Source: Bacteroidota bacterium (lineage in GTDB: Bacteria > Bacteroidota > Bacteroidia > Chitinophagales > Chitinophagaceae). From it: a DNA stretch of 63,120 nt. Within the stretch, counting starts at the first letter, position 1, and each line of letters opens with the position of its first letter. A program made the translations under genes and the position numbers. The notes beneath the pieces are model-generated. The model was given only the letters and a program-made list of their open reading frames with translations, was not told the DNA's origin and searched no databases. The stretch spans positions 1-63,120 of the forward strand of contig BJGL01000003.1 of the NCBI GenBank assembly GCA_014190475.1, in the 5' to 3' direction. This document shows, one piece after another, positions 1 to 63,120 of this stretch.

Positions 1-1253
1 ATAAGATTGCCGAAAAAGCACAATTGGAAAAACTAGAACCCATGGAGTTGGTACAGAAGTATACCAACCTTTTCCATTGGGCTATGGAGCAGTTTAATAC
101 CCTGCCTCCCTCTATTGAGCCAACTGCTACCGGTCATATTGTAGAGCAGATTGGCATGATCGAAGAAATCATCAAGGCGGGTTATGCCTATGAAGTCAAT
201 GGCTCTGTCTATTTTGATGTAAAAAAATATGCGTCCACTCATGAGTATGGTAAGCTAAGTGGACGAGTAATTGACGAACTGCTCACTACCACACGCGAAC
301 TAGAAGGGCAGGAAGAAAAAAGAGACCGTGCTGACTTTGCGCTTTGGAAGGCGGCGGCTCCTGAGCATATTATGCGTTGGAAAAGTCCCTGGGGAGTAGG
401 GTATCCAGGTTGGCATATTGAATGCTCCGCTATGGCTACAAAATATCTTGGGGCACAGTTTGACATACATGGCGGGGGGATGGATCTTTTATTTCCCCAT
501 CATGAAAGTGAGATTGCGCAAAGTACTATTTGCAACCATCAGGCTCCGGTTCGTTATTGGATTCACAACAACATGATCACCATCAACGGCCGAAAGATGG
601 GGAAGAGTTACAATAACGTCATTAAGCTAACTGAACTCTTTAGCGGGCAGCATCCGATTTTGGCAAAGGCCTTTCATCCGATGACCATTCGCTTTTTTAT
701 TTTGCAAACACACTATAGCAGTACACTTGATTTTAGTAACGAAGCATTATTAGCCGCTGAAAAAGGATTGAAGCGATTGATGGATGCTGTAGAGGGATTT
801 TATAAAGTTGATTCTACTGCAGTGGGTGCTTCAGCAGCAGGCTCTAATCCTGAGTTGGAAGCAAAAGTGAAAGGTCTGATTGAAGAGTTGCCTGTTTTAA
901 TGAATGATGATTTTAGCACGGCTCGCGTACTAGCCAACATTTTTGAACTGGTTCCTGTGCTTAATTCAATCAAAGATGGAATTACTCCCATTGGTGCTTT
1001 GTCCGCCGCTACCATCACACAAATGCAATCCACCTTGCGTTTATGGCTGGAAACCATTTTAGGATTAAAATCCGTTCAAGCCGCTGATCAGGAAAAACTC
1101 CAGGGCGTTATGGAATTGCTGATTGATATTCGGAAGGAAGCAAAAGGAAAACGAGATTTTATGACCTCTGATAAAATCCGTGATCGGCTTGCCGCTCTGG
1201 GTATTCAGCTCAAAGATGAGAAAGGAGGCGGAATGAGTTGGACGCTGGATTAA
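1..1253 (+). CDS. cysS: Cysteinyl-tRNA synthetase, 5'-truncated by window start (ORF-track start at 24 is internal)
   Basis: Class I aaRS sequence [25 protein letters not shown] (KMSKS-like); C-terminal [17 protein letters not shown]. Confidence 0.95.
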
Positions 1254-1289
1254 TTTATTTTCTATTCTAACACTGCTGCTTAGTACTTG

Positions 1290-2396
1290 TTATGCAAAAT
1301 GGATTTGCTCCATTTGCGCAAGCCAACTTTCTTGTATCCGTGCTCCTAAACCTGGAGTAGTGGGTACTTGGATATGTCCATTAGGAGCGTATTGTATGCC
1401 CCCCTCAACTGGATCTTCTCGAAACATGAGGGCTGTATCAAAATCGTAGTGAACAATAGCCGGGCTGCAGCAGGCAAAATGTGCAAAGGCTGTCATGGCT
1501 AAGCGGGATTCAATCATAGCCCCAACTTGTAAATGAAGATTTGCTTTTTCGGCTAATGCTACAATCTTGAGTCCAGTAAATATTCCTCCTGCTTTCCCCA
1601 ATTTGATATTGAAATAATCACAAGCCTTTATTGCAATCAATCTAGCGGCATCATGGTGATTGCCACAGCATTCATCGGCCATGATCGGTATGGGACTTTG
1701 CTCATGAACTTTTGGTAAGTCCATGTATAAGTATCGGGAGATGGGCTCTTCGCAGTGCTGAATCTCGAAGGGAGCCAGCGCTTGTAAAGTTTCAATTGCT
1801 TCTTGTACGGTCCATCCCTGATTAGCATCAATTCGTAAGGGAATTTGCTTCCCAACTGCATCACGAATAGCAGCGATTCTCTTTACATCTTCCTCTCCGT
1901 TTTTTCCCAGTTTAATTTTAATAGCGGGGTATCCCTGATGCTGAATTTTTTTTGCATCCAGCGCCATTTTTTCAGGGGTTCCGATGCTAACCGTGTAGTC
2001 AGTATAAATATCTTGTTTGTGTTGACCGCCTAAGAATTTCCAAAGTGGTTGATTGGCGTGTTGTGCTGCAATATCATAAAGCGCCATATCAAATGCACTC
2101 TTGATACTATAATTGCCATAGATAACACTATCCATTGCTTGAATGCCCGCTTCAATTTGCAAGGGGTCTTTGCCGAGTAAAACTTTTGCAAAGTATTGAC
2201 CTACCTGGTAACAAGTGTCCTGGCTTTCGCCATTGATAGGCATATAGGGACTGCATTCCCCAAAACCAATAAGGCCCGAATCGGTCTCTATTTTAACTAC
2301 AACATTAAGCGCATCTGTGTCTACACCTAACGAAGTAATAAAAGGTTCCTTGAGTGGAATCTTTAGTTTATAGAGACCGATTCGAGTGATCCTCAT
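1290..2396 (-). CDS. Dipeptide epimerase (enolase superfamily, L-Ala-D/L-Glu epimerase-like)
   Basis: IKIKLGK, RIDANQGW, HCEEPI, MADECC, NIKLGKAGG motifs; ATGA overlap with upstream S46 peptidase. Confidence 0.88.
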   Translation of the reverse strand: MRITRIGLYKLKIPLKEPFITSLGVDTDALNVVVKIETDSGLIGFGECSPYMPINGESQDTCYQVGQYFAKVLLGKDPLQIEAGIQAMDSVIYGNYSIKSAFDMALYDIAAQHANQPLWKFLGGQHKQDIYTDYTVSIGTPEKMALDAKKIQHQGYPAIKIKLGKNGEEDVKRIAAIRDAVGKQIPLRIDANQGWTVQEAIETLQALAPFEIQHCEEPISRYLYMDLPKVHEQSPIPIMADECCGNHHDAARLIAIKACDYFNIKLGKAGGIFTGLKIVALAEKANLHLQVGAMIESRLAMTAFAHFACCSPAIVHYDFDTALMFREDPVEGGIQYAPNGHIQVPTTPGLGARIQESWLAQMEQIHFA

Positions 2397-4558
2397 TTAG
2401 CAAGTGTCAATTCGTTAATCAAGTGTGGGGCTCCTCCTAATTTATCAATACACCAGAGCACATAACGGATATCCACACAAATCGTACGATTCAAGTCTTT
2501 ATCGAAGGCCAGCTTATGACTGAGTGCTTCGTAATTTCCGTCAAACGCTAGTCCAATCAGTTCGCCCTTATTATTTAATACGGGTGAACCTGAATTACCC
2601 CCTGTGATATCATTGGTAGTTATAAAACCAATTACCAGGTCTTTGCGAGATGGGTCCATGTACTGACCAAAATCCTTTTTACGTAATAACTCGATTTGTT
2701 TGGTGGGTAGATCAAACTCATAATCGCCCGCTTTATACTTTTCGAGCAAACCACGTGAGGTAGTTACATAATCGTATTTAACTGCATCGCGAGGCTGATA
2801 ACTTTTTACGTTTCCATAGCTCACGCGCATGGTGAAAGTAGCATCAGGATACATCTTTTTAGCTTTTACTGTATCCATCTCAATTACGCCTTTCAGATAA
2901 ATTCTACCAAACTCAGCATTCTTAGCATTGAATTGCTGAGAAAATATTCCATACTTGGAATTATAGTTAGTGATAAAAGTGCTGGCATATGCAAACGCCG
3001 GATCAGTTTGTAAGGTTGCTGCATCCGGTTTTGCAACAAAAGCGGCCCAGCGCGCATCATCAAAAATGATAGTTTTAGTAAACACATCTGCTGCATAGCG
3101 ACGGTAGGTTTCATCATCTTCTAGACTACCATATTGATTTTTTAGGGTAGGGAAGAAGGTGGCAGGATGTTGTTGCTTATCAATTTCCTGGAAATACATT
3201 TTAGTTACAGCACCCAGGATCTTTTGATCCGATACTTTGTTTTCACTTTCTAGAAAAGCTTTTCTGCCTTGATCAGCTGCTTCAACTGCCTTCCTAACAT
3301 CTGCTGCTGCAGTGCCTGGGCGGGTAAGCGCTGCCTCTAGTTGTAATAAGGAGCTTGCAAAAGACACCAAGGGGGAACCTAAAATTCCTTCGCGCATAAA
3401 CATTTGATGTTTGGCATAAGGTCTCCAGGCATCATAAGCTTTGCCCCAGTCAGCAAATAAATTTTCATAAGCTGGTTTACCCTTGGCCCATTGGTTAAAT
3501 TTCTCTTCGTCTTTCTTTTTTTGTCCTACTACATCGTATTTCAATAATTGCTTGGTTTCTCCATCAAAGAATTTCCAGTAATTGGCAATACCTGCGTAGG
3601 AGGAAGCCAACTGTAATTTCACGGCTGGATCTTTTTTCATTTCTTCAAACATATACTTCAAGCGTACATCTCTTAAACTAACCAGGGTTGGATTGTTGAT
3701 ATCAGTAGCCAATCGTATTCCATAGCTACTTTCATATCGGTTAGTACTTCCCGGATAACCCCAGATCATGGCAAAGTCACCGTCTTTCAGTGGCTTTAAT
3801 GAAACGGGCAAGTACCATTTTGGTTTTAAGGGAATATTAGCCGCGTTATATTTTGCAGGTTTACCCGTTGCATCCGTGTATACACGAAATACGGAAAAGT
3901 CTCCTGTGTGACGAGGCCATTCCCAGTTGTCGGTGTCTCCACCAAATTTTCCAACGCTTTCCGGAGGTGTACCTACTAATCTGATATCGGAGTAACGCTG
4001 GTATACAAATGCCAGAAACTGATTGCCCTTGAAGAGTGAGCTTACTCTGGTTTCGATACTCTCTGCGGCATTACTCAATCTTTTATTGATCGCAGCTAAT
4101 ACGGCCGCTTGTTTTTGTAAACGCTCTGTTCCAGTGAGTCCTTGTAAGGAATCCAATACTTCTTTGGTTACATCGTCAATACGAAGCAGAAATTGTACAG
4201 AAAGTGAAGTTTGAATTTCCTCGGCTGTAGTTTTTGCATAAAACCCATCACGCAAATAGTTTTTCTCTACACTGCTGGCGCTGGCGATCGCATCGTAGCC
4301 GCAATGGTGGTTGGTAAAAATGAGTCCCTTAGAGCTTACAATTTCTCCCGTGCATCCTCCCCCAAAAATGATGATCGCATCTTTCAGCGAGGGTTTGTTG
4401 ATTTGATATAATTGTTCTTTGGTCAGTTTAAGACCTTTCTTGACCATATCGTCGTACACTTGCTTGCCGAGCAAGAGGGGTAGCCACATTCCTTCGTCAG
4501 CTACTGCACGACTTGCCATGCTGATCAGCAATACTGCAGCAAAAAATAGTTTTCTCAT
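2393..4558 (-). CDS. S46 family dipeptidyl-peptidase (DPP7-like)
   Basis: GGGCTGEIVSSKGLIFTNHHCGYDAI near the N-terminus and GGNSGSPVLNNKGELIGLAFDGNYE near the C-terminus; signal peptide. Confidence 0.93.
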   Translation of the reverse strand: MRKLFFAAVLLISMASRAVADEGMWLPLLLGKQVYDDMVKKGLKLTKEQLYQINKPSLKDAIIIFGGGCTGEIVSSKGLIFTNHHCGYDAIASASSVEKNYLRDGFYAKTTAEEIQTSLSVQFLLRIDDVTKEVLDSLQGLTGTERLQKQAAVLAAINKRLSNAAESIETRVSSLFKGNQFLAFVYQRYSDIRLVGTPPESVGKFGGDTDNWEWPRHTGDFSVFRVYTDATGKPAKYNAANIPLKPKWYLPVSLKPLKDGDFAMIWGYPGSTNRYESSYGIRLATDINNPTLVSLRDVRLKYMFEEMKKDPAVKLQLASSYAGIANYWKFFDGETKQLLKYDVVGQKKKDEEKFNQWAKGKPAYENLFADWGKAYDAWRPYAKHQMFMREGILGSPLVSFASSLLQLEAALTRPGTAAADVRKAVEAADQGRKAFLESENKVSDQKILGAVTKMYFQEIDKQQHPATFFPTLKNQYGSLEDDETYRRYAADVFTKTIIFDDARWAAFVAKPDAATLQTDPAFAYASTFITNYNSKYGIFSQQFNAKNAEFGRIYLKGVIEMDTVKAKKMYPDATFTMRVSYGNVKSYQPRDAVKYDYVTTSRGLLEKYKAGDYEFDLPTKQIELLRKKDFGQYMDPSRKDLVIGFITTNDITGGNSGSPVLNNKGELIGLAFDGNYEALSHKLAFDKDLNRTICVDIRYVLWCIDKLGGAPHLINELTLAK

Positions 4559-4621
4559 GGATTCAAAATTTAGAGGACAAACCTACGAAAAACGAGTTGT
4601 TGCTCCTTTGCCATTTATCGA

Positions 4622-4629
4622 TAAATTTG
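4622..4629 (+). promoter_or_regulatory. Bacteroidota-type -7 element TAAATTTG (TTG at 4600-4602, 19 bp upstream)
   Basis: Matches TTG-N19-TAnnTTTG; 16 bp before ATG at 4646; overlaps the 14-bp palindrome ATTTATCGATAAAT at 4613-4626. Confidence 0.55.
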
Positions 4630-4645
4630 AGTACCAACTGTGCTT

Positions 4646-5989
4646 ATGAGAATCAATCGATTGCTTATTATCGGGTTCGCCCTTATTTTTTTTAGTACCT
4701 GCCGAAAAAAAGACAGCACTCCACCACCGCCCACTCCCGCTGTTCCGGGTTGCGCTACGGCGCTTGCTCCTGCCAATGGTGCTTTTGTAACTGGTACAAG
4801 TGTACAGTTGTCCTGGTCCTCGGTAAGTACAGCTAGCAGTTATGATATTTACCTGGGAACCACACCTTCTCCTACAACTTTAGTGGCAAATGCAGTAACA
4901 GGTACTACGCATACAGTCACAATTCCTTCGACTCCTAATATTACTTATTTCTGGTATGTAGTGCCCCGCAATACAACAGGCCCTGCTTCGGGATGTGCGC
5001 CTACGGCTCGTTCTTTCACCTACATTGTAATCAGCAATCCTGCTTCACTTGGTTATCATGTGGTAGGCTATTTTCCCTACTATAGACCTATTGCTGATGT
5101 ACCTGATGTTAAATTCAGAATGACCAATGTGGTGATCTATGCTTTCTATCAAGTTAATGCTGCAGGCAGCTTGGTTCCTCCCGGCACTGCAACGGCAAGC
5201 CTTGCGGCAGTGGCTGCCAAAGCTCGCTCCAATAATGCAAAAATTTTATTGGGTATAAACGATGGTGCAGGAGATGGCAAAACCAATTTTAAAAATATGG
5301 CCTCCAGTCCGCAGGGACGTACCAATTTTATTCGTGATATTATGAATGTAGTACGTACGCAACAATTGGACGGTGTGGATATGGATTGGGAGTTTCCTAC
5401 TACGTCTGATGGAACAGATGTAACTTTTACAGCACTGATGAAGGAGTTGTCAGATTCTTTACATCGTGATGGTCGTTATTATTTATCCTGTGCCATCACC
5501 GCGGGTAAATATGCTGGCGGTATTCGGGATGCTATCCGTAATGAATTATTTTCCGTAGTTGACTTTTTTAATATTATGGCTTATGACGATTTTAGTACCA
5601 CCACTCCTTATCGCCATCATAGCGATTATGCCTTAGCCAATCTTTGTTTGAATTATTGGATCAATACCCGAGGAATGCCTGCGTCAAAAGCAGTGTTGGG
5701 CGTACCTGCTTATGGCAGACCGTCCGGAATTACGCAAACAAATACAGTGCTCTCTTATCGAAATATACTTTCTCAGGGTGGAAACCCACAACTAGATTCT
5801 GCTGTGGTGAGTGCGGGTAGTTTTTCTAACTATACTATTTATTATAACGGGCAGTACACGGTGAAACGAAAAGCGAAGTTGGCAAAAGATATTGCAGCGG
5901 GTGTGATGTTCTGGGAAAAGTGGCAGGATGCACCCGATGCTAATTCACTCCTCAAGGCTGCCTGTGATACGGTCGGTAGGAGTTATTGA
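4646..5989 (+). CDS. GH18 family glycosyl hydrolase lipoprotein with N-terminal Fn3/SusE-like domain (start revised from GTG 4640)
   Basis: Lipobox FFSTC; GH18 active site LDGVDMDWEFP; AGVMFWEKWQD. Confidence 0.9.
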   Translation: MRINRLLIIGFALIFFSTCRKKDSTPPPPTPAVPGCATALAPANGAFVTGTSVQLSWSSVSTASSYDIYLGTTPSPTTLVANAVTGTTHTVTIPSTPNITYFWYVVPRNTTGPASGCAPTARSFTYIVISNPASLGYHVVGYFPYYRPIADVPDVKFRMTNVVIYAFYQVNAAGSLVPPGTATASLAAVAAKARSNNAKILLGINDGAGDGKTNFKNMASSPQGRTNFIRDIMNVVRTQQLDGVDMDWEFPTTSDGTDVTFTALMKELSDSLHRDGRYYLSCAITAGKYAGGIRDAIRNELFSVVDFFNIMAYDDFSTTTPYRHHSDYALANLCLNYWINTRGMPASKAVLGVPAYGRPSGITQTNTVLSYRNILSQGGNPQLDSAVVSAGSFSNYTIYYNGQYTVKRKAKLAKDIAAGVMFWEKWQDAPDANSLLKAACDTVGRSY

Positions 5990-6133
5990 TTCTTTTTTTA
6001 GCAACAGATTGGTGTCACAATTATCACCATCACAACAAGGCATAATATTGGTTCCACAAACGGGACATTGATAATGGCCATGTACATGCACGGGTTCAAC
6101 TACATGGGAACAGAAAAAACAGGATTGCTTCAT
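5945..6133 (-). CDS. Small zinc-ribbon protein (62 aa)
   Basis: CFFC, CPVC and CC...C pattern; ATGA overlap with obgE stop. Confidence 0.65.
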
Positions 6134-7137
6134 TCTTGATTAATCGGTTCGTTCAATAGTGTCCATAATTTATCTTTCAAGGCGGTGAGTCCTTGGTTGG
6201 TTACGGACGAAATAAACAAGAGCGGTACTGATTCGGGCATTTCCTTGCTGATTGCACTTTTGAGTTCGTCATCTAACATATCCGATTTACTAATTGCAAT
6301 CAGAAATTGTTTGTGCAACAATTCAGGATTGTATTGTTCCAGTTCATTCACTAAAATCTCAAATTCCTTTCGATGGTCTTTGCTATCGGCCGGGATTAAA
6401 AAAAGTAAGGCGGCATTACGTTCGATATGACGAAGAAAACGATGACCTAAACCACGGCCTTCAGCTGCACCTTCAATGATACCCGGTAAATCGGCCATGC
6501 AAAAACTGCGTCCATCCCGATAATCTACAATACCCAGATTTGGGGTGATGGTAGTAAAAGCATAATCAGCAATCTTTGGTTTTGCCGCTGTAATGACTGA
6601 CAGTAGTGTTGATTTTCCTGCGTTTGGAAAACCAACCAGACCAACGTCTGCCAATACTTTTAATTCTAATACTTTCCATCCTTCTACTCCTGGCAAACCT
6701 GGTTGAGCATGTTCGGGGGCCTGGTTAGTTGGCGTAGCAAAATGTGAATTTCCTAATCCGCCTTTACCACCCGGCAACCAAATCACTTCCTGACCATCCT
6801 CTAAAATTTCTACTTCTTGATTCCCTGTTTCTTCGTCTCTGGCAATAGTGCCCAAGGGAACTTCAATAATAATATCCTTTCCATCTCGTCCATGGCAATT
6901 GTTGGCACCTCCTTTTTCTCCATCCTCTGCTAATACATTTTTATAATAGCGCAGGTGTAAAAGTGTCCAAAGATTTCGATTACCCTTTAAGATAATATGA
7001 GCCCCTCTTCCGCCATCACCGCCATCGGGTCCTCCCATAGCAGTGAATTTATTACGCATGAAGTGTTTATTACCGGCACCCCCGTGGCCACTGCGGCAAA
7101 AGATTCTGATTTGGTCAACAAAATTGGATTTTTCCAC
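6130..7137 (-). CDS. obgE: GTPase Obg/CgtA
   Basis: Glycine-rich Obg fold N-terminus; [37 protein letters not shown]. Confidence 0.97.
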
Positions 7138-7170
7138 GGATGTAATTTATACCTGGCAAAGATACTCGGA

Positions 7171-9525
7171 TCAGGACTTCTTCTTGGTGCCTAATGTGAG
7201 GAGTAATGCGGGTAAAAGAATAAGATTAGTAAGTGTTGCTGTTACCAGTGTTAAAGAAGTTAACCAACCTAATGCCTTGGTGCCCCCAAATTCACTGAAA
7301 CAGAAAATGACAAACCCGGCAATCAATACCAGTGAGGTATAAATAATACTGATACCGGTACTGTAAATGGTTTGTATAACCGTGCTTCTCACATCGTTTT
7401 GATGGTGGGGTAATTCTTGTTTATAGTTTACCAAAAAACGAATGGTTACATCAATGGCTATTCCTAATGCTACACTAAACACCAGAACGGTAGAAGGTTT
7501 GAGTGGCACACCCGTCCACCCCATAACACCTGCTGTAATAATCAACGGGATGATATTGGGAATGAGTGAGCATAAGAGGATACGTGCCGAACGAAACAGA
7601 TATAACATACAAAGACTAATGAGCAGGAATGCCCAAAAAATACTTTCCTTCAGTCCATTGATAATAAAACGACTTCCCTCTAAAAAGGTTACGCTGGTTC
7701 CAGTTAATTCAATGTCTAACTTTTTTTCCTGCCCCTCATTAAAAATAGAATCTGCTTTTTGCTGAATACTATCTAACAAGCCTGGTAAGCGATAGCTTCC
7801 AATATCCGCCATGTTCACGCTGATTCGTGCCTGTTGTTTGTTTTGGTCCATGAAAGAACCCACTAGTTTACCGAGTGAGTTTTTTTGTGCGGTGGTGTCT
7901 TTAAAACTGAGGTATTGCGCCAGTGCCGGTAAGTCGTAACTATTGGGTAGGGTGTAGCTGGCAGGATCACCGTCAAAGAAGGCTTGTCTGGCAAACTTTA
8001 ATCCCTCTGCCACACTCAATGGACGTGCAATGCCAGGTATAGCGGTAAGATACTTGGATAGTGAATCAATACTTTCCAGATTGCGCAGATTACGAGTAAC
8101 GCCTTGTTTCTTTTTGGTATCGATCACAATTTCTAGTGGCATGACGCCTTTGAAATGCGTTTCAAAAAATTTGAGATCTGTATAAACTGTATTGGATTTT
8201 GGTAAGTCGTCTACAATAAAGGCTTCACTCTTCAGTCTAAATAATCCTGCAATTGCACCCGCAATACAAACTGCTGTAATCCCATAGATCAGATTCCGAT
8301 GATTCAGGGACCACTTTTCCATTCTTGCCAACCAGCGATTTAATCGTGGATTATCGAGATAGCGAGTATGTCTTGTTTTGGGAGGAGGCAGGTAGCTGAG
8401 TATGGCTGGAATGAAGAGCAACGAGATAAAGAACAAAGCCATGATATTGATACCGGCTACTAATCCAAACTCTTTTAAGATCTGACTACTAGTTAGGGCA
8501 AACACGGCAAATCCGATGGCAGCAGAAACATTACAAAACAGGGTTACTACGCCCATTTTGTCAACCATAGTTACCAGCGCACGATTTTTATCGCCCGTTT
8601 GATTCCAGGCAACGTGAAATTTGTTCAGGAAATAAATACAGTTTGGAATTCCTATTACTACTACCAACGGGGGAATTAGGGCTGTAAGTAAACTGATTTT
8701 AAATCCAAATAATTCAAGAGTTCCCACACTCCAAATAACCCCGATCCCAACCACCGCAATAGACAGTAACATGGCGCTTACGGAGCGGAAAAAAAGTAAA
8801 AGGATCAAGGCAGATAACACTACGGAGGCAATCAGGAAAAATTTCATTTCGTCCTGAATCATGATGGCTACTTTGCTCCGGATATAGGGCAGACCACTTA
8901 AATGCGTGGTAATCCCTGATTTGTTTTCAAAGTTTTTAGTAATGGATTCAATGCTTTGCACTACCGCTACTCGTTTTTTAGAGTTCATCAGATCCTTATT
9001 GATCCGAAGTCCCATGAGGTAGGCATTGGTTTCAGGGTTATATAACAGCCCTTGATAAAAGGGAAGGTTACGAAAGCGCAGTACACTGCTATCGATCTTT
9101 TCCTGTGAAAAATTTTGTGTGTCAAATAAGGGCACCACTTTCAAACGCTCCGTTGCAGAGTCTTTTATTAATTCCACTGCAGCTGGAACAGAAAGAATAT
9201 CCTCGACGCCGTTTACTTTCTTTAATTCCTCTTGTAATTGAACATAGGATTGAAAAGTGCCTGCCTTAAAAAGCTGATCAGTTTGAATACCGATGACCAG
9301 TAAATTTCCGTCCTCTCCAAATTTTTCACGAAAGGCTTGATAGGATTTGTATTTGGGGTTATCCAGCGGAATAGCACGGGTGAACTCGTAACTGAGTTCA
9401 ACCTTACTTGCCATATAGCCCATGCCTCCTGTAATCACTACTAAAATGATCAGGAGGGGGAGTCGGTATTTTAAAATAAACTGTCCCAGCCGTTGCCACA
9501 TAATTGGAAATTTTGTCCCGTGCAA
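7171..9525 (-). CDS. RND/MMPL family transporter (HAE3-like permease)
   Basis: Duplicated multi-TM architecture with two large periplasmic loops; VALGIAIDVTIRFL. Confidence 0.87.
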   Translation of the reverse strand: MHGTKFPIMWQRLGQFILKYRLPLLIILVVITGGMGYMASKVELSYEFTRAIPLDNPKYKSYQAFREKFGEDGNLLVIGIQTDQLFKAGTFQSYVQLQEELKKVNGVEDILSVPAAVELIKDSATERLKVVPLFDTQNFSQEKIDSSVLRFRNLPFYQGLLYNPETNAYLMGLRINKDLMNSKKRVAVVQSIESITKNFENKSGITTHLSGLPYIRSKVAIMIQDEMKFFLIASVVLSALILLLFFRSVSAMLLSIAVVGIGVIWSVGTLELFGFKISLLTALIPPLVVVIGIPNCIYFLNKFHVAWNQTGDKNRALVTMVDKMGVVTLFCNVSAAIGFAVFALTSSQILKEFGLVAGINIMALFFISLLFIPAILSYLPPPKTRHTRYLDNPRLNRWLARMEKWSLNHRNLIYGITAVCIAGAIAGLFRLKSEAFIVDDLPKSNTVYTDLKFFETHFKGVMPLEIVIDTKKKQGVTRNLRNLESIDSLSKYLTAIPGIARPLSVAEGLKFARQAFFDGDPASYTLPNSYDLPALAQYLSFKDTTAQKNSLGKLVGSFMDQNKQQARISVNMADIGSYRLPGLLDSIQQKADSIFNEGQEKKLDIELTGTSVTFLEGSRFIINGLKESIFWAFLLISLCMLYLFRSARILLCSLIPNIIPLIITAGVMGWTGVPLKPSTVLVFSVALGIAIDVTIRFLVNYKQELPHHQNDVRSTVIQTIYSTGISIIYTSLVLIAGFVIFCFSEFGGTKALGWLTSLTLVTATLTNLILLPALLLTLGTKKKS

Positions 9526-9577
9526 AGAAAAGCAAATTTGATCGGGTTCGATTTAATAGGTTTGCTTCTTAAGTAAC

Positions 9578-10327
9578 ATGTCGGCGAAGCTATTTAAAAC
9601 CAGAGGAATCGTACTTAGAACGGTTAAATATGGGGAAACCTCCCTGATTGTAACTGTCTATACCGAATTATTTGGGCTGCAATCCTATCTGGTAAATGGA
9701 GTACGAACAGCAACGGGTAGGAGTAGCGGGAAGGCTAATTTATTTCAGCCAGCGGCTTTATTGGATTTGGTCGTATATCACCAGGAGGGGCGCTCACTAA
9801 ACCGTATTCGAGAATTTCAATGGGGCCATTTGTATGCGCATATTTTTCAAGATGTCACGAAAAATGCAGTGGCGTTGTTTATGGTGGAGTTGCTGACACA
9901 TAGTTTAAAACAGCCGGAGGAAAATCATCCCTTATTTCAGTTCACTGAAGACTGTTTACTTCACTTGGATCAAGCCACGCCAGCTGTAACTGCCAATCTC
10001 TCCCTGTTTTTTGCCTTGCACCTCACTCATTTCTTTGGCGTTTCTCCACGAATTGTCGAAACTCAGGAGGGGCCAATTTATTTTGATTTGATTGACTCGA
10101 TGATTACCACTGCTCCTCCCTTACATGAGAATTATTTGGATGGCAAAAAGGCAAGTATTTGCGCTGAGCTCTTAAAAACAAGACAACCGGTGGAGTTGGA
10201 GGAGATAAAAATGAATCAGGAAATGCGTCGTCAGCTATTGCAGCATATGGAATACTATTTCTTAAATCATGTGCAGGACTTTCGTCCTTTGAAATCTTTA
10301 CCCGTATTATCCGCTGTTTTGCAATAA
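9578..10327 (+). CDS. recO: DNA repair protein RecO
   Basis: N-terminal KTRGIVLRTVKYGETSLIVTVYTELFGLQSYLVNGVR. Confidence 0.92.
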   Translation: MSAKLFKTRGIVLRTVKYGETSLIVTVYTELFGLQSYLVNGVRTATGRSSGKANLFQPAALLDLVVYHQEGRSLNRIREFQWGHLYAHIFQDVTKNAVALFMVELLTHSLKQPEENHPLFQFTEDCLLHLDQATPAVTANLSLFFALHLTHFFGVSPRIVETQEGPIYFDLIDSMITTAPPLHENYLDGKKASICAELLKTRQPVELEEIKMNQEMRRQLLQHMEYYFLNHVQDFRPLKSLPVLSAVLQ

Positions 10328-10328
10328 G

Positions 10329-11504
10329 CTAAGCCACACGGCTGGAAACGCCTGCTGCAAGATCTATTAAAGTAATACCTGGCTGTTTTCCTTTTGAAAA
10401 GGTTCCTAATTGGTTATCCCATTGAAGGGCTCGGGCGCCTGCCGAGGAAGCCCATTGTAAAACTTTTTCAAGTGGCAGGTTTGGAAAATGCTGGCATATC
10501 GATTGTATTTCCTTGGCAATACTCAATTCCCAATTACTACTATAGCTATCTGTGCCTAACACAATTTCACATCCGTGAGCTTGCAACAATTCTACCGGCG
10601 GTACTTTATTCTCGATATACAAGTTTGCATTGATGCAAAGACAATAAACTAATCGGATGTTATTGGCTGCAGCCCAGGTATTAGCCCAGGTAATATCTGC
10701 ATCCGTCATGCAAGTATTATGTATTAAGAAGATAGTTTGTCCTTGATTGAAATAGGGTAATACAGATTGTATACTGTTCTGTCCCGTGATGGGGAAGGGA
10801 GAGGATTCAATTCCAAAAATCTTGAATAAACGTAAATAGTCTCCGCCACCTGTTTGGTAGAGTTCATTTTCTGCGGGATGTTCTTGGTTGTGAATAGAAA
10901 TAATTTCTCCAGCCGTATGTTGATTGATCAGCTCAAATGTTTTGGGGGAGATGCTATACGGAGCATGGGGAACTAAGGTGGTTCTGCTGGGGGTAGTACG
11001 GCGTTCTAAAGCTTTTTGAAGAAGTGCTTGTTGTTGTTGATAGTGCTCGAAATGTTCTGTAGCTTTTTGATCGGTGAAGCTGAGCACTTCTACAAAGTTT
11101 TGCCAATAAATTTTACTGTTTGCTTTAGTAGCGGCCGTATCGGCTGTATTTCCTATATCACCTACTGCTACAATGCCATTGTCCCACATTTCTTTTTCAG
11201 CTGCATCAATACAAGCTTGAATGATGGCAGGATCAAATCCTCTTTTTGTTACAACCGAGCAAAGAAACTCGATCAATCCAGTATGCGGAGGAATTACATC
11301 TTTCAAATGGCTTAATTCTAGATGGCAGTGACAATTGATCAGACCAGGCATTAAAATTCCATTCAGGTTCCTAATATCTTCTCCGGCTTCCTCTTCAGGA
11401 ACAATAGCTTCAATCGTTCCATCCTGTTGCGTAATTAAAACACTGTTCTCAATAAACTTTGTGCCATCAAACAGGCGGGAAGCTTTGAATTTGTAAAAGG
11501 CCAT
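10329..11504 (-). CDS. Amidohydrolase family protein (SsnA/chlorohydrolase-like)
   Basis: [39 protein letters not shown]. Confidence 0.85.
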
Positions 11505-11523
11505 GGTCCAAATTTATTCTTAT

Positions 11524-11531
11524 TACTTTTG
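11524..11531 (+). promoter_or_regulatory. -7 element TACTTTTG upstream of prfA
   Basis: TAnnTTTG match ending 14 nt before ATG. Confidence 0.45.
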
Positions 11532-11545
11532 CGCTCCTAATAACT

Positions 11546-12610
11546 ATGCTAGACCGTCTCGAAGCCATAAAAGCCCGTTTTGATCAATTGGGCGTAGCTC
11601 TGACCAATCCTGAGATTGTAGGGAACAACAAAAAGTTTGCAGAGACCAGCAAAGAATACCGTAGTCTGGAAAAAATTGTGAACGCCTACCTATCCTACAA
11701 GCGTGTGTTGGATGATATAGACTTTAACAAAGAGGCTTTAGCAGGCTCTGACGAGGAATTACGGGAATTGGCCAAGGAAGAGGCCCCAGGTTTGGAAACA
11801 CGGAAGGAACAACTGGAGGCAGAAATTCGTCAATTATTAATTCCCAAGGATCCTCAGGACGAAAAGAACGCCATTCTTGAAATCAGGGCTGGTACCGGAG
11901 GAGATGAGGCCAGTTTGTTTGCCGGGGACTTGTTACGTATGTACATGCGTTATTGCGACCGTAGGGGCTGGAAAACGGCTGTACTAAGTGAAAACGAAGG
12001 CACCGTGGGAGGATACAAGGAGGTTCAATTGGAAGTGGTGGGTGAGGACGTATATGGAGTCATGAAATTTGAAAGTGGCGTACACCGTGTTCAACGGGTC
12101 CCTGATACAGAGGCAAGCGGACGTGTGCATACTTCAGCGGCAACCGTAGCGGTGATGCCTGAAGCAGAGGAGGTTGACTTTGAATTGAATCCGGCAGATG
12201 TTAAAATGGAAACGGCTCGAAGCGGGGGAGCAGGAGGACAAAACGTTAACAAGGTAGAAACTAAAGTAATGTTAACCCATATTCCTACGGGAACAGTTGT
12301 GGTTTGCCAAACAGAACGTTCGCAGTTAGGCAACCGGGAAAAAGCGATGCAGATGCTAAGAACAAAGCTTTATGAAGAACAGGTTCGTAAGCAAGAAGAA
12401 GAGATTTCCCGTCATCGTAAAAGCTTGGTTAGCACGGGAGATCGTAGTGCAAAAATTCGAACCTATAACTTTCCGCAAGGCCGCGTTACCGATCATCGGA
12501 TTGGCCTTACACTTTACAATTTGGATGCAGTTCTTAACGGGGATATTCAGGAGCTAATCGAAGCATTACAATTTGCAGAGAACGCCGAGAAATTGACCCG
12601 TCAGCAATAA
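11546..12610 (+). CDS. prfA: Peptide chain release factor 1
   Basis: GGQ-containing [29 protein letters not shown]. Confidence 0.97.
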
Positions 12611-12719
12611 GTTCTCTTTTCTTTAACACCGAACCCGCAACCCCCATCGTAAATTCACGTTATAAGAGTGAACGCGATAAATAACGTTCATTTTCTCATA
12701 AGCAGTTAGTTTTGGTTGC

Positions 12720-12750
12720 GACCCCTGTTTCCACAGGGGTCTCTTTTTTT
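12720..12750 (+). terminator. Intrinsic terminator downstream of prfA
   Basis: GACCCCTGT-TTCC-ACAGGGGTC (9-bp perfect stem) followed by TCTTTTTTT. Confidence 0.88.
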
Positions 12751-13183
12751 ACAGGGGGTCTGCCGTTTGTTTACGACGAATAAAGGGCAAGGACGCTAAT
12801 AAAGCCAAGCCACATCCAATACCGTCGGCGATCATATCCTTGACATCATAAGATCTTCCATTTTGCAAATACTCCTGTACAAACTCCATGGCAATTCCGT
12901 AGAAAAACCAGGTTTGTGCTACAATGATGAAGGATAAAAACTTACTGAGATAAGAAATTTTTAACTCCGCTATTGCCCAACACCAAAGGGCAACCAGTAC
13001 AAAAAAAAGTCCAACGTGAACTATCTTATCGGCTTCTAAATCCTTTACGTATTCTTCAAGGCCAAGCGTCTGAATCCAACGCATTAACTTACCTCCTTTC
13101 CCATCCGATGGCATCACCAGCAGATAGGTTGTCAGGAAGAGCCAGCTGAGGCTCAGCGAAAATGAAATGATCAGTCTTTTCAA
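12749..13183 (-). CDS. VanZ family protein
   Basis: DKIVHVGLFFVLVALW, GIAMEFVQEYLQNGRSYDVKDMIADGIG. Confidence 0.85.
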   Translation of the reverse strand: MKRLIISFSLSLSWLFLTTYLLVMPSDGKGGKLMRWIQTLGLEEYVKDLEADKIVHVGLFFVLVALWCWAIAELKISYLSKFLSFIIVAQTWFFYGIAMEFVQEYLQNGRSYDVKDMIADGIGCGLALLASLPFIRRKQTADPL

Positions 13184-13192
13184 AGCGGTAGA

Positions 13193-13570
13193 TTATCCAA
13201 CCAGGGACTCGTAACCAGCTGCATCAAGTAGGGCTTCTACATCAGCAGGATTATTTACGGTCATTTTAATCATCCATCCCTCGCCGTAAGGGTCGCTATT
13301 GACTAATTCTGGAGCACCACTTAGTGCAGCATTTAATTCATTGATTGTTCCGCTAACGGGCAAGAAAAGATCAGAAACGGTTTTAACAGCTTCAACGGTG
13401 CCAAAAACAGCACCCGCTTCCAGGTTTTTACCGATAGTATCTACTTCCACAAATACAATATCACCTAACTCACGTTGAGCATACTCGGTGATACCAATGG
13501 TGGCAACATTGCCATCCAGGCTGATCCATTCGTGTTCTTTCGTATAGCGGAGATTAGAGGGGTAACTCAT
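13193..13570 (-). CDS. gcvH: Glycine cleavage system protein H
   Basis: RYTKEHEWI, GITEYAQRELGDIVFVEVD, GTVEAVKTVSDLFLPVSG lipoyl site. Confidence 0.97.
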   Translation of the reverse strand: MSYPSNLRYTKEHEWISLDGNVATIGITEYAQRELGDIVFVEVDTIGKNLEAGAVFGTVEAVKTVSDLFLPVSGTINELNAALSGAPELVNSDPYGEGWMIKMTVNNPADVEALLDAAGYESLVG

Positions 13571-13618
13571 AGGATGATTTTTGGGAGCACAAACCTACTA
13601 ATAATGCAGGATATCTTT

Positions 13619-14314
13619 TTAGTGTTTCTTTCGTTTTACCAATTTGGCTTTTATGATGGGCACGTCTTGTAATGGACGGTCTTTGTCCTTGCCCTTGCTG
13701 GTGGGAACGGCTGCGATTTTATCGACCACTTCCAATCCCTTTACAATCTCACCGAAAACGGTATAATTCTGGTCCAAGTGAGGAACACCACCCAAAGTGG
13801 TATACACTTTTCGCTGGTCGGCAGGAATTTTTCTTTTTAATCGGTAGGTCTCAACAGAGTCAAGCCCTGCTTCTGTGAAAACTTTTCCTTGTGTTAAATA
13901 AAATTGACTGGCACTGCTGGCTTTAGTAGGATTATTATCTCTTGCTGCTGCAATCACTCCTTTTTTATGAAAAAGGGTAGGACGAAATTCTGCTGGTACT
14001 ACATAATTGGGCCCACCTTCTCCAAGGGGAGCACCGGGCGCAGCGCCCCGGCTATCCGGATCACCGGACTGGATCATAAAATTTTGTATTACCCGATGAA
14101 ATAGGATCCCATCGTAGTAATGCATTTTTACCAACTTTAAAAAATTATCCCGGTGCAAGGGAGTTGAATCAGAAAGACGAACCCAAATATTGCCCATCGC
14201 CGTTTCTAGTAGCACATCTTTTTTTCGATCTCTTTTAGTAACGGTACTGTCTTTTTGCGCTACGGCATGCAAGGTCATTGAGCAAGTGAGTAGCAGTAGG
14301 AAGATATTTTTCAT
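13619..14314 (-). CDS. Cyclophilin-type peptidylprolyl isomerase with signal peptide
   Basis: YYDGILFHRVIQNFMIQSGDP; VFGEIVKGLEVVDKI. Confidence 0.93.
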   Translation of the reverse strand: MKNIFLLLLTCSMTLHAVAQKDSTVTKRDRKKDVLLETAMGNIWVRLSDSTPLHRDNFLKLVKMHYYDGILFHRVIQNFMIQSGDPDSRGAAPGAPLGEGGPNYVVPAEFRPTLFHKKGVIAAARDNNPTKASSASQFYLTQGKVFTEAGLDSVETYRLKRKIPADQRKVYTTLGGVPHLDQNYTVFGEIVKGLEVVDKIAAVPTSKGKDKDRPLQDVPIIKAKLVKRKKH

Positions 14315-14317
14315 AGT

Positions 14318-14662
14318 TTAAAATTCTTTTTTTTCAAAATAGAGAAGTACATGGTCTTTTATAAAATTTTCCTGCTCAATCATATTCAACGCCGGCAAGG
14401 CCTTTAATTGTTTAAAGTGTGGCCAACCGTCTTCATCCACTCTCTCCAGTTCGTAATAACCACTCTCTGACAATAATTGGCAGACCGCAATATGCATCAG
14501 GTCTTGTTTTTGTTCTTTGGTGAACTTTTCACGGATATCGCCAAATTCCTGAACGCCAACCAGGAATAGAATAGTCTCCAAGTCTGGCTTTTTACCAAAC
14601 CGCTCTACCAATTTGCTCTCCAACTGCCACCACCTGGATTGTAAGTCGTCTGTTGCCTGCAT
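14318..14662 (-). CDS. Conserved hypothetical protein (start revised to internal Met at 14662)
   Basis: Long ORF with coding-like composition, same strand as and 3 nt from the PPIase; internal ATG avoids overlap with the serS promoter. Confidence 0.6.
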   Translation of the reverse strand: MQATDDLQSRWWQLESKLVERFGKKPDLETILFLVGVQEFGDIREKFTKEQKQDLMHIAVCQLLSESGYYELERVDEDGWPHFKQLKALPALNMIEQENFIKDHVLLYFEKKEF

Positions 14663-14717
14663 AGAACAAAGATAAGTAAGGGGGCATCCCAACTGGCGTT
14701 GACGTTGAGGCAACAAT

Positions 14718-14725
14718 TATCTTTG
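14718..14725 (+). promoter_or_regulatory. -7 element TATCTTTG upstream of serS
   Basis: TAnnTTTG within TTATCTTTGCGCAAA, a 15-mer shared with the atpB upstream region. Confidence 0.6.
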
Positions 14726-14739
14726 CGCAAATTGTTTTC

Positions 14740-16011
14740 ATGCTCACGCTTCAGCAGATTCGACAAAACCCCGATGCAGTAAAAGCCGGTCTGCTCAAAA
14801 AATATTTTGGGCAACCCGAGCTGGTGGATGTAATTATTGGTCTGGATGACCAACGTAAAAAGCTGCAATTGGAGTCGGATAACCTGCAAGCAAAAATTAA
14901 TAGTGCCTCCAAGGAAATTGGTCTATTAATGGGAAAGGGGCAAAAAGAGGAGGCCGAACAAAAAAAACAAGAAGTTGCAAGTTTCAAAGCGGCCTTACAG
15001 CCCTTGGCAGAACAATTGGCAAGCCGCGAGCAGGAATTGCATCAGGAATTAGTGCGTTTACCCAACCTACCTGCTGCAGAGGTCCCCGTTGGAAAAGCAG
15101 CTGCTGATAATGTGGTAATTCGCGAAGGAGGAAATAAACCAAGCTTGACAGCCGATGCAGTGCCGCATTGGGACTTGATCAAAAAGTATCAATTGGTAGA
15201 TTTTGAAACGGGTGCAAAAATTACAGGAAGTGGTTTTCCGCTATACAAAGGGAAGGGAGCAAAATTGCAGCGAGCCCTGATTCAATATTTTTTGGATTTC
15301 AATACGGCGGCAGGTTATACGGAGTACTTACCACCCTTGCTGGTCAACGAAGCTTCTGCCTATGGAACAGGTCAGCTTCCAGATAAGGAAGGGCAGATGT
15401 ATCATATGCCCTTAGATAATTTATACTTGATTCCAACTTCTGAAGTTCCTGTTACCAATATTTATCGTGACGAAATTGTTCCATTTGCTTCACTTCCTAT
15501 TCGGATGACCGCCTTTTCCGCTTGTTTTCGAAGAGAAGCGGGCAGCTTTGGTGCAGACGTACGTGGCTTAAACCGAGTTCACCAATTTGATAAAGTTGAG
15601 ATCGTTCAAATTGTAGAGCCCGAAAAAAGTTACGCAGTGTTAGAAGAAATGGTCGCGCATGTAGAACAGTTATTACAATCCTTAGAATTGCCTTACCGGA
15701 TTTTAAGATTGTGTGGAGGGGATATGAGTTTTGCTTCAGCACTCACCTATGATTTTGAGGTGTACAGTGCCGCACAACAAAAATGGTTGGAGGTAAGCTC
15801 GGTCAGCAACTTTGAGTCTTTCCAGGCTAATCGATTAAAACTTCGTTTTAAAGATGAAAAAGGGAAAACACAGTTAGCCCATACCCTCAATGGAAGTTCG
15901 CTGGCTTTGCCACGCATCATGGCTTCTTTGTTAGAAAATAATCAGCAGGCAGATGGAATAGTGTTGCCGGCTTGTTTACACACTTACATGGGGACGAACA
16001 AAATCAGCTAA
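14740..16011 (+). CDS. serS: Seryl-tRNA synthetase
   Basis: Class II motifs: LIPTSEVPVTN, FRREAGSFGADVRGLNRVHQFDKVE, LNGSSLALPRIMASLLENNQ. Confidence 0.97.
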   Translation: MLTLQQIRQNPDAVKAGLLKKYFGQPELVDVIIGLDDQRKKLQLESDNLQAKINSASKEIGLLMGKGQKEEAEQKKQEVASFKAALQPLAEQLASREQELHQELVRLPNLPAAEVPVGKAAADNVVIREGGNKPSLTADAVPHWDLIKKYQLVDFETGAKITGSGFPLYKGKGAKLQRALIQYFLDFNTAAGYTEYLPPLLVNEASAYGTGQLPDKEGQMYHMPLDNLYLIPTSEVPVTNIYRDEIVPFASLPIRMTAFSACFRREAGSFGADVRGLNRVHQFDKVEIVQIVEPEKSYAVLEEMVAHVEQLLQSLELPYRILRLCGGDMSFASALTYDFEVYSAAQQKWLEVSSVSNFESFQANRLKLRFKDEKGKTQLAHTLNGSSLALPRIMASLLENNQQADGIVLPACLHTYMGTNKIS

Positions 16012-17069
16012 GCCTCTATTTTAGCAAACTGCTTTTCAATGCGTCGGTTCATAATGGCAAACCATAGCGGTGGAACCAGGGAAAGCAACATCATACCCGG
16101 ATAGCCCGTGGGCATCTGTGGTGCATTATCGTGATGGCGTAATACTTGATATTTACGACTCGCCAGATAGTGATGATCGGAATGACGACTAAGTTCAAAC
16201 AACATTAATCGACCCACTACGTGATTACTGTTCCAGGAGTGAGCCGGCATGGCGCGTTCGTATCGTCCATTTTCCAATTGCTCCCGTTGCAAACCATAGT
16301 GCTCAATGTAATTGACTGTTTCCAATAATAAAATGCCCATCAAGGCGGCACCTAAAAAGCAGGTCAACACAAAAAATCCAAAGAACCAATAGATTAAAAA
16401 CAAAAATGCTCCTTGGATCAATTGAAATTGGATCATTTCGTTTTTCCAGGAAAATGCAGTTCCATTTTTTTTACGCGATTCATCATTGGCAATTTCCCAG
16501 GCACTGACGTATCCCATGAAAATGGTTCTGAAATAAAACAGATATACCCATTCTCCTTTGCGAGCGCTGCTGGGGTCTTCGTGCGTAGCCACACGTTTGT
16601 GATGTCCTTTATTATGCTCAGTAAAAAAGTGCATATACAGCGAAGTCAATAGCAAGAATTTTGCCATTGTTTGTTCAGTTCTGTTCACCCGATGTCCTAA
16701 TTCATGCGCCACATTGATGCCAAAGCTGCCACAAAGAATACCCATCACGGTGATTCTTCCCACACGATCCCAGGTATCGAGTGTAGGATCTTGCATGGAC
16801 ACCAGAAACATATAGAGCAACGTATATTGTAAAGGCACTACCAGGTGTAAAATCCAATCGTAAAAAGAATCCTTTCGTACTAATTCCTCTTCGGCCGTTT
16901 CTAAATTGGTGGTGTTGGGTTTAAATACTAATTCTAAAACCGGCACTAGGATCCAGGCAATGATCATATTGATCCAAACCATCCACCCGGTTGTTTGGAA
17001 GGAAATACTAGCTCCAATAAAAAAGATAAAAGGAGTCAGGTATTTTAAGGCTTTGATACGATGGTGCAT
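16008..17069 (-). CDS. alkB: Alkane 1-monooxygenase / AlkB-like membrane di-iron hydroxylase
   Basis: Histidine boxes HELGHR, HNKGHHKRVATHEDPSSAR, ELSRHSDHH; NYIEHYGLQR and HSWNSNH. Confidence 0.9.
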   Translation of the reverse strand: MHHRIKALKYLTPFIFFIGASISFQTTGWMVWINMIIAWILVPVLELVFKPNTTNLETAEEELVRKDSFYDWILHLVVPLQYTLLYMFLVSMQDPTLDTWDRVGRITVMGILCGSFGINVAHELGHRVNRTEQTMAKFLLLTSLYMHFFTEHNKGHHKRVATHEDPSSARKGEWVYLFYFRTIFMGYVSAWEIANDESRKKNGTAFSWKNEMIQFQLIQGAFLFLIYWFFGFFVLTCFLGAALMGILLLETVNYIEHYGLQREQLENGRYERAMPAHSWNSNHVVGRLMLFELSRHSDHHYLASRKYQVLRHHDNAPQMPTGYPGMMLLSLVPPLWFAIMNRRIEKQFAKIEA

Positions 17070-17091
17070 GCTATAAAATTACAAGCCTTTT

Positions 17092-19149
17092 TTATTTCTT
17101 GTTGGGTTGCATGGCAATTCGGTAGAGGACTAATGCCATCAAGGCAAAAAAGCCAACCCCTAGCCATTTATATCCTTCGCCTCCTAGCTGTTCAGTTAGG
17201 CCGTGTTCTGCATTCCAATTTCCCAGTGTGGTGCTCACGCTATCCATCGAAGACAGGATAGCTACCAATACACCGGCTAAGGCACCGCCTGCCACCAGCC
17301 CTGTTGCAAATAAATTTCCTTTACCTAGGTCTTCTTCCTCTGCACTTACTACAATATTCTTTTGCTTATGCCGCCATTCAACCAATCCACGCACAGCACC
17401 ACCGATAAAGATGGGGAAGGTGGTGGAGAGCGGTAAGTAAATTCCAATGGCAAAGCTGAGTGCTTTAATACCGCAGAGTTCCATTACAATAGCAATGAAT
17501 ACGCCTACTAATACAAATTGCCAGTCGAGGTTGAAGGATAAAATTCCTTTGATCAATGTTGCCATCAAAGTTCCTTGCGGTGCAGGATATTTATCGGTTC
17601 CGATGGCATGCTGAATTCCCTGTGCGGCCATTTCTGCTGTAGGCTGATCCAGTACTTTTATAGTGGCGCCAATGGCAATGGAAGAAACAATGGCACCAAT
17701 GAACAAGGACAGCTGTTGATACTTGGGGGTGGCTCCCACGATATATCCCGTTTTCAAATCCTGTGAAGTAGCACCCGCATTAGCTGCAGCAATACAAATC
17801 ATCCCACCCACTACTAATGCCATAGGCTCATAAAAATGACCGGTCCATTTTACGGCAATAAAAATCAAACAGGTTCCCATTAGGGTTGCAATGGTCATAC
17901 CGGAAATAGGATTATTGGACGAACCAATCAGTCCTACAATTCGAGAGGAAACGGTCACAAAAAAGGCTCCAAAAATAATCACCAGTAAACCCAGTAATAA
18001 TTTGCTCCCCACATTGGCACCCGGAATCAGTGTGTTGGGCATTAAAGCAATAATGGCAATGAGAATCAAACTACCAATTCCCACTACTTTAATGGAGAGG
18101 TCTTGTTCAGTGCGCGCTGTAGTTGTAGCTACACCACTGGATTGTTTGAGTGAGCCAATGCTTCCTTTAAAAGAAGAAACAATAGTTGGTATTGTTTTGA
18201 TGAGTGTAATAAATCCGCCTGCTGCTACCGCACCTGCACCGATCTGTCGAATGTAGGCGCGATAAATAGCCGTAGACCAATCTGCAAATTGTCCGGTTGC
18301 AGGATCCCAACCACCCGGTCCTCCTGCAACAGCTACATCCTTGAGGTAACCAAGCTTGACCAACTGTGCGGCAATAATTATTCCGTTATCATTGAGTAAA
18401 CTGGCCAGTAAGGGAGTAAATACAAACCAACTAAGGACACCACCTGCTACTAATACGCCAGCGATTTTGGGTCCGATAATGTAACCGACTCCAAGATATT
18501 CAGGTGTGATTTCGCCACTCACTTTGGCAGAGGGAAAAAACTTCTGTGTTTGCTTGGTCATGAATGAAGGCGCTTCTGCAATCACATGAAAAATTTTCTG
18601 CAAGAGTGCGTAGCCAAAGGCAACACCCAGTCCCAAAAATGCGGTGCGTGCAAAATCTCCTCCTTTCTCTCCTGCTTTTAAAACCGAGGCGCAAGCGGTT
18701 CCTTCCGGATAGGGCAAGGTTTTATGTTCTTGTACAATCAGCGAACGACGTAGCGGAATCATCATCATGGTGCCTAACATTCCACCAATGATAGCCAAGG
18801 TGAGAATAGTGAAATAGTTGAAGAAGTTAGCGCTGCCTGCTTCACTTAAAAATAAAAAACCAGGTAATGTAAACACAACCCCTGCGGCAATACTCTCTCC
18901 TGCGGATCCCGTGGTTTGAATGATATTATTTTCAAGAATTGTAGTCTTCAAAAATTTCCTTCCCAATGTAATAGCCAATACAGCAATAGGAATAGATGCA
19001 GAAACTGTTAATCCGGCTTTAAGTGCCAGATAAACGGTAGAGGCTCCGAAAATAATTCCAAAAGCAGCACCTGTTAAAATGGATTTTAAGGTGAACTCTG
19101 CCATTTTTGTTTCTGGCGAAACAAAGGGTTTGAAGGATTGATCAGCCAT
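17092..19149 (-). CDS. OPT family oligopeptide transporter
   Basis: Multi-[61 protein letters not shown]. Confidence 0.92.
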
Positions 19150-19184
19150 ATATTAGTTTTTGTGAGAACGAAAGGAAAAGTTCA

Positions 19185-20687
19185 TTAGTTATTCATCAGT
19201 TTTTGAAGTTTGCGAGTCAGTATTAATAACATACCAGCAGCAATACCTGACATCACCACAAACAAAATAAAGAAGTCGTACAAATTATTCATCTCATAAC
19301 CCATGAATGTAGTGGTTTTTCCATCGGGGTATAAGGCGCTGAGCACACCCGCTAATTTGTTGGCGGCTGCACTGGCTAAAAACCAAACCGCCATCAACAA
19401 GGAAGCAAATTTGATAGGGGCTAATTTATTAACCAGAGAAAGTCCGATGGGAGATAAACAGAGTTCGCCCCAAGTATGCAAGGCGTACATCCCTAACAAC
19501 CAGATCATACTCACTTTTGTTCCTACGGCCACATCTTTCACACCAAAAGCGATCCATAAGTAGCCCAGTGAAAGTAAAAAGAGTCCCAGCGACATTTTGG
19601 TAGGAGAGGAAGGTTCACGTTTTCCCAATTTTAACCATAACCACGCAAATACAGGTGCAAAAAGCACTACATAAATTGAGTTCAGTGAGGCAAAAAAACT
19701 AGAGGGTACTGTAAAGAAACCCAGATCACGCTGGGTTTGTTCTTCTGCAAAAAAAGTAAGGGAAGCACCTGCTTGTTCAAAAGCACTCCAGAAAAATACC
19801 ACAAAGAAGGAAACACTGAAGATCACAGCAACGCGTTGTTTTTCGATTGTGCTCAAGGTCTTGTCTGAAAAAATTATAAAGCCAATCAATATTGGCGAGG
19901 CTACCAGCACATAGGTGAGATAATCCACCACGCGTGTATCAATATAGAGTGCTGTAATCATGATGGCTGATAACAAGGTTAAGCCGGCCAACATATTTAA
20001 AGGGCGAGTCCATGCAGTTGGTGCATTGGCAGGCGTAAGACCCAATATATTTTTATCTGGGTCCAACACATATTTTTTATGAAAAACAAGCTGGACCACC
20101 ACGCTGATCAACATTGCAATTCCTCCGGCAAGGAAGGCCCATTTGAAATCTTCAGGGTTGCCGGTATCACCTACCAGACCACAAATAATCGGACCTAACG
20201 CTCCGCCCACATTGATTCCCATATAAAAAATAGTATAGGCGGAATCAGTTCTGCGATCTCCTTTTGGATAGAGTTGACCAACCAGCGCAGAGATATTGGG
20301 TTTGAAAAAGCCATTACCCGTAATCATTAGCCCCAGTCCTGTAAAAAATAAGATAGTAGACAGATCAGCAGAGCTTTGATAAATGGAGGCGCAGAAAAAA
20401 AGTACAAATTCACCCAAAGCCATGAGCAGTCCACCAATTATAATGGAGCGTTGATTACCCCAGTAACGGTCCGCGATATAACCGCCCAGCAAGGGAGTCA
20501 GGTAAACCAAGCTGGTATAGCTACCGTAAAGGTTAGAGGCAAATGCTTTGTCAACTAATAGTGCTTTTGTCAAAAAGAGAACCAGGATAGCTCTCATTCC
20601 ATAGTAGTTGAATCGTTCCCACATTTCGGTGGCAAACAATACAGCCAATCCTTTTGGATGGCCCGTAGGGGTAGTGTTGGCAGACAT
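19185..20687 (-). CDS. POT/PTR family peptide MFS transporter
   Basis: FATEMWERFNYYGMRAILVLFL; GGYIADRYWGNQRSI; NGFFKPNISALVGQLY. Confidence 0.93.
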   Translation of the reverse strand: MSANTTPTGHPKGLAVLFATEMWERFNYYGMRAILVLFLTKALLVDKAFASNLYGSYTSLVYLTPLLGGYIADRYWGNQRSIIIGGLLMALGEFVLFFCASIYQSSADLSTILFFTGLGLMITGNGFFKPNISALVGQLYPKGDRRTDSAYTIFYMGINVGGALGPIICGLVGDTGNPEDFKWAFLAGGIAMLISVVVQLVFHKKYVLDPDKNILGLTPANAPTAWTRPLNMLAGLTLLSAIMITALYIDTRVVDYLTYVLVASPILIGFIIFSDKTLSTIEKQRVAVIFSVSFFVVFFWSAFEQAGASLTFFAEEQTQRDLGFFTVPSSFFASLNSIYVVLFAPVFAWLWLKLGKREPSSPTKMSLGLFLLSLGYLWIAFGVKDVAVGTKVSMIWLLGMYALHTWGELCLSPIGLSLVNKLAPIKFASLLMAVWFLASAAANKLAGVLSALYPDGKTTTFMGYEMNNLYDFFILFVVMSGIAAGMLLILTRKLQKLMNN

Positions 20688-20787
20688 AGGGCTTGCTTGT
20701 TTAAGTGACTGAAAATAAAGATTATTATCTAACCCTCAATTACCCGTAGGCTAATTACTTTCGCAACTAACTTTTCTGCCTTTTATC

Positions 20788-22065
20788 ATGAGAATACTAT
20801 TATTGGGTTCCGGAGGAAGAGAACATGCATTTGCTTGGAAAATTACCCAAAGCCCCCTTTGTAAGGCGTTATTTATAGCACCAGGTAATGCGGGTACAAA
20901 AGGGTTAGGGCAGCATTTGCCGTTTGGAGTTACTGATTTTGATGCTATTCGAACTTGCTGTATAGAGCAAGCTATTGATATGGTGGTAGTTGGTCCTGAG
21001 GAGCCATTAGTAAAAGGGCTGGTAGAATATTTGCGGGAAGAACCATTGCTCAAGTCCTTATCCATTATTGGTCCCGGACAACAGGGAGCCGCACTGGAAG
21101 GAAGTAAAGCTTTTGCAAAAGCTTTCTTACAGCGCCACGGTATACCTACTGCTTCTTACCGTGAGTTTACCAAAGAAAATTACCAGGAGGGGTTGACTTA
21201 TTTGCAAGCCCATCCTTTGCCTATTGTTTTAAAGGCAGATGGGTTGGCTGCGGGTAAAGGCGTATTAATTTGTTCTACCCATCAAGAGGCAATACAAGGT
21301 TTTGAAGAAATGATTCAGTCCGCCAAATTCGGAGAAGCTGGAAAGAAAGTGGTCGTAGAAGAATTTTTACAAGGCATCGAGATCTCTGTGTTTGTGTTGA
21401 CAGATGGGAAAAACTATGTGTTATTACCAGAGGCCAAAGATTACAAGCGAATCGGAGAGGGGGATACTGGTCTAAATACAGGGGGAATGGGTGCAGTAAG
21501 TCCCGTACCCTTTGTAGATGCAGTGCTTTGGGAAAAAATAAAAACACGCGTGGTAGCACCTACCATTCAGGGATTACAACAAGATGGCATTCCTTACTGT
21601 GGTTTTATTTTTATCGGTTTTATGATCGTGAAGGGCGAACCCTTTGTGATCGAATATAATTGTAGAATGGGGGATCCTGAGACAGAAGTGGTGATGCCTC
21701 GTCTTCAAACTGATTTAGTTGAGTTACTAGCCGCCGCCGCTGCTGGAGAATTGAAGACTCAAACTATTAAAACTGATCCAAGAACCGCCTGTACCGTAGT
21801 GGCCGTGAGCGGAGGATATCCCGAGGAGTATAGAAAAGGATTTGTCATTCAGGGACTGGATCAATTACCGGATTCTTCATTGGTGTTTCATATGGGTACA
21901 CAGCAAAAAGGGGATGATATTATCACCAGCGGAGGTCGTGTTTTAGCTGTTACAGCTTTTGGTAACACTGTGTCGGAAGCTGCTGCAGCGGCTCGGACTA
22001 TTCAGGACTCCATTCAGTTTGAAGGTAAGTACTACCGACGCGATATTGGGTTTGAGTTCAAATGA
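20788..22065 (+). CDS. purD: Phosphoribosylamine-glycine ligase
   Basis: MRILLLGSGGREHAFAWKI; GNAGT; LKADGLAAGKGV; YNCRMGDPETEVVMPRL. Confidence 0.97.
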   Translation: MRILLLGSGGREHAFAWKITQSPLCKALFIAPGNAGTKGLGQHLPFGVTDFDAIRTCCIEQAIDMVVVGPEEPLVKGLVEYLREEPLLKSLSIIGPGQQGAALEGSKAFAKAFLQRHGIPTASYREFTKENYQEGLTYLQAHPLPIVLKADGLAAGKGVLICSTHQEAIQGFEEMIQSAKFGEAGKKVVVEEFLQGIEISVFVLTDGKNYVLLPEAKDYKRIGEGDTGLNTGGMGAVSPVPFVDAVLWEKIKTRVVAPTIQGLQQDGIPYCGFIFIGFMIVKGEPFVIEYNCRMGDPETEVVMPRLQTDLVELLAAAAAGELKTQTIKTDPRTACTVVAVSGGYPEEYRKGFVIQGLDQLPDSSLVFHMGTQQKGDDIITSGGRVLAVTAFGNTVSEAAAAARTIQDSIQFEGKYYRRDIGFEFK

Positions 22066-23246
22066 ACCCCTAACCAAATTGCAGCCAATGTTGCTGCAAT
22101 TGCTGTAGTAATGAATGTAGCAGCGGCACCCCAGTTGGTCCAAATAAATCCTGCCAGTATACTCGCTACCAATGCTCCAATACTTTCACAGGAGCTAAAG
22201 AACCCCAATGCAGTGCCTCTTTCCTCAGGGGCAGACTGATTGCTGACCCATGCTTTGATTACCCCTTCGGTAGCTCCGGCATAAAGACCATAGCATCCAA
22301 AAAGAAAAATTAATCCCTTGATCCCTGGATTAGTTGCAAAACCTGCATAAACACTGGCAAACAATAGGAAGCCTCCAATTAAAACAGGTTTGAATCCCAT
22401 TTTATCGGCAAGCGAACCCAGGAAAGGGGCGCTGCTTGCATAGATCAGGTTGTAAAAAATATAAACTGCAATGGTTGCCGTGTCTGCATCGAGTTTGATT
22501 TGTCCCCAGGAAAATTGCTGTCCTTCCAGCAGGGTTCTGGTAAAAAGAATTAGGAAGAAATCGGCACTATTGAACAGCAAAAAGATCCAAAAGCCAGGCA
22601 TTACTTTTTGAAAATTAGGCGTGGCTCTTTTCCAATAATGGAAGTAGGAGAAGAACCCCTTTTTTAGGGTAACCAACGGGGGAAATTTTTTCTCACGGAT
22701 CAAAAAGGTCATGAGCACGGAGAGTATGCCGGGAATGAAGGCAAGTAGAAATAGCGTTTTGTATTCTCCGGGATAGGCATAAAGAAATACTAGTGCCAAT
22801 AATGGGCCCAAGGCTGCTCCAAAAGTATCCATGCCACGATGAAATCCAAAAACCTGCCCTCTGTTTTCAGGGCTTGCTTCCATAGCCAGCATCGCATCCC
22901 GGGCTGCCGTACGTACACCTTTGCCCAAACGGTCCGTAGTTCGTACTAAAAATACTCCAATGACACTGCTTGTTAGACCCAAAAGCGGTTTTGAGAGGGC
23001 GCTTAGTAAATAACCCCACTGGACAAAGGGAAGACGGACTCCTTTTCGGTCGCTCCAGGCACCAAAACTGCCCTTGCTGATTCCCGCCATGAAATTGACT
23101 ACGCCTTCCAACGTGCCAATCAGCAACACGCTAAATCCTATTTGTTTCAGGTAAACAGGTATTACCGGATACAGCATCTCGCTGGCCACATCGGCAACCA
23201 GGCTAACCAGCGATAAGATCCAAACGGTTCGGGTCAATATCCGCAT
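22032..23246 (-). CDS. MFS transporter (start revised from GTG 23306 to internal Met MRILTRTVWIL)
   Basis: 12-TM MFS pattern; DRLGKGVRTAARDAM; GSLADKMGFKPVLIGG. Confidence 0.85.
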   Translation of the reverse strand: MRILTRTVWILSLVSLVADVASEMLYPVIPVYLKQIGFSVLLIGTLEGVVNFMAGISKGSFGAWSDRKGVRLPFVQWGYLLSALSKPLLGLTSSVIGVFLVRTTDRLGKGVRTAARDAMLAMEASPENRGQVFGFHRGMDTFGAALGPLLALVFLYAYPGEYKTLFLLAFIPGILSVLMTFLIREKKFPPLVTLKKGFFSYFHYWKRATPNFQKVMPGFWIFLLFNSADFFLILFTRTLLEGQQFSWGQIKLDADTATIAVYIFYNLIYASSAPFLGSLADKMGFKPVLIGGFLLFASVYAGFATNPGIKGLIFLFGCYGLYAGATEGVIKAWVSNQSAPEERGTALGFFSSCESIGALVASILAGFIWTNWGAAATFITTAIAATLAAIWLGVHLNSNPISRR

Positions 23247-23290
23247 ACCTGAAGTTACACTGAAACGGCTTTGAGAAGTTCTCAATTTCC

Positions 23291-23319
23291 CGCACCTTTG
23301 TTCCACTACAAAAGGTGCG
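23291..23319. promoter_or_regulatory. 9-bp perfect dyad in the mreB leader/promoter
   Basis: CGCACCTTT-(11 nt)-AAAGGTGCG ending 7 nt before the mreB ATG. Confidence 0.55.
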
Positions 23320-23326
23320 ATAGAAT

Positions 23327-24352
23327 ATGGGACTTTTTAATTGGTTTACGCAAGAGATTGCAATTGACTTGGGCACAGCTAACACGCTCATTATTCACAA
23401 CGATGAAGTAGTGGTGAATGAGCCTAGCATTGTTGCCTTAAATAGAAATAATCCAAAGGAAGTATTAGCTGTGGGAAAGAAGGCTTTGATGATGCATGAA
23501 AAAACCCACGAGAGTATACGTACGGTTCGTCCATTGCGTGATGGTGTAATTGCAGATTTTAACGCTGCGGAATTAATGATCCGCGAGATGATTAAGTTGG
23601 TATATCCCAAACGTCCTCTATTTCCTCCCAGTTGGCGAATGATGATTTGTATCCCTTCCTCTATTACTGAAGTAGAGAAGCGTGCGGTTAGAGACAGTGC
23701 AGAACAAGCGGGCGCCAAAGAAGTGTATTTGATTCACGAACCTATGGCCGCTGCCTTGGGAATTGGTATTGATGTGGAAGAACCCGTTGGTAATATGATC
23801 ATTGATATTGGTGGCGGTACAACCGGCATCACGGTCATTGCATTGGCTGGAATTGTGTGTGATCAATCCATTCGTATTGCAGGTGATGAATTTACCGCTG
23901 ATATCATGGAAGCATTGCGTCGTTATCATTCCTTGTTGATCGGAGAGCGCACGGCCGAGCAAATTAAAATACAAGTGGGTGCTGCCTTAAAGGATATTGA
24001 CAATCCTCCGGATGATTTTGCAGTGAATGGTCGTGACCTAGTTACGGGTATCCCCAAGCAAATTATGGTGAGCTATCAGGAAATTGCAGAGGCACTTGAT
24101 AAAAGCATCTTTAAAATTGAAGAGGCTATTTTGAAAGCACTCGAGCAAACACCGCCAGAATTAGCTGCCGATATTTATCGTCGTGGTTTATATATCACAG
24201 GTGGAGGAGCCTTGCTACGTGGATTGGATCGCCGATTGAGTAGTAAGATTAAACTGCCAGTTCATATTGCAGACGATCCATTAAAAAGTGTAGTGCGGGG
24301 AACTGGAATTGGATTGAAAAATTATGATCGGTATCCATTTATTATGCGTTAA
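23327..24352 (+). CDS. mreB: Rod shape-determining protein MreB
   Basis: IAIDLGTANTLIIHNDEVV; MIIDIGGGTTGITVIAL; YITGGGALLRGLD. Confidence 0.97.
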   Translation: MGLFNWFTQEIAIDLGTANTLIIHNDEVVVNEPSIVALNRNNPKEVLAVGKKALMMHEKTHESIRTVRPLRDGVIADFNAAELMIREMIKLVYPKRPLFPPSWRMMICIPSSITEVEKRAVRDSAEQAGAKEVYLIHEPMAAALGIGIDVEEPVGNMIIDIGGGTTGITVIALAGIVCDQSIRIAGDEFTADIMEALRRYHSLLIGERTAEQIKIQVGAALKDIDNPPDDFAVNGRDLVTGIPKQIMVSYQEIAEALDKSIFKIEEAILKALEQTPPELAADIYRRGLYITGGGALLRGLDRRLSSKIKLPVHIADDPLKSVVRGTGIGLKNYDRYPFIMR

Positions 24353-24377
24353 AGGATGCAATTAAAACGGAACTACG

Positions 24378-25256
24378 TTGCGTAACGTCATCCTATTTAT
24401 TCGTCGCTATCTCACTTTTTTTACCTTTCTGTTTTTACAGATTGTATCGCTATGGTTTTTGTACAGCTTTAACCAATTTCATCAGGCTCAGTTTTTACAA
24501 ACGGCCAATGAATTAACTGGCGAGGTCAATAAGCGGTATAAAAATTTTGAAAACTTTTTCTTACAGGGTGAAGAAAATCGCCGTTTACACCGTGTCAATG
24601 ATTCCTTATTAAATTTATTATCGCAGCAACTAGCTAGACCTGATACCACTTGGCAATTGGTAACCGATACGTTGTTAATTGACTCTACGCGTCAATTTCG
24701 ACGCTATTATTTTAGACCTGCCAGTGTGGTTTTTAATTCTACGAACAGTGAAAAAAATTATATCCAATTGGATCGAGGTTCACTTCATGGAATTACAGAG
24801 AATATGTCTGTTCTGAATTCCGATGGAAGCGCGGTAGGAATTGTAGTACATGTCAGTCCTCGCTTTGCACAAGTGATGAGTTTATTGCATGTACGTCAGA
24901 AGGTGAATGTAGCACTTCAGAAAACCGGAGATTTTGGTACGCTGGAGTGGGATGGGAAAGATCCGGGATTATTATTACTAAAAGGGCTGCCAAAGAGTGT
25001 GCCTGTTAAAGTGGGAGATCCGGTGGTGGCTAGCCGCTACTCCTTTAATTTTCCTCCTGGTTATCCGGTAGGAACTATCGCAGCAATTATCAGTGATAAG
25101 AGTACTAATTTTTACTTGCTGAAAGTAAAGCCTGCCGCCCGGTTTAATAATCTCCAAAATGTATTTGTGGTGGAGAACCTACAGTATGCAGAACAAGCCA
25201 CGTTGGATCAGGAAACGCGGAAAAGAATTGAAGACTCAAAAAGAACGCCCCGATGA
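24378..25256 (+). CDS. mreC: Rod shape-determining protein MreC (TTG start)
   Basis: N-terminal TM, coiled coil, VVFNSTNSEKNYIQLDRGSLHGITENMSVLN; position in mre operon. Confidence 0.92.
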   Translation: MRNVILFIRRYLTFFTFLFLQIVSLWFLYSFNQFHQAQFLQTANELTGEVNKRYKNFENFFLQGEENRRLHRVNDSLLNLLSQQLARPDTTWQLVTDTLLIDSTRQFRRYYFRPASVVFNSTNSEKNYIQLDRGSLHGITENMSVLNSDGSAVGIVVHVSPRFAQVMSLLHVRQKVNVALQKTGDFGTLEWDGKDPGLLLLKGLPKSVPVKVGDPVVASRYSFNFPPGYPVGTIAAIISDKSTNFYLLKVKPAARFNNLQNVFVVENLQYAEQATLDQETRKRIEDSKRTPR

Positions 25257-25789
25257 AAGAAATAAGCAGAAATCTTCTCCGGTTGGTCCTCTTTTTGTTT
25301 ATTGAGGTGTATGTACTTCATAAGATGCCCCATTTGCATCGCTTTATTTCGCCTTCACTCTATTTTCTCTTTCTACTCTGGTTACCCTTCTCTGTTTCCC
25401 CACGTTTCCTGCTCTGGATTGGTCTTGCAACGGGATTGCTGGTAGATTATTTTTTGCAAAGTCCAGGTCTGCATGCCTCTGCTTGTCTTTGGCTTTGTTT
25501 TCTTCGTCCTTACTTAATAGGGGTGCTGGCTCCACGAGAGAGCAGCGAGTTCAACTACCGGGAGCCCTCTGCACAATCTTTACTTTGGGCGCCCTACCTT
25601 ATCTATGTTACCTTACTCACGCTGGTTCATCATACCTGGTTGGTATTTCTGGAGTGGTTGAGTTTTGGGTCTTTTGGCGATTTTTTGATCAAAGTATTGG
25701 CCTCTACCGCTATCTCCCTTTTATTGATTATTCCGATTGAATTGTTGTTTCCCCGAAGCCTTCGTTTTAGAACTAATGTAGGGGGCTGA
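25253..25789 (+). CDS. mreD: Rod shape-determining protein MreD
   Basis: Small multi-TM protein, ATGA overlap with mreC, operon position. Confidence 0.85.
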   Translation: MKEISRNLLRLVLFLFIEVYVLHKMPHLHRFISPSLYFLFLLWLPFSVSPRFLLWIGLATGLLVDYFLQSPGLHASACLWLCFLRPYLIGVLAPRESSEFNYREPSAQSLLWAPYLIYVTLLTLVHHTWLVFLEWLSFGSFGDFLIKVLASTAISLLLIIPIELLFPRSLRFRTNVGG

Positions 25790-25850
25790 TTTGGAAGCAA
25801 ATTTGGAAAGCCGTTGTTCCCAACTTATTTTGCAAGTGGTATCGTGATCC

Positions 25851-27956
25851 ATGGCTGTCTATAATCAATCCCGAAGCAATACAATACGCCTAATTGTAAT
25901 TATCACTTTTGTGATTATTACACTCCAGCTATTCTATTTACAAATAGTAGATCGTCGGTATGAACAACTGGCGATGGATAATGCGGTTTATCCAAAAGTG
26001 ATTTATCCTGAACGCGGCATTATTTACGATCGAAAAGGGAAAGCAATTCTAAATAATACCATCATTTTTGATTTGATGGTAACGCCGGCCGAAACAAAAG
26101 GAATTGATACACTTGATTTCTGCCGTTTGATGAATATGGATACCAGTGAGTTTAGAAAAAGAATGGTGGATGCTATTTTAAAAAATACCAGTGTTCGCCC
26201 TTCCGTATTCAAGGCCATGCTTACCAAAGAACTCCAGGCAAGATTTGAAGAAAATAGTTGGCGATTCCCCGGATTCAATTTAGTGGAGCGTCCTTTGCGT
26301 ACCTATCCTTATCACGCTGCTGCACATATCTTGGGCTATATCCGTGAAGCCGATAAGCGGGATATTGAACGTTCTAATAATTTTTATAGGCAAGGGGATT
26401 ACATTGGTAAAACTGGTTTGGAAGCTTATTATGAATCTGTACTGATGGGGCAGCGTGGTGTGCAGTATATGATCAAGGATAACAAAAACAGGTTGGTGGG
26501 TACTTATGAAGGAGGCGAATATGATACAGCTGCAATTGCCGGAAGAAGTTTACGCACGCATATCGATATCGAGTTACAACAATTGGCAGAGGCGCTGATG
26601 AATAATAAAGTAGGAGGTTTGGTTGCTATTGATCCTAAAACCGGGGGAATTCTTTCTATGGTATCAGGCCCCAACTATGATCCCAATGATTTGTCTGGCC
26701 CGGATGGCAGTAAGAATTTTAGTCGGATGCAATTGGATGTTTCGGGTCCTATGCTTAATCGTGCCATTGCAGGACGTTACGAACCTGGGTCAACCTATAA
26801 GCCGTTGGGCGCTTTGATTGCGCTGAACGAAAAAGTAGTGAACGCATCCTATGGGTATCCTTGTGGAGGTCGTTATACACTTTGCGGACACGGAAAGCCA
26901 GAGTGTACCCACGCGGGTGGTGGACACGCTGCCAATGTACGTTTAGCTATTGCTAATTCCTGTAATGCCTATTTTGCCCATATCTATCGTTTAACCGTGG
27001 ACAATCCACGTTATAAAAATGTCTACGATGGTTATCTGCATTGGAAAGAATACATGAATGCTTTTGGATTGGGAGTACGTTTGGGAGTAGATCTTCCCAA
27101 TGAGAGTACTGGAGGAATTCCAGATACCGTAGTGTATAACCGGGAAAATGCCGGACGTTGGACTTCTTGCACCAACCTTACTCTAGGTATCGGGCAGGAT
27201 AAAATGCAAACGACTCCCTTACAAATGGCCAACGCGATGTGTATTATTGCTAATAAAGGGTACTACTATACGCCGCATTTTGTAAAGGAGATCGAAGGAG
27301 AGGATCCTGATGATGAATCACTGTTGAGTCGTTTTCAAAAAAAACATGATGTGTTGACCAATATACCCGATGTGGTATTTAATGAGGTGATTGAGGGGAT
27401 GAGCGATGTGGTGAAAGTGGGTACGGCCCGCGGTGCTCAGATTGAAGGAGTAGAAGTTTGTGCAAAAACCGGAACAGCAGAAAATTATACCATTCTGGAT
27501 CGGCGTCGTATCAAATTGCCGGATAACTCCATGTTTGTATGTTTTGCACCCAAGGAGAATCCTAAGATTGCCATTGCTGTGTTTGTTCAGAATGCAGGAT
27601 TTGGTGCCACCTGGGCTGCACCGATTGCCCGCATGATGATGGAGAAATATTTATTAGATACACTAACGGCTAAAAGTAAAATTGACTCAGCAAGAATTGC
27701 CTCTACTAACTTAATGCCTAGCTATTTTAAGCGTTTGCAATATAAGGAAGATTCAATCCGAGCTTTTAAATGGTTCCAGGTTACTAAGGACAGTTCTTAT
27801 ATTGATCGTTTTTCGTTTCATGAATCTTCGCCTTTTCCGCAATCTCCTTTTCGCAAAAATCCAGCTGAACAGGAATTACCTAACTGGGTAAAAATTTTAT
27901 CAGGCACCTGTTTACCGGAGCGGGGAATAGAAAAATTAAAAACTTTTTCTGCTTGA
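25851..27956 (+). CDS. mrdA: Penicillin-binding protein 2
   Basis: ERGIIYDRKGKAILNN; transpeptidase AGRYEPGSTYKPL (SxxK), SCN, KTGTAEN. Confidence 0.96.
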   Translation: MAVYNQSRSNTIRLIVIITFVIITLQLFYLQIVDRRYEQLAMDNAVYPKVIYPERGIIYDRKGKAILNNTIIFDLMVTPAETKGIDTLDFCRLMNMDTSEFRKRMVDAILKNTSVRPSVFKAMLTKELQARFEENSWRFPGFNLVERPLRTYPYHAAAHILGYIREADKRDIERSNNFYRQGDYIGKTGLEAYYESVLMGQRGVQYMIKDNKNRLVGTYEGGEYDTAAIAGRSLRTHIDIELQQLAEALMNNKVGGLVAIDPKTGGILSMVSGPNYDPNDLSGPDGSKNFSRMQLDVSGPMLNRAIAGRYEPGSTYKPLGALIALNEKVVNASYGYPCGGRYTLCGHGKPECTHAGGGHAANVRLAIANSCNAYFAHIYRLTVDNPRYKNVYDGYLHWKEYMNAFGLGVRLGVDLPNESTGGIPDTVVYNRENAGRWTSCTNLTLGIGQDKMQTTPLQMANAMCIIANKGYYYTPHFVKEIEGEDPDDESLLSRFQKKHDVLTNIPDVVFNEVIEGMSDVVKVGTARGAQIEGVEVCAKTGTAENYTILDRRRIKLPDNSMFVCFAPKENPKIAIAVFVQNAGFGATWAAPIARMMMEKYLLDTLTAKSKIDSARIASTNLMPSYFKRLQYKEDSIRAFKWFQVTKDSSYIDRFSFHESSPFPQSPFRKNPAEQELPNWVKILSGTCLPERGIEKLKTFSA

Positions 27957-29290
27957 GAAATAATGCCGCGATATCAAAAGGGATTGACTGGAGCTTGGTA
28001 TGGATCTACTTGGCCCTTGTGCTTATTGGGTTATCTGCCATCTTTGCGGCTACCTATCAGGAGGGCGATCCTGTTCTCCAAAGTTTTGTTGCATTTAAAA
28101 CAGATTATAGCAAGCAATTTTATTTCTGGGGAATTGCGTTAGTCATAGGATTTTTTATTTTACTCACCGACAGTAAATTTTTTCCTACCACGGCTAATTT
28201 CTGGTATGCGGTAGGTATAATCTTATTACTCCTTGTATTTCCTTTTCACTCGAGAATTAAAGGAACAGAATCCATCATACGAATTGGTGCTTTTAATTTT
28301 CAACCGGCGGAGTTTTGTAAAATTTTTGTGGCCTTGGCTTTAGCCAAATACTTTTCACGTCCCGAAACTAATTTCAATCGTCCGGGTAGTCAGTTTACCG
28401 CTGCCTTGTTTGTATTGATTCCGGGTGGCTTAGCTATTCTTCAGCGTGAGACGGGATTAGCGTTGGTTTATTTCTCCTTTTTTCTCATGATGTATCGGGA
28501 AGGCTTACCCTCCATTATTCCTACGATTGGATTTGCTTTTGCCATCTTGATTATTGCCAGTATTATAATTCCCCCAAATATTCTTGCTATTCTACTTTCA
28601 GTAATTGCTATCTTATTGATTTATTTTTCAAGAAGACAAATCCGCAGACGTCGGCAGATCTTAACCAGTATACTATTTATTTGGGCTATTGCGGTAGGAA
28701 TACAGCGATTTGCGGTGCCTTTTATTTTTGAGAAAGTATTACAAAAGCACCAAGTTGAGCGGATTTATAACCTGTTTGGTAAGGACAATCCTTACGATCC
28801 TCAACAACAAGCCTTGTCGGAAGAGGCCTCTCGAAAAAAGAAGGAAAGTGGAAGTAGTTATAACGTACGTCAATCAAAAATTGCCATCGGAAGTGGTGGT
28901 TTTTTTGGAAAAGGAATTTTTAGTGCTACACAAACGCGTTACGATTTTGTACCGGAGCAACGAACAGATTTTATTTTTTGTACGGTAGGGGAGGGATTTG
29001 GTTTTTTAGGAAGTATGCTGCTCTTGGGGCTTTATCTAGCTCTGCTGTTGAAAATGATCAACATAGCGGAGAGACAACGGAGTACTTATAGCCGAGTGTA
29101 TGCTTATGGGGTATTATCTGTTTTCTTTTTTCATATTGCAGTTAATATTGCCATGACAATCGGATTAGCGCCCGTTATTGGTATACCGCTTCCCTTTATC
29201 AGTTATGGAGGCACTTCCTTATTAACTTTTACTGTATTACTTGCTATTTTGATTCGTCTGGACGCCGATCGTCAGATGGTTCTTCGCTAA
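27953..29290 (+). CDS. rodA: Rod shape-determining protein RodA (SEDS; TTG start)
   Basis: Multi-TM; QPAEFCKIFVALALAKYFS; FCTVGEGFGFLGS; PFISYGGTSLLT. Confidence 0.95.
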   Translation: MRNNAAISKGIDWSLVWIYLALVLIGLSAIFAATYQEGDPVLQSFVAFKTDYSKQFYFWGIALVIGFFILLTDSKFFPTTANFWYAVGIILLLLVFPFHSRIKGTESIIRIGAFNFQPAEFCKIFVALALAKYFSRPETNFNRPGSQFTAALFVLIPGGLAILQRETGLALVYFSFFLMMYREGLPSIIPTIGFAFAILIIASIIIPPNILAILLSVIAILLIYFSRRQIRRRRQILTSILFIWAIAVGIQRFAVPFIFEKVLQKHQVERIYNLFGKDNPYDPQQQALSEEASRKKKESGSSYNVRQSKIAIGSGGFFGKGIFSATQTRYDFVPEQRTDFIFCTVGEGFGFLGSMLLLGLYLALLLKMINIAERQRSTYSRVYAYGVLSVFFFHIAVNIAMTIGLAPVIGIPLPFISYGGTSLLTFTVLLAILIRLDADRQMVLR

Positions 29291-29305
29291 TCCTACCTTT
29301 ACCGC

Positions 29306-30049
29306 ATGAAAGTAATTCCATTGGCAGAGGGTTGGTTTACCGTTGATAAAACCAAACAGTTTGTTCCCTTTGACGCCTCAACGGATCAACTCCGTGACCG
29401 CCCCGCCGGTAGTTTGTTGGTCGAGATACAGCCCTTTGTAGTCTCTACTGCTAATGATGTTATTTTATTGGATACCGGGTTGGGTTATCGGGTGGATGGG
29501 CAATTGCAGTTGCATGGTAATCTTCGCAAAGCGGGCATTGATCCTCACGCTGTCACTAAGGTTGTACTCTCGCATCTGCATAAAGATCATTGTGGCGGTA
29601 TGATTGAGACAGAGGGAAACTTTATCAACCCTGCATTTCCCAATGCCACGTATTATGTACAAGAAGCTGAGCTGGAACATGCATTAGCACATGTGGGTTC
29701 TTCTTATCCTGCAACACCCGTACAATGGCTGGCTTCTTATGAAAAAGTAGAACGCTTACAGGGTGATCAAACTATTGATGGTTTGATCACTTGTACCCCA
29801 TCAGGTGGACATGCACGATATCACCAAAGTATACTGATCAGTGAGGGAAATGAATTTGTTTTTTTTGGCGGTGATGAAGCTCCTCAACTACAACAGATGC
29901 GTCATCGGTTTGTAGCTAAATACGATTTTGACGGCAGACGTGCCATGGAGTTGCGACAGCAGTGGTGGAATCAGGGCGAACAGGAGGGGTGGACTTTTTT
30001 ATTTTACCACGATGTAAAAAATCCAACTTTTACTTTTCAGCACTCTTAA
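29306..30049 (+). CDS. MBL-fold metallo-hydrolase
   Basis: LSHLHKDHCGG (HxHxDH-type), LLDTGLGYR. Confidence 0.9.
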   Translation: MKVIPLAEGWFTVDKTKQFVPFDASTDQLRDRPAGSLLVEIQPFVVSTANDVILLDTGLGYRVDGQLQLHGNLRKAGIDPHAVTKVVLSHLHKDHCGGMIETEGNFINPAFPNATYYVQEAELEHALAHVGSSYPATPVQWLASYEKVERLQGDQTIDGLITCTPSGGHARYHQSILISEGNEFVFFGGDEAPQLQQMRHRFVAKYDFDGRRAMELRQQWWNQGEQEGWTFLFYHDVKNPTFTFQHS

Positions 30050-30465
30050 AATCTTCGCGGCGGGGGTGGAGGTGGACCCATTTTCCCGGAACCCCGACGA
30101 TCGCGTACGCGTTCCTCCTGTACATCACGGAGAATTTTAATAAAATCTTCTTGCAGATCGTAAATCTGAATCACTCGCTTTTCTCCAACGATTGGACTAA
30201 ATTCTTTTCGATATTTAATTTGTAACTCAATTAATTGCTGACGGGCCAGTAATCGGTCCTCCCGATTTTTTCTCATGGTCTCTCGCCATTCTTTTTGATA
30301 CCGAGCAAACACCGGTCCAAAGGCTTCGCGTTCTCCACCGGTCATCCGCATTTTTTTCTGGATAAAGAGATTCATCTTTTCCGGAATTCGCTCTCCCATG
30401 GGAGGTTGCGCATCAGCGACAAGCACTATCGTTAGAAAATATATAAATGTGATAAGGTGTTTCAT
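30046..30465 (-). CDS. Small secreted Spy/CpxP-like (heavy-metal-sensor-type) protein with proline-rich tail
   Basis: Signal peptide; charged helical body; PPPPPPRRF tail; operon with sigma factor. Confidence 0.6.
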   Translation of the reverse strand: MKHLITFIYFLTIVLVADAQPPMGERIPEKMNLFIQKKMRMTGGEREAFGPVFARYQKEWRETMRKNREDRLLARQQLIELQIKYRKEFSPIVGEKRVIQIYDLQEDFIKILRDVQEERVRDRRGSGKMGPPPPPPRRF

Positions 30466-30935
30466 GGCATTTCAGTTGCTGGGAGATCGTTTAATAAGCG
30501 CTTGATTTCTTCGTGAGGTATATCCTGAATTAATACCGCTAAGTCATTACTTTCTATTTTTTCTGCAGTAGCGGTTTGTAAAAATGCATTTGTATTGTCA
30601 ATGTAAGCTGAGACGTGTTCCTCAGGAAGTTTGCTTATCTCCTGCTTAGCCCATTGATCAACAGCACCCGTTTCTTCATTTAAAGGATTTCTGAAGTAGT
30701 ATAGGCTAAAAAAGAGAATACCTATTGTTACAGCAGCAGCTGCAAAAACTGTCCAGCGAGGGGATCGGAAGAAAATTGTCGAACTATTTTTTTCTTCTTT
30801 ATTAACCGCCGCAATTAGCTTGTGAGGGAGTTGTTCAAAATAACCAGTGGGTACTTGAAAGGTCGATTGTTGTTGATGAAGTAGACTCGGAGCAACTTCT
30901 CTTAATTCGTCCTTTATCGTTTCCTTTTTTTCCAT
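30462..30935 (-). CDS. Single-TM protein, putative anti-sigma factor
   Basis: One TM segment (WTVFAAAAVTIGILFFSLYYF) downstream of ECF sigma gene, ATGA overlap with the Spy-like gene. Confidence 0.55.
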   Translation of the reverse strand: MEKKETIKDELREVAPSLLHQQQSTFQVPTGYFEQLPHKLIAAVNKEEKNSSTIFFRSPRWTVFAAAAVTIGILFFSLYYFRNPLNEETGAVDQWAKQEISKLPEEHVSAYIDNTNAFLQTATAEKIESNDLAVLIQDIPHEEIKRLLNDLPATEMP

Positions 30936-30970
30936 GTGCTATTGCTATGACAAGTTAAGTAGGTCTTGGT

Positions 30971-31519
30971 TTAATGATTCAAAATATACTGTTCAATTTT
31001 TTTAGCTGCATGGTGGTAGCTGGCTTTTAACGCTCCCTCACTGGTTTCCAATAGTTTACTCATTTGTTCATAGGGCATTTCCTGATAATACCGAAGTATA
31101 AAAACCATGCGTTGTCTTTCTGGTAATTGCTGAATGGCCAATTCCAGTTTCCATTCCAGTTTTTGTGCATCAAAATGTGAATCTGCTTTTACCTGTTCGG
31201 CTCTTTCCTGATCTTTTTCGCTTAGGAAAGCCAGCGACTTTCTTTTTTGTTGCTCTAAAAAACTCAGACATTCATTGGTGGCAATCCGGTAAATCCAGGT
31301 ATACAACTGACTGTCCTCTCTGAATTTTTCCAAACCATTCCAAACCCTGATAAATGTATTTTGTACCACATCGTTTGCATCTTCATGCGAAACGACCATT
31401 CGGCGTATGAGCCAATAAATCCTTTCCTGGTATTTTTTAACCAGCATAGTAAAAGCGGCTTCTTTCGTAATAGGATTACGAAATTCCTGTAAGAGTTGTT
31501 GGTCAGAAGTGGAGGTCAT
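30971..31519 (-). CDS. ECF-type RNA polymerase sigma factor
   Basis: DANDVVQNTFIRVWNGLEKFREDSQLYTWIYRIATNECLSFLE; QLPERQRMVFILRYYQEMPYEQMSKLLETSEGALKASYHHAAKKI. Confidence 0.95.
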   Translation of the reverse strand: MTSTSDQQLLQEFRNPITKEAAFTMLVKKYQERIYWLIRRMVVSHEDANDVVQNTFIRVWNGLEKFREDSQLYTWIYRIATNECLSFLEQQKRKSLAFLSEKDQERAEQVKADSHFDAQKLEWKLELAIQQLPERQRMVFILRYYQEMPYEQMSKLLETSEGALKASYHHAAKKIEQYILNH

Positions 31520-31559
31520 GTACCGGTTATACCGTTAGACCTTGAAGATACGATGAGGT

Positions 31560-32516
31560 TTAACCTTTACGTTGCAGGGCACGCTCTGCCGCTGCAACGA
31601 TATCCGGTACATCCAGGCCATATTTCTTTAGCAACTGAGCAGGAGTACCACTTTCTCCAAATGTATCCTTGGTACCTACATATTCGATGGGAACCGGGCA
31701 ATGCTTGGCAGCTACTTGTGCAATTGAATCACCTAATCCACCTATGATATTGTGCTCTTCGGCTGTTACTGCACAACGTGTTTTTTGTAAGGAAGCAATA
31801 ACCGCTGCTTCATCCAATGGTTTGATAGTATGAATATTGATGACCTCTACGCTGATTCCTTTTTCCTCCAGTTGTGCACCTGCCTGGATGGCATTCCATA
31901 CCATATGACCACAGGCAAAAATGCTAATGTCTTTACCCGTCGAAAATTGTTGTGCTTTCCCGATTTCAAATGGACGATCCGTGGTAAAAATCGGCCAAGC
32001 CGGACGACCAAAGCGCAAGTATACGGGTCCTTTATATTCTGCAATGGCCTCCGTGGCTGCTTTGGTTTGTGCATAGTCACAAGGAACTATCACGGTCATA
32101 CCAGGCAGCATTTTCATGAGTCCTATATCTTCTAAGATCTGATGGGTTGCTCCATCCTCCCCTAAAGTAAGTCCCGCGTGTGAAGCACAAATTTTTACAT
32201 TCTTATCGCTGTATGCTACACTTTGTCTAATCTGATCATATACTCTACCAGTAGAGAAGTTTGCAAAAGTGGTAGTGAAGGGAATTTTTCCTCCTATAGT
32301 GAGTCCTGCTGCTACACCAATCATGTTGGCCTCAGCTATTCCGCATTGAATAAAACGCTCCGGAAACTCTTTCATAAACTGATTGAGTTTTAAAGAGCCT
32401 GCTAGGTCAGCAGTAAGTGCTACCACGTTAGGATTTTTACGGGCAGCTTCTACAATGCCATCTCCAAATCCGCTACGTGTGTCTTTATTTCCGGTTGATT
32501 GAATGTCTTTAAGCAT
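31560..32516 (-). CDS. Transketolase C-terminal subunit
   Basis: RFIQCGIAEANMIGVAAGLTIGGKIPFTTTFANF; HAGLTLGEDGATHQ; C-terminal domain GTKDTFGESGTPAQLLKKYGL. Confidence 0.93.
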   Translation of the reverse strand: MLKDIQSTGNKDTRSGFGDGIVEAARKNPNVVALTADLAGSLKLNQFMKEFPERFIQCGIAEANMIGVAAGLTIGGKIPFTTTFANFSTGRVYDQIRQSVAYSDKNVKICASHAGLTLGEDGATHQILEDIGLMKMLPGMTVIVPCDYAQTKAATEAIAEYKGPVYLRFGRPAWPIFTTDRPFEIGKAQQFSTGKDISIFACGHMVWNAIQAGAQLEEKGISVEVINIHTIKPLDEAAVIASLQKTRCAVTAEEHNIIGGLGDSIAQVAAKHCPVPIEYVGTKDTFGESGTPAQLLKKYGLDVPDIVAAAERALQRKG

Positions 32517-32548
32517 GGTTACAAAAGTAGGATTTCAGCGTTAAGCAA

Positions 32549-33583
32549 TCAATTGAAAACTGTATTTCCGGACTTTAATTCTTGCTCCCATTTCCAGGCT
32601 GTAGCCATGATATCTTCCAGATTATATTTGGTTTCCCATCCCAGTACTTCTTGCGCCCGGTTCTTATTGGCATAGATGGCAATTACATCGCCCGAACGAC
32701 GGGGGCCAATTTCATAGTTGAGCGATGTTCCACTGGCTTTTTCAAAAGCCGTTATGGCTTCCAGTACTGTGTTGCCATTCCCTGTACCCAGATTAAATAT
32801 TTCGCAGGATTCTTTGTTCCGCTCCTGCTCTAGGTAACGCAAGGCTAGCGTATGCGCATGAGCTAAATCACAAACATGGATATAGTCCCGAATGCAAGAA
32901 CCATCCCGGGTGGGATAATCATTACCATGAACCCATAATTTATCCAGTTTTCCAATGGCTGTTTGTGTAATAGCTGGAACCAGGTTCTGTGGCTTACCCA
33001 GAGGGAGTTCTCCAATCAGCGCGGAAGGGTGGGCGCCTGCTGGATTAAAATAACGAAGCAGGATATGCTCTGCTGCAGCATTTTTTGCATAGTCCTGGAT
33101 GATCTGTTCGCTGATTTGTTTGGTAGATCCGTAAGGGGATTCCGCAGTTTTGATGGGTGTTTGTTCTGTTACTGGTATTTTATCTGGATTACCATACACC
33201 GTGCAGGAGGAAGAAAATACAAAGTGGGAAACCCCATACTCGTCTACACACTTTAAAAGATTTATTAGTGAGAATAGATTATTCTCAAAATAAAGCAAGG
33301 GTTGTTCAACCGATTCACCTACTGCCTTGTAGGCTGCAAAATGAATAACGCCGCTGATATCTGTGTGCTCTTCAAATACAGCACAGGTATCCTCGTAATT
33401 ACAGAGATCAATTTTATAGTGCTGTACATTTTTACCGGTAATTTTTTGTACCGCATCCAATGCAGCAGCATGAGAACGAGAATTATTATCAATACAAATT
33501 ACTTCATAGCCGTTTTCCAGCAGATCAATAATGGTATGTGATCCAATATATCCACAACCACCTGTTACAACAATTTTTGCCAT
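32549..33583 (-). CDS. galE: UDP-glucose 4-epimerase
   Basis: VTGGCGYIGSHT; SSSCTVYG; SPYGSTK; RYFNPAGAHPSALIGE. Confidence 0.96.
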   Translation of the reverse strand: MAKIVVTGGCGYIGSHTIIDLLENGYEVICIDNNSRSHAAALDAVQKITGKNVQHYKIDLCNYEDTCAVFEEHTDISGVIHFAAYKAVGESVEQPLLYFENNLFSLINLLKCVDEYGVSHFVFSSSCTVYGNPDKIPVTEQTPIKTAESPYGSTKQISEQIIQDYAKNAAAEHILLRYFNPAGAHPSALIGELPLGKPQNLVPAITQTAIGKLDKLWVHGNDYPTRDGSCIRDYIHVCDLAHAHTLALRYLEQERNKESCEIFNLGTGNGNTVLEAITAFEKASGTSLNYEIGPRRSGDVIAIYANKNRAQEVLGWETKYNLEDIMATAWKWEQELKSGNTVFN

Positions 33584-33637
33584 AGGATTAGTTACCCGGC
33601 AAAACTCTGTAATTCTGGCGCTGTTTGCAAGAAAAGA

Positions 33638-34849
33638 TTAAAAGAAACGAAGAATCCAGTAAATAAAAGCGGCCAGTAATGCGCTGACTGGGATAGTAAG
33701 TATCCAAGCCCAAATTAAATTAATGGTTACCCCCCAGCGAACGGCGGATAGACGTTTTGTGGCGCCCACTCCCATGATTGCTCCTGTAATAGTATGTGTG
33801 GTGCTAACTGGAATTTTTAATGCTTCTGTGAGAAAGAGGGTCAGGGCTCCAGCAGTTTCTGCCGCTACGCCTTCAAAGGGAGTTACTTTGGTGATACGCG
33901 TACCCATTGTTTTTACAATTTTCCAGCCACCACTCATGGTGCCTAATCCAATAGCAGCGTAGCAGGCAATAGGAACCCAGTTAGGCATTTCCTCAAAAGA
34001 ACCAATTTGCCCTCCAGCAATTAATGCTGCGGTGATAATACCCATTACTTTTTGTGCATCATTACCCCCATGTCCAATGCTAAAAGCTGCTGAAGAAACT
34101 AGCTGTAATTTTTTGAACCATAAATTGGAACGGTGTGCATTCAATTTATTTAGATACAAAGAAAAAATTGCCATAGTCAATAGGATGAAAGCCAAAAGGA
34201 TCCACTTGAAATTTTTAGAGTAGAAAATAACTTGCATCCAATAACTCTCATAATCTGTTTTCCCAGCAAGCTCAACTGGATCTGTGAGTAGGTTTGTTTG
34301 CAAAAAGTAAACTACGTATACTATTACCACCAATGAGATAATTCTGGATTTCCAACCTTTACCAAATGAGCTTAAAAACCAGAGAGACATGACAAATGCC
34401 ATCAGCATGCCAATTAAAGGTGCTAAAAATATAAAGCTGACAGTTTTGATAATAACAGCAGAATTGACTGCATCAAATCCCGCAGCTGCAATTCCTGCAC
34501 CGGCAAACCCGCCAATCAAGGTATGAGAGGAGGAGGAGGGAATTCCAAACCACCAAGTCAATAAATTCCACGCTATTGCTGCAATCAAGCCAGCAAAAAT
34601 CACGTTCATCATGCTCCCGCCATTCACGGCGTCCGCATTTACAGTTTTAGCAACAGTATTAGCAACTCCGTGGTCTTTGAAAATGAAAAAGGCTACGGAG
34701 TTAAATATAGCTGCCCAAAGTACCGCTTGAAAGGGGGTAAGCACTTTGGTAGATACTACAGTAGCAATAGAGTTAGCAGCATCATGAAAACCATTGATGT
34801 AGTCAAAAAGAAGAGCGAGAATTATGATTGAAATCAGAAAAGTAGTCAT
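33638..34849 (-). CDS. Inorganic phosphate transporter (Pit family)
   Basis: FDYINGFHDAANSIATVVSTKVLTP; GHGGNDAQKVMGIITAAL; PVSTTHTITGAIMGVGATKR. Confidence 0.95.
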   Translation of the reverse strand: MTTFLISIIILALLFDYINGFHDAANSIATVVSTKVLTPFQAVLWAAIFNSVAFFIFKDHGVANTVAKTVNADAVNGGSMMNVIFAGLIAAIAWNLLTWWFGIPSSSSHTLIGGFAGAGIAAAGFDAVNSAVIIKTVSFIFLAPLIGMLMAFVMSLWFLSSFGKGWKSRIISLVVIVYVVYFLQTNLLTDPVELAGKTDYESYWMQVIFYSKNFKWILLAFILLTMAIFSLYLNKLNAHRSNLWFKKLQLVSSAAFSIGHGGNDAQKVMGIITAALIAGGQIGSFEEMPNWVPIACYAAIGLGTMSGGWKIVKTMGTRITKVTPFEGVAAETAGALTLFLTEALKIPVSTTHTITGAIMGVGATKRLSAVRWGVTINLIWAWILTIPVSALLAAFIYWILRFF

Positions 34850-34856
34850 GAACTAA

Positions 34857-35531
34857 TTATGCATATTTGAGGATAATTGACTCGATTACGTTACTGGCAT
34901 CTTCGCACTTGTCAGTGGCCAGTTCCATAACTTGGTAAATTTCCCGAATCTTAATTACCTCTTTAGCGTCTGTTTCTAAGGCAAACAAACGCTCGATACT
35001 CATATCAAAAACATCGTCAGCCTGATTTTCAATGCTGTTAATCTTAATCATAGCCTCCGTGATAGCCTTGATATTTTTCATATCACGCAGCTGCGTAACT
35101 GCAATCTTTACCTGCTGGCATCCTTGCTCGATCAATTCAGCAAACTTTTGCATACCCGTATCGTTGGTATTGACCCGGTAGAAGTTCATTTTTTTTGCGG
35201 ATCCGAAAATATAGTCAGCAATATCATCCAGAGAGGTGGCTAGATAGTGAATATCTTCCCGATCAAAAGGGGTGATAAAATTTCGTCCCAACTCCAAAAA
35301 TAAACTGTGAGTCAAGTCATCATTTTGATGTTCCAAGTCCTCTATCACAGCAATTAACTTGGCTCTTTTGTCAAAATCAGGCTCAGCAACTACTGCCTTC
35401 AGTTGTGTGCCCATCACAGTCAAATTTTCTGCCACTTTTTCAAACAGTTCAAAAAACACCGCATTTTTAGGGATGAAAATTTTAAGAAAAGAATTTAATC
35501 CGGACATATATGATTTTTTAGCAAGGCGCAA
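34857..35531 (-). CDS. DUF47 family protein (phosphate transport accessory, PhoU-like)
   Basis: All-helical; EDIHYLATSLDDIADYIFGSAKKM; adjacent to Pit gene. Confidence 0.9.
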   Translation of the reverse strand: MRLAKKSYMSGLNSFLKIFIPKNAVFFELFEKVAENLTVMGTQLKAVVAEPDFDKRAKLIAVIEDLEHQNDDLTHSLFLELGRNFITPFDREDIHYLATSLDDIADYIFGSAKKMNFYRVNTNDTGMQKFAELIEQGCQQVKIAVTQLRDMKNIKAITEAMIKINSIENQADDVFDMSIERLFALETDAKEVIKIREIYQVMELATDKCEDASNVIESIILKYA

Positions 35532-35713
35532 TTAGTGCACAAGCGAAAATACCTTTGTATTTTCTCTTGAAGTATCTCTTATTAAGAATTAATGATTAGT
35601 TAATAAATCAAGATTAAATAATTCAATATCAGTGTATTATATACAATTTTAGCCTATTGATTTGCCCAGTTGGTGGCTTTTTTTAGCTGTGCTGCCAAGG
35701 GCTTGGTAATATT

Positions 35714-35765
35714 CTGTTAACATGGGGTTAACCATCTGTTAACAATGCCGTAAGGTTCGGATAAC
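35714..35765 (+). promoter_or_regulatory. Putative Pho-box-like array: five 8-mers phased at 11 bp
   Basis: CTGTTAAC-atg-GGGTTAAC-cat-CTGTTAAC-aat-GCCGTAAG-gtt-CGGATAAC, then 10 bp to -7-like CAGCTTTG (35776-35783). Confidence 0.7.
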
Positions 35766-35799
35766 ATGCGCATCACAGCTTTGCACGAAATATTAAAGC

Positions 35800-38589
35800 A
35801 TGTTTTTACGGATAGCTCAAACTCTTGGTTTTCTCTTGTTGGTCGTTAGCTTTTCCGCCAACGCTCAGTCAATTAAGTTAACGGGAAAAATTACAAATAA
35901 TAAGAATGAAGCATTGTCAGGGGTTACCGTAAAAATACAGGGTACTAATGCAGGGGCCATGTCTGATGTAGAGGGTCGTTTCAATCTTGCTTTAGCACCT
36001 GGAAAAAAATATACAATTGATTTTTCTGCAATCGGGTATGAGCCAAAAACTATTACAGAGGTTGAGGTTAAAGAAGGTCAGGTAAATGAATTGGACATCA
36101 CTTTGGATATAAAATCGAAGACGCAGGAAAATGTTACTGTAACAGCACGTACTTCCACAGCCAGACGCGAGACAGTGAATTCTATGCTGTCTTTTCAACG
36201 TAATACAAACACGGTGGCTTCAGTGGTTGCTGCCGAAGCTATTCGTCGCTCTCCAGATCGTAACACGGGTGAGGTACTTAAAAGAACACCTGGAGCCAGT
36301 TTACAAGAAGGAAAGTTTATTGTAATTAGGGGTTTGGCCGACAGATATAATCAAGCCATGATCAATGGTATTTTGCTGACCAGCACTGAGCCTGATCGCA
36401 AAACATTTTCATTTGATTTGATTCCTTCCAATGTAATTGACAATCTTGTAATCAATAAAGCCTTTGTGCCGGAATATCCCGGTGAGTGGGCTGGAGGTCT
36501 TATCCAAGTGAACACAAAGGATATACCCTCCAAAGATTTTTTACAGATACAGGTAGGAACGGGGTTCAACTCACAAGCATTAGGCCGAGATTTTTTTAAG
36601 GATCACAGAAGTCCGACAGATTGGTTGGGTTTTGATAATGGCACTCGTGCAATGCCATCCTCGTACACACGGAAATCCGCTTTTGACACACTTTCACCTG
36701 CTGAAAAGACTGCAATCGGTAAGCAACTTAGAAATGCATGGGATCCTATTCTTTCTCAAATCCTGCCTAATCATTCCTTTCAGATTAACGGCGGTTTCAG
36801 TGGTAAATTTCTTGGAAAAACTGTCGGAGCTACTCTCGGAGTAACTTATAACAGAAACTATCGCGTGTTAGAGTTGATCAATCGCTCTAATTCCCTCACT
36901 GGGGGTGTTTTTAGCGTCAACTACGATTTTAATGACACACGTTATGTGCAAGATGTGAATGCGGGTGCTATTGGAAGTTTCTCTATCCAATTAAATTCTT
37001 TGAATAGGATTTCAATCAAGTCAATACTAAGTGTTAGTGCCCCTTCTTTTGTTACAAAGCGGGTTGGGTTGGACTATAACAGAGATGAGGATCTTACTGC
37101 TAGCGAGTTACAGTTTAAGCAAAATACATTCTTCACCTCCCAAATAAATGGAGATCATTCTTTGCATTCCTCGTTGAAGTTGAAGTGGTATGGTTCATTC
37201 AATATTTTGGACGGGTATATTCCTGATCAACGGCGAATTGCATACACCCGTACCACAGGCACACAGGATCCATATCGACTGTTAATCTCTAACACATTAT
37301 CACAACAGAGTGGAAGCCGTATTTACCAAACACTCAGTGATTACATCTATACGGCAGGTGGTGATTTAAATTATAGCTTCAATGCATTTAGTCAGAAACA
37401 ATCCCTAAAGGTTGGATACATGTTCCAGGTCAAAGACCGTTTATATGATGCCCAGCTTTTTGCAAATTACCTTCCCAAGGATAATCCTGCATTAAAAGTA
37501 TTACCTGCCGCTACCGTTTTTGCACCTGAAAATTTTGGTAATGGCACAGATACAAAATTTGGTTTTGATGCCATCAAAGGAAGAAATTTCCGATACATGG
37601 CTAACACTATTTTGAATGCAGGTTTTATTCAATTTGACAATCAGTTTAGCAACAATTTTAGAATTGTATGGGGTGTTCGAGCTGAGCATTTTGACCAATT
37701 AGTTGGTAGTGTGAAAGTATGGGACCCTCGGCACTCTTATTCAAAGGTGCTTGATTTCTTACCTGGAGTAAACGCTACCTTGAAATTAAATACAAAAACA
37801 AATCTCCGTCTGTCAGGTTCTCAGACTGTAATAAGACCCGAGTTGCGTGAATTATCCTTCCTTAATATCTACGACTTTGAACTGAACGCCTCTGTACAAG
37901 GAAATCCTTTACTGAAGCGTACTAAAATCACCAACCTTGATTTACGCTATGAAATTTACCCTAAGCCGGGAGAGGTATTTACTGCGGGAGTGTTTTACAA
38001 GTTCTTTGACAATCCTATCGAACAACTTTTCAATGAGGGAATTGGAGGTGCAAGTACTTTTAGCTACCAGAACCCTGATAAAGCAACTGCTTATGGATTG
38101 GAAGTGGAGTTGAGAAAGAAGCTGGATTTCACTAATGCGCTAAAGAATTTTACCTTCCAATTCAATGCCTCATACATTAAGAGTAATGTGAAAGACCAGG
38201 GCTTTCAGATTGACAGACCCTTGCAAGGCCAATCTCCTTATTTGTTGAATGTTGGCCTTTTATATGACTACGAAAAGGCAGGAATCAGCAGTACACTCCT
38301 TTTCAATCAAATTGGCGAGCGTATCTATTTAGTGGGTGATCTCACAGCAGGTGCGGGATCTCCAAATATTTGGGAAGCTCCCCGTCCTCTATTAGATTAT
38401 CAAATTGCCAAAAAATTGATGAAGAATAAGTCAGAACTGCGTTTAAACATTTCTGACATATTGAATGCTACGCAATATTTCTATCAAAATGCGGATGCTA
38501 AGAGTTCTTTTCAAAAGAACTTGGATGCTTACCGATTTACCCGACGCCAGGGAACCACATTTAGTCTTTCATTTCAAATCAACTTATAA
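35800..38589 (+). CDS. TonB-dependent outer-membrane receptor with carboxypeptidase-like regulatory domain
   Basis: Signal peptide; ITNNKNEALSGVTVKIQGTNAGAMSDVEGRFNL; plug GEVLKRTPGASLQEGKFIVIRGLADRYNQAMINGILL; C-terminal FSLSFQINL. Confidence 0.93.
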   Translation: MFLRIAQTLGFLLLVVSFSANAQSIKLTGKITNNKNEALSGVTVKIQGTNAGAMSDVEGRFNLALAPGKKYTIDFSAIGYEPKTITEVEVKEGQVNELDITLDIKSKTQENVTVTARTSTARRETVNSMLSFQRNTNTVASVVAAEAIRRSPDRNTGEVLKRTPGASLQEGKFIVIRGLADRYNQAMINGILLTSTEPDRKTFSFDLIPSNVIDNLVINKAFVPEYPGEWAGGLIQVNTKDIPSKDFLQIQVGTGFNSQALGRDFFKDHRSPTDWLGFDNGTRAMPSSYTRKSAFDTLSPAEKTAIGKQLRNAWDPILSQILPNHSFQINGGFSGKFLGKTVGATLGVTYNRNYRVLELINRSNSLTGGVFSVNYDFNDTRYVQDVNAGAIGSFSIQLNSLNRISIKSILSVSAPSFVTKRVGLDYNRDEDLTASELQFKQNTFFTSQINGDHSLHSSLKLKWYGSFNILDGYIPDQRRIAYTRTTGTQDPYRLLISNTLSQQSGSRIYQTLSDYIYTAGGDLNYSFNAFSQKQSLKVGYMFQVKDRLYDAQLFANYLPKDNPALKVLPAATVFAPENFGNGTDTKFGFDAIKGRNFRYMANTILNAGFIQFDNQFSNNFRIVWGVRAEHFDQLVGSVKVWDPRHSYSKVLDFLPGVNATLKLNTKTNLRLSGSQTVIRPELRELSFLNIYDFELNASVQGNPLLKRTKITNLDLRYEIYPKPGEVFTAGVFYKFFDNPIEQLFNEGIGGASTFSYQNPDKATAYGLEVELRKKLDFTNALKNFTFQFNASYIKSNVKDQGFQIDRPLQGQSPYLLNVGLLYDYEKAGISSTLLFNQIGERIYLVGDLTAGAGSPNIWEAPRPLLDYQIAKKLMKNKSELRLNISDILNATQYFYQNADAKSSFQKNLDAYRFTRRQGTTFSLSFQINL

Positions 38590-38609
38590 AATCAACTAAA
38601 GCAAATATC

Positions 38610-40067
38610 ATGAAGAACTCAATTCTTTTTCTAGCTGGTTTATTAGCCCTTGGCATTACTAGCTGCCGAAAAATCGAAAAAGATGGTGAAATCCAGGTTG
38701 TTGTTGTGAATGGTGGTGGCGGGTCTACCACCGGTCAGACAATTACCTTGCAAGGTCGTATCGCTGCTGATACAATTTTGCGTAAGCAAAACACCTACAT
38801 CCTGAAAGGTTTAGTGTACATGGTGAATAATAAAACCATGACCATCGAACCAGGTACTGTAATTAAAGGTTCATTCAGCGGATCTGATGTAGCTGCATTA
38901 ATCATTACACGTGGATCTAAACTTATTGCAGAGGGTTCTGCCACTGACCCAATTGTATTCACCTCTGCTTCGCCAAATCCTCAATCAGGGGACTGGGGTG
39001 GAATTGTGATTTGTGGTAGAGCTCCAATAAATACCAGCTTTAATGGAACTGCGGGGTTATTCCAAGTTGAAGGAGGAATTGATAACGCAAATGGGGATGG
39101 CCTTGCCGGCTCTGGTGATGCTGTAGCTCCGGCTGCAATTCCAACCGATAATTCAGGGTCTTTAAAATTTGTACGTATTGAATACGCTGGTTATGCTTTC
39201 CAGCCTGATAAGGAAATTAATAGTTTAACGATGGCTGCGGTTGGTAGTGGAACCACTATTGAGAATGTACAAATTACATATGCCAAGGACGATGCATTTG
39301 AGTGGTTTGGCGGAACGGTAAATTGTAAATATTTGATTGCCTATAAGACGCAGGATGATGATTTTGATACGGACAATGGGTATAGTGGCAAGGTCCAGTT
39401 TGGTATTGTTTTCAGGGATTCATTGATTGCAGATATTTCCAGATCTGAAGCTTTTGAAAGTGATAACAATGCTGCTGGAACCACCGCAACTCCCCAAACA
39501 AAAGCCATATTTAGTAATATCACAGCCATTGGTCCTCGTGCAACATTGAATAATATTGGTAATGCTTTATATCGTGGTGCAGCTCACATACGCCGCAACT
39601 CGGGCATATCAATTTTCAATTCAATAATACTTGGATGGCCTACAGGTATTGAAGTAGATGCTACTACTGGTCGCTCAACTATGCTTAATATCGAGGACAG
39701 TACCCTTCGTTTACGTAATATCACTTTGGCTGGTAATACAAATGCTACTGCATATCCTGGGGTTGCGGGTAACACAATCACTACTCCTGCATTATTTGCT
39801 TCTTGGTTTTCACAAGCATTTTATAACAATGACATTCTTGTAAATACTTCAGATGCGCGATTAATTCAACCTTTCAATTATAATGCATTTGATCCTACTC
39901 CTTTTGCTGGTTCAAACGGAAATCAGCGAATATTGACCGGAGGCGGTTTTATTGATGCCAAGTTCACAAACGATACTTTCTTTGATAAGACAATTACTTT
40001 CAGAGGTGGTGTAGCACCAGCGGGTGCCCTCTCTACTTGGTGGAAAGGCTGGACTGTATTTAAGTAA
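38610..40067 (+). CDS. Lipoprotein with right-handed beta-helix-like repeats, partner of TonB receptor
   Basis: Lipobox LGITSC; TIEPGTVIKG, GSKLIAEGSATDPIVFTSASPNPQSGDWGGIVICG; 20 nt downstream of the receptor. Confidence 0.75.
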   Translation: MKNSILFLAGLLALGITSCRKIEKDGEIQVVVVNGGGGSTTGQTITLQGRIAADTILRKQNTYILKGLVYMVNNKTMTIEPGTVIKGSFSGSDVAALIITRGSKLIAEGSATDPIVFTSASPNPQSGDWGGIVICGRAPINTSFNGTAGLFQVEGGIDNANGDGLAGSGDAVAPAAIPTDNSGSLKFVRIEYAGYAFQPDKEINSLTMAAVGSGTTIENVQITYAKDDAFEWFGGTVNCKYLIAYKTQDDDFDTDNGYSGKVQFGIVFRDSLIADISRSEAFESDNNAAGTTATPQTKAIFSNITAIGPRATLNNIGNALYRGAAHIRRNSGISIFNSIILGWPTGIEVDATTGRSTMLNIEDSTLRLRNITLAGNTNATAYPGVAGNTITTPALFASWFSQAFYNNDILVNTSDARLIQPFNYNAFDPTPFAGSNGNQRILTGGGFIDAKFTNDTFFDKTITFRGGVAPAGALSTWWKGWTVFK

Positions 40068-40087
40068 CTTAGTTATAATGCTAACTT

Positions 40088-40120
40088 AATAAGGCCCAAT
40101 TTATTGGGCCTTATTTTTTT
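40088..40120 (+). terminator. Strong intrinsic terminator
   Basis: AATAAGGCCCAA-TTTA-TTGGGCCTTATT (12-bp perfect stem) followed by TTTTT. Confidence 0.95.
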
Positions 40121-40230
40121 GTTCCTCAATGTTAAATTTTTAGAATCTTGTAAAACTTAATATTGAATTTCGGAGGTTACTTGTTCAACTATCTATTTTT
40201 GGGTGTACTCAATTATTACACCCCCGCTTT

Positions 40231-40482
40231 ATGAACAGAATTATCGAAGCAATTCGAAGGGCACCCTCTGTGAAAGATGTTTCAAGTTTATTGGATAGTC
40301 ATTGGAACGAAAAAAGAGAATCCGGGACTGAAGCAGGGATAATTTTTTTAATTGAATTAAGAGCTGCATTAAATCAAATTGACCCGATTGATGTGGGGGA
40401 GTCTGCCGAGTGGGCTAATATTCAGCATGCCAGAGTTTATCTCCACCGTATTACTGCAAAGCAATCTTCTCAGGCAAAATAA
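40231..40482 (+). CDS. Hypothetical small protein (83 aa)
   Basis: Isolated ORF with soluble coding-like composition; TATTTTTG (-7-like) at 40194-40201; overlaps the 3' end of a convergent gene. Confidence 0.5.
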   Translation: MNRIIEAIRRAPSVKDVSSLLDSHWNEKRESGTEAGIIFLIELRAALNQIDPIDVGESAEWANIQHARVYLHRITAKQSSQAK

Positions 40483-41485
40483 AATCTCTTTTGTTGGGGA
40501 CTGACCAAATCTCTTGTATATAGCCTAATGATTGATCTGTGGAGCGGCTATAATCCCGTTGAATCATATCCCCATGTGTCAACCAAGTCTCAATAGAACT
40601 CGCATCAAGTGCTTTGTAGGGGTCTAGTACAGTTACCCCCATATTTTTTAAAGCAATGGCATTACAGTATTGCTCGTATTGTCCCCAAATTGGCATTGCT
40701 AGGATTTTCTTTCCTAGTTGCATCGCCTCTGCTGGTGTTTCAAATCCTGCTCCACATATTATCCCGTCCGAATTAATTAAGCTTTTATTGAACGATTCTT
40801 GTTCGATAGGTTTGAAAAGTATATTTTTTTCCTGAGTAGCTGCTTTAACAGTTTTACTAAATACCTCAAAGCGCTGAAGAGGTATTTTTTTTAGAATTGA
40901 TTGTAAGAAACTGTCATGTAAAGCAGGAAGATAAACGGTGATATGTCCCTGATTAATTGGAGTTGCTTTTAGTATTTCCGGTTTTATAATAGCACCAAAT
41001 ATTGCTGGGTGGTACTTTTCGAAGTGTAATCCAATATGGTGGGAAGCCTGAACATATTTTTTCAAAAGCAATTCGCCATGCCAACTTTTAAAGGCAGGTC
41101 TGGGTACTTCTGCATATTGAAAACTGGCTTGATGTCCAAAATGTATTGAGTTGACCTTTTTCAAGCTACAAGCCATTGAGGTTAAGCAATCAAAGTCGTT
41201 CAACACCAAATCATATTTTTCAACAGGTAAGGATAATACTTCTTTGTAGATACCAATAGGATTTCGCTGAAAGGCAATCTTTGTATAATCCAGTCCTCCG
41301 GCATTATTGTAGTAGAGACTGATTCCTTTACTTCTGAATTTAATGGGTAAATTGGCTTGCAGGTGGCTATTATTTCCGCTCAAAAAGCAATCGACTTCAC
41401 CCCATTTTTGTAAGTGGGGTAGGAGCGTAATTGCCCTACTAATATGTCCATTACCGGTAGCTTGTACTGCGTAAAATATTTTCAT
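40451..41485 (-). CDS. Glycosyltransferase (GT28/MurG-like fold)
   Basis: N-terminal YAVQATGNGHISRAITLLPHL; C-terminal GIICGAGFETPAEAMQLGKKILAMPIWGQYEQYCNA. Confidence 0.85.
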   Translation of the reverse strand: MKIFYAVQATGNGHISRAITLLPHLQKWGEVDCFLSGNNSHLQANLPIKFRSKGISLYYNNAGGLDYTKIAFQRNPIGIYKEVLSLPVEKYDLVLNDFDCLTSMACSLKKVNSIHFGHQASFQYAEVPRPAFKSWHGELLLKKYVQASHHIGLHFEKYHPAIFGAIIKPEILKATPINQGHITVYLPALHDSFLQSILKKIPLQRFEVFSKTVKAATQEKNILFKPIEQESFNKSLINSDGIICGAGFETPAEAMQLGKKILAMPIWGQYEQYCNAIALKNMGVTVLDPYKALDASSIETWLTHGDMIQRDYSRSTDQSLGYIQEIWSVPNKRDFILPEKIALQ

Positions 41486-41500
41486 ATGTTGTAGACTAAA

Positions 41501-42352
41501 TTAAAATGGAAGCTGGTGTATGTGCAGCCCGATCTCATCTGTTTCTACATTTAACTCAGGTAATTGCTTTTGCATACTTACCACAGGTGCCAGTTGAAAA
41601 TCCTCTTCTTTATAATGATAGATCTCCCAGGTTTGATTGGAGTATTCAAGGGCGGTTAAATTTTCTATCCAATCACCACTATTTAAATAAGTAACCTGCC
41701 CCTCGACAGTCGTTACTACTCGTTGCTGGGGCTGGTGTATGTGCCCACAAATCACATAATCATATCCCTTATTGATGGCTAGCTCAGCTGCTGTTTGCTC
41801 AAAATCCGCGATCCAGCTTACGGCTTTCTTTACTCCATTTTTTACTTTCTTGCTCAAGCTCATTTTTGGCTGACCAAATTGAGTCAGTATCCAATTGATT
41901 AGCCGGTTTAGCAGAATAAGCCAGTCATATCCCCAGCCTCCCAATTTTGCAATAATTTTTGCACTTCCTTTTGTAGTTGCATCGAAAACATCACCATGAA
42001 AAATCCAGGTGCGTTTACCATTCATTTCTATAACCAACTTATCTGTCAATTGAAAGTTACCCAGGTGAAGTTCACTATAGCGGCGTAGCATTTCATCGTG
42101 ATTGCCGGTCACATACACAACTCGGGTTCCTTGGGCAAGCAAGTTTAGAATCTCCTTAATGACCTGCATATGGGCTGGAGGGAAGTAGCTTTTACTAAAT
42201 TGCCAGCCATCTATGATGTCCCCATTCAAAATCAGCAATTGAGGAGTAATGCTTTTAAGATAATGTACCAACTCCCTTGCATGACAACCATAGGTTCCCA
42301 AGTGAATGTCACTAAGTACCACTACGTCGGGACTCCTTTTTTGCATTATCAA
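41501..42352 (-). CDS. Calcineurin-like metallophosphoesterase (UDP-2,3-diacylglucosamine diphosphatase/PlcP-like)
   Basis: VVLSDIHLGTYG, LNGDIIDGW, VTGNHDE, IFHGDVFD, VICGHIHQPQ. Confidence 0.88.
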   Translation of the reverse strand: MIMQKRSPDVVVLSDIHLGTYGCHARELVHYLKSITPQLLILNGDIIDGWQFSKSYFPPAHMQVIKEILNLLAQGTRVVYVTGNHDEMLRRYSELHLGNFQLTDKLVIEMNGKRTWIFHGDVFDATTKGSAKIIAKLGGWGYDWLILLNRLINWILTQFGQPKMSLSKKVKNGVKKAVSWIADFEQTAAELAINKGYDYVICGHIHQPQQRVVTTVEGQVTYLNSGDWIENLTALEYSNQTWEIYHYKEEDFQLAPVVSMQKQLPELNVETDEIGLHIHQLPF

Positions 42353-42376
42353 GAGTTTAACGAAGTAAAACCGCTA

Positions 42377-42419
42377 ACGTTAACTGGGTATTAAGCAGAT
42401 GTTATGAAACCGTGAATCA
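42377..42419 (-). promoter_or_regulatory. Putative Pho-box-like array between divergent metallophosphoesterase and ppx genes
   Basis: Minus strand: TGATTCAC-ggt-TTCATAAC-atc-TGCTTAAT-acc-CAGTTAAC (11-bp phased), 10 bp, then TTACTTCG (42368-42361). Confidence 0.5.
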
Positions 42420-42448
42420 TTTTTTTATTTTTTATTTATTTCAATCTG

Positions 42449-42456
42449 TAAATTTG
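42449..42456 (+). promoter_or_regulatory. -7 element TAAATTTG upstream of ppx
   Basis: TAnnTTTG ending 8 nt before GTG start. Confidence 0.5.
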
Positions 42457-42464
42457 AATCCGAA

Positions 42465-43364
42465 GTGAAACTGGCAGCAATAGACATAGGTAGTAATGCT
42501 GTTCGACTCTTGATTTCTGAAGTAGTTGAGCATGCCGAGCAAAATCCTGATTTTATAAAAACAGTATTAGTCCGTGTTCCTTTACGCTTGGGTTTTGATG
42601 TATTTGAAAGGGGCTCCATATCAGGAAACAAGACAGAGCAGTTAGTAAAGACCATGCAAGCATATAAGTTGCTTTTGGATGTATATGGGGTGCGAAATTT
42701 GAAAGCTTGTGCTACATCCGCCATGCGTGATGCAGCCAATACAACTGAAGTTTTGCAACGAATTAAAGCGGAGGCAGGTATTGCGGTACGGGTAATCAGT
42801 GGTGAAGAGGAAGCAACATTAATTTATGAAAATCATATTGCTGATTATTTGGACGCTGCCGAGTCTTATTTATATATTGATGTAGGTGGGGGTAGCACCG
42901 AGCTTACTTTTTTTAGTGATGGGAAACTGGTATTTAAAAAGTCTTTCAATATTGGAACTATACGATTGCTAAAGGAGCAGGTTTCTTCGGAAAACTGGGA
43001 GGATATGAAAACGTATATCCGTCAGAAAATTAAAGGACATCACCACGTTACGGCTATTGGCTCCGGTGGTAATATCAATAAAATATTTAATCTTTCTAAA
43101 AGAAAAGAGGGGAAGCCCATCGATTTGGAGCTGTTGAAGCAATATCATAAGGAATTGAATGAGCTAAGTATTCCTGAGCGTATGCAGCAGTTTCGCATGC
43201 GTGAGGATCGGGCGGATGTTATTGTGCCGGCGCTTCAAATCTATATAAACGTTATGCGTTGGGCTGACGCCGAAAGCATGTTTGTACCAAAGATTGGGCT
43301 TGCTGATGGCCTGATCCATACTCTCTACGAGGAGGTGGTATCCAGAAAGGCAGTAGCTAAATGA
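42465..43364 (+). CDS. ppx: Ppx/GppA family exopolyphosphatase (GTG start)
   Basis: KLAAIDIGSNAVRLLI; LYIDVGGGSTELTFFSDG; TAIGSGGNINKI. Confidence 0.93.
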   Translation: MKLAAIDIGSNAVRLLISEVVEHAEQNPDFIKTVLVRVPLRLGFDVFERGSISGNKTEQLVKTMQAYKLLLDVYGVRNLKACATSAMRDAANTTEVLQRIKAEAGIAVRVISGEEEATLIYENHIADYLDAAESYLYIDVGGGSTELTFFSDGKLVFKKSFNIGTIRLLKEQVSSENWEDMKTYIRQKIKGHHHVTAIGSGGNINKIFNLSKRKEGKPIDLELLKQYHKELNELSIPERMQQFRMREDRADVIVPALQIYINVMRWADAESMFVPKIGLADGLIHTLYEEVVSRKAVAK

Positions 43365-43463
43365 TAATCAGCCTGTTCCCTTAATGTGAAACAATTATTA
43401 ATTCAATTTTACCTCTCTTAGGTTCCTTTCCGATCAGTTAGTTTTGTTGTACACTCTGTTTGC

Positions 43464-45557
43464 ATGCTAATTCCACGTGACATCAGCTGGCTGTCATTTA
43501 ATGGCCGCGTCTTACAAGAAGCGAATGACCCTACCGTACCGCTTCAACAACGTATTCGATTTTTGGGCATATTTTCTAACAACCTGGATGAGTTTTTTAG
43601 GGTTCGTGTGGCTACTCTTAAAAGGATGTCCGATTTAAGAGCCAAGCGAAAGAAGCTCAACATTGATATTGACGTCAATGCGCAAGAAATTTTGGACGAG
43701 ATACAAATGATTGTCTTGCGCCAGCAAAATGAGTTTGAGCGTATTTGGAAAAATATCATACAAGAACTCAAACAGCATAAGGTTTATATTAAAAATGAAA
43801 AGCAGCTAACCAAGCCACAACAGCAATTTGTTCGTGAATTTTTTGAGTCACAGGTTCGTAATTACGTTATTCCCCTCATGATTGAGACTCTACCATCCTT
43901 GCCTTACATTCGAGATAAAAGCATTTACTTGGGTGTGGTCATGCGAAAGAAGAGCACGGCCTACCAAGATCAGTATGCATTGATTGAAGTACCTGTAAAA
44001 TCCATTGGTCGATTTGTTCAGCTACCTTCATCCGGGGATGAAAAAAATATTATTCTGTTGGAAGACATTATTCGATTTAACTTACCTAGGATCTTTCCCT
44101 ATTTCGATTTTGAACTTTTTGAAGCTTGGTTATTTAAGGTTACCAAAGATGCCGAGTTAGAAATTGACCACGACTTGTCTACCAGCTTTGTCGAGAAAAT
44201 GGCCAAGGGTATTAAGAACAGAAGAAAAGGGAAGCCGGTGCGATTTGTCTATGATAAGGAGATGGATAATGGGCTACTACAGTACCTGATTGGTCGGTTG
44301 GGCCTCACTAAAAAAAGTGCAATTATACCAGGTGGTCGTATCCATAACTTTCGACATTTTATGGATTTTCCGAACGTGCTACCCGCAACCCAAGCCCGAA
44401 AGCCCGCTTTTACCCATCCATTGTTAAAGGATACTCTTCGTGTTACAGATGTGATATTACAGCGTGATGTGATGCTGCATTTTCCTTACCATTCTTTTGA
44501 CTCGTTAATTGATTTATTGCGCGAAGCTGCTATGGATGCTGCAGTCGAACGTATACAAATCACTGCCTATCGGTTGGCCTCCTCTTCGCGTGTTATTCAC
44601 GCTTTGATAAATGCAGCAAGGAATGGGAAATCGGTGGAAGTTATGCTCGAATTAAAAGCAAGATTTGATGAGGAAGCAAATTTGGAATGGAAATCTGTTT
44701 TGGAAGAAGAGGGTATTCGAGTATTGTTAGGGGTGCCAAATATGAAAGTGCATGCTAAGCTTTGTGTTATTACACGTAGGGAAAATAAAAAGAGACAGCT
44801 TTACGGATTTGTTAGCACGGGTAATTTGAATGAATCCTCTGCCCGCGTTTATGCTGATCATTGTCTATTGACGTCTTCCCCAGTTATCATGCGGGATGCT
44901 TTACATCTATTTGAATATCTGGAAAAATGGCAGCGTGGTATGATGCCACTTCGGAGATGTAAAACCTTGTTAGTTTCACCAGTATCCATGCGTACTGATA
45001 TAGCCCGGATGATTGAGCAAGAAATAAAGACTGCTCGATCTGGGAAGAAAGCAAAAATTATTATAAAGCTTAATTCACTTAGCGACCCCTCATTGATTAA
45101 ACTGTTGAACAAAGCTGCTTCAAATGGAGTAGAGCTTCATTTAATTATCAGAGGGATTTATTGTGCTCGATTTCCGATCTCCAAAAAGGCGCTTCCCCCT
45201 CATGCCATCAGCATCGTTGACGAGTATTTGGAGCATGCTCGTGTGTTAGTCTTTTACAATAAAGGAAAGGAGCGCGTGTTTATTTCATCTGCCGATTGGA
45301 TGGTACGAAATCTCGACTATCGGATTGAGGCTGCCGTTGAGATTTTTGATCCAACTATTCGTAAAGAAATGCTTAGCATGCTGGACATTCAGCTTGCAGA
45401 TAATGTTAAAGCAAGACTGTTGAATGATCGGTTAGATAATCAGTATGCCAAAAATGATTCCAAGCATTCGATCCGCTCACAGGTATTGATTGCGGACTTT
45501 CTTCAACGGGTCTCGTTGAGAACTCGCAAAAAGCTGACTAGGAAATCGGTAGTGTAA
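43464..45557 (+). CDS. ppk1: Polyphosphate kinase 1
   Basis: FLGIFSNNLDEFFRVRVATLKR; LHFPYHSFDSLIDLLREAAMD; MKVHAKLCVITRR; TGNLNESSARVYAD. Confidence 0.96.
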   Translation: MLIPRDISWLSFNGRVLQEANDPTVPLQQRIRFLGIFSNNLDEFFRVRVATLKRMSDLRAKRKKLNIDIDVNAQEILDEIQMIVLRQQNEFERIWKNIIQELKQHKVYIKNEKQLTKPQQQFVREFFESQVRNYVIPLMIETLPSLPYIRDKSIYLGVVMRKKSTAYQDQYALIEVPVKSIGRFVQLPSSGDEKNIILLEDIIRFNLPRIFPYFDFELFEAWLFKVTKDAELEIDHDLSTSFVEKMAKGIKNRRKGKPVRFVYDKEMDNGLLQYLIGRLGLTKKSAIIPGGRIHNFRHFMDFPNVLPATQARKPAFTHPLLKDTLRVTDVILQRDVMLHFPYHSFDSLIDLLREAAMDAAVERIQITAYRLASSSRVIHALINAARNGKSVEVMLELKARFDEEANLEWKSVLEEEGIRVLLGVPNMKVHAKLCVITRRENKKRQLYGFVSTGNLNESSARVYADHCLLTSSPVIMRDALHLFEYLEKWQRGMMPLRRCKTLLVSPVSMRTDIARMIEQEIKTARSGKKAKIIIKLNSLSDPSLIKLLNKAASNGVELHLIIRGIYCARFPISKKALPPHAISIVDEYLEHARVLVFYNKGKERVFISSADWMVRNLDYRIEAAVEIFDPTIRKEMLSMLDIQLADNVKARLLNDRLDNQYAKNDSKHSIRSQVLIADFLQRVSLRTRKKLTRKSVV

Positions 45558-46584
45558 AGCCAATTGTAGTTCCAACTTGCTCTGTGCTTCTGGCATGAAT
45601 AGTTTCTCCATGCGCTTCAATGATATGTTTACAAATGGCCAGCCCCAGGCCACTTCCTGTAATATCTCGTGATCTACCGGTTTCAGTGCGATAAAATCGT
45701 TCAAATATTCTAGAGATATCTTTTTCGGCAATCCCAATCCCATCATCGGTTATTTCAATCAAAATATGCTTGCCATCAGTTTTGTACATCGATGCTGTGA
45801 TGCTACCATTTTGTTTGCCGTATTTGCGTGCGTTTTCAATCAGGTTGCTTAGTACCTGTCTGATTTTTTCTTTATCTGCGTATACGGATAAAGGGTTTTC
45901 GCATTCCTTTTTTATACTGCAATGAATGGTATTATTCTCTGCAGCTGATTCAGTCATTTCAAAAACTTCTTTCACTAAGTCTTGAATTATAAAGGATTGT
46001 TTGATCAAGGGCAATTCACCTCTTTCTAACTTAGCGATCTGCTCAAGATCGGAGAGTAGATTGGAAAGCCTTTCTATATTACGTCTGGCATTTTCCAAGT
46101 ACTTCTTATTTACTTTAGGATCATCCAGCGCGCCATCTAATAGTGTTTCTATATATCCTTGAATGGAGAAAATAGGTGTTTTGAATTCATGGGATAGGTT
46201 TTGAAGAAATTCTTTTCTAAATTGTTCATTCTGGCGAAGCAATTCCATCTCTTTTTCGTTCTCGATGGCCCAGTCCTCTACATCTTTACTGACCTCCTCT
46301 AGCGTTTTCGGAGGGAGAATATACTTGTAGTAGTTCTCCTCCCTTTTGGTGGTTTTAGTCTTATGAATGAATTTGTAGATCAGTTTTATTTTTCGGTTGA
46401 TAAATTGTTCCAGCAATGCATTGATTACAAAATAGCTGATAGTAAAAATTGCTGTAAAAGAAAGTAAACCCAATGCCCATTTTCCGGAGGCCCATATAAC
46501 AAGTAAACTTTCTGGAAAAGATAGTATCAGGGCTGCAGTCAACGCAATTTGCCTGGGTGTAATATTGCTTTCTTGATTCAGCAT
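45538..46584 (-). CDS. Sensor histidine kinase (PhoR-like)
   Basis: NLSHEFKTPIFSIQGYIETLL; SNLIENARKYG; GSGLGLAICKHIIEAHGETI; two TMs. Confidence 0.92.
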   Translation of the reverse strand: MLNQESNITPRQIALTAALILSFPESLLVIWASGKWALGLLSFTAIFTISYFVINALLEQFINRKIKLIYKFIHKTKTTKREENYYKYILPPKTLEEVSKDVEDWAIENEKEMELLRQNEQFRKEFLQNLSHEFKTPIFSIQGYIETLLDGALDDPKVNKKYLENARRNIERLSNLLSDLEQIAKLERGELPLIKQSFIIQDLVKEVFEMTESAAENNTIHCSIKKECENPLSVYADKEKIRQVLSNLIENARKYGKQNGSITASMYKTDGKHILIEITDDGIGIAEKDISRIFERFYRTETGRSRDITGSGLGLAICKHIIEAHGETIHARSTEQVGTTIGFTLPIS

Positions 46585-46619
46585 GAATTATGCTGTAAAG
46601 GTAAGTTCCGTTAATACAG

Positions 46620-47297
46620 TTACAGGACAAATTTATAGCCTACTCCCTTTACAGTTTTTATACAGTCAATACCGAGTTTTTGTCTGATTTTTCGGATGTG
46701 AACATCAATGGTGCGATCACCCACAATTACTTCATTGCCCCAAACCTGGGTTAAAATTTCATTTCTTAGGAATACGCGTCCGGGTTTATTGGCGAGTAAG
46801 TAAAGGAGCTCGAATTCTTTCTTGGCTAAGGAAATGGATTTTCCCTCTACAGTAACTAAAAATTGCTCGGCGTTTATAGCTATGGGCCCGGCAACTAAAC
46901 TATTGCTTTCGGATTTACTCTGTCTTCTAAATAAAGCTTGTAAACGACTCACCAGCACTTTGGGGCTAACAGGTTTTCCAATATAATCATCAGCTCCTGT
47001 TTCCAAGCCTTTCACGACGGAACCGTCGTCACTGAGTGCGGTTAACATAACAATGAGCGTTTCACTGAACTGGGTCTGCGAACGTAATATTTTGCAGACT
47101 TCCACACCCGATTTTTTAGGCATCATTACATCCAAGAGAATAAGATCTGGTTTATTTTTTTTGGCTTTATCCAACGCATCGTCTCCATCCTGCGCCAAAA
47201 TCACTTCATAACCCGCTGCACTGAGATTGTATTGCAACAACTCCCGAATATCCGGTTCGTCATCTGCAACCAATACTTTACGGATCTTACTTTCCAT
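46620..47297 (-). CDS. OmpR/PhoB-family response regulator
   Basis: VADDEPDIRELLQYNLSAAGYEV; LDVMMPKKSGVEVC; winged-helix C-terminus IDVHIRKIRQKLGIDCIKTVKGVGYKFVL. Confidence 0.94.
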   Translation of the reverse strand: MESKIRKVLVADDEPDIRELLQYNLSAAGYEVILAQDGDDALDKAKKNKPDLILLDVMMPKKSGVEVCKILRSQTQFSETLIVMLTALSDDGSVVKGLETGADDYIGKPVSPKVLVSRLQALFRRQSKSESNSLVAGPIAINAEQFLVTVEGKSISLAKKEFELLYLLANKPGRVFLRNEILTQVWGNEVIVGDRTIDVHIRKIRQKLGIDCIKTVKGVGYKFVL

Positions 47298-47361
47298 CAG
47301 TTAGCGTTTTCACAAAGTTATCTTTTATTTAATGTATGCATCAGCTTGCAATTAAAAGAGA

Positions 47362-47391
47362 AAGTAGACTTAATGATAACTTAATATTAAC
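47362..47391 (+). promoter_or_regulatory. Putative Pho-box-like array upstream of the 749-aa protein gene (divergent from the response regulator)
   Basis: AAGTAGAC-tta-ATGATAAC-tta-ATATTAAC (11-bp phased; TTAATGATAAC/TTAATATTAAC adjacent 11-mers), 10 bp, then TAACTTCG (47402-47409). Confidence 0.5.
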
Positions 47392-47416
47392 GCCTGAACA
47401 GTAACTTCGTAGCCGG

Positions 47417-49666
47417 ATGCAGTCCTTATTCAAAAAACCCATTCTCTCTCTTTTCTTAGTGCTGGGCATGGCGGGTGCTGCTGCCCAACCGGGTGATACC
47501 TATTTTCGTCCGCCGGACGGTTATAAACCTGAGTTTCGAAGAGAGCGTAATCATGAGCTAGTACAGCAGGAGCAGCGGTTGATTATGGAAAGTGATGGGG
47601 TCAAGGATAATCGATTTGCCCCTGGTGAAATAGAGCCGCTTAATAAAGCGCTCACGTACGCACTTTTACATGAGGTTAATCGAATTGCTTACCAGATTGA
47701 AACTGACCCTGTCTTTGATCATCGTCTCAAGGTCAATTATCTTTTTGGATTAGAGAATTTGCTAAAGTTTTTTAGGGAGCACTGGAAACGTACAGGTATA
47801 GAGGGGGTTAATCCTCAGTATCTCTCTATGCTTATTGCAACGTACGAAGCCTGTGTTTCCAGTGATAAAAAAGGGAGCAGTATCGCTGATCTGGTGGTAA
47901 GCCTTCCCTATGATGCCGGTACTACTATAATGGCGGCCGGTATTTTTGAGAAAAACCCGGGTTACCAAATCTGTAGAGAAAATCTACTTCTCAAATATTG
48001 TACACTACTGCCAGAAAAAACATTCCCGGTTTTACAGAAAAATCCTGATGTGCTAATTGCAGACAGCTTAATTAAGGTTGTAGCTCGAAAATTTCCACGA
48101 CAATTGTATGATTATGCTGCTGCCGGTGATCGATTAGGGCAACGGATCCGTGCTATTCAGGATGATGCATTTGTAGCCTTGGTGGCACGTATGGCACTCA
48201 GCAAAAGTGGACAACAGTATTTTCCCTTTGTTGATAATATTCTGCAAGGCCGAACTTCTTTGGAGCAAATTGATGCGGTCAAGGAAGATACGCTGGGATA
48301 TTATCGGTTGTTAGTTGCCACGCAACGGGATTATGTCAAGCGGGCCCTACAAGGGGATACTGCTATGGAATCAAAAGCCCTGGGTCGTCGTTTAGAAGAC
48401 AAGGCTCGTTCTCATTTTGTAACAGTTATTAATGCATTACATAATGAGAAAGACTTACAAGTTCGTTTTAAAATATTACAGCCGTTGAGTGCTGCAGAAC
48501 TTTACTACTTGGCGGTTTCTTCCGATGGAACTATTTATACGTCTAGCTTTGTCCGTGGTGTGTATCCATTGATGATGTCTCGTATTGGTAATCGGGGCGA
48601 TTCCTTGCTCAAAGAAATTCGGTTTGATCGGTATAGGAAGTTCATCAAAATGGCAGCGGCTTTCAATACCCTCGATGAATTTTTAGCTTCTTTTCCAACT
48701 GCTACCCGTGCCGGGGTAGAGGATCCTGCTAATACGCTCATGCGTGCTTTTGTAAAAAATTTAGATAAAACAGATGGGTTGGAAGACGGCGCTGATGTAG
48801 CCGATTCTTATGCCAGTATTGCTGAAAATTTACAACCTGTTGCTAAGCGCATGCTCGAAAACATTCGTGAGAATCAACAGGAGGCGGTACAACAGGGTAG
48901 CCGAAAAGGCATGATCATTTACTCCATCCTTGAAAAACTGTTTCTGTCTGCGGACAGTACTCGAAAAATTGATCTCACAAAAGAGTTAGGGATACCTCCC
49001 GTTTATCAGGTTCCATTTAAAGATTTAGCGGATGATAGTGGACGTGTCCATGTACAATTGTTTATCTATGGCGATAAAGATGGCATTGGGGTGTTTCCAG
49101 GGCTGGTGAACATGTTTAACAATAGTAATTGGAAAATCGATCCTTCCAGCAAGTATTGGATTCGGGTAACGGCAGCCAAAGGGAAGCCTGTTACCTTGTA
49201 TATGAATCGTCCGTTGCCGGAGGAGCAAAATGAAGATGCAAAGGCGCAGGAGGAATTGAACAATTTTCTACAACAACAAGGGATTACCCCTCGAATTACT
49301 ATTAACAGAGGGCATAGCTATAACGCTCCCTATACAATTGCCCAAATGTCCCCTGCCTCTAAAATTGTTTTTATGGGTTCTTGCGGGGGCTATAATATGA
49401 TTCACGATATTTTACAAAAAGCACCTGATGCACATATCATCGGGACTAAACAAATAGCCGATGCGCCCGTAAATAATCCATTCCTTCGTTTATTGATGGA
49501 AAAACTACGCACTGGAAATGATATTGAATGGATTGGTTTTTGGAATGAGCTAGATAAAATTGTAACTGATAAGATCTTTGAGGATTATGTTCCTCCGCAT
49601 AAAAACCTTGGGGCATTATTTATCAAGGCGTATACCAAAGCCATGACTTCCTCTTCAACTCTTTGA
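47417..49666 (+). CDS. Uncharacterised secreted 749-aa protein with caspase-like (clan CD) His/Cys signature near the C-terminus
   Basis: Signal peptide; ITPRITINRGHSYN...SKIVFMGSCGGYN (H633, C656). Confidence 0.7.
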   Translation: MQSLFKKPILSLFLVLGMAGAAAQPGDTYFRPPDGYKPEFRRERNHELVQQEQRLIMESDGVKDNRFAPGEIEPLNKALTYALLHEVNRIAYQIETDPVFDHRLKVNYLFGLENLLKFFREHWKRTGIEGVNPQYLSMLIATYEACVSSDKKGSSIADLVVSLPYDAGTTIMAAGIFEKNPGYQICRENLLLKYCTLLPEKTFPVLQKNPDVLIADSLIKVVARKFPRQLYDYAAAGDRLGQRIRAIQDDAFVALVARMALSKSGQQYFPFVDNILQGRTSLEQIDAVKEDTLGYYRLLVATQRDYVKRALQGDTAMESKALGRRLEDKARSHFVTVINALHNEKDLQVRFKILQPLSAAELYYLAVSSDGTIYTSSFVRGVYPLMMSRIGNRGDSLLKEIRFDRYRKFIKMAAAFNTLDEFLASFPTATRAGVEDPANTLMRAFVKNLDKTDGLEDGADVADSYASIAENLQPVAKRMLENIRENQQEAVQQGSRKGMIIYSILEKLFLSADSTRKIDLTKELGIPPVYQVPFKDLADDSGRVHVQLFIYGDKDGIGVFPGLVNMFNNSNWKIDPSSKYWIRVTAAKGKPVTLYMNRPLPEEQNEDAKAQEELNNFLQQQGITPRITINRGHSYNAPYTIAQMSPASKIVFMGSCGGYNMIHDILQKAPDAHIIGTKQIADAPVNNPFLRLLMEKLRTGNDIEWIGFWNELDKIVTDKIFEDYVPPHKNLGALFIKAYTKAMTSSSTL

Positions 49667-49667
49667 C

Positions 49668-51437
49668 GTGTCTGCATCCACCGCCTCTTTTTTTGATTGG
49701 AATTTGTTACGTCGAGTAATGGGCTATGCAGCACCTTACAAAACGCGTTTTTGGATTTCTGTAGTACTTGCTATTCTCCTGGCTGCGCTTACTCCATTAA
49801 GACCTCTATTGATTCAACGAACTGTCAACGAATATATAGTGGGGGAGGTCCCCCGTATGGTGATACTAGTTACGATGATACAATTGGGGATTATTCTTGT
49901 AGAAACAGCCCTTCGGTTTGGCTTTACTTTTCTTACAGCCTGGCTCGGTCAAGCTGTGGTGATGGATTTGCGAGTGGCTACTTATGATAAGATTCTTCGT
50001 TTACATCTATCTCAGTTTGATCGTACTCCGGTGGGAACACTCACCACCCGTACGGTGAATGATATCGAATCCATCAATGATATTTTCGCCGAAGGACTTG
50101 TACCGATTATTGCTGATATTCTTTCCATTGTATGCGTGCTTGCTTATATGTTTTCGGCGGATTGGAAACTAACCTTAATTGCGTTGATTCCGTTCCCAAT
50201 ACTTTTAATTGCTACCTATATTTTTAAAGAGAGCATCAATCGCTCTTTTCAATCCGTACGAAATGCAGTAGCCACCTTGAATGCCTTTGTGCAGGAGCAC
50301 CTGACCGGAATGTTTATTGTGCAAGCCTTTGCTGCGGAGCAATTGGAACTGGAAAAATTTAAAAAAATCAATCGTCAGCACCGTGATGCAAACATTAAAG
50401 CCATTTTTGCCTACTCTGTTTTTTTTCCTGTGGTAGAAATTGTGTTAGCGCTTTCCATTGGACTAGTAGTTTGGTATACTGCTAAAGAAGCCTTGGCTTT
50501 GCAGCAGAGTCAACAGGGAACTGTGATTGCGTTCATCCTTTGTTTGAATTTACTATTTAGACCCTTGCGGGTGCTGGCCGATAAATTTAATGTGTTGCAG
50601 ATGGGTGTTATTGCAAGCGAACGGGTTTTCAACGTACTGGATAATCCGGACGCAATACCCCCATTTACCAGTCAACCAACCACTGGTTTGCGTTTTAGCG
50701 GTAAGATTGAATTTGATCAAGTTCATTTTGCCTATGATCCTGCTGTGCCTGTATTAAAAGGTATTTCCTTTATTGCTCAGCCGGGAGAAACCATTGCATT
50801 AGTCGGCTCCACAGGGAGTGGCAAAACTTCAATTACTAGTTTGTTGACTAGACTATATGAGTTTCAGCAGGGTCAAATAAAAATCGACGACCTCCCCATA
50901 CAATCTTATGAATTGGAAACCTTGCGCGGTCAGGTAGGAGTTGTTCTCCAGGATGTTTTTTTATTCTCAGGATCGGTCTATGATAATATTACACTCCGCA
51001 ATACCTCGATTTCCAAGGATCGAGTGGAGGAGGCGGCTCGTATGATAGGCCTACATGATTTTATTTGCTCGCTACCTGGTGGTTATGATTATGATGTTCG
51101 TGAAAGAGGATTGACTCTTTCGCTTGGGCAACGTCAGTTGCTTTCCTTTATTCGGGCTTTGTTATACAACCCCTCCATCTTGATCTTAGATGAGGCCACC
51201 TCCTCGATTGACTCCGAAAGTGAGCAATTGATCCAACGGGCCATTGAAACGCTGGTTCAGGGAAGAACCTCCATTGTGGTGGCGCACCGGTTATCAACCA
51301 TTCGCAAAGCCAACAAGATCATTGTCTTGGAAAAAGGCGAAATCCTGGAAATGGGAACTCATGCCGAGTTAATGGCTAAAAATGGGCATTATGCCCAGCT
51401 TTGTAAGGCGCAATTTCCGGAAACGCTGGGGTCTTAA
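49668..51437 (+). CDS. ABC transporter ATP-binding/permease (MsbA-like exporter; GTG start)
   Basis: Walker A GSTGSGKTS; LSLGQRQLLSFIRALLYNPSILILDEATSSID; N-terminal TM domain. Confidence 0.93.
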   Translation: MSASTASFFDWNLLRRVMGYAAPYKTRFWISVVLAILLAALTPLRPLLIQRTVNEYIVGEVPRMVILVTMIQLGIILVETALRFGFTFLTAWLGQAVVMDLRVATYDKILRLHLSQFDRTPVGTLTTRTVNDIESINDIFAEGLVPIIADILSIVCVLAYMFSADWKLTLIALIPFPILLIATYIFKESINRSFQSVRNAVATLNAFVQEHLTGMFIVQAFAAEQLELEKFKKINRQHRDANIKAIFAYSVFFPVVEIVLALSIGLVVWYTAKEALALQQSQQGTVIAFILCLNLLFRPLRVLADKFNVLQMGVIASERVFNVLDNPDAIPPFTSQPTTGLRFSGKIEFDQVHFAYDPAVPVLKGISFIAQPGETIALVGSTGSGKTSITSLLTRLYEFQQGQIKIDDLPIQSYELETLRGQVGVVLQDVFLFSGSVYDNITLRNTSISKDRVEEAARMIGLHDFICSLPGGYDYDVRERGLTLSLGQRQLLSFIRALLYNPSILILDEATSSIDSESEQLIQRAIETLVQGRTSIVVAHRLSTIRKANKIIVLEKGEILEMGTHAELMAKNGHYAQLCKAQFPETLGS

Positions 51438-51499
51438 ACCTGGTCCGAAATACCCGGTTCAATTTGCCCGTTTTTCTTCGGTTTTTCAGCCCCTCACCC

Positions 51500-51514
51500 T
51501 TATCTTTGCGCAAA
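51500..51514 (+). promoter_or_regulatory. Housekeeping promoter core TTATCTTTGCGCAAA upstream of atpB
   Basis: TAnnTTTG; 15-mer identical to the serS upstream region. Confidence 0.55.
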
Positions 51515-51528
51515 ATTTCGAGGCAGGT

Positions 51529-53009
<1,481 letters not shown>

Positions 53010-53022
53010 GTACTGGTCACGT

Positions 53023-53070
53023 AACTACTGCGTCCGATGCACAGGGCGGATGACGCAGTAGTTCTCTTTT
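53023..53070 (+). terminator. Intercistronic stem-loop between atpE and atpF (attenuator/processing-type)
   Basis: AACTACTGCGTC-(17 nt)-GACGCAGTAGTT, 12-bp perfect stem, followed by CTCTTTT. Confidence 0.75.
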
Positions 53071-53093
53071 AAAAAAATGAAATTCATTATAGC

Positions 53094-53588
53094 ATGAATC
53101 TGTTAACTCCCGGTTTTGGTCTGCTGATTTGGACGCTGTTGGCGTTCTTGGTGGTCTTTTTCCTGCTTGCAAAATTTGCATGGCCGGCTATCATCAATGG
53201 ATTGCGCGAGCGCGAACAAAGCATCGCTTCTTCCTTAGAAACAGCCAAGCGTGTGCAAGCTGAAATGACGCAGTTGAAAAGTGAAAATGAAGCCTTATTA
53301 GCTAAGGCCCGTGAAGAGCGTGCACAGTTGCTGAAAGAAGCGCGTGAGACTAAAGACCGCATCATCGCTGAAGCCAAAGACCAGGCAAAATCAGAAGCCA
53401 ACAAGATTATGGCGGAAACACAAGCGGCTATCCAGGCGCAACAAATGGCTGCACTTACTGAGGTAAAAAATCAGGTGGGAAAGCTTGTGATTGAAGTCAG
53501 TGAAAAAATACTTCGGAAAGAACTTGAGAATAAGGCTGCGCAAGAGGCGCATATCAAAGGCCTTGTTGATGGTGTTAAAATGAACTAA
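53094..53588 (+). CDS. atpF: F0F1 ATP synthase subunit b
   Basis: N-terminal TM then long charged coiled coil; operon position. Confidence 0.94.
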   Translation: MNLLTPGFGLLIWTLLAFLVVFFLLAKFAWPAIINGLREREQSIASSLETAKRVQAEMTQLKSENEALLAKAREERAQLLKEARETKDRIIAEAKDQAKSEANKIMAETQAAIQAQQMAALTEVKNQVGKLVIEVSEKILRKELENKAAQEAHIKGLVDGVKMN

Positions 53589-53597
53589 TTCCACCCC

Positions 53598-54161
53598 ATG
53601 CCTAATCCACGTTTAGCTGCCCGATATGCCAAATCCTTACTGGATCTTTCCGTTGAGAAAGGTCAGTTGGAGCAGGTTTATGCTGATATGCAGTGGCTAC
53701 AGGACGTGTGCAAGAGTAGCCGTGATTTTGCTAACATGCTACGCAGTCCCATCATCAAATCGGATGTAAAGGGAAAAATTATACGTGCCGTTACACAAGC
53801 TCATTTGAGCGAGCTGACCCAAGCCTTCAATCAATTATTGGTAACGAAGAACAGAGAAAGTTATTTACCAGAAATCTGTTCTGCTTTTATCAAAACGTAT
53901 AAGGAGCAAAAGGGAATTAAAACGGTTCAACTTACTACCGCAACGCCCGCTTCAACAGAAGTGAAGCAATCCATTTTGGAGCAGGTAAAAAAATCCGGAG
54001 GTTACGCACAAGTTGAACTCCAGGAAAAAGTTGATCCCGCTTTGATTGGTGGCTTTGTATTACAAGTAGATGATAAATTGATCGATGCCAGTGTTGCTTA
54101 CGATCTAAAAGCCATTGCTAAACAATTTGAGAATAACGATTTTGTATATAAGATCAAATAA
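53598..54161 (+). CDS. atpH: F1 ATP synthase subunit delta
   Basis: [28 protein letters not shown]-terminal [25 protein letters not shown]. Confidence 0.95.
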
Positions 54162-54178
54162 CAAGTAAATCAAGTTAT

Positions 54179-55759
54179 ATGCCAGAGATTAAACCCGATG
54201 AAATTAGTGCGATACTCAGACAACAGCTGAGTAATTTCAATGCTACGGCTGACCTCGAAGAGGTGGGCACAGTATTACAAATCGGAGATGGTATTGCCCG
54301 TGTATATGGTTTAGGAAATGTACGTTATGGCGAACTCGTGGAATTTGAAAATGGAGTACGTGCAATTGCCTTGAACCTGGAAGAAGATAATGTGGGTGTG
54401 GTATTGATGGGAGAAACAGGAGGTATTCAGGAAGGTGCTAAAGTAAAGCGTACCGGACAGATTGCTTCTATCAAAGTAGGAGAAGGTATGTTGGGTCGTG
54501 TAGTAAATACGCTTGGACAACCTATTGATGGTAAGGGTCCGATCACAGGTGATCTATATGAAATGCCATTGGAGCGTAAAGCACCTGGGGTAATTTATCG
54601 TGAGCCCGTAAAAGAGCCGTTGCAAACAGGTATCAAAGCTATCGATGCGATGATTCCAATTGGACGCGGACAACGTGAGTTGGTGATTGGTGACCGTCAG
54701 ACTGGTAAAACAGCCATCTGTTTGGACACGATCATCAATCAAAAAGAATTTTACAAAGCAGGTAAGCCTGTATACTGTATTTATGTAGCCATCGGACAGA
54801 AAGCGTCTACCATTGCCGGTGTAATGAAAACATTACAGGATAATGGAGCCATGGATTATACCATCATTGTGGCGGCTTCTGCTTCTGATCCTGCACCACT
54901 TCAATTCTATGCTCCGTTTGCGGGTGCAGCGATTGGAGAATTTTTCCGTGATACTGGTCGTCCTGCGTTGATCATCTATGATGATCTTTCTAAGCAGGCG
55001 GTTGCCTATCGTGAGGTTTCCTTGTTGCTTCGTCGTCCTCCAGGACGTGAGGCGTACCCAGGAGACGTATTCTATCTTCATAGTCGTTTGCTCGAGCGTG
55101 CCGCTAAGGTGATCAACGATACTAATGTGGCAAAGAACATGAATGATGTTCCAGATAGCATTCGTCATTTGATCAAGGGTGGTGGATCACTTACCGCACT
55201 TCCTATTATCGAAACACAAGCAGGAGACGTATCTGCCTATATCCCTACTAACGTAATCTCTATTACGGATGGTCAGATATTCTTGGAGACTAACTTATTC
55301 CTTTCTGGTATTCGCCCCGCTATTAACGTGGGTATCTCTGTAAGCCGCGTGGGTGGTAACGCACAGATCAAATCCATGAAAAAAGTAGCAGGTACTTTGA
55401 AGTTAGACCAAGCTCTTTACCGCGAGTTGGAGGCCTTCTCTAAATTCGGTGGTGACTTGGATGCTGCTACCAAGAATGTAATTGACAAGGGTGCTCGTAA
55501 CGTGGAAATTCTGAAACAAGCTCAATACTCTCCATTTACGGTGGAGAAACAAGTAGCTATCATCTATCTTGGAACAAACGGATTATTGAAAGATGTTGCT
55601 GTTAATCGCGTGAAGGAATTTGAAGAACATTTCTTAATGGAAATGGATAACAAACTTCCTGATGTGATGGCAGAATTCAAAAAAGGTAATCTGCCTGAAG
55701 ACGGTATCAAGAAGATGGTGGAGCTTGCTAAGGGCTTGATCCCCCAATATAAAAAGTAA
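54179..55759 (+). CDS. atpA: F1 ATP synthase subunit alpha
   Basis: [62 protein letters not shown]. Confidence 0.98.
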
Positions 55760-55767
55760 GCATTCCT

Positions 55768-56511
55768 TTGTTATCAGTCCGCGGACTCACTAAACGGTTC
55801 GGTGAATTCACTGCGGTGGATGATCTCTCCTTCAATGTAGAGCAGGGGCAGGTGTATGGATTTCTGGGTCAAAACGGCGCCGGAAAGTCTACTACTATTC
55901 GTATGCTACTTTCCCTAATTCGTCCTACTGCAGGAGAAATCAATTTTTTTGGCCAGTCACTCTTTACGCATCGAAAGGAAATTCTGTCTCAGATTGGAGC
56001 TATTGTAGAAAAACCTGATCTCTACAAATATCTGTCTGCGATGGAGCATTTGAATCTTTTTGCAAGATTTGGAGGACATCGACCTGATCCCAAAAAGCAT
56101 GTATTGTTATTGGAGAAAGTAGGATTAGCACAACGTGCCAACAGCCGTGTAGGAACCTACTCTCAGGGTATGCGACAGCGGTTGGCATTGGCTTGTGCCT
56201 TAGTGAATGATCCCAGCTTATTAATCCTGGACGAACCTACCAATGGGTTGGATCCACAGGGTATTGCTGATATGCGTCAGTTAATTCGCTCATTATGTAA
56301 AGAGCAAGGGAAGACGGTCCTTGTATCTTCTCACTTGTTAAGTGAAATAGAAATGATCGCAGATCGTGTTTTGATTATTCATAAGGGTAAAAAAGTAGCG
56401 GAGGAATCTATGGATTCTTTAACGGAAAAAGCAAGCCAGTTGAAGTTGCAAGCGCTTCCTGAAAAGCGTTATGTATTAGAAGCTTACTTTCTTTCCTTAA
56501 CCAGTCAATAA
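55768..56511 (+). CDS. ABC transporter ATP-binding protein (CcmA/NatA-like; TTG start)
   Basis: FLGQNGAGKSTTIRMLLSLIRPT; YSQGMRQRLALACALVNDPSLLILDEPTNGLDPQG. Confidence 0.93.
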   Translation: MLSVRGLTKRFGEFTAVDDLSFNVEQGQVYGFLGQNGAGKSTTIRMLLSLIRPTAGEINFFGQSLFTHRKEILSQIGAIVEKPDLYKYLSAMEHLNLFARFGGHRPDPKKHVLLLEKVGLAQRANSRVGTYSQGMRQRLALACALVNDPSLLILDEPTNGLDPQGIADMRQLIRSLCKEQGKTVLVSSHLLSEIEMIADRVLIIHKGKKVAEESMDSLTEKASQLKLQALPEKRYVLEAYFLSLTSQ

Positions 56512-57395
56512 TGTTTGGAGCTATTCTATATACCGAGTTATTTAAAATATTTCGCAGACCGCGGACGTATATTTCTTTTGGGGCAATTGCTGTAATTGTA
56601 TTACTGGTTCAATTTGCTTTACGTGTGAATGGAACAGAGTTCATTCGCTTCTTTACCGACAGTCAGGCGGATACTTTTGAAATACCGGAAAGTCAGATTC
56701 TCAATGGCTATTTTGTTTGTGTGGCCATTCTTCATTTGATCTTGATACATGTTCCTTTGCTGGTTGCCCTGATTGCGGGCGATATGATTGCAGGGGAGGC
56801 GCAGACAGGAACGCTTCGGATGCTCGCTGCACAACCGGCGTCACGTACTACTTTATTGCTAGCTAAATTTTCTGCCAGCACTATTTATGTGATTTTATTG
56901 TTGCTATGGATGGCGTTGTTTGCCCTGGGTGGAAGCTTGCTTTTATTTGGTCAGGAGGATTTAGTGGTGTTTCGGGAAACTGATCTGCATATTATCAGTC
57001 AGCAAGATGTGCTGTGGCGTTTTATCGCAGCCTTTATTTATGCGGCTCTTGCACTGACTATGATAGCTGCACTCGCTTTGTTACTTTCAGTTTTTGCAGA
57101 AAATGCACTTGGACCCATCGTAGCTACTGTTTGTATTGTAATTGTGTTTACTATTTTACAGCAATTAAAAGTGCCTGTATTTGAACAGACCATCAATCCA
57201 TGGTCCTTTACTACGCACATGTTGGGATGGAAAGGATTTTTTTATGTGGAGAAAACAAGCGAGGGAGTTACCATTAATGGTTCTGTTGAAAATCCAATGG
57301 CCTTGGTTAGAAGTGGGGCCATTCTAATCGGCTATACGTTTTTGTTTGTTTTGGTGGCAGAGCGGGTCTATCGTAAAAAGGATATTTTATGTTGA
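56511..57395 (+). CDS. ABC-2 type transporter permease
   Basis: Six-TM pattern; LVALIAGDMIAGEAQTGTLRMLAAQPASR; one-nt overlap with ATPase gene. Confidence 0.85.
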   Translation: MFGAILYTELFKIFRRPRTYISFGAIAVIVLLVQFALRVNGTEFIRFFTDSQADTFEIPESQILNGYFVCVAILHLILIHVPLLVALIAGDMIAGEAQTGTLRMLAAQPASRTTLLLAKFSASTIYVILLLLWMALFALGGSLLLFGQEDLVVFRETDLHIISQQDVLWRFIAAFIYAALALTMIAALALLLSVFAENALGPIVATVCIVIVFTILQQLKVPVFEQTINPWSFTTHMLGWKGFFYVEKTSEGVTINGSVENPMALVRSGAILIGYTFLFVLVAERVYRKKDILC

Positions 57396-58081
57396 GATTA
57401 TTTTGGATATGTGTGCTCTTACTGGGTAGTGGATGGAAGGTAAATGCAGCCATTGACCCGGCTACACTTTTAGCAGGGGTTAAGAAAAAGTATGATCTGG
57501 TTCGTGATTATACAGCCAGTGCGCAACTAAAAACAAATGTTCTTTTTATTAAAGCTCCACTTTCTCAGGTTACAGTTTATTACAAACGCCCCGACCAATT
57601 AAAAATAAAAAATCAGAAAGGCATTTCATTTGTGCCCAAGGGAACGGTCAATATCAATTTGAATAATGTGTTAGGGCTTCGCAATTTTGAAGCGATTGCC
57701 GCCGGAACTTATCAGGTGGATGGCGTTACTTGTGAAATCATCAAAATATTTCCCTTGAATGACGAGGAGGATATTACGCGTGCAACCTTGTATGTTGACC
57801 CCACTCGTCTGTTAGTACTAAAGTCAATCATTAGCACGCGTGAGAGTGGTACGTATCAAATTGCCATGCAGTATGGTGCTTATGCATCCTGGGGCTTGCC
57901 GGATCGGGTGTTGGTAGAATTTAATACACGCGAGTTCAAGCTGCCAAAAGGAACTACGTTAGATTATGATAACGGGTCTAGTAAAGTAGACGCCCCAAAA
58001 GGACCTCAGAAAGGGAAAGTGGAAATTTTATACCGTACCTATACCATCAATCAAGGCGTGGCAGATGCCATCTTCCGTTGA
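57389..58081 (+). CDS. LolA-like outer-membrane lipoprotein-sorting protein
   Basis: Signal peptide; KKYDLVRDYTASAQLKTNVLFIKAPLSQVTVYYKRPDQLKIKNQKG. Confidence 0.7.
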   Translation: MLRLFWICVLLLGSGWKVNAAIDPATLLAGVKKKYDLVRDYTASAQLKTNVLFIKAPLSQVTVYYKRPDQLKIKNQKGISFVPKGTVNINLNNVLGLRNFEAIAAGTYQVDGVTCEIIKIFPLNDEEDITRATLYVDPTRLLVLKSIISTRESGTYQIAMQYGAYASWGLPDRVLVEFNTREFKLPKGTTLDYDNGSSKVDAPKGPQKGKVEILYRTYTINQGVADAIFR

Positions 58082-59164
58082 TTAGTCTTCTAGTGCTTCA
58101 TCTTTGGCGTTCGCCAGCATGGCTCTGGAAGTTTTCCGAAGTGGGTTACTCCTGTTAGATGCATATCCTTTGCGCTGGTTGATAATGTCAATACAACCAA
58201 AAACAGCTGTCATGAAAGACGTGGGATCTGCAGTATTTTTTCCGGCAATGTCAAATGCTACGCCATGATCGGGTGAGGTGCGCACCACTGGAAGCCCAGC
58301 CGTATAATTTACGCCATCACCTCCAGCTATTGTTTTGAAAGGCACCAGTCCCTGATCGTGATACATCGATAGTACCGCATCGAATTGTGCATAGCTGCCT
58401 CTTGCAAAAAATGCATCAGCCGGGTAGGGTCCTACCGCCAGGATATTATTATTTTTTGCTTCTTTAATGGCTGGGCGAATGATAGTCTCTTCCTCTTTTC
58501 CAATTAAACCTTCATCACCGGCGTGAGGGTTTAAACCTAGTACTGCAATACGCGGCTTATCAATTCCAAAATCCTTCTGCAAACTATGATGAAGGGTTTG
58601 CAATTTTGAGAGAATCTTTTCCTTTGTCAATTGTCCAGCTACTTGTGCCACAGAAACGTGTTCGGTTACCAATGCCACTCGGAGGGTTTCAGCAGTCATC
58701 AGCATTACCACTTCTTTGACACCAAAAAATTCCTTTAAATAGGGCGTGTGACCGGTGTAGGCAAAATCAAAGGATTGAATATTTTTTTTATGAATAGGTG
58801 CGGTCACCAATCCATCAATTTGTTGTTGTTTTAAAGCGGCCACTGCTGTTTGAAGGGAAAGCACGGCATACTTTCCGCCCTCTGGAGTGAGTTGCCCGGG
58901 TTTAATATCTACATCCTCCTCCCAGCAATTGAATACATTAACCTGTTTATGATTGATTCGATTCAATTCTTTACAACTAGCGTAATTCAGGTTGCAATCA
59001 GGGATGGTTTTCTTATAAAAATTAATGGCTTTATTCGAAGCAAAAATTACCGGTGTGCAGTGGTCCAGCATCCGGTTATCCATAAATGTTTTGATGATCA
59101 GCTCAATGCCAATGCCATTCAGGTCTCCACAAGAAATGCCAATTACTGGTTTGGGTGTATTCAT
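58082..59164 (-). CDS. pdxA: 4-hydroxythreonine-4-phosphate dehydrogenase
   Basis: GISCGDLNGIGIELI; LVTAPIHKKNI; GLNPHAGDEGLIG; MYHDQGLVPFKTIAGGDGVNYTAGLPVVRTSPDHGVAFDIAGK. Confidence 0.96.
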   Translation of the reverse strand: MNTPKPVIGISCGDLNGIGIELIIKTFMDNRMLDHCTPVIFASNKAINFYKKTIPDCNLNYASCKELNRINHKQVNVFNCWEEDVDIKPGQLTPEGGKYAVLSLQTAVAALKQQQIDGLVTAPIHKKNIQSFDFAYTGHTPYLKEFFGVKEVVMLMTAETLRVALVTEHVSVAQVAGQLTKEKILSKLQTLHHSLQKDFGIDKPRIAVLGLNPHAGDEGLIGKEEETIIRPAIKEAKNNNILAVGPYPADAFFARGSYAQFDAVLSMYHDQGLVPFKTIAGGDGVNYTAGLPVVRTSPDHGVAFDIAGKNTADPTSFMTAVFGCIDIINQRKGYASNRSNPLRKTSRAMLANAKDEALED

Positions 59165-59213
59165 GCTTTTGAGTTGCCTGTAAAATTACGAATAATTGCT
59201 TGGCCAATCCGAG

Positions 59214-59221
59214 TACATTTG
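59214..59221 (+). promoter_or_regulatory. -7 element TACATTTG immediately upstream of rsmA
   Basis: TAnnTTTG ending 5 nt before ATG at 59227. Confidence 0.5.
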
Positions 59222-59226
59222 TAGCC

Positions 59227-59994
59227 ATGTATACCCTTAAAAAATCCTTAGGGCAACATTTTTTGCGCGACGAAAACATCTGCAAAAAAATTGTTGAGTC
59301 CTTGCAACAGCATCCCTTTACACAGCTGTTGGAAGTAGGGCCGGGCGGTGGTGCGCTCACCAAATATCTTATTCAACTCCCGGATATCTCTTTCAAAGCG
59401 GTGGAGCTAGATCAGGAAAAGGTTGAATACCTACTCCAAACCTATCCGGCGTTAGAAGGAAAAATCATTCACAAGAGTTTTTTGGAACTTGAGCCTCCCT
59501 TTGAAGGGGTGTTTACTGTGATTGGTAATTTCCCCTATAATATTTCCACGCAGATTCTTTTTCATGTATTAGACTGGCGTACGCAAATTGATGCCGTTAT
59601 CGGGATGTTTCAAAAGGAAGTTGCTCAGCGAGCTGCTGCTCCTCACGGAAGTAAAACTTATGGGGTGCTCAGTGTATTGATACAGGCTTTTTTTGAAGTA
59701 GAGTATTTGTTCGATGTAGCGGAAGGATGTTTTAATCCGCCTCCCAAGGTCAAAAGTGGGGTTATTCGATTACGCCCACGAAAAGCGGTACCGCCCATGC
59801 GAAGTGAAAAAGAGTTTACGACCTTAGTTAAAACTGCATTTAATCAAAGGCGTAAAACACTCCGGAATGCTTGCAAATCTCTTTTTGATTCGGCAACGCT
59901 ATCCGATCCCCTGTTTTTAAAGAGAGCCGAACAACTTTCTGTGGAGGAATTTGCCCAATTGAGTTTTCGTATGCGGCAGAGCGGGACTGCTTAA
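59227..59994 (+). CDS. rsmA: 16S rRNA (A1518/A1519) dimethyltransferase (start revised from 59200)
   Basis: KKSLGQHFLRDENICKKIV; LEVGPGGGALTKYL; VIGNFPYNISTQIL. Confidence 0.96.
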   Translation: MYTLKKSLGQHFLRDENICKKIVESLQQHPFTQLLEVGPGGGALTKYLIQLPDISFKAVELDQEKVEYLLQTYPALEGKIIHKSFLELEPPFEGVFTVIGNFPYNISTQILFHVLDWRTQIDAVIGMFQKEVAQRAAAPHGSKTYGVLSVLIQAFFEVEYLFDVAEGCFNPPPKVKSGVIRLRPRKAVPPMRSEKEFTTLVKTAFNQRRKTLRNACKSLFDSATLSDPLFLKRAEQLSVEEFAQLSFRMRQSGTA

Positions 59995-60009
59995 CTTTGT
60001 CGGTTCAAT

Positions 60010-60963
60010 ATGATTGCTGTTTCATCCCTACATAGTGTTTTGATTACAGGTAGCGCGCATCCTGTATTAGCCCGTTCTCTGGAAGTGGCTGGGTATGTGG
60101 TGGATCAACGTCCCACAATTACACAAGAGGAAGCGGAAGCTTGTATAGAAAATTATACCGGACTTATCTTAACTACTCGGATAAAAGCGGATGAAGCATT
60201 ATTGCAAAAAGCAGTGAACCTAAAATGGATCGGTCGGTTGGGTAGCGGTATGGAGTTGATCGATACAGCTTTTGCTACTCAACAAGGGATTATTTGCGAG
60301 AGCAGTCCGGAAGGAAATCGACTTTCAGTTGCCGAGCATGTGTTGGGTATGATCTTGGGACTGAATCATAAAATTGCAGCGGCAGATTTAGAAGTACGCC
60401 GTCGTCATTGGAGAAGAGAACAGAACCGAGGTACGGAATTGAGTGGTAAAACGGTTGGTATTATCGGTTATGGAAATACGGGTAGCGAGCTGGCACGATT
60501 ACTGGTTCCCTTCAACGTAAACTTGTTAGTATATGATCGTTTTAAGTCTGGTTTTGGAAATGAATTTGTGCACGAGTCCACACTGGAAGCTATTCAACAA
60601 CAGGCTGAGATCATTAGTTTTCATGTGCCGCTCACTGAATTGACCACCAACATGGTAGACACGGCTTTTTTGAATACACTACAAAGGCAGCCCTTACTGG
60701 TAAATACTTCTCGGGGGGCCATTATTCAACTAGAAGATTTGATTGCTGCACTGGAACAGGAAAAGTTACGAGGGGTAGCGTTAGATGTTCTTCCCAACGA
60801 GGATTTAAGCTCCTATACCCCCCTTGAAAATGAACAACTTGAAAGGCTAACTCGTAAGGATAATGTCTTATTGACGCCTCATATTGCGGGGTATAGTTAC
60901 GAGGCCTTTGAACGGATGTCCACCGTTTTGCTTGAAAAGCTGGGAATTAAAGCTGTTTTTTAA
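60010..60963 (+). CDS. D-2-hydroxyacid dehydrogenase family protein
   Basis: LKWIGRLGSGMELID; KTVGIIGYGNTGSELARLL; NTSRGAIIQLEDLIAAL. Confidence 0.92.
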   Translation: MIAVSSLHSVLITGSAHPVLARSLEVAGYVVDQRPTITQEEAEACIENYTGLILTTRIKADEALLQKAVNLKWIGRLGSGMELIDTAFATQQGIICESSPEGNRLSVAEHVLGMILGLNHKIAAADLEVRRRHWRREQNRGTELSGKTVGIIGYGNTGSELARLLVPFNVNLLVYDRFKSGFGNEFVHESTLEAIQQQAEIISFHVPLTELTTNMVDTAFLNTLQRQPLLVNTSRGAIIQLEDLIAALEQEKLRGVALDVLPNEDLSSYTPLENEQLERLTRKDNVLLTPHIAGYSYEAFERMSTVLLEKLGIKAVF

Positions 60964-60969
60964 AATTTG

Positions 60970-60977
60970 TATATTTG
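60970..60977 (+). promoter_or_regulatory. -7 element TATATTTG in the greA upstream region
   Basis: TAnnTTTG match upstream of the leader hairpin. Confidence 0.55.
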
Positions 60978-60985
60978 CACCACGC

Positions 60986-61024
60986 GCAACGCTTCGGTAA
61001 CCACTGAGGCGTTGCTCTTTTTTT
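60986..61024 (+). terminator. Terminator-like hairpin in the greA leader
   Basis: GCAACGCTTCGGT-AACC-ACTGAGGCGTTGC (13 bp with two G-U pairs) followed by TCTTTTTTT. Confidence 0.88.
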
Positions 61025-61041
61025 AACAACAAGCCAAGATC

Positions 61042-61518
61042 ATGAGTACAATTCAGTATGTAACGAAGGAAACACTTGAGCAGATGAAAGCTGAGTTGCA
61101 GCGTATGCGGGCCGTGGATCGTCCAGCTGCCAGTAAAGCTATTGCAGAAGCACGCGAAAAAGGGGACTTAAAGGAAAATGCAGAATACGATGCTGCCAAA
61201 GAAGCGCAAGGGATATTAGAAGCGCGTATTGCAGCATTGGAGGGAGCTATGGCCAATGTGCGTGTGCTGGATGAATCTTCAATTGACACTAGCAAGGTTT
61301 CTATTCTTACCAAAGTAGCGCTCACTAATCTCAAAACCAATAAGCAGGTAGTCTATAAGATTGTGAGTGAAAATGAGGCAGATCTCAAAGCAGGAAAAAT
61401 TTCAGTGACATCGCCTATTGGGAAAGGAATTCTTGGTAAAAAGGTAGGCGAGACTGCAGAAGTGGTAGCACCCGCAGGTACCTTGAACTTTCGTATCGAC
61501 TCCATTACGGCTGGCTAA
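61042..61518 (+). CDS. greA: Transcription elongation factor GreA
   Basis: YVTKETLEQMKAELQRMRAVDRPAASKAIAEAREKGDLKENAEYDAAKEAQG; SPIGKGILGKKVGE. Confidence 0.97.
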   Translation: MSTIQYVTKETLEQMKAELQRMRAVDRPAASKAIAEAREKGDLKENAEYDAAKEAQGILEARIAALEGAMANVRVLDESSIDTSKVSILTKVALTNLKTNKQVVYKIVSENEADLKAGKISVTSPIGKGILGKKVGETAEVVAPAGTLNFRIDSITAG

Positions 61519-61527
61519 ATTTTAGTT

Positions 61528-61920
61528 ATGACTTTATTTTCCAGAATCATCAATGGCCAAATTCCTTGTTATAAGATAGCAGAGAACCAGCAGTTCATTG
61601 CTTTTCTGGATGTTTTTCCTCTACGCGAAGGGCATGTATTGGTTGTGCCAAAAGTGGAAGTCGATAAAATTTTTGATTTACCAGATTCTTATTTACAAGA
61701 GATGTTGGTTTTTGCAAAACCCATTGCTAAAGCCATCGAAAAAACATTTCCTTGTGCCCGTTGTGGTGTGGAAGTGATCGGATTGGAAGTGCCCCATGCG
61801 CATATGCATTTAATTCCCATCAACACGGCTAATGATTTGAACTTTGCGCAACCGGGTAAAATAAAAGCTACGGACGAACAGCTACAACAAGTACAGGCAA
61901 GATTGCTTGCCAATCTGTAG
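61528..61920 (+). CDS. HIT family protein
   Basis: FSRIINGQIPCYKIAE; EVPHAHMHLIPI (HxHxH). Confidence 0.95.
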   Translation: MTLFSRIINGQIPCYKIAENQQFIAFLDVFPLREGHVLVVPKVEVDKIFDLPDSYLQEMLVFAKPIAKAIEKTFPCARCGVEVIGLEVPHAHMHLIPINTANDLNFAQPGKIKATDEQLQQVQARLLANL

Positions 61921-61929
61921 AGGTTTTAT

Positions 61930-62499
61930 TTATTTTTTACGAACTATTCGATCTGGATTTTGCTGAATAAAATCAGCCCAGCTTTTTTTGCCACCTTTTT
62001 TTAAAGCAGGGTTTCCGCTTGTTTCCAAGTGATGACAAAGCGCAACCGCCAAGGCATCGGTGGCGTCTAAATACTTTGGACTGTCTTTAAATTGCAAGAG
62101 ATGCTGTAGCATCTTCATCACTTGTTCTTTACTAGCGTTTCCATTACCTGTTACGGCCTGTTTTACTTTTTTAGGAGAATATTCCGTTACATCCAGGCCA
62201 TGACGCATGGCAGCTGCAATACTAACGCCCTGTGCTCTTCCTAATTTGAGCATGCTTTGAACATTCTTCCCAAAAAAAGGGGCTTCAATGGCAAAGGCGG
62301 TAGGCTTGTATTGGGTGATTAGCCCACTGACTGTATTAAAAATCAACTGCAGCCTTTTGTAGTTGTCTTTAATTTTTCCTGGTTTTAAAACACCCAGGTC
62401 AAGTAAGGTTACTTTTTGTCCTTCTACTTGAATTAACCCATATCCCATGACAACCGTGCCTGGATCAATTCCTAAAATTATTTTAGTGGCTGCTTGCAA
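61930..62499 (-). CDS. ruvC: Holliday junction resolvase RuvC
   Basis: ILGIDPGTVVMGYGLI; AIEAPFFGKNVQSMLKLGRAQG; DATDALAVALCHH. Confidence 0.96.
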   Translation of the reverse strand: MQAATKIILGIDPGTVVMGYGLIQVEGQKVTLLDLGVLKPGKIKDNYKRLQLIFNTVSGLITQYKPTAFAIEAPFFGKNVQSMLKLGRAQGVSIAAAMRHGLDVTEYSPKKVKQAVTGNGNASKEQVMKMLQHLLQFKDSPKYLDATDALAVALCHHLETSGNPALKKGGKKSWADFIQQNPDRIVRKK

Positions 62500-62523
62500 T
62501 ACCCCAGTATTTTTACAAGATTA

Positions 62524-63120
62524 ATGAAGCTACCTGGAATAAGCAAACCTATCCTCAAGGTATTGATTGGGCCACTGCTGTTATTGGTACTGGCTTATAC
62601 CATTTGGCGGACGCTGGACTCCAGTCAACAATGGCCTTTATTAAAGGAGAATCTCCATCTGGTTTTTACAGGTGCCAATTTCTTTCCTTTTCTACTCCTG
62701 ATTTTATTGATGCCTCTCAACTGGCTGCTGGAGGCATTCAAATGGAAAGTGGCTTTGCAGGGAATTCACCCTATTTCTATTTGGACCGCTTTTCGGGCCA
62801 CTTTATCAGGAGTTTCCTTTTCGGTATTACTTCCTAACCGAGTGGGGGAGTATTTAGGGCGTGTACTTTATTTACCCACTGACAAACGCGCAACAGCGGT
62901 GGCTGTTACCATGGTGGCAAGCATGAGTCAGTTGATTTGGACCATTTTCTTTGGTCTATTAGCAATCATTTATTTGTATCCGTTATTGGTAACAAAACTT
63001 TCATTGCCCTCTTCATTTTTTATTTTATCAGGAAGCATCTTATTTATTTTATTACTTGTTCTTTTATTATTGTTTTTTCGGATCTCCACTGTATCGAACC
63101 GACTCGCCATTATTTTTAAC
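62524..63120 (+). CDS. Flippase-like / lysylphosphatidylglycerol synthase TM family (UPF0104), 3'-truncated; absent from ORF track
   Basis: My translation from ATG 62524 stays open to the window end (199 codons): MKLPGISKPILKVLIGPLLLLVLAYTIWRTL...FSVLLPNRVGEYLGRVLYL... Confidence 0.82.
   Translation, partial: MKLPGISKPILKVLIGPLLLLVLAYTIWRTLDSSQQWPLLKENLHLVFTGANFFPFLLLILLMPLNWLLEAFKWKVALQGIHPISIWTAFRATLSGVSFSVLLPNRVGEYLGRVLYLPTDKRATAVAVTMVASMSQLIWTIFFGLLAIIYLYPLLVTKLSLPSSFFILSGSILFILLLVLLLLFFRISTVSNRLAIIFN

Follow-up and report, generated by a model that had tools for sequence, protein, structure and literature searches.

The phosphate island and the repeats before its TonB receptor

The stretch of DNA analyzed here (the window, 63,120 nucleotides from a Bacteroidota bacterium) contains a phosphate island at 33638–47297 encoding PiT, DUF47, a TonB-dependent receptor (TBDT), a lipoprotein, a PlcP-like phosphoesterase with a glycosyltransferase (GT), Ppx, Ppk1, PhoR, and PhoB. 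A PiT-type phosphate permease (33638–34849, minus strand; PF01384) lies next to a DUF47/PhoU-like PiT accessory protein (34857–35531, minus strand; PF01865), which is the divergent neighbor of the TonB-dependent receptor (35800–38589, plus strand; CarboxypepD_reg, Plug, and beta-barrel). The receptor gene is followed by that of a lipoprotein (38610–40067, plus strand) without a Pfam match, the counterpart of F. johnsoniae FII and probably a right-handed beta-helix. The best PDB matches of its fold model were pectate lyase and other beta-helices, and a PDB sequence search of the lipoprotein returned nothing credible; because the model is of low confidence (mean pLDDT 52), the beta-helix is indicated only. 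A small ORF of about 80 amino acids (40232–40483, plus strand) lies between the lipoprotein gene and the 3′ end of the glycosyltransferase gene, where relatives carry the RNA candidate described below. Further downstream are genes for an exopolyphosphatase (Ppx/GppA; 42465–43364, plus strand), a putative polyphosphate kinase 1 (43464–45557, plus strand), the start of which resembles a Ppk-like ORF in relatives, a PhoR/PnpS-like histidine kinase (45538–46584, minus strand), and a PhoB-like response regulator (46620–47297, minus strand). The gene content of the island is kept in relatives, several of which add a Porin_O_P-type gene next to the TBDT gene.

The region upstream of the receptor gene contains six direct repeats with a spacing of exactly 11 bp, a candidate Pho-box array (35705–35770, plus strand), with the units GGTAATATTCT, GTTAACATGGG, GTTAACCATCT, GTTAACAATGC, CGTAAGGTTCG, and GATAACATGCG starting at 35705, 35716, 35727, 35738, 35749, and 35760, as placed by a unit matrix from relatives. 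An earlier sequence-only reading had described five units of GTTAAC at a constant 11-bp period; its coordinates, period, and match counts (6, 6, 6, 3, and 5 of 6 positions) proved exact on rechecking, and the five units are real, but a sixth unit, GGTAATATTCT at 35705, had been overlooked. GTTAAC itself did not hold as the repeat unit, as relatives conserve [CG][GT]TAACATNNN instead, with T3 and A5 invariant across 21 arrays of six units from same-genus promoters; the palindrome GTTAAC in three of the units is a local accident and incidental. The array is followed by a 9-bp spacer, CATCACAGC (35771–35779, plus strand), and by TTTG at 35780–35783, with the receptor ATG at 35800. TTTG belongs to a −7-like element, CAGCTTTG (35776–35783, plus strand), which in relatives reads CANNTTTGC; all 19 sequences compared share its C, A, and TTTG. 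The sequence-only reading gave the gap to CAGCTTTG correctly as 10 bp; measured from the end of the 11-bp unit to TTTG, the distance is 9 bp.

The unit matrix was trained on 19 relatives with the copy in the window excluded, and it gave the six-unit array 57.1 bits, compared with a maximum of −4 among 3000 dinucleotide shuffles of the intergenic region and a top score of 15.5 among 30 simulated 126-kb sequences. In the same region, periods of 8 to 15 other than 11 all scored −29 or less. Three GTTAAC at 11-bp phase occurred once in the 1.9-Mb genome, in the array upstream of the receptor. A sequence-only profile, R1, built from 19 relatives with both the window copy and its 81%-identical relative excluded, recovered the window array with 46.4 bits (E = 7.2e-12).

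Conservation, spacing, and unit number in relatives

Of 59 relatives, 48 have an ortholog of the TonB receptor, with identities as low as about 30%. Among 21 same-genus promoters, the information content averaged 1.21 bits per array column versus 0.16 just upstream, and an R1 match (E < 1e-5) preceded the orthologous receptor in 35 of 42 same-genus genomes. A second set of 80 named loci was drawn mostly from Chitinophagaceae, including Terrimonas, Niabella, Segetibacter, Sediminibacterium, Chitinophaga, Flavihumibacter, Lacibacter, and others; a few of its records come from genomes that were also among the training relatives. The array was found at 65 of the 78 testable loci of this set, versus 2/78 on the reverse strand and 0/78 in coding controls. 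The sequence-only reading had stated that a lack of phased units upstream of orthologous receptors would speak against it; they are kept there in most genomes of the genus and at most of the named loci.

In the named set, 62 of 65 arrays have their last unit 9 bp (mod 11) from TT[TC]G, so that a fixed distance to a core promoter element, as in a Pho box, is present. The number of units was also restricted: 27 loci had four, 29 had six, one had five, and four had three, these loci being related and not independent events. Counted as paired half-sites, 56 of 62 named arrays (again from related loci) had four or six units and one had five; the four- and six-unit forms coexist, and the five-unit form is almost absent. 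This near-constant use of four or six units is the prediction for a regulator dimer on two half-sites, with two or three PhoB dimers per array.

The Chryseobacterium receptor orthologs lacked the array when scored with the relatives' matrix, as seen in eleven Chryseobacterium and Kaistella loci (L307–L312, L317, L320, L323, L326, and L327). Several of these loci carry a degenerate GTTAATACAAA/CTTCACAATTA/ATTAAGATTCT pattern with 11-bp phase whose end lies near TTTTG and which may represent a lineage-specific form of the unit.

Genes preceded by the array

Scanning of the whole 63-kb window revealed only two places exceeding the four-unit null, the receptor promoter and the promoter of the PlcP-like gene. 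The latter contains a second candidate Pho-box array of four units, ATTCACGGTTT, CATAACATCTG, CTTAATACCCA, and GTTAACGTTAG (42374–42417, minus strand), followed after 9 bp by TTCG (42361–42364). A four-unit score of at least 9 was obtained in 15 of 16 same-genus orthologs, and PlcP promoters outside the genus were mostly without the array. The gene behind it encodes a calcineurin-like, PlcP/LpxH-like phosphoesterase (41501–42352, minus strand; PF00149), for which an LpxH-like function is possible, with the LpxH models scoring below their cut-offs. Directly 3′ of it and on the same strand lies the gene for a glycosyltransferase (Glyco_trans_1_3; 40451–41485, minus strand), by position an Agt-like glycolipid synthase. 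This order of phosphoesterase then glycosyltransferase is that of the PlcP/glycosyltransferase pairs, whose operons serve the exchange of phospholipids for glycolipids under phosphorus limitation (PMC4796936). Two weaker candidates in the window were set aside: an R1 match at 43361–43413 (minus strand, E = 0.019) between Ppx and Ppk1, which faces away from the sense of both genes and was treated as chance, and phased patterns upstream of phoB (47297) and DUF47 (35531), which were too degenerate to claim.

Across the phosphate-island loci, 53 period-11 arrays were found in 786 kb (both strands), compared with 11 in reversed sequence and at most four at a period of 9, 10, 12, or 13. All but one of the 53 lay between genes, most of them ahead of a TBDT, porin, or PlcP gene or an RNA candidate. 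The arrays of relatives also preceded Porin_O_P-type phosphate-selective porins, other TonB receptors, choice-of-anchor I proteins, beta-helix proteins, and a PF01663-type phosphodiesterase, and in other Bacteroidota families profile matches were found before TonB receptors. Two genomes from other families had arrays before both PstS and a porin or porin-like gene (Porin_O_P), with PstS assigned by TIGR02136 at 250 and 257 bits (cut-off 207). The sequence-only reading had proposed a genome-wide scan for enrichment upstream of phosphate genes, and the matches do stand before pstS, Porin_O_P, TBDT/FII, the PlcP/GT pair, and the PF01663-type phosphodiesterase, the position expected of a Pho box upstream of phosphate-starvation genes. 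PstS is a classical Pho-regulon gene. In F. johnsoniae, Pi depletion strongly induces the homologous cluster, which contains phoBR, TBDT, lipoprotein FII, PitA, and Ppk (PMC8115612). Together, the arrays before pstS and this Pi-induced cluster of like composition point to phosphate-starvation control. An array-like TTAACCTAAAATTAATATTAACTTCATA was also observed at L085:4619, L086:6003, L087:5801, and L088:5728, about 120–145 bp before an ORF of 159–161 amino acids that in L085 is cytidine/deoxycytidylate deaminase-like.

Relatives with larger genomes contain an extra four-unit array just 3′ of the lipoprotein gene that faces no ORF. Its layout is the array, 9 bp, TTTG or TTTA, CAGTTC, about 100 nt, and an intrinsic terminator, the stem of which shows covariation at 7 of 9 pairs. 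The resulting, previously unannotated RNA candidate of ~105–135 nt adjoins the receptor/lipoprotein operon, has a conserved CAGTTC 5′ end and no conserved ORF, and was located at L176 (~3300–3484, minus strand), L179, L180, L090:14909–15075 (plus strand), L091, L092, and L096:9690–9882 (plus strand), with matches of an RNA model, R2, at L340–L354. Of the 42 genus genomes, 18 matched R2 at E ≤ 0.05, 15 of them at E ≤ 1e-4; R2 found no copy in the genome of the window, and three loci with the RNA candidate had no match in Rfam. On balance, we favor a regulon-wide promoter code in Bacteroidota, in which four or six [CG][GT]TAACATNNN units end 9 bp before the TTTG of CAnnTTTG and which would also drive a PhoB-controlled small RNA of ~105–135 nt.

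Candidate regulator and comparison with known Pho boxes

The likely binder of the arrays is the PhoB-like regulator encoded at 46620–47297, in the same island, as the sequence-only reading had placed it. It is the top PhoB-family match of the genome and has both receiver and winged-helix domains; its best model was PhoB TIGR02154 (231 bits, cut-off 296), with 212 bits for NF053854 (cut-off 270). Two further OmpR-family regulators of the genome scored lower on the PhoB models and are located elsewhere. PhoB orthologs of at least 67% identity were present in nearly all same-genus genomes, and the co-occurrence of array and PhoB across the genus is too uniform for a strong test. Three relatives were discordant in one direction, with a PhoB orthologue (78–79%) but no R1 match in G003 and G011, and an R1 match of only E = 0.28 in G013; the incomplete assemblies G005 and G004 had the array and no close PhoB. 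Because of the scores below the PhoB cut-offs and these three plus two genomes, the link between the array and the 46620–47297 protein is the most economical reading only.

Taken together, conservation, geometry, and phosphate-gene association strongly support the earlier interpretation as a Pho box. The array is very probably a Bacteroidota Pho box, at which phosphorylated PhoB (46620–47297) would bind to activate the receptor/lipoprotein and PlcP-like/glycosyltransferase operons. Under phosphate starvation, the PhoR-like kinase would phosphorylate the PhoB-like regulator, and three PhoB dimers would then occupy the six 11-bp half-sites in head-to-tail order, all from one face of the helix. 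With the downstream edge of the array at a fixed 9 bp from TTTG, the bound PhoB may keep RNA polymerase on a weak promoter that has CAnnTTTG instead of TAnnTTTG, and the TonB receptor/beta-helix lipoprotein operon would thereby be switched on. The same regulator at the four-unit array of the PlcP-like/glycosyltransferase operon could couple uptake of organic phosphorus to phospholipid replacement, a predicted lipid remodeling.

It is unlikely that another regulator of the OmpR/PhoB family, ArcA-like or of the envelope-stress type, binds the array and that the phosphate genes are part of its wider regulon. The genome does encode two other OmpR-family regulators, the unit resembles the ArcA-type repeat to which the Riemerella PhoP motif was likened, and only a few of the 583 sites bound by this PhoP belong to phosphate genes (PMC9603813). 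However, arrays are found upstream of pstS, porin, TBDT/FII, and PlcP genes as well as within the phoBR island, and the remaining two regulators are, as noted, poorer PhoB matches encoded elsewhere. We consider it quite improbable that PhoB binds and represses the receptor operon, or also acts on the divergent DUF47/PiT genes, although the array lies within a 268-bp region common to divergent phosphate genes and PiT permeases can be subject to repression when Pi is scarce. The array-to-TTTG geometry is fixed towards the receptor and is kept in relatives with another gene upstream, and expression of the homologous receptor rises, rather than falls, when Pi is depleted. That the repeats arose by chance or are a structural feature of bent, AT-rich DNA to which no protein binds, for which the AT-richness of the intergenic region and nothing else speaks, is refuted by conservation and has a negligible probability, as none of the 3000 shuffles came within 60 bits of the array and phase and geometry are fixed across genera.

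The reading as a PhoB-bound Pho box can be set beside several known systems. The island resembles F. johnsoniae PUSIII/PUSIV in combining TBDT with FI/FII lipoprotein, phoBR, PitA, and Ppk in one cluster, but the account of PUSIII/PUSIV describes no DNA signal and does not use the term Pho box (PMC8115612). In B. fragilis, PhoB, a Bacteroidota PhoB as here, binds the pstC promoter directly in EMSA on a 512-bp fragment, but the accessible text gives no binding motif for the pst promoter (PMC3547664). Our literature search for a definition of a Bacteroidota Pho box found none except the Riemerella motif. DAP-seq of Riemerella anatipestifer PhoP, a PhoP/PhoB-class regulator of the same phylum, yielded TTTAACA, likened to ArcA, with the core TTAACA identical to the unit here, and a TonB receptor promoter was bound in EMSA; the accessible portion of the report is without a four- or six-unit array, fixed −7 spacing, or phosphate-gene regulon (PMC9603813). 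The sequence-only reading had known of no described Bacteroidota Pho box of this sequence, which stands for the architecture, as we found no account of it in the literature searched, but not wholly for the unit, because the Riemerella motif was already known. No description of the tandem array with its even unit number, of the 9-bp rule, of the regulon, or of the RNA came up in that literature; these four are new here.

Bacteroidota are major phosphorus mobilizers in soil, plants, and water. With fixed phase, spacing, and even unit number, their Pi-regulated genes become readable from genomes, including receptors and lipoproteins with unassigned substrates, a probable switch of membrane lipids, and a candidate regulatory RNA, and the fixed array-to-promoter distance makes recruitment of the unusual Bacteroidota sigma factor by a response regulator testable. 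The E. coli PhoB Pho box consists of CTGTCAT direct repeats at 11 bp that replace the −35 element, mostly in two to four units. The unit here, [CG][GT]TAACAT, has only TnnCAT in common with it (GTAACAT here versus CTGTCAT in E. coli); therefore, the array is not an E. coli-type Pho box, and since the sequence of Pho-box units differs between phyla, we regard it as a lineage variant. Like the E. coli Pho box, it is built from same-orientation 11-bp direct repeats with paired half-sites at a fixed short distance from a core promoter element; unlike it, the array has four or six units, its partner is a −7 element of the Bacteroidota TAnnTTTG type, and its regulon is led by TonB receptors and lipoproteins.

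Follow-up and report, generated by a model that had tools for sequence, protein, structure and literature searches.

Two adjacent genes in a 63,120-nucleotide contig of a Chitinophagaceae bacterium (the window) probably form a Pho-controlled unit for membrane-lipid remodelling under phosphate starvation, in which a PlcP-type phosphoesterase would convert phospholipids to diacylglycerol and a glycosyltransferase (GT) that is not an Agt would convert the latter to glycolipids. We give this reading, drawn from sequence and structure comparisons, a probability of about 0.7. The phosphoesterase half is a known enzyme type, and the GT half belongs to a family that would be new to such a role; we regard the unit as a variation on PlcP-type lipid remodelling and not as a system of a new kind. 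The source genome, of which the window is contig C3, amounts to 1.9 Mb in 122 contigs and is 98.7% complete.

Identity of the phosphoesterase

Both genes lie on the minus strand and are separated by 15 nt, as a sequence-only reading of this DNA had described: the phosphoesterase gene (41501–42346) has its stop at 41501, and the GT gene starts at 41485. The 281-residue phosphoesterase probably starts at the ATG at 42346 and not at the listed TTG at 42352, 6 bases further out, since its homologues begin there. It matches PF00149 (E = 2.4e-15) and PF12850, in agreement with its description as a calcineurin-like phosphoesterase, and its metal-ligand set is intact and invariant (D13, H15, D43, N82, H117, H202 and H204).

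The sequence-only reading had preferred a PlcP-type enzyme to LpxH, and phylogeny bears this out. In a maximum-likelihood tree of 63 proteins, one branch with 100/100 support separates 40 PlcP-like sequences, including that of the window, from 23 LpxH-like sequences, and the split is present in 100% of the bootstrap trees, in an analysis with flagged long branches and a bootstrap that had not fully converged. The PlcP side includes the product of an S. meliloti gene whose neighbours are those of an acyl-homoserine-lactone synthase and of a LuxR protein, at the sinI-sinR position that we take to be that of SMc00171, as well as that of a P. aeruginosa plasmid gene adjoining a GT gene, an arrangement matching PA3219-PA3218. 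On the LpxH side are E. coli LpxH and the source genome's own LpxH candidate, encoded on contig C36 (9757–10467). The latter scores 92 bits with the LpxH model TIGR01854, about twice the score of the window protein (about 46.5–46.8 bits, far under the cut-off of 190), although its score is also under that cut-off, which only one genome of the control set reached. Because C36 carries this separate and better LpxH, the window gene is not the genome's only LpxH candidate; LpxB and LpxK are present as well. The C36 gene (L010, 9010–10467) runs into a masked N stretch after about 237 aa.

Comparison of 100 same-family genomes revealed two clear classes, PlcP-like matches of ~40–78% identity (most of them >50%) and LpxH-like matches near 24–33%. 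The PlcP-like class is absent from about 19 of these genomes by hand count, and nearly all of those 19 keep the LpxH-like class.

That the phosphoesterase is instead LpxH, the UDP-2,3-diacylglucosamine diphosphatase of lipid A synthesis, is very improbable. Automatic annotation does label such proteins LpxH, as in the plasmid matches, the window protein has weak matches to LpxH models, and its predicted fold (a moderate model, pLDDT 80.6) is closest to LpxH structures, as expected of related enzymes. Fold and metal-ligand residues are common to both. However, the two fall in separate clades, the genome has its own, higher-scoring LpxH elsewhere, about a fifth of the relatives do without the gene, and residues D122, C200, I203 and E234 are kept in the PlcP-like sequences and differ in the LpxH sequences, that of E. 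coli included. We reject an LpxH identity on the strength of the tree split and the second LpxH, and at the level of sequence comparison the PlcP identity is well supported.

The glycosyltransferase and its pairing with PlcP

The second gene (40451–41485, minus strand) codes for a 344-residue protein that Pfam and NCBIfam profiles and an AlphaFold model point to as a GT-B glycosyltransferase of family PF13528, probably of the MJ1255-VC2487 family; its adjacency to PlcP bears on its predicted role. It matches PF13528 with an E value of 5.7e-27 (95.2 bits for a cut-off of 25), and TIGR00661, the model of the MJ1255/VC2487 family, with 128.9 bits, under its cut-off of 195.9. The GNGH motif noticed earlier is real, since the protein begins MKIFYAVQATGNGHISRA. 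The AlphaFold model (pLDDT 91.6) has a GT-B fold close to those of UDP-sugar glycosyltransferases and MurG in the PDB, and it also resembles sterol and small-molecule UDP-glycosyltransferases. The sequence alone had no match among PDB sequences, and a profile search yielded weak GT1-type matches.

The enzyme had been called GT28-like, which holds for its GT-B fold but not for its family, as PF04101 (GT28) has no match in it at E 0.001; it shares that fold with the GT28 glycolipid synthases (MgdA/UgtP-like) and by the same result is not a member of them. The likeness to Agt did not survive comparison. P. aeruginosa Agt1 is of the GT4 type (PF13439/PF13692), whereas the window protein matches PF13528 only, and BLASTP against Agt1 gave an E value of 0.76. 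We know of no tested function for the PF13528 family, and our search of the mostly open-access literature found no tested PF13528 lipid glycosyltransferase.

Close relatives of this GT occur in 51 genomes of the phylum, 49 of which also have PlcP, and the two genes are adjacent in 47 of these 49 (hand count). The co-occurrence gives a Fisher p of 8e-34 with shared ancestry ignored, and in the two-gene units the ORFs overlap or nearly touch. Among 80 named loci, the GT adjoins PlcP in 45. At these loci, the gene immediately beside plcP in Flavobacteriaceae is in most cases aroC (chorismate synthase, identified by eye) and not a Pho gene, and many members of this family have plcP beside aroC, away from Pho genes, without the GT. 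The plcP-GT pair itself is found away from Pho genes in many relatives. In F. plurextorum and its relatives, a PF04101 GT is encoded beside a phosphate-selective porin, as reported for Fjoh_0541-Fjoh_0542 (PMC8115612). In F. psychrophilum, the GT directly behind plcP shares 64% identity with the GT beside the F. plurextorum porin; because plcP is followed there by a relative of that PF04101 enzyme, the second enzyme has been exchanged within the phylum.

About 55 genomes of family f16 in the phylum have a GT relative of 30–35% identity and no PlcP-like gene, and hence this branch of the GT presumably has another role.

Phosphate genes and candidate Pho boxes

The sequence-only reading had set the pair between a TonB receptor and Pit on one side and ppx, ppk1 and PhoRB-like genes on the other, and all of these neighbours, with PhoU_div in addition, were identified by profile. 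The first group comprises, on the minus strand, the genes for Pit, a PHO4-family phosphate transporter (33638–34849; PF01384, E = 4.8e-94), and for its accessory protein PhoU_div (DUF47; 34857–35531; PF01865), and, on the plus strand, those for a TonB-dependent receptor (35800–38589; PF00593/PF07715), with synteny in the same-genus genome G210, and for its partner lipoprotein (38610–40067), which is devoid of Pfam matches. The second group begins with ppx, divergent from plcP (exopolyphosphatase; 42465–43364, plus strand; PF02541; TIGR03706, 221.6 bits), and ppk1 (polyphosphate kinase; 43464–45557, plus strand; TIGR03705 above cut-off). They are followed on the minus strand by genes for a PhoR-like sensor kinase (45538–46584; NCBIfam PnpS/PhoR models) and a PhoB-like response regulator (46620–47297), whose best match is TIGR02154 PhoB with 231 bits for a cut-off of 296; both assignments are under equivalog cut-offs, which is a caution on Pho control. 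PstC was not found in the source genome, while all 14 control genomes gave a match, and Pi uptake may depend on Pit alone.

The association recurs elsewhere. A same-genus relative has plcP-GT directly downstream of phoBR, in the order phoB-phoR-plcP-GT, then ppx-ppk, lipoprotein, TonB receptor, PhoU_div and Pit. In separate lineages, the Pho neighbours of the pair are phoBR (G210, G035, L199 and L225), ppx/ppk (L030, L108, L162, L169 and Mitsuaria) or Pit/PhoU (L219).

Other genes of the region have counterparts elsewhere too. The TonB receptor and lipoprotein pair (35800–40067) lies near plcP in the distant lineages L136, L139, L141 and L225 as well, and it resembles the Pi-induced TBDT/FI-FII lipoprotein pairs of F. 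johnsoniae. Divergent from phoB and beside an ABC exporter, a 749-aa protein without Pfam match is encoded at 47417–49666, in an arrangement that is retained in G210, G035, L199 and L225. An 83-aa ORF without Pfam match (40231–40482) is convergent with the GT gene and shares 32 nt with its end; it may be spurious.

The phased array that had been noticed upstream is real: TTAAC repeats spaced by 11 bp occupy positions 35694–35765, flanked by two divergent gene pairs, PhoU_div/Pit and TonB receptor/lipoprotein. A further array, unmentioned earlier, stands directly before plcP (42379–42416, minus strand), 33–70 nt upstream of its ATG. This candidate Pho box consists of four TTAAC-like units at 11-bp spacing with 17/20 matches, a score reached in none of 500 shuffles; the array at the TonB-receptor promoter scores 18, which is not an independent test because the unit was derived from it; independence does hold for the plcP site and for the named relatives. 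Allowing ≤3 mismatches, the pattern occurs at only these two places in the 1.9-Mb genome, for 2 matches of a backward control pattern. Upstream of 78 named plcP genes, 45% of the regions score ≥14/20 at period 11, compared with 1–9% at periods 8–10 and 12–14, and with 5% of the regions before LpxH genes. A genome-wide search of 20 relatives at ≤3 mismatches returned no array at plcP; several of the arrays found are next to TonB-receptor or PhoU_div/Pit homologues, in several other genera, and others next to unrelated genes. Since known Pho boxes have an 11-bp period, PhoB presumably binds the TTAAC arrays. We found no described Bacteroidetes Pho box in a search of mostly open-access literature. 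Together, the Pho genes around the pair in the window and in relatives and the 11-bp arrays uphold the proposed link to phosphate, and at the level of sequence a Pho-controlled role of the plcP-GT unit is well supported.

In the same-genus relative, the stretches G210:C1 312437–340454 and C8 16036–44613 contain several 11-bp tandem repeats of the type TTGAACNNTGG, which have no relation to the Pho arrays.

Proposed mechanism, alternatives and known systems

In the proposed mechanism, Pi shortage would lead to PhoB-type activation through the 11-bp TTAAC array, which would switch on plcP and the GT gene behind it. PlcP would remove the phospho-headgroup of membrane phospholipids, mostly phosphatidylethanolamine in Bacteroidota, on the cytoplasmic side of the inner membrane, releasing phosphate and diacylglycerol. 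On the likeliest reading of its function, the PF13528 enzyme is predicted to add the sugar of a nucleotide-sugar donor to the diacylglycerol left by PlcP, which would yield a phosphorus-free glycolipid. We infer the phospholipase C activity, the Pi induction, the sugar donor and the diacylglycerol acceptor.

PlcP-Agt systems are found in Sinorhizobium (SMc00171), P. aeruginosa (PA3219-PA3218), SAR11 and Methylosinus. The window has in common with them a PlcP-type phosphoesterase gene followed by a GT gene, a location in or near Pho genes and Pho-box-like repeats in front. It differs in its GT, which is of the PF13528/MJ1255 type and not a GT4 Agt, and in its candidate Pho box, TTAAC-N6 with a period of 11 rather than the CTGTCAT type. 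Closer to hand is the Pho regulon of F. johnsoniae, a member of the same phylum, with Fjoh_4577 as plcP and Fjoh_0541 as a GT in the phoBR operon (PMC8115612). Both share plcP, a GT, phoBR, a TonB transporter and a lipoprotein, and in F. johnsoniae there is a response to Pi: its depletion induces Fjoh_4577 (log2FC 8.59) and Fjoh_0541 (log2FC 5.42) (PMC8115612). In that species, however, plcP is an orphan and the GT is annotated as PF04101, whereas in the window plcP adjoins a PF13528 GT.

The acceptor of the sugar is where the main doubt lies, as the GT is outside the experimentally tested Agt (GT4) type. PlcP might act in Pi starvation while the GT glycosylates ceramide, polyprenyl phosphate or a cell-wall precursor, in which case the product would not be a glycerol-based glycolipid. 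The lack of a known tested function in the family, the fold resemblance to sterol and small-molecule UDP-glycosyltransferases and the f16 genomes with a GT relative and no PlcP are all compatible with this possibility. So is the phosphorus-starved flavobacterium Dokdonia sp. MED134, which contains mainly aminolipids and not glycolipids (PMC4796936), a caution for the glycolipid reading. That the GT is so closely paired with PlcP, in two-gene units, argues against another acceptor, as does the F. psychrophilum GT, related to the porin-adjacent enzymes in the Fjoh_0541 arrangement, which takes the same place behind plcP; we regard this alternative as unlikely. That the two genes are ordinary envelope-housekeeping genes whose position among phosphate genes is coincidental seems far less probable still. 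The many relatives in which the pair is away from Pho genes speak for it, but coincidence hardly accounts for phoBR, ppx/ppk or Pit/PhoU neighbours in separate lineages, nor for an array at only two genomic places.

Diacylglycerol glycosylation thus being our preferred reading, a broader proposal can be made tentatively, at slightly less than even odds. The PF13528 GT might be a third kind of Pi-stress glycolipid synthase that replaces Agt across much of Bacteroidota and stands with plcP under an 11-bp TTAAC Pho box specific to the phylum. This streamlined genome, in which PstC was not found, would then reserve its strong Pho boxes for two promoters alone, those of Pit/TonB uptake and of lipid remodelling. 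Work on PlcP-Agt has centred on Proteobacteria, and soil and fresh water are rich in Bacteroidota. Should the replacement lipid be the product of the PF13528 GT, the second enzyme of Bacteroidota would be a different one, and a search with Agt would not find it. Lipid remodelling is likely undercounted because such phosphoesterase genes are routinely annotated as LpxH.

The labels of some database records among the compared loci (L165, L072 and L078) look wrong. A MAG contig filed under 'Klebsiella pneumoniae' carries a PlcP-GT pair of Bacteroidota. Records of chromosome size are filed as plasmids (S. meliloti 'pSymB', 3.7 Mb, and Aeromonas, 4.9 Mb).
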